DNA from: Chrysochromulina parva
Lineage: Eukaryota > Haptophyta > Prymnesiales > Chrysochromulinaceae
Assembly: GCA_002887195.1 (NCBI GenBank)
Contig: PJAB01001839.1
Coordinates: forward strand, 1 to 11,942
DNA length: 11,942 nucleotides
Direction: 5' to 3'
Part shown: positions 1 to 11,942 of the stretch, in pieces
How positions within the stretch are numbered: position 1 is the first letter of the stretch
Layout: each line of letters starts with the position of its first letter
Program-made: the position numbers and the translations under genes
The notes under the pieces: model-generated
Databases searched by the model: none
Told to the model about the DNA's origin: nothing
The model's input: only the letters and a program-made list of their open reading frames with translations

Positions 1-12
1 GTCAGAGTCATC

Positions 13-192
13 ACACTGTGACGCAAAACCGCCACAGTGTGACGCGAAACCGCCACACTGAGGCGCTTTTCCGCCTCACTGAGGCGGAAAACCGCCTCAC
101 TGTGAGACGAAATCCGCCTCTCTGTGACGCGAAAGCGCCTCACGTGAGGCGCTTTTCCCCCTCACTGAGGCGCTTTTCCGCCTCAGTGTGAG
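13..192. repeat. left palindromic minisatellite array
   Basis: About eight degenerate units of roughly 20 bp built on CGCC(T/A)CA-n-TG(A/T)GGCG, separated by AAAA or TTTT spacers. Each unit is self-complementary. The best copy, 67-91, is a perfect inverted repeat with 12-bp arms (TTTTCCGCCTCA and its complement) around one central base. Units occur with A-type and T-type spacers, so adjacent units can also pair with one another. Confidence 0.85.
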
Positions 193-485
193 CCCACCAG
201 CGCCGCTCTGTGGCACGGCCGCACCACCGCATCTCACAGCAGAGAACGTCAACGGCTTGCATGGCCACGCGCGTACATAGATCGTCACAAAGGAAAGCTA
301 ATGATGCCACAGTGCGGCTTGACGAGAATGTAACCAAGACCATCTAGGCGGCTGCTTCACCTAGTTCCATCACAGACTCGGCACTTGAGGTGAAGCAGGT
401 CCTCGGACCGCTTCCTGATGCAGGGCGCTCGCGGTGAGATTCTCACGGTCGAATCCGACCGCGGCCGTCACTATCGCGTACCTCT

Positions 486-653
486 CATCAGCACGAGGTC
501 TGCTTCGCTGACGACGTTGATGTGGACGAGGCGCAGCTGCAGACCTGCTTTGGCAGCTCGCAAGATATCTTCGGCGCCACCGAGACGGGCTACCTTCTCT
601 TCTACGAGGCGGTGGATCGGGGTTCGTCCGGCGACTCGCCCACGAGCGGATGA
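486..653 (+). pseudogene. C-terminal fragment of a ubiquitin-specific protease (USP/UCH family)
   Basis: Reading in the frame of position 486 gives a stretch that begins with HQHEVCFADD and, after an Asp/Glu-rich linker and FGSSQDIFG, ends in ETGYLLFYEA before a TGA at 651-653. The order F-x-D-D, acidic linker, then (A/G)Y-(L/M)-LFY is the typical C-terminal end of the USP catalytic domain. The part that should precede it, GHY with the catalytic histidine, appears only as DRGRHYRV in a different frame (about 457-480). The tryptophan usually found before FDD is absent. The fragment is therefore frameshifted and truncated, with an in-frame stop at 435-437. It lies inside the putative foldback element, so it may be a captured gene piece. 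No start codon or upstream USP domain is visible. Confidence rests on the LFY motif and its spacing. Confidence 0.5.
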
Positions 654-884
654 GGTTCGCGTGCTGCCCACAGGCTCGCAGCCGCTTTCGCCGATGAGTG
701 GCTGATAGAGCGAGAGGAATCCTCGAGTGCAGACGCGGTGGGACAATCCCGTGCCGAGCGCAGGAGACAAACGCAGGTAGATCGACCTGCTCGATGGCAT
801 AAGTTGGCTGTCGGTGTGCTCGGAACCGCAACGTTATGCCGTCCGGGTGTGAAGCTGAAGAAACGTTACGTTAACGTAACGTAA
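654..884 (+). pseudogene. open stretch in frame with the USP fragment, no start codon
   Basis: Directly after the TGA that ends the USP fragment the same frame stays open for another 76 codons, to TAA at 882-884. It encodes a basic, Arg-rich peptide with a segment reading ADEWLIEREESS. I recognise no domain. It could be the decayed continuation of the same gene, or simply a chance open frame in GC-rich DNA; only its frame agreement with the preceding fragment supports it. Confidence 0.2.
863..882. repeat. 20-bp perfect palindrome
   Basis: ACGTTACGTTAACGTAACGT equals its own reverse complement and is centred on GTTAAC. The pattern is also two inverted copies of ACGTTACGTT, so it may be a dimeric binding site or a replication or transposition relic inside the repeat element. 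Confidence 0.8.
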
Positions 885-985
885 AGCAGCGGATTGTCAC
901 CGCGAATTCGGAGTGTCCTAGCCTAACCGTGTCGGAGCATATCTCGCTAATTAGCACGCTACTAAGGGGAGCTAGTTACGCGTGA

Positions 986-1029
986 CAAACGTAGGAGTTT
1001 CGAAACCTTATCGAAACCTTCCTACGTTG
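986..1029. repeat. imperfect 18-bp inverted repeat (hairpin)
   Basis: The left arm 986-1003 (CAAACGTAGGAGTTTCGA) pairs with the right arm 1011-1029 (TCGAAACCTTCCTACGTTG) with a few mismatches, leaving a seven-base loop. TCGAAACCTT is also directly repeated across the loop (1000-1020). It lies just past the end of the HTH-like fragment on the minus strand. Confidence 0.6.
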
Positions 1030-1390
1030 TAGTGATGTCGCACTCTCGCGCACACGCCCACATGAGCTCGTGCACAAACTCCTTGCTCACGCCAAAGGTG
1101 CCTTCCAGGGCGATGTTGCAAAAGGAGACGAGAGTCTCCTCCTCGTCGTCGCTGAAGATCTTGATGCTGCTCTTCGCGCCGCCCTTTCGCGACGGTTCGT
1201 ACACGGCGATCGCAGCACTTCGACTGGCAACTTCACGATCCCCCCCCACGCAGCCTTGAGCTGCGCGAACAGAGCGGGCGTGATCGTAGGGAACGAGCGG
1301 TTCAGCACATGGGTTGGGGCGGGTCCAGAAGCATGAAAAGCGCCTCAGTGTGGCGGAAAAGCGCCACAGTGAGGCGGAAAAGCGCCACAC
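1022..1390 (-). pseudogene. weak transposase-type helix-turn-helix fragment (pogo/CENP-B-like)
   Basis: The minus strand is open for 122 codons from 1390 to a TAG at 1022. The first third merely translates the minisatellite, so the nominal ATG is not credible. The last 45 residues contain FSDDEEETLVSFCN followed by GTFGVSKEFVHEL and WACARE. This resembles the (L/F)S-x-EEE-x-LV...GF/G-(V/L)-(T/S)-x-x-x-V-x-x-L pattern of the second helix-turn-helix of Tc5/pogo/CENP-B-like transposases. No DDE catalytic part follows. A G8 run at about 1241-1248 could mark a frameshift. I regard it as a possible remnant of the element's transposase; the similarity is judged by eye and could be coincidental. Confidence 0.3.
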
Positions 1391-1545
1391 TGTGGCGGAA
1401 AAGCGCCTCAGTGAGGCGGAAAAGCGCCTCAGTGTGACGGAAATAGCGCCTCAGTGGGGCGGTTTCGCCTCACAGTGAGGCGGTTTTGCGTCACAGTGAG
1501 GCGGTTTTGCGTCACACTGTGAGGAGTTTCCGCCTCACTGCACAT
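1335..1545. repeat. right palindromic minisatellite array
   Basis: About ten tandem units, mostly 21 bp, of the form CGCC(T/A)CAGTG(A/T)GGCGGAAAAG. At about 1455 the spacers switch from AAAA to TTTT, so the array is itself inverted about that point. The units match those of the left array. Their CGCCTCA/TGAGGCG arms can pair within a unit or between neighbours. Confidence 0.85.
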
Positions 1546-1663
1546 CACAGTGTGGCGTGTAGTGTGGCACTCTGACTTGGTCTGTCACTCTGGGTTGGTA
1601 CCTCCGACCTTCCTAAGTTGACTTGACTTGACTTGTCTTGATGTGGCGCGCGTCTTCCTTCCC

Positions 1664-1676
1664 AGGTACTGTACCT
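1664..1676. promoter_or_regulatory. GTAC-n-GTAC palindrome just upstream of the RTF1 start
   Basis: AGGTAC-T-GTACCT is a perfect palindrome around one central base and ends four bases before the ATG at 1681. A related palindrome lies seven bases before the start codon of the 5251-6537 gene, and a third lies between the kinase and SAXO genes. Its position suggests a core promoter, initiator-type or 5'-UTR element. A CTTGA-type pentamer repeat (about 1617-1635) precedes it. The role is inferred. Confidence 0.4.
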
Positions 1677-1680
1677 CGAC

Positions 1681-1900
1681 ATGTTTCACCCCAAGAAGCG
1701 CATTGTCGAGGACGAGGATGGCTCGCTCGTCGACCCGGGTGCGGGCTCGGTGCGGTCGCGGCATGGTGGCAAGCGTATCGTCGAGGACGAGGATGGCGAG
1801 TTTGTTGACCCGGCGGTGAGTAACAAGCGTGCCCGGTACGGCGGCAAGCGCCTCGTCGAGGACGAGGACGACGATGACGGCGACGGGCTCGTCGAAGACG

Positions 1901-1936
<36 letters not shown>

Positions 1937-4461
1937 GCGGCGACGACGACGATGACGACGGCGGGCCCGAGGACTACGACTCGGCCGACGACTACGACGA
2001 TGAGCTGTACAAGAACCCGCAGGACCGCGCCGAGCTGCTCGCCAAGTCGGACCTCGAGCGAGAGATGATCCTCTCCGACCGCCACGACCAGAAGCAGCGG
2101 CGCAACGAGACGCTGCAGGTGCGAGCCATGATGCGCGCGGAGCGCGCCAAGGCGGCGAAGGCGAAGCCTGCGGCCTCCAAGGAGCGGAACAAAGGGCAAC
2201 AGAGCACGCAGAAGGCGAAGGCGAAGGCCCAAGCCGAAATGCAGGCAAAGCGACAAGAGAAGGCCAGACGCGAGCAGCTGCGCCAGCTGGCGCGCGAGGA
2301 GAGCCGGCGTCGCGACGACGAGGCGGAGGCCGCAGCCGCGCACGACGAGGGTGCGCGCGAGGCCGCCGAGCGATCGGCGCGCGCGCCCGCGCGCGCGGCG
2401 CGCCCAGAGGCCGAGGCCGAGCCGGAGGCGCCCGCCGAGAGTGCCGCTCCGATTGAGTCCCTCGAGCGCATACGGCTCACGCGCACCAAGATCGAGCGCT
2501 GGCTGAACGAGCCGTTTTTTGAGACGGTGCTTCCGGGCTGCTTCGTGCGCGTGGGGATCGGGCAGCACGACCAGTGCCCCATCTACCGCGTGGCCGAGGT
2601 GACCGGCGTCAAGGAGGGCTTCCGCCTCTACACCATTGAGAAGAAGCAGACGACCAAGCGACTCGAGCTCCGTATTGGGGCGTCCAAGCGCTACTTTGAG
2701 ATCTCGTACATCTCGAATACGGACTTCGACATCTCTGAGCTCAACAAGTACCAGCGCATACTTCAGGTGTGTGTGGGCGTGCGTTGCGCGCGCCGCCTAC
2801 GCCACCGCCGCCGCCCGCTAAGGAAGGCTCCTCCTCGACTCCCTCGCGCCCAGCCACGTGAGCGCTATCCTGAGCACCGCGCCCGCGCGCCCCTCGTGCC
2901 CCTCCGACGCGCGGCAGGAGGCCAAGATGCGCTCGCCAACCCTCTCGACCATTGAAGCCAAGGTCGCCGAGCTCAAGGCCTGCAAGAATAAGGAGTACAC
3001 GTACGAGGAGGTCCAGAAGCTCGTCGAGGGTGAGAGGAAGTCCAATAAGATGAAGGGCAACTTTGCGCTGCGCAAGATCGAGCTGCGCACGCAGATCGAG
3101 CACATGCAAGAGAAGGCGGCTGAGTGGGCGCTGCATGTGTCCAACTTCAAGGACGGCCAAGAGGAGGGCCCCTCATCTGTCGATCCCGATAAGACGCCGG
3201 TGCCCTTCACGCCCGAACAGATCGCGGCCAAGGAAGCTGATCTCAAGGCGCTCGACGGCAAGCAAGACCTCGAGAAGCAAATCGAGCAGAAGACCAAGCT
3301 GGCCCAATCCTATCGCATCGATGACATCAACGTGCGCTTTCCCTTCCCACCTCCCTCCCCTCCTCCCTGTCCTCCACCCTCCCAGTTCCCCCCTCGCCGA
3401 CCGCCTCTTCGATGCCCTCTCTGAGCGCCCTCTAACGGGGCACGCAGGTGCGGAACCGCGAGTACCAGCGCCAGATCGAGCGCAAGGTGGGCGAGGAGAC
3501 GCGCAAGGCGGACATTGAAATCTCGGCCGGGCGCGTCCAGATGACCGACCCCTTCAAGCGCCTGCCCATCCGTCCAGTCATCTACTGGGGTATCAAGGAG
3601 GATCCCAACGGCCACCAGGCGGGGCTCGCTTTCCTTGAAGAGAACCAGAAGAAGGAGGGGGTCGTCACCACGAAGTCGGGCCTCCAGTACAAGGTGCTCA
3701 TCGAGGGTGATGGCAGGGAGCACCCGGGCATCGAGTCCAAGTGCGAGTGCCACTACGTGGGTCGGCTCCTCGACGGCACCGAGTTCGACTCGTCGTACAC
3801 ACGAGGCGAGACGGACACCTTCGAGCCTACGAAGGTCATCAAGGGATGGACGGAGGCCTTGCAGCTGATGGTCGTGGGTGACAAGTGGGAGCTGTACTGC
3901 CCCTTCGAGCTCGCGTACGGAGAGAAGGGCAAGCCCTCAGCCAAGATCCCTGCCAAGGCTATGCTCACCTTCGTCATGGAGCTCGTTAACATCAAGGGCG
4001 AGAAGATCCCATCTAGCCGCGCGCCAAGGTCCGCCCCGCTCAACACGGCGTCCCTCGTAGTGGACACGAACGCCGCCGCCGCCGCGCCGACTCCGACCAA
4101 CCCTCTTGTGAGCCCGGGCTTGGCTGCGCTTCTCGACACGCCACGAGCTGCTGCCGATGACGAACTCGGTGTGGCGGCCGAGGCCGACGCAAGCGAAGCC
4201 ATGGCCGCGGAGCCGCGTCTCACGGGCAAGCGCGCGGCGCAGCACCAGATCGACATTGACATCGACATCGACCGCGCCGTCACTGCCGACGCGGTCCCCG
4301 CGCCGCGCGCCCGCCCGCTCGCCGCGCCGCGCCCGCCGCCCGCCAGCGGCGCGGGCGCCTCGGCCAGCGGCGCCCCTGCCGGCGGCGCACCTGCCGTCGG
4401 CCAGCGCCTGAGCCTGACAGACTACAAGAGGCGGCTAAGTCTTGGGCAGGGAGTGCTTTGA
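1681..4461 (+). CDS. RTF1: RTF1 (Paf1 complex subunit) with a nested FKBP-type peptidyl-prolyl isomerase domain
   Basis: Exons 1681-2766, 2918-3331 and 3448-4461 join in phase 0 to encode 837 aa. RTF1 couples the Paf1 complex to elongating RNA polymerase II and promotes H2B ubiquitylation. Residues 6-60 hold three N-terminal repeats starting KR(I/L)VEDED. Residues 64-100 are an Asp/Gly acidic tract. Residues about 104-145 match the histone modification domain (DRAELL, LEREMILSDR). A charged helical stretch follows. Residues about 258-370 are the Plus3 domain (RTKIERWLNEPFF, GCFVRVGIG, YRVAEVTGV), which in known RTF1 binds Spt5. Exon 2 and the start of exon 3 carry the usual helical tail, ending INVRNREYQRQIE, then the MTDPFKR motif (532-538). 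Residues about 568-684 form a complete FKBP domain that keeps HYVG, EFDSSY, VIKGW, AYG and LTF, so the isomerase is probably active. After a low-complexity linker, residues 764-775 (HQIDIDIDID) and 821-829 (LSLTDYKRR) match the conserved RTF1 C-terminal end, which in yeast binds the Paf1 complex. The FKBP domain therefore sits inside RTF1, within one uninterrupted exon. The ATG at 1681 is the first in frame and precedes the repeats. Confidence 0.92.
1696..1869 (+). repeat. 75-bp coding repeats at the N-terminus of RTF1
   Basis: Two full copies of 75 bp (25 codons) at 1696-1770 and 1771-1845 and a third truncated copy from 1846 each begin with codons for KR(I/L)VEDED. The copies have diverged at synonymous and non-synonymous sites, so the duplication is not recent. 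Confidence 0.8.
1858..1990 (+). repeat. GAC/GGC trinucleotide tract encoding poly-Asp/Gly
   Basis: Runs of GAC and GAT codons interrupted by six consecutive GGC codons form an in-frame microsatellite in RTF1 that encodes the acidic tract. Such tracts change length easily, so the number of Asp and Gly residues may vary between strains. Confidence 0.85.
2767..2917 (+). other. RTF1 intron 1 (151 bp, phase 0)
   Basis: The donor is TTCAG|GTGTGT and the acceptor GCGGCAG|GAGGCC. Removing it joins the Plus3 end (YQRILQ) to EAKMRSPTLSTIE, restoring the spacing seen in RTF1 proteins. Both borders carry CAGG. The length is not a multiple of three. Confidence 0.85.
3332..3447 (+). other. RTF1 intron 2 (116 bp, phase 0)
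   Basis: The donor is ATCAAC|GTGCGC and the acceptor CACGCAG|GTGCGG, with a strong pyrimidine tract of C and T runs in between. Splicing joins YRIDDIN to VRNREYQ, which matches the conserved RTF1 segment ending in IN-x-RNRE. GTGCG is present at both borders as a 5-bp direct repeat. Confidence 0.9.
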
Positions 4462-5250
4462 TCGCCTAGCTTTGCTCCCCGTACCCACCTTGAAGCACGC
4501 GTGGCGGTGGTATGGCTAGGTAGCCGTATCTTTGGCGCAATGTGAGTCGATGGCGCCCGCTAAGGCGCCCGTGGCGCCCGCTTAGGCGCTCGCGCTGGAA
4601 AGAGCATCGCAGATAATACAACTGGACAGAATGCATTCCACTCCCAACGCAGGTGTAGGGCGTGGGCCCTCAAGATGAATCCGACACTGTGAAGGTCTAA
4701 GAGAGAACATGTGAAGATATGAACTACACAATCACGTTCTGAGTCTTCTATCCCGGTATCACGGTATGCACCGATCGCCGCCATCGGAATGTGGCACGTG
4801 TGCCAGCGCGCGTGGAGCCGAGCGGCGCAAAGACCCCGCGCCGCGCGGCAAAGCCGGGCGCGAAGCTGCAAAGTGAATTATTATATTCATCGGCGGGACC
4901 ATGCACCATCAACCGCCCCGCGCACCGCGAGGTGGAAGGGAACTGGGAAGCAGTAACGCTCGGGGCGCCGGCGGGGTGTGTGCTATGAGAGCGCCCGCCG
5001 CTGGCGCCGCGCCCTGCCCACGTGCCAGCGCCTCCGCTGGTGTCCTGCCGTCCGGCATCGTCTCCATCGCATCCCCGCCACGACTGACGCGGGGCGACCA
5101 TGACCTCAGTGCCTCTAGCACCGACTATCCGGATTGTCATACAACATGGCTTCCTACCCCCGCGGGCGGCGGGGCGTGACTACTAGCTAAACACTATGGG
5201 ATCTCGTGATGCGAGTCGCGCCTTGCTCGCGCCGCCTCTTCGTCTGAGCT
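4462..5250. other. convergent intergenic region, no gene supported
   Basis: This lies between the 3' ends of RTF1 (+) and the KEN-box gene (-). It has no reading frame with recognisable content; the longest, about 130 codons on the minus strand at 4748-5140, is Arg/Gly/Ser-rich noise. It contains a 21-bp tandem duplication (4551-4592), an AT-rich patch near 4875-4890 and several short GC palindromes such as TGGCAC-GT-GTGCCA at about 4793-4806. No clear AATAAA poly(A) signal is visible for either gene. Confidence 0.6.
4551..4592. repeat. 21-bp tandem duplication with internal dyad
   Basis: TGGCGCCCGCTAAGGCGCCCG at 4551-4571 is followed directly by a 19/21 identical copy at 4572-4592. Each copy can fold as GCGCC...GGCGC. 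It recalls the palindromic 21-bp units at the left of the window in length and design, though not in sequence. Confidence 0.75.
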
Positions 5251-6537
5251 CTACGCGGCGAGCACAATGCTCTGCAGCACGTCGTACTCCGTGGCGGCGG
5301 CGCCAATCTCGCCCATCTCGCGCTGGCGGAGCTCCAGGAGCTGCGCGAGCCCCTCGAAGAATCGCGCGCACAACTCGAGCCCCTGGCGCGCCGTCTTCAG
5401 GTCGTTGTCATCGGCCACCTTGATGCGAACGAGTTTGCGTAGCGCGTCAGCGCGGTCCGCGAGGCTCTGCCATTCCGGCGTCGTCAGGCCCAGCTCCGTC
5501 GCCACGTTTCCGCCTGGCTGCTTCTTCGCGCTGTTATCCAGCTGCGCGTGGGCGGCCCCCTGAGCGCGCAAGCAATCTAAGAGGCTCTGGAAGATGCGAC
5601 CCTTGAGCACGCCGGTGCTGCGCGCGAGGGACGTGAGCTCATCGTCGAGGGCACGCGCATCCGCGACGCCTCGGATCGCCGCCTGCACCGCCGCGGAGCT
5701 GTTGAGTGGCGGCCGCAGCGAGCATTCGACCTCGAACGACTGCGCCTGCAGCATGCAAAGAAGGGCATCCGCCGCCGCGGGATCGGCGGCGGCGGGCTTG
5801 GCGGCGGCGGCGGTCGAGGCGGCGGGAGCGGCTGATGGAGCAGCTGGCGCGACAGAGGCGGCGGCAGCAAGCGCCGCGGCTGGCGCCGCGGCCGGTTCTG
5901 CGGCCGCTGCCGGTGCCGCTGCCGGTGCCGCGGCGACCTTGGCTCCAAGACCCTTGACCACACCGCCGAGCCCGACCGTCTTTGCAACTCCTCCGAGGCC
6001 CTTGACGCCGGCCGGCTTGGCGGCCGGGGGGGCATTCTCCTTATTAGTGGTCGCATTCTCTTTGTTCGCGGGCGCTGCGGCTGCCTTGCCCTTTTTGGCG
6101 GCCTTCTTTGGCTGCCGGTCGCTGCTGTCCTTCCGCTGATGAGTTGGCATGGCCGATGCCTTGGGTTTATCCGCGAAGGCGACCGTCTTCTCGGTCGGCT
6201 TCTCAAAGCGCAGCTTTCTTTTCGGATCCTTCCAATTGTCAGGCTCCTTGCGATCCGCCTCCATCACAAGGCCTGGGCCGATGTGGCTGTTATTGCCGAC
6301 CAGCTTGAACGGTAGATGGCGCTGCCACATATGGATGCCGATGCGCTTCTGCTTGACCACCTTGTCGCTCTTGACGACGGGCTTATCACGATTGCGCAAC
6401 ACGACGGGCACCTTGATCTTGCCCGAGAGAGGCGCAACAGCGAGTGCTGGCGCAAATGCCCCCATGAAGCCAGGAGCCTCCGACTCAAACATGGGCTTTT
6501 GAACGGAGAGGCTGAGGGCGCTCAATACAGCTTTCAT
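5251..6537 (-). CDS. unrecognised KEN-box protein with helical C-terminal domain
   Basis: A single uninterrupted frame of 428 codons. I do not recognise the family. Residues about 39-113 form a compact, basic, conserved-looking segment (KIKVPVVLRNR, RIGIHMWQRHLPF, NNSHIGPGL, NWKDPKRKLRFEKP). Residues 144-200 are Lys/Ala-rich and contain two KEN boxes (159-161 and 166-168), which are recognition motifs of the anaphase-promoting complex in known cell-cycle proteins. Residues about 201-255 are an Ala/Pro linker. Residues about 257-428 look all-helical, with Leu-rich amphipathic segments such as LARSTGVLKGRIFQSLLDCL and ARFFEGLAQLLELRQREMGE. The leader MFESEAPG and the KGKAAA-KENAP-KGLG module are shared with the kinase gene that ends only 80 bp upstream on the same strand, suggesting duplication or exchange. 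The ATG at 6537 is used because it is the first in frame and lies just after a palindromic GTAC motif; Met16 is an alternative. An unstable mitotic or spindle-associated protein is a guess. Confidence 0.75.
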   Translation of the reverse strand: MKAVLSALSLSVQKPMFESEAPGFMGAFAPALAVAPLSGKIKVPVVLRNRDKPVVKSDKVVKQKRIGIHMWQRHLPFKLVGNNSHIGPGLVMEADRKEPDNWKDPKRKLRFEKPTEKTVAFADKPKASAMPTHQRKDSSDRQPKKAAKKGKAAAAPANKENATTNKENAPPAAKPAGVKGLGGVAKTVGLGGVVKGLGAKVAAAPAAAPAAAAEPAAAPAAALAAAASVAPAAPSAAPAASTAAAAKPAAADPAAADALLCMLQAQSFEVECSLRPPLNSSAAVQAAIRGVADARALDDELTSLARSTGVLKGRIFQSLLDCLRAQGAAHAQLDNSAKKQPGGNVATELGLTTPEWQSLADRADALRKLVRIKVADDNDLKTARQGLELCARFFEGLAQLLELRQREMGEIGAAATEYDVLQSIVLAA

Positions 6538-6544
6538 TGAACAG

Positions 6545-6557
6545 AGTACAATGTACT
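6545..6557. promoter_or_regulatory. GTAC-n-GTAC palindrome just upstream of the KEN-box gene start
   Basis: AGTACA-A-TGTACT is a perfect 13-bp palindrome that ends seven bases before the start codon at 6537 on the minus strand. It occupies the same position as the palindrome before RTF1. The whole gap to the upstream kinase stop is only 80 bp, so the promoter of this gene must be very compact, or the two genes share a transcript. Confidence 0.4.
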
Positions 6558-6617
6558 TCTGTCATCTCATCACACGCACAGAACCCTCACAGCTTCGTCC
6601 TTGGGTCGCTCTGCCCT

Positions 6618-8036
6618 CTACATGCATCCCTTCAACCACTTGTGGCGCATCGCCTCCTCGATAGTCATCCGATGAAGCTGGTCGGGCTCGAGCAGCTTCT
6701 GCATAAAGTCCATGCAGCTCGAGCTCACCTGTGATGCGACCCCAACGACTCTCAGCGACATGGCGCGATGGTGGGCAGGGAGGGTTTGGGATTCGGGCCA
6801 GGGTATGTGCTGCGCTGGCGTGCGGGCAGCCTCCACGCTCGCTCTCTCTCTCTCAGATGTCTCTCTCACCTGTCCGAACGAATTCAGGGGGTACGCCAGG
6901 CCCCCCTCGATGATGTTGTCAAGCTGCGTATCTTCATCTTGATGGAAGTACGGGGTGGAGCCATGGAGCATCTGGTACACCACGCAGCCGAGCGCGTAGC
7001 AATCGACCGCCGCGCCATACTTCATGCCCTCTTGCGGCTCCTTGCGTCGAACCTGCGGCCATTCGGGCGCAAGCGGGCACCTCTCGATTAGGCAATGGCA
7101 AGCACGGCACTCAGAGGCTAGGTGAGCGGGTGAGCGGGTCGAGTCTCCTCTCACCGCGCGCACGATCCGGGCGAGCTCTGGCGCGAAGTAGTCCATGGAG
7201 CCAGCATAAAGAGAGAAGCAAGGCTCCTTTGGGCTGCCGCTGAATTCGGCACTGAAGCCAAAGTCAGTGAGCTTGAGGGATCCCGCCTTCATCGGATTTG
7301 TCCGCCAACGGCACAGGACGTTTTGCGGCTTGATGTCGCGATGGGCCATCGAATGGGCCTGGTGCAAGTGCGCGATTGCCGCGGCGATCTGGACGGTGAT
7401 CAGCCGCACGTTCTTCTCGGACATTTCTGCCGAGTACACACCGCCATCGATGGCGTCTTGTAGGTCGCCGCCGCTCATCAGCTCGGTCACCAGATGGAGG
7501 CTCACATTCTCCAAATGAACGACCTCGACGAGCTGCAGGATGGAAGGATGGTAGGTCCAGCTGACGGCCGTCCACACCCTCACCTCGTCATGAGCGGCGT
7601 TCCACTGCCCCTTGAGCTTGCACTGCGAAAAGAGCACTTCTTTTGCCGCAAACTCCTTGCCGTCGGCGACTCGTTCGACCTTGGAGACGGTCCCGAATGC
7701 TCCCGCACCGAGCTTCTGCAGGACCTTGTAGTGATCGTTGAACGCGATTCCGTTGAGGCAGCGGACACCGGCATGCTTCTGATCTTCGTTCTTGGAAACG
7801 ACGAGGTCCGAGACATGCTCACGGCGCGCAGGCAGCCACAGCTTCCACAGCACCCCAAGGCCCTTGCCGCCATTGCCGCGCCCGACTGGCTTCGCTCCAC
7901 GGCCTTTGATGTTTGCGATCGGCGCATTCTCCTTGTGGGCAGGCGCTGCTGCCTTGCCCTTCTGGGCGGGCTTAATGCTGCCCTGGGCCTCGTTCTCAAA
8001 CATGACCGTCAACATCCTCTTGGACGGCGACAACAT
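6618..8036 (-). CDS. CAMK-like serine/threonine protein kinase with N-terminal KEN box
   Basis: Exons (minus strand) 8036-7155, 7052-6870 and 6728-6618 encode 391 aa after two introns are removed. Domain positions before intron 1 are as follows. Residues 1-60 are a basic leader with a KEN box at 35-37. The kinase domain starts near 90: glycine loop LGAGAFGTV (99-107), ATP-binding Lys122, helix C Glu141, HRDIKPQN (222-229), DFG (248-250) and APE (275-277). Past intron 1 come AVDCYALGCVVYQMLHG (helix F) and, past intron 2, LLEPDQLHRMTIEEAMRHKWL (helix I). All catalytic residues are present, so it should be active. The helix F and I wording fits the CAMK group, but no calmodulin-binding or regulatory tail follows the domain. 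The leader resembles that of the downstream 5251-6537 gene. The KEN box suggests cell-cycle-timed destruction. The ATG at 8036 is the first in frame; Met8 and Met12 are alternatives. Confidence 0.88.
   Translation of the reverse strand: MLSPSKRMLTVMFENEAQGSIKPAQKGKAAAPAHKENAPIANIKGRGAKPVGRGNGGKGLGVLWKLWLPARREHVSDLVVSKNEDQKHAGVRCLNGIAFNDHYKVLQKLGAGAFGTVSKVERVADGKEFAAKEVLFSQCKLKGQWNAAHDEVRVWTAVSWTYHPSILQLVEVVHLENVSLHLVTELMSGGDLQDAIDGGVYSAEMSEKNVRLITVQIAAAIAHLHQAHSMAHRDIKPQNVLCRWRTNPMKAGSLKLTDFGFSAEFSGSPKEPCFSLYAGSMDYFAPELARIVRAVRGDSTRSPAHLASECRACHCLIERCPLAPEWPQVRRKEPQEGMKYGAAVDCYALGCVVYQMLHGSTPYFHQDEDTQLDNIIEGGLAYPLNSFGQVRETSERERASVEAARTPAQHIPWPESQTLPAHHRAMSLRVVGVASQVSSSCMDFMQKLLEPDQLHRMTIEEAMRHKWLKGCM
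6729..6869 (-). other. kinase intron 2 (141 bp, phase 0, stop-free)
   Basis: On the minus strand the donor is GGACAG|GTGAGA and the acceptor ATCACAG|GTGAGC. The nine bases ACAGGTGAG occur at both borders, so the exact cut cannot be told apart within the repeat and the product is the same. Left in, it would add 47 codons between kinase subdomains X and XI, where the family has no such insert. A GA-repeat tract lies just inside the donor. Confidence 0.85.
7053..7154 (-). other. kinase intron 1 (102 bp, phase 0, stop-free)
   Basis: On the minus strand the donor is CGCGCG|GTGAGA and the acceptor GGCCGCAG|GTTCGA. Removing it joins IVRA to VRRKEPQEGMKYG, giving normal spacing between APE and helix F. 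Retained, it would add 34 codons without a stop, Cys-rich and unlike kinase sequence. An 8-bp unit (GGTGAGCG on the plus strand) is repeated inside at 7121-7138. Confidence 0.82.
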
Positions 8037-8216
8037 GCTTTCGAACGTTTCCGAGGATTATTCGAGAGAAGCGAGCGAAGGTGGACGATCGACGGAGGAC
8101 CAGGGAGCCCTTCTGATGCCCGAGCCGTCAAACGCGAGGAAGAAAGCGAGCGCGAGATTGAGGCGTTCAACACGACGCGCGCGCGACGGACCACAATCCA
8201 CGTTGTATGACCGCGG

Positions 8217-8227
8217 GTACATTGTAC
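8217..8227. promoter_or_regulatory. GTACATTGTAC palindrome in the divergent promoter
   Basis: A perfect 11-bp palindrome around a central T. Its core is the complement of the one before the KEN-box gene (GTACAATGTAC). Here it lies about 180 bp from the kinase start and about 305 bp from the SAXO start, so it is less likely to be a start-proximal element than the other two copies. Confidence 0.35.
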
Positions 8228-8421
8228 TTGGCTCGGCGTCTTCCTGCCTAGAACCTATCTACTTGTATGCTGGCTGCCACTTTCCACGCTCGCGCGCCTT
8301 CCTGTTCGTGTCTGTCCTTCGTTGCGTCCTCTGCCCGCGGGGTCCCTTCCGGGGGGAGGTGCGAGAGCTGTGTGGTCCCGCTGCAGTCAAGTCAATTACA
8401 AGTCAAACGTAGCGCCGTCGC

Positions 8422-8463
8422 GGTATCTATTCTCTCCAAGAACCTATAGATACCAAGAACCTA
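8422..8463. repeat. 9-bp-stem hairpin overlapped by an 11-bp direct repeat
   Basis: GGTATCTAT (8422-8430) and its exact complement ATAGATACC (8446-8454) flank a 15-base loop. CCAAGAACCTA occurs at 8436-8446 and again at 8453-8463. The structure lies about 70-110 bp before the SAXO-Hsp70 start codon and may be a promoter or 5'-UTR element. Confidence 0.6.
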
Positions 8464-8532
8464 ACGTCCAGCGGGCGTTGTCGGTCGGACGGTGCCAGTT
8501 CCACGAGCCTCTGCGCTCGCGGTGCTGCAACC

Positions 8533-9942
8533 ATGCCCGCCGGCGTCACGCCCACATGGGAGTACTGGGACCCCGAGTCGTCCGCAAATGCTTTCCGAGG
8601 CAAAGAAATCATGATCGCGCCGCCCATGCAGCTGGAGACTGCAACGACCACCTACCGGAAGAATTACCCGCTTCACCCGGTCTGGGTCCGGCATCAGGAG
8701 AAGGTGAACCACCTGAACCGACCTGTGCCGAGCTATCCGATGACCACGTCAAGCCGCGAGTTCTACAAGGAGCACAAGAATGCGGTCCCTCCCATGTCCG
8801 CGGCCGCCAAATACCCACAGCCAATGTTCGCGCCGAAGTTCTCTGTCTCAACTACCAGCCGCGACACTATGGGCAAACCAAATGACGATGCGTACCAGCG
8901 GCCGCAGTCTGCATTCGGCAGGCCGCCCCCATTCAAGCCGAACAACGCGCCGCTCGGCACGACAACCCAGCGCGCTGACTTCCTCGAGTGGAAGCCTCAA
9001 GCGAAGCACCCTCACCATGGTGAGGGGCCGCATCCCACCAAGCCGACGAAATTCCAGTCCGAGACGACGTCGCGCGAGACCTTCCGACCCCCGCCACCGC
9101 AGCCCCCCGCCGCCCCCGCGCACGAGCGCCCGCCCTACAAGGTCACGCCAGCGGGGCCGGAGTACACGACCACGTACCGACAGGCCTATGAGATCATTCC
9201 GTTGCCAAAGGGCATCGTGGGCGGCATCGGATTGCAGGTGATGGCCCTTGATTGCCCTTGATTGCCCCGCGGGCGATGGGTGGCCATGGGAGCCGACGCG
9301 ACCGCATTCGTGGCCTCCTCCATGGCCGCCATGGCTGCCGCCGCCGTCTGGCCCCCACCGCCCTCCCCCCTCCTGCCCACCCGCCTCCTGCCCTAGTGTG
9401 TGCTCACCGGGGAGCGCCGGGACTTCACACGACCTCACACGACCTCTGTGCCACCAACCGACCCGCAGGTGGCGAGCGGACCATACAAGAAGGGGGGCAC
9501 CGGCGGACACTACGAGCCGATGATCAAACAGGGCGCCCCCGCGCCCCAGGTCGCACAGAAGACGTTTACGACCACGGCTGACGAGCAGACCACCGCCGAC
9601 ATCGTCGTGGTTACCAAACGAGAGGACCGGCCAGATGGGGTGGTGCTTGGCTTCTTTCGGCTCGCTGGCCTCAAGAAAGGTCCACAGGGCATACCCAAGA
9701 TCGAGGTGCGATCTCGCGGATTGTCGCGGATTGCCACTGATGGCCGCTGATGGTCACTTATGGCCGCTGATGGCCGTTGCCTCATTTGGCAGGTCATCCT
9801 GAAACTGCAGAACGAGAAGACCCTGCATGCGTCGGCCACTTACGTCCAGGGCGGCAAGAAGACTGCTCTTACCTTCGTGTCCGCCGGGCCTAAGGCGCCG
9901 CCGCTGCGCTCGGTCACTGACCTCTCAGAGGTGCCACATTGA
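8533..9942 (+). CDS. SAXO-like microtubule-binding repeats fused to an Hsp70 substrate-binding beta-domain
   Basis: Exons 8533-9237, 9469-9705 and 9793-9942 join in phase 0 to encode 363 aa. Residues 1-235 are Pro-rich and carry six repeats about 33 residues apart centred on TT(T/S)-x-R: TTTYRKNY (38-45), MTTSSREFY (70-78), STTSRDTM (106-113), TTTQRADF (143-150), ETTSRETF (177-184) and TTTYRQAY (212-219). Such repeats are typical of the SAXO/FAM154 family, which binds and stabilises axonemal microtubules. Exons 2 and 3 (residues about 250-342) read as the substrate-binding beta-sandwich of Hsp70: QKTFTTTADEQTTADI, then LGFFRLAGLKKGPQGIPKIE, then LHASATYVQGGKK. This parallels FTTAADNQT, LLG-x-F-x-L-x-GIPPAPRG-x-P-x-IE and V-x-A in Hsp70. 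No ATPase domain or lid is present. The product probably sits on the flagellar axoneme and presents a peptide-binding or adaptor fold. The start ATG has a good context (CAACCATG). Splicing is required to reach the Hsp70 part, and all junctions restore the family alignment. Confidence 0.82.
9238..9468 (+). other. SAXO-Hsp70 intron 1 (231 bp, phase 0)
   Basis: The donor is ATTGCAG|GTGATG and the acceptor CCCGCAG|GTGGCG, with GCAGGTG at both borders. Inside, 10-bp units are tandemly repeated: TGATGGCCCT and variants three times at 9239-9268, and TCACACGACC twice at 9425-9444. A pyrimidine-rich stretch lies at about 9330-9395. It contains in-frame stops, so retention would end the protein right after the SAXO repeats. 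Confidence 0.85.
9706..9792 (+). other. SAXO-Hsp70 intron 2 (87 bp, phase 0)
   Basis: The donor is ATCGAG|GTGCGA and the acceptor TTTGGCAG|GTCATC. Splicing joins GIPKIE to VILKLQ, which is the continuous beta-strand region of Hsp70. Most of the intron is made of 10-bp tandem units: CGCGGATTG(T/C) twice at 9715-9734 and TGATGGCCGC-like four times at 9738-9777. Confidence 0.85.
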
Positions 9943-10558
9943 GCTAGGGCAACCCTACCTGAAACGGTGGCACACGTGCGTGTCGGTGCGGGCGACGACT
10001 ACGTGGCGCGCGTGTGGAGAGCTCCAGAGCCCTGAGCCACCATGATATACTATTGGAAGTCTTTCGCATGCCGCCCCGTCCGCATTGATGATGTGAACTG
10101 CAACTGGTCTCGCCCCCCGGTCCTCCGCTCCTGCCCCGGCCCCGCATGCAAGATGCATGTCAACTTTTGAAGCTTTACATGTTGAAAGACTACACGTAGC
10201 ATCATGCGTTATCGGCATGGTCGTATACCGAATACCGTTTCACGATGTGTCGGAGTCGGCACGGTCGCGACCGGTGTCGACAACTTCACGCTCGACATCG
10301 AAGCGGTGACCGGTGTACGTGAGCGTGTGTACGACAAGTGGGGGGTGATTCGTCAATAGTGAATAGACATGAAAGGAGCGGGTTGATTTCAGCGATCTTC
10401 ATCCGATCTAAGACGCGGGGTCTATAAAAGTCATTGCGTTGTGAAAACATCTTACCATCCGGGCGTGCGCCGGCGGGTAGGCGGTAACATAGCTCGCTGG
10501 CCGAACACACAGGTGTGTTACAACCTGGACCAGGTCGGTTGGCGAGCCGCGGCTCGCG
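9943..10558. other. intergenic region, no gene supported
   Basis: It lies between the 3' end of the SAXO-Hsp70 gene and the 3' end of the GH76 gene. I see no coding content. It holds a TATAAAAG motif on the plus strand at 10423-10430 with no obvious gene after it, and three adjacent perfect inverted repeats at 10504-10557. Confidence 0.6.
10504..10557. repeat. cluster of three perfect inverted repeats beside the GH76 stop
   Basis: AACACAC-AG-GTGTGTT (10504-10519), ACCTGG-A-CCAGGT (10523-10535) and GCGAGCCGCGGCTCGC (10542-10557) follow one another with starts 19 bp apart. The last lies directly downstream of the GH76 stop codon on the minus strand, so the cluster would be the first 3'-UTR sequence of that transcript. 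A role in 3'-end formation or mRNA stability is possible. Confidence 0.65.
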
Positions 10559-11746
10559 TCATGTAGCTATTAGGACGGCGCAGTTCGCCGCGAAGAGCTC
10601 GAGGGCGGGGATTTGGGACGAGGTGGTCGGGGTCCACTCGTCGAAGTCATACCAGTGCGGCCCCAGCTGCCAGGAGCTCGTACACTCGTACGCGAGCGCG
10701 CCGCGCAGGCTGCGTTGTATGAGCTCCTTGATCTGCGGGAGCGGCTCGACCTGGTAGAGATCACTCAGCCCCCGGACGTACGGCCCTCGGAACTCGACGC
10801 CATCCCCGCACGCCGGAAAAGGGGCCCCACAAGACTCGCAGCACTGCTGCCCCGATTGGCCGCAGTTGCACCCCTCGCGGATCGCGCCTGATGGATCGAG
10901 GAAGGCGCTGCTCGTGACGGCGGCCTGGGCCATGGTGCTCGCCGCCGCCAGGTATGTCCCATTCTTCGTGTTGCGGTACAGCTCGGTGAGCGCACTGATC
11001 ACGACGCCCGTGTTGTAGCTGTACGTGGCCCACGAGAGGTTTGCGTAACAGCTCGGCTCGTAGGTCGGCTTGTTGCACTGGGTCGAATCCGCGACGAGGC
11101 CATCTGAGCGGACGAGGCCGCTGCCACTGAGCCACCCCCAGACGCGCGTGGCCATCTCGAGGTATTGGCTCTCGCCGGTGAGTGCATGCAGCTTGGACGA
11201 GAGGAGCAGCAGAAGCCCATTCGGGATCGCCTTCTTACCCTGCCCGGGTGGCTGCGATCGGTCCCAGGGAACGCCACCCCCACACTCATCCGTCCACGTC
11301 TGCTGGATGGTCATCCACGCACCCTTGGCAGCCGCGAGCCACCCTTGGGACGCATCCCCATAGGTTCTCGCTGCCTCGCATGCCCACAGAGCCCACCAGG
11401 CCTGGTCGTCGTTGAAACTGTTGAGCTCAAACGTGGGCGAAGAGTAGTTGAGGGCGCGCGCAAACACAGCTTCGATCGTCTTTCGATTCTGCTCGTCGCC
11501 CCCGCGCCTATCCTTGAGTGTCACCGCCGTCCAAGCGTTGGCAGCTACCCACCATTGGACATCTCTGGGAAGCGATGACGACCGAGTCGGATCAACGGAG
11601 AGTAGCAACGTGTTGATGGCGGCTTGAAAGGCGTCATTGAGCGACTTGGCGTCGTTGATGTCCACGGTCTGACATGTTACGCTCGCCTGTGCCATAGGCA
11701 TGGCGCTCACGCTCACGAACCCGATCAACATTATTGCGAGCAGCAT
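10559..11746 (-). CDS. secreted glycoside hydrolase family 76 (alpha-1,6-mannanase-like)
   Basis: A single intronless frame of 395 codons. The N-terminus MLLAIMLIGFVSVSAMPMAQA is a hydrophobic signal peptide, with likely cleavage near residue 21. The body has GH76 hallmarks in order: WWVAANAW (65-72); NSFNDDQAWWALW (109-121), with the adjacent Asp113-Asp114 pair that is catalytic in characterised GH76 enzymes; GGGVPWD (156-162); KKAIPNGLLLLLSSKL (171-186); WGWL (203-206); WATYSYNTGVVISAL (239-253); and a Cys-rich segment (293-313) before FRGPYVRGL (319-327). Size and order fit the family. Characterised members are bacterial endo-alpha-1,6-mannanases and fungal Dfg5/Dcw1 wall proteins; the C-terminus here lacks the hydrophobic tail of the GPI-anchored fungal forms. 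The product probably trims or links mannose-containing glycans at the cell surface or outside the cell. The Asn-x-Ser/Thr sites present (for example 100-102, 236-238, 262-264) fit a secretory route. An ATG 10 bp further upstream is out of frame. Confidence 0.88.
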   Translation of the reverse strand: MLLAIMLIGFVSVSAMPMAQASVTCQTVDINDAKSLNDAFQAAINTLLLSVDPTRSSSLPRDVQWWVAANAWTAVTLKDRRGGDEQNRKTIEAVFARALNYSSPTFELNSFNDDQAWWALWACEAARTYGDASQGWLAAAKGAWMTIQQTWTDECGGGVPWDRSQPPGQGKKAIPNGLLLLLSSKLHALTGESQYLEMATRVWGWLSGSGLVRSDGLVADSTQCNKPTYEPSCYANLSWATYSYNTGVVISALTELYRNTKNGTYLAAASTMAQAAVTSSAFLDPSGAIREGCNCGQSGQQCCESCGAPFPACGDGVEFRGPYVRGLSDLYQVEPLPQIKELIQRSLRGALAYECTSSWQLGPHWYDFDEWTPTTSSQIPALELFAANCAVLIAT

Positions 11747-11942
11747 GGAGCAGCATGGGCCCGTTCATTCATGTTAAATACACACAACACGTACAAAGCC
11801 AGAAGAGAAGACAAAACAAGACCCCCCAAAACAAAGCCCCGAAGGGAGACACATGCAGGCAGAGAGCTGAGAAACAGCCTATAAGAGAAGATCGGCGAGA
11901 CCCAAATATGAACTCGGGAGGGAGCGCGCCCGCCGACATGGG
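11747..11942 (-). promoter_or_regulatory. upstream region of the GH76 gene
   Basis: On the minus strand this is a T- and pyrimidine-rich stretch, clearly less GC-rich than the rest of the window, immediately before the GH76 start. It probably holds the 5' UTR and promoter. I see no TATA box and no GTAC-n-GTAC palindrome like those of the other genes. Confidence 0.35.

Follow-up and report, generated by a model that had tools for sequence, protein, structure and literature searches.

RTF1 is a core elongation factor across eukaryotes, a factor of the Paf1 complex that binds Spt5 and RNA polymerase II (Pol II). According to a section of one report, its Plus3 domain binds the Spt5 CTR and its C-terminal region binds Paf1C (PMC5467213), and the main text of another describes a Latch that stimulates elongation and a Hook that binds Ctr9 (PMC13289920). 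Among the FKBPs, the nuclear proteins with a nucleoplasmin-like domain, yeast Fpr4 and Drosophila FKBP39, are presented in the source passages as an isomerase tied to a chromatin-associated domain. An RTF1 that carries an FKBP was, as far as the earlier note on this DNA was aware, undescribed, and this view held: no description of an RTF1-FKBP protein was recognised among the papers listed by searches of open-access full-text literature, and the main text of the evolutionary survey in PMC13289920 contains none of the terms FKBP, isomerase, PPIase, haptophyte or fusion. Here we report a gene in which a complete FKBP is inserted in RTF1, and from sequence comparison we judge this to be a real, apparently lineage-restricted and new architecture of a known protein.

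The window, that is, the whole stretch of DNA analysed, comprises 11,942 bases of contig C1839 in a 45-Mb assembly of 2199 contigs. The RTF1 gene lies on its + strand and consists of three exons, all in phase 0 and joined across GT-AG introns, with a predicted product of 837 amino acids (aa). Exon 1 (1681..2766, 362 codons followed by GTGTGTG) encodes an acidic N-terminus and the Plus-3 domain (2461..2757, residues 261-359), which matched PF03126 with an E-value of 3.2e-27 (95.6 bits vs a cut-off of 27). A stretch in front of this domain (1969..2124, borders drawn by eye) aligned to human RTF1, and we take it to be approximately the region of the RTF1 histone modification domain. Homologues are collinear across intron 1 (2767..2917), and exon 2 (2918..3331, 138 codons) encodes the RTF1 region behind Plus-3 according to the homologue alignment. 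Intron 2 (3332..3447) is 116 nucleotides (nt) long and is followed by exon 3 (3448..4461), whose reading frame is uninterrupted between 3436 and its termination codon at 4459-4461.

Other features of the window were recorded as well. Upstream of the RTF1 gene, at 12-212 and 1335-1538, there are arrays of near-palindromic units of about 21 bases resembling CCTCACTGTGAGGC, with 9 matches in the window at two or fewer mismatches vs 0.12 expected. On the - strand, a protein kinase domain (PF00069, E 4.3e-52) was found at 6621-8054 and a match to a glycosyl hydrolase family 76 gene (PF03663, E 1.6e-45) at 10562-11746. An apparent intron-bearing gene on the + strand (8533-9951) has repeated TTSRE-like motifs and resembles, by eye, an axonemal microtubule-associated protein; its first exon (8533-9240) had no Pfam match.

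Exon 3 opens with the tail of the conserved RTF1 helical region (VRNREY, residue 501), and continues with DPFKR (residue 534; 3547..3561, + strand) and VIYW (544). DPFKR aligned to human DPFTR, and all 16 RTF1s of the alignment share DPFxR; we presume that the DPF region is part of the RTF1 latch. The FKBP then extends from DPNG (552) to GEKIP (688), that is, over 3601..4011 on the + strand, an extent in line with the match to a stand-alone FKBP (P0137), and this stretch is without counterpart in all 15 aligned RTF1 homologues. Behind it follow SLVVDT (702), SPG (722), GKRAAQH-IDIDIDI (760) and LSLTDYK (821; 4408..4428), the last being the RTF1 C-terminal motif conserved in both the homologue and the human alignments. 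The Hook-like stretch GKRAAQHQIDIDIDID (4225..4272) is collinear with human residues 655-674, which the main text of PMC13289920 names the Hook, and its match to the human protein is weak when taken by itself. Within the insert, the FKBP_C catalytic domain (3718..3987, residues 591-680) matched PF00254 with an E-value of 1.1e-23 (83.8 bits vs a cut-off of 21.1), and positions 70-97 of the 97 positions of FKBP_N matched at residues 556-583 (E 3.1e-8); the Plus-3, FKBP_N and FKBP_C matches are all above the curated cut-offs. The open frame, the Pfam matches and the alignment thus bear out the earlier note, which had read RTF1 tail, DPFKR, complete FKBP, linker and RTF1 C-terminus from one uninterrupted exon. 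The location of the FKBP inside RTF1 also stood, and the limits that had been given for it, residues 568-684, did not, the foreign stretch being nearer 552-688.

The RTF1 part was compared with homologues in an alignment (A2) of the window protein and 15 RTF1s from Plus-3 to the C-terminus. The homologues include the haptophytes Haptolina ericina (P0008), Chrysotila carterae (P0019) and Emiliania huxleyi (P0021) as well as an MMETSP record (P0017), and the rest are mostly metagenome proteins; two further members of the 17 Plus-3 proteins were excluded, namely P0028, which is without DPFxR, and the nematode P0120, used only as the outgroup of the RTF1 tree. DPFxR, the tyrosine at YW/YY, SPG and the LS...YK end are common to all 15 homologues and the window protein, and P0021 has a Hook-like stretch without its GKRA part. 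The spacing from YW to SPG is 40-63 residues in every homologue vs 176 in the window RTF1, while the length from SPG to the end, 116 residues, falls in the homologue range of 80-130, indicating that the insert is confined to one linker. With RTF1 sequence on both sides by the measure of these insert-free proteins, the FKBP is very unlikely to be the product of two neighbouring genes merged by error, in support of the argument made in the earlier note.

The A2 profile, which includes the window protein, matched human RTF1 with an E-value of 9.7e-61 over profile positions 3-431; the window protein alone gave 1.1e-38 and reached residue 420, with only 3.2 bits for the DPF part. The Hook and C-terminal part was collinear with human RTF1 residues of about 647-708, a match that is weak alone (i-Evalue 2.9 with the A2 profile), and the GKRAxAHxIDIDIDI stretch, conserved among the aligned homologues, was collinear with human residues near 655-674. 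Judged from these homologues, the window probably belongs to a marine haptophyte alga. In the RTF1 tree (17 rows) the placement of the window RTF1 was unsupported, and the end branch of its core was ordinary in length (0.49 vs a median of 0.48). Two Plus-3 matches were found in the genome and only the window gene reads as RTF1; the other, on contig C151 (E 6.6e-9), was rejected as a second RTF1 by eye, its 705-aa frame resembling a BAH-like plus Plus-3 protein. As for other Paf1C subunits, Leo1 (1.3e-40) and Paf1 (4.2e-7) were matched in the same genome, and Cdc73_C was not matched there, its control being equally silent.

A second occurrence of the join was found in P0121, a 250-aa protein on a public contig of 1000 bases that starts at the end of exon 2 and continues across intron 2 into the RTF1 tail, DPFKR and FKBP. 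Compared with exon 3 of the window, P0121 has 0 changes in the 56 residues of the RTF1 tail, 5 in the 129 of the FKBP and 3 in the 16 just after it; its last six residues diverge and the fragment then ends. Since this end comes before the RTF1 C-terminus, it is the window that supplies RTF1 sequence on both flanks of the FKBP. Intron 2 of P0121, 118 nt by the reading frame vs 116 nt in the window, has diverged in sequence. We read P0121 as the product of another genome, where the exon would have been kept and the intron not.

The earlier note had proposed a search of homologues for an FKBP between the DPF and C-terminal motifs, and this search favoured its reading, with all 15 RTF1s free of the insert and P0121 alone sharing the N-side join. 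Among the 235 proteins gathered, DPFxR occurs in 16, namely the 15 RTF1s without FKBP and P0121 with it. FKBP_C was found in 0 of the 17 Plus-3 proteins among the matches listed (120 of 205) in the protein search, and the RTF1 tail was found on P0121 only, among the matches listed (120 of 5930) in the FKBP protein search. High-scoring FKBP proteins (P0010, P0013-P0016 and P0018) were rejected as relatives of the fusion, having repeated FKBP domains and no RTF1 join. A protein search with the part behind the FKBP gave nothing at E 0.01 among 7995 candidates scored. Viral contigs contained no match to the whole of exon 3, and a match of 14 residues on one of them (L047), in a frame full of stops, was taken as chance.

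The fold of the insert was predicted with AlphaFold2 using exon 3, a check that had also been suggested beforehand, and the insert was modelled as an FKBP, with block means of 91-98 pLDDT over exon residues 51-190. Most of the linker behind it was below 50 pLDDT, and the exon as a whole had a mean of 71.4 and a pTM of 0.51. The best PDB matches of the insert, by fold as well as by sequence, were FKBPs of the Mip type, the best fold match having an E-value of 1.7e-16. The active site was compared using an FKBP12 sequence and 14 positions that we assume to form its pocket. Of these positions, ten are kept (Y26, F36, D37, V55, I56, W59, Y82, I91, L97 and F99), and none of the ten varies across the 40 rows of FKBP alignment A1. 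Of the other four, F46, H87 and I90 are changed to D, K and A, and E54 lies in a gap, which qualifies the earlier reading of the active site. An invariant Phe stands two residues past the position aligned with F46. Because the F46 and H87 positions vary family-wide in A1, these two departures are not peculiar to the RTF1 copy.

Concerning origin, the closest stand-alone FKBPs among the matches listed start with (M)SDPNG, and their similarity to the insert begins at the first residues of the insert; residues 2-141 of P0137 match window 3598-4020 at 71%. Many of the (M)SDPNG proteins among the matches listed carry a P_C10 domain. In an FKBP tree with 57 domains, the copies of the window and P0121 paired with 100/100 support within a 33-row clade (98/89), which includes proteins of Protoceratium reticulatum (P0152), Pyrodinium bahamense (P0156) and Scyphosphaera apsteinii (P0194). 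The inner branch leading to the pair was long, 0.98 vs a median end branch of 0.21, and could reflect a changed or relaxed function. The tree points to derivation of the insert from the stand-alone algal (M)SDPNG family, with nearly the whole FKBP part of the donor apparently taken. Paralogues in the same genome were rejected as the source, those on C1009, C2108, C329 and C1036 forming a separate clade (100/96) and those on C1193 and C820 being without the SDPNG start and outside the tree. The P_C10 tail of the donor was not matched in the genome, in a search that had no positive control and an assembly that is possibly incomplete; for these two reasons a move of the donor FKBP into RTF1, rather than a copy, is possible and unproven. 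As a trace of mobile-element activity or of a duplication where the FKBP was inserted, only one direct pair of 26 nt (3454-3479 and 4228-4253, 77%) came into consideration, and, although it does bracket the insert, it lies far from the insert borders and was taken as chance.

The same genome has a large FKBP repertoire, with 61 FKBP_C matches when exon pieces are counted apart, located at L004, L008, L036, L043 and other loci. Among six long FKBP frames analysed with Pfam, four had weak matches, two frames to TPR and two to SAP, all under the curated cut-offs. As some of the 61 matches are in long proteins, FKBP fusions in general may not be rare in this genome, and the protein search also returned FKBPs joined to other domains elsewhere (P0020, P0023 and P0024). 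By eye, the FKBP loci L037 and L038 have WD40-like and GTPase-like partners. At L014 (1456-2811) an FKBP is N-terminal on a lysine/serine-rich protein in which the segment ESDLHEKQEEFLAWLSEVK looks conserved; Pfam matched FKBP_C only, and this is possibly another nuclear FKBP fusion. At L049 (1061-1576, contig C820) the FKBP match is broken by stop codons, representing an intron or a decayed copy.

The explanation that an error of assembly or gene model fused an RTF1 gene with an FKBP gene gains something from the division of the assembly into so many contigs, but RTF1-specific sequence both precedes and follows the FKBP within one frame, and the separately assembled and diverged P0121 shows the same N-side join, further weakening a merge, so that we consider such an error very improbable. 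A different way to keep the working RTF1 ordinary is to regard the FKBP segment as a cassette subject to removal, or as confined to a minor transcript. GT and AG dinucleotides can indeed be seen by eye around the segment. However, the segment lies in an open frame with GC3 like that of its neighbours (0.90 before the FKBP, 0.875 within and 0.82 after), it is modelled confidently, and its protein is kept in P0121 where the adjoining intron 2 has diverged; an ordinary RTF1 produced in this manner is improbable.

The explanation that deserves more weight accepts the FKBP as a real part of RTF1 and gives it a passive role only, for docking or spacing, in which it binds a partner or alters the linker and catalyses no isomerisation on the polymerase. 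Catalytically inactive FKBPs exist, FKBP6 and the Fk2 domain of FKBP52 being described as such in a part of PMC4496705. The long inner branch to the RTF1 FKBPs, next to the ordinary end branch of the RTF1 core, would fit this explanation, as would the three pocket positions that differ and the one that is gapped. Against it, the ten retained pocket residues are all invariant across the 40 aligned family members, and the FKBP differs so little from that of P0121. We regard a passive module as possible, though rather unlikely. Our preferred reading is that the window gene is probably an RTF1 with an FKBP of the (M)SDPNG family in the linker between its DPF and Hook-like segments, which would be tethered at the polymerase as an isomerase or a proline-binding chaperone.

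According to this preferred reading, the FKBP sits in a flexible linker that would run from the DPF segment to the Hook-like segment, the putative Ctr9-binding end. As the insert comes after the one and before the other, RTF1 would keep it close to the elongating polymerase by means of two flexible tethers, and proline-rich tails in the vicinity may there be isomerised by it or bound by it in the manner of a chaperone. Candidate substrates would be the C-terminal repeats of Spt5, the Pol II CTD, the tail of histone H3 and the linker of RTF1 itself; isomerase activity and polymerase substrates are both predicted properties of the RTF1 FKBP. A stronger version, which we offer tentatively and hold to be doubtful, is that in this algal lineage the Paf1 complex gained an isomerase of its own between the DPF/latch region, which would reach the polymerase, and the Ctr9 Hook; this isomerase would switch prolines in the Pol II CTD, Spt5 repeats or H3 tails during elongation and replace the free parent isomerase. 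An enzyme domain within RTF1 would provide a natural experiment on the places at which prolyl isomerisation matters in elongation, and the question of whether and where isomerases act on the elongating polymerase would become approachable through a covalently tethered enzyme. The case is also one of a domain insertion in which both the site in the host protein and the donor family are recognisable.

Compared with the known systems, the RTF1s of haptophytes (P0008, P0019 and P0021) and the relatives P0001-P0007 have the same order of Plus-3, helical region, DPFxR, YW/YY, SPG, IDIDIDI-like stretch and LS...YK, and their best local alignments are 39-54% identical over 51-68% of the query region 261-700; unlike the window RTF1, they are without FKBP. 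The stand-alone (M)SDPNG FKBPs share 71% identity (P0137) and the 98/89 clade with the insert, which differs from them in its position inside RTF1, in being without start codon and P_C10 tail, and in its long branch. The Mip/FkpA-type FKBPs of known structure have the same fold and are the best PDB matches, but the context is wholly different and, because only FKBP_N positions 70-97 of 97 are represented, the insert is not classed as a full two-domain Mip protein. In yeast Fpr4 and Drosophila FKBP39, as the source passages describe them, the FKBP is C-terminal and its partner is a histone-chaperone domain, whereas here the partner is an elongation factor.
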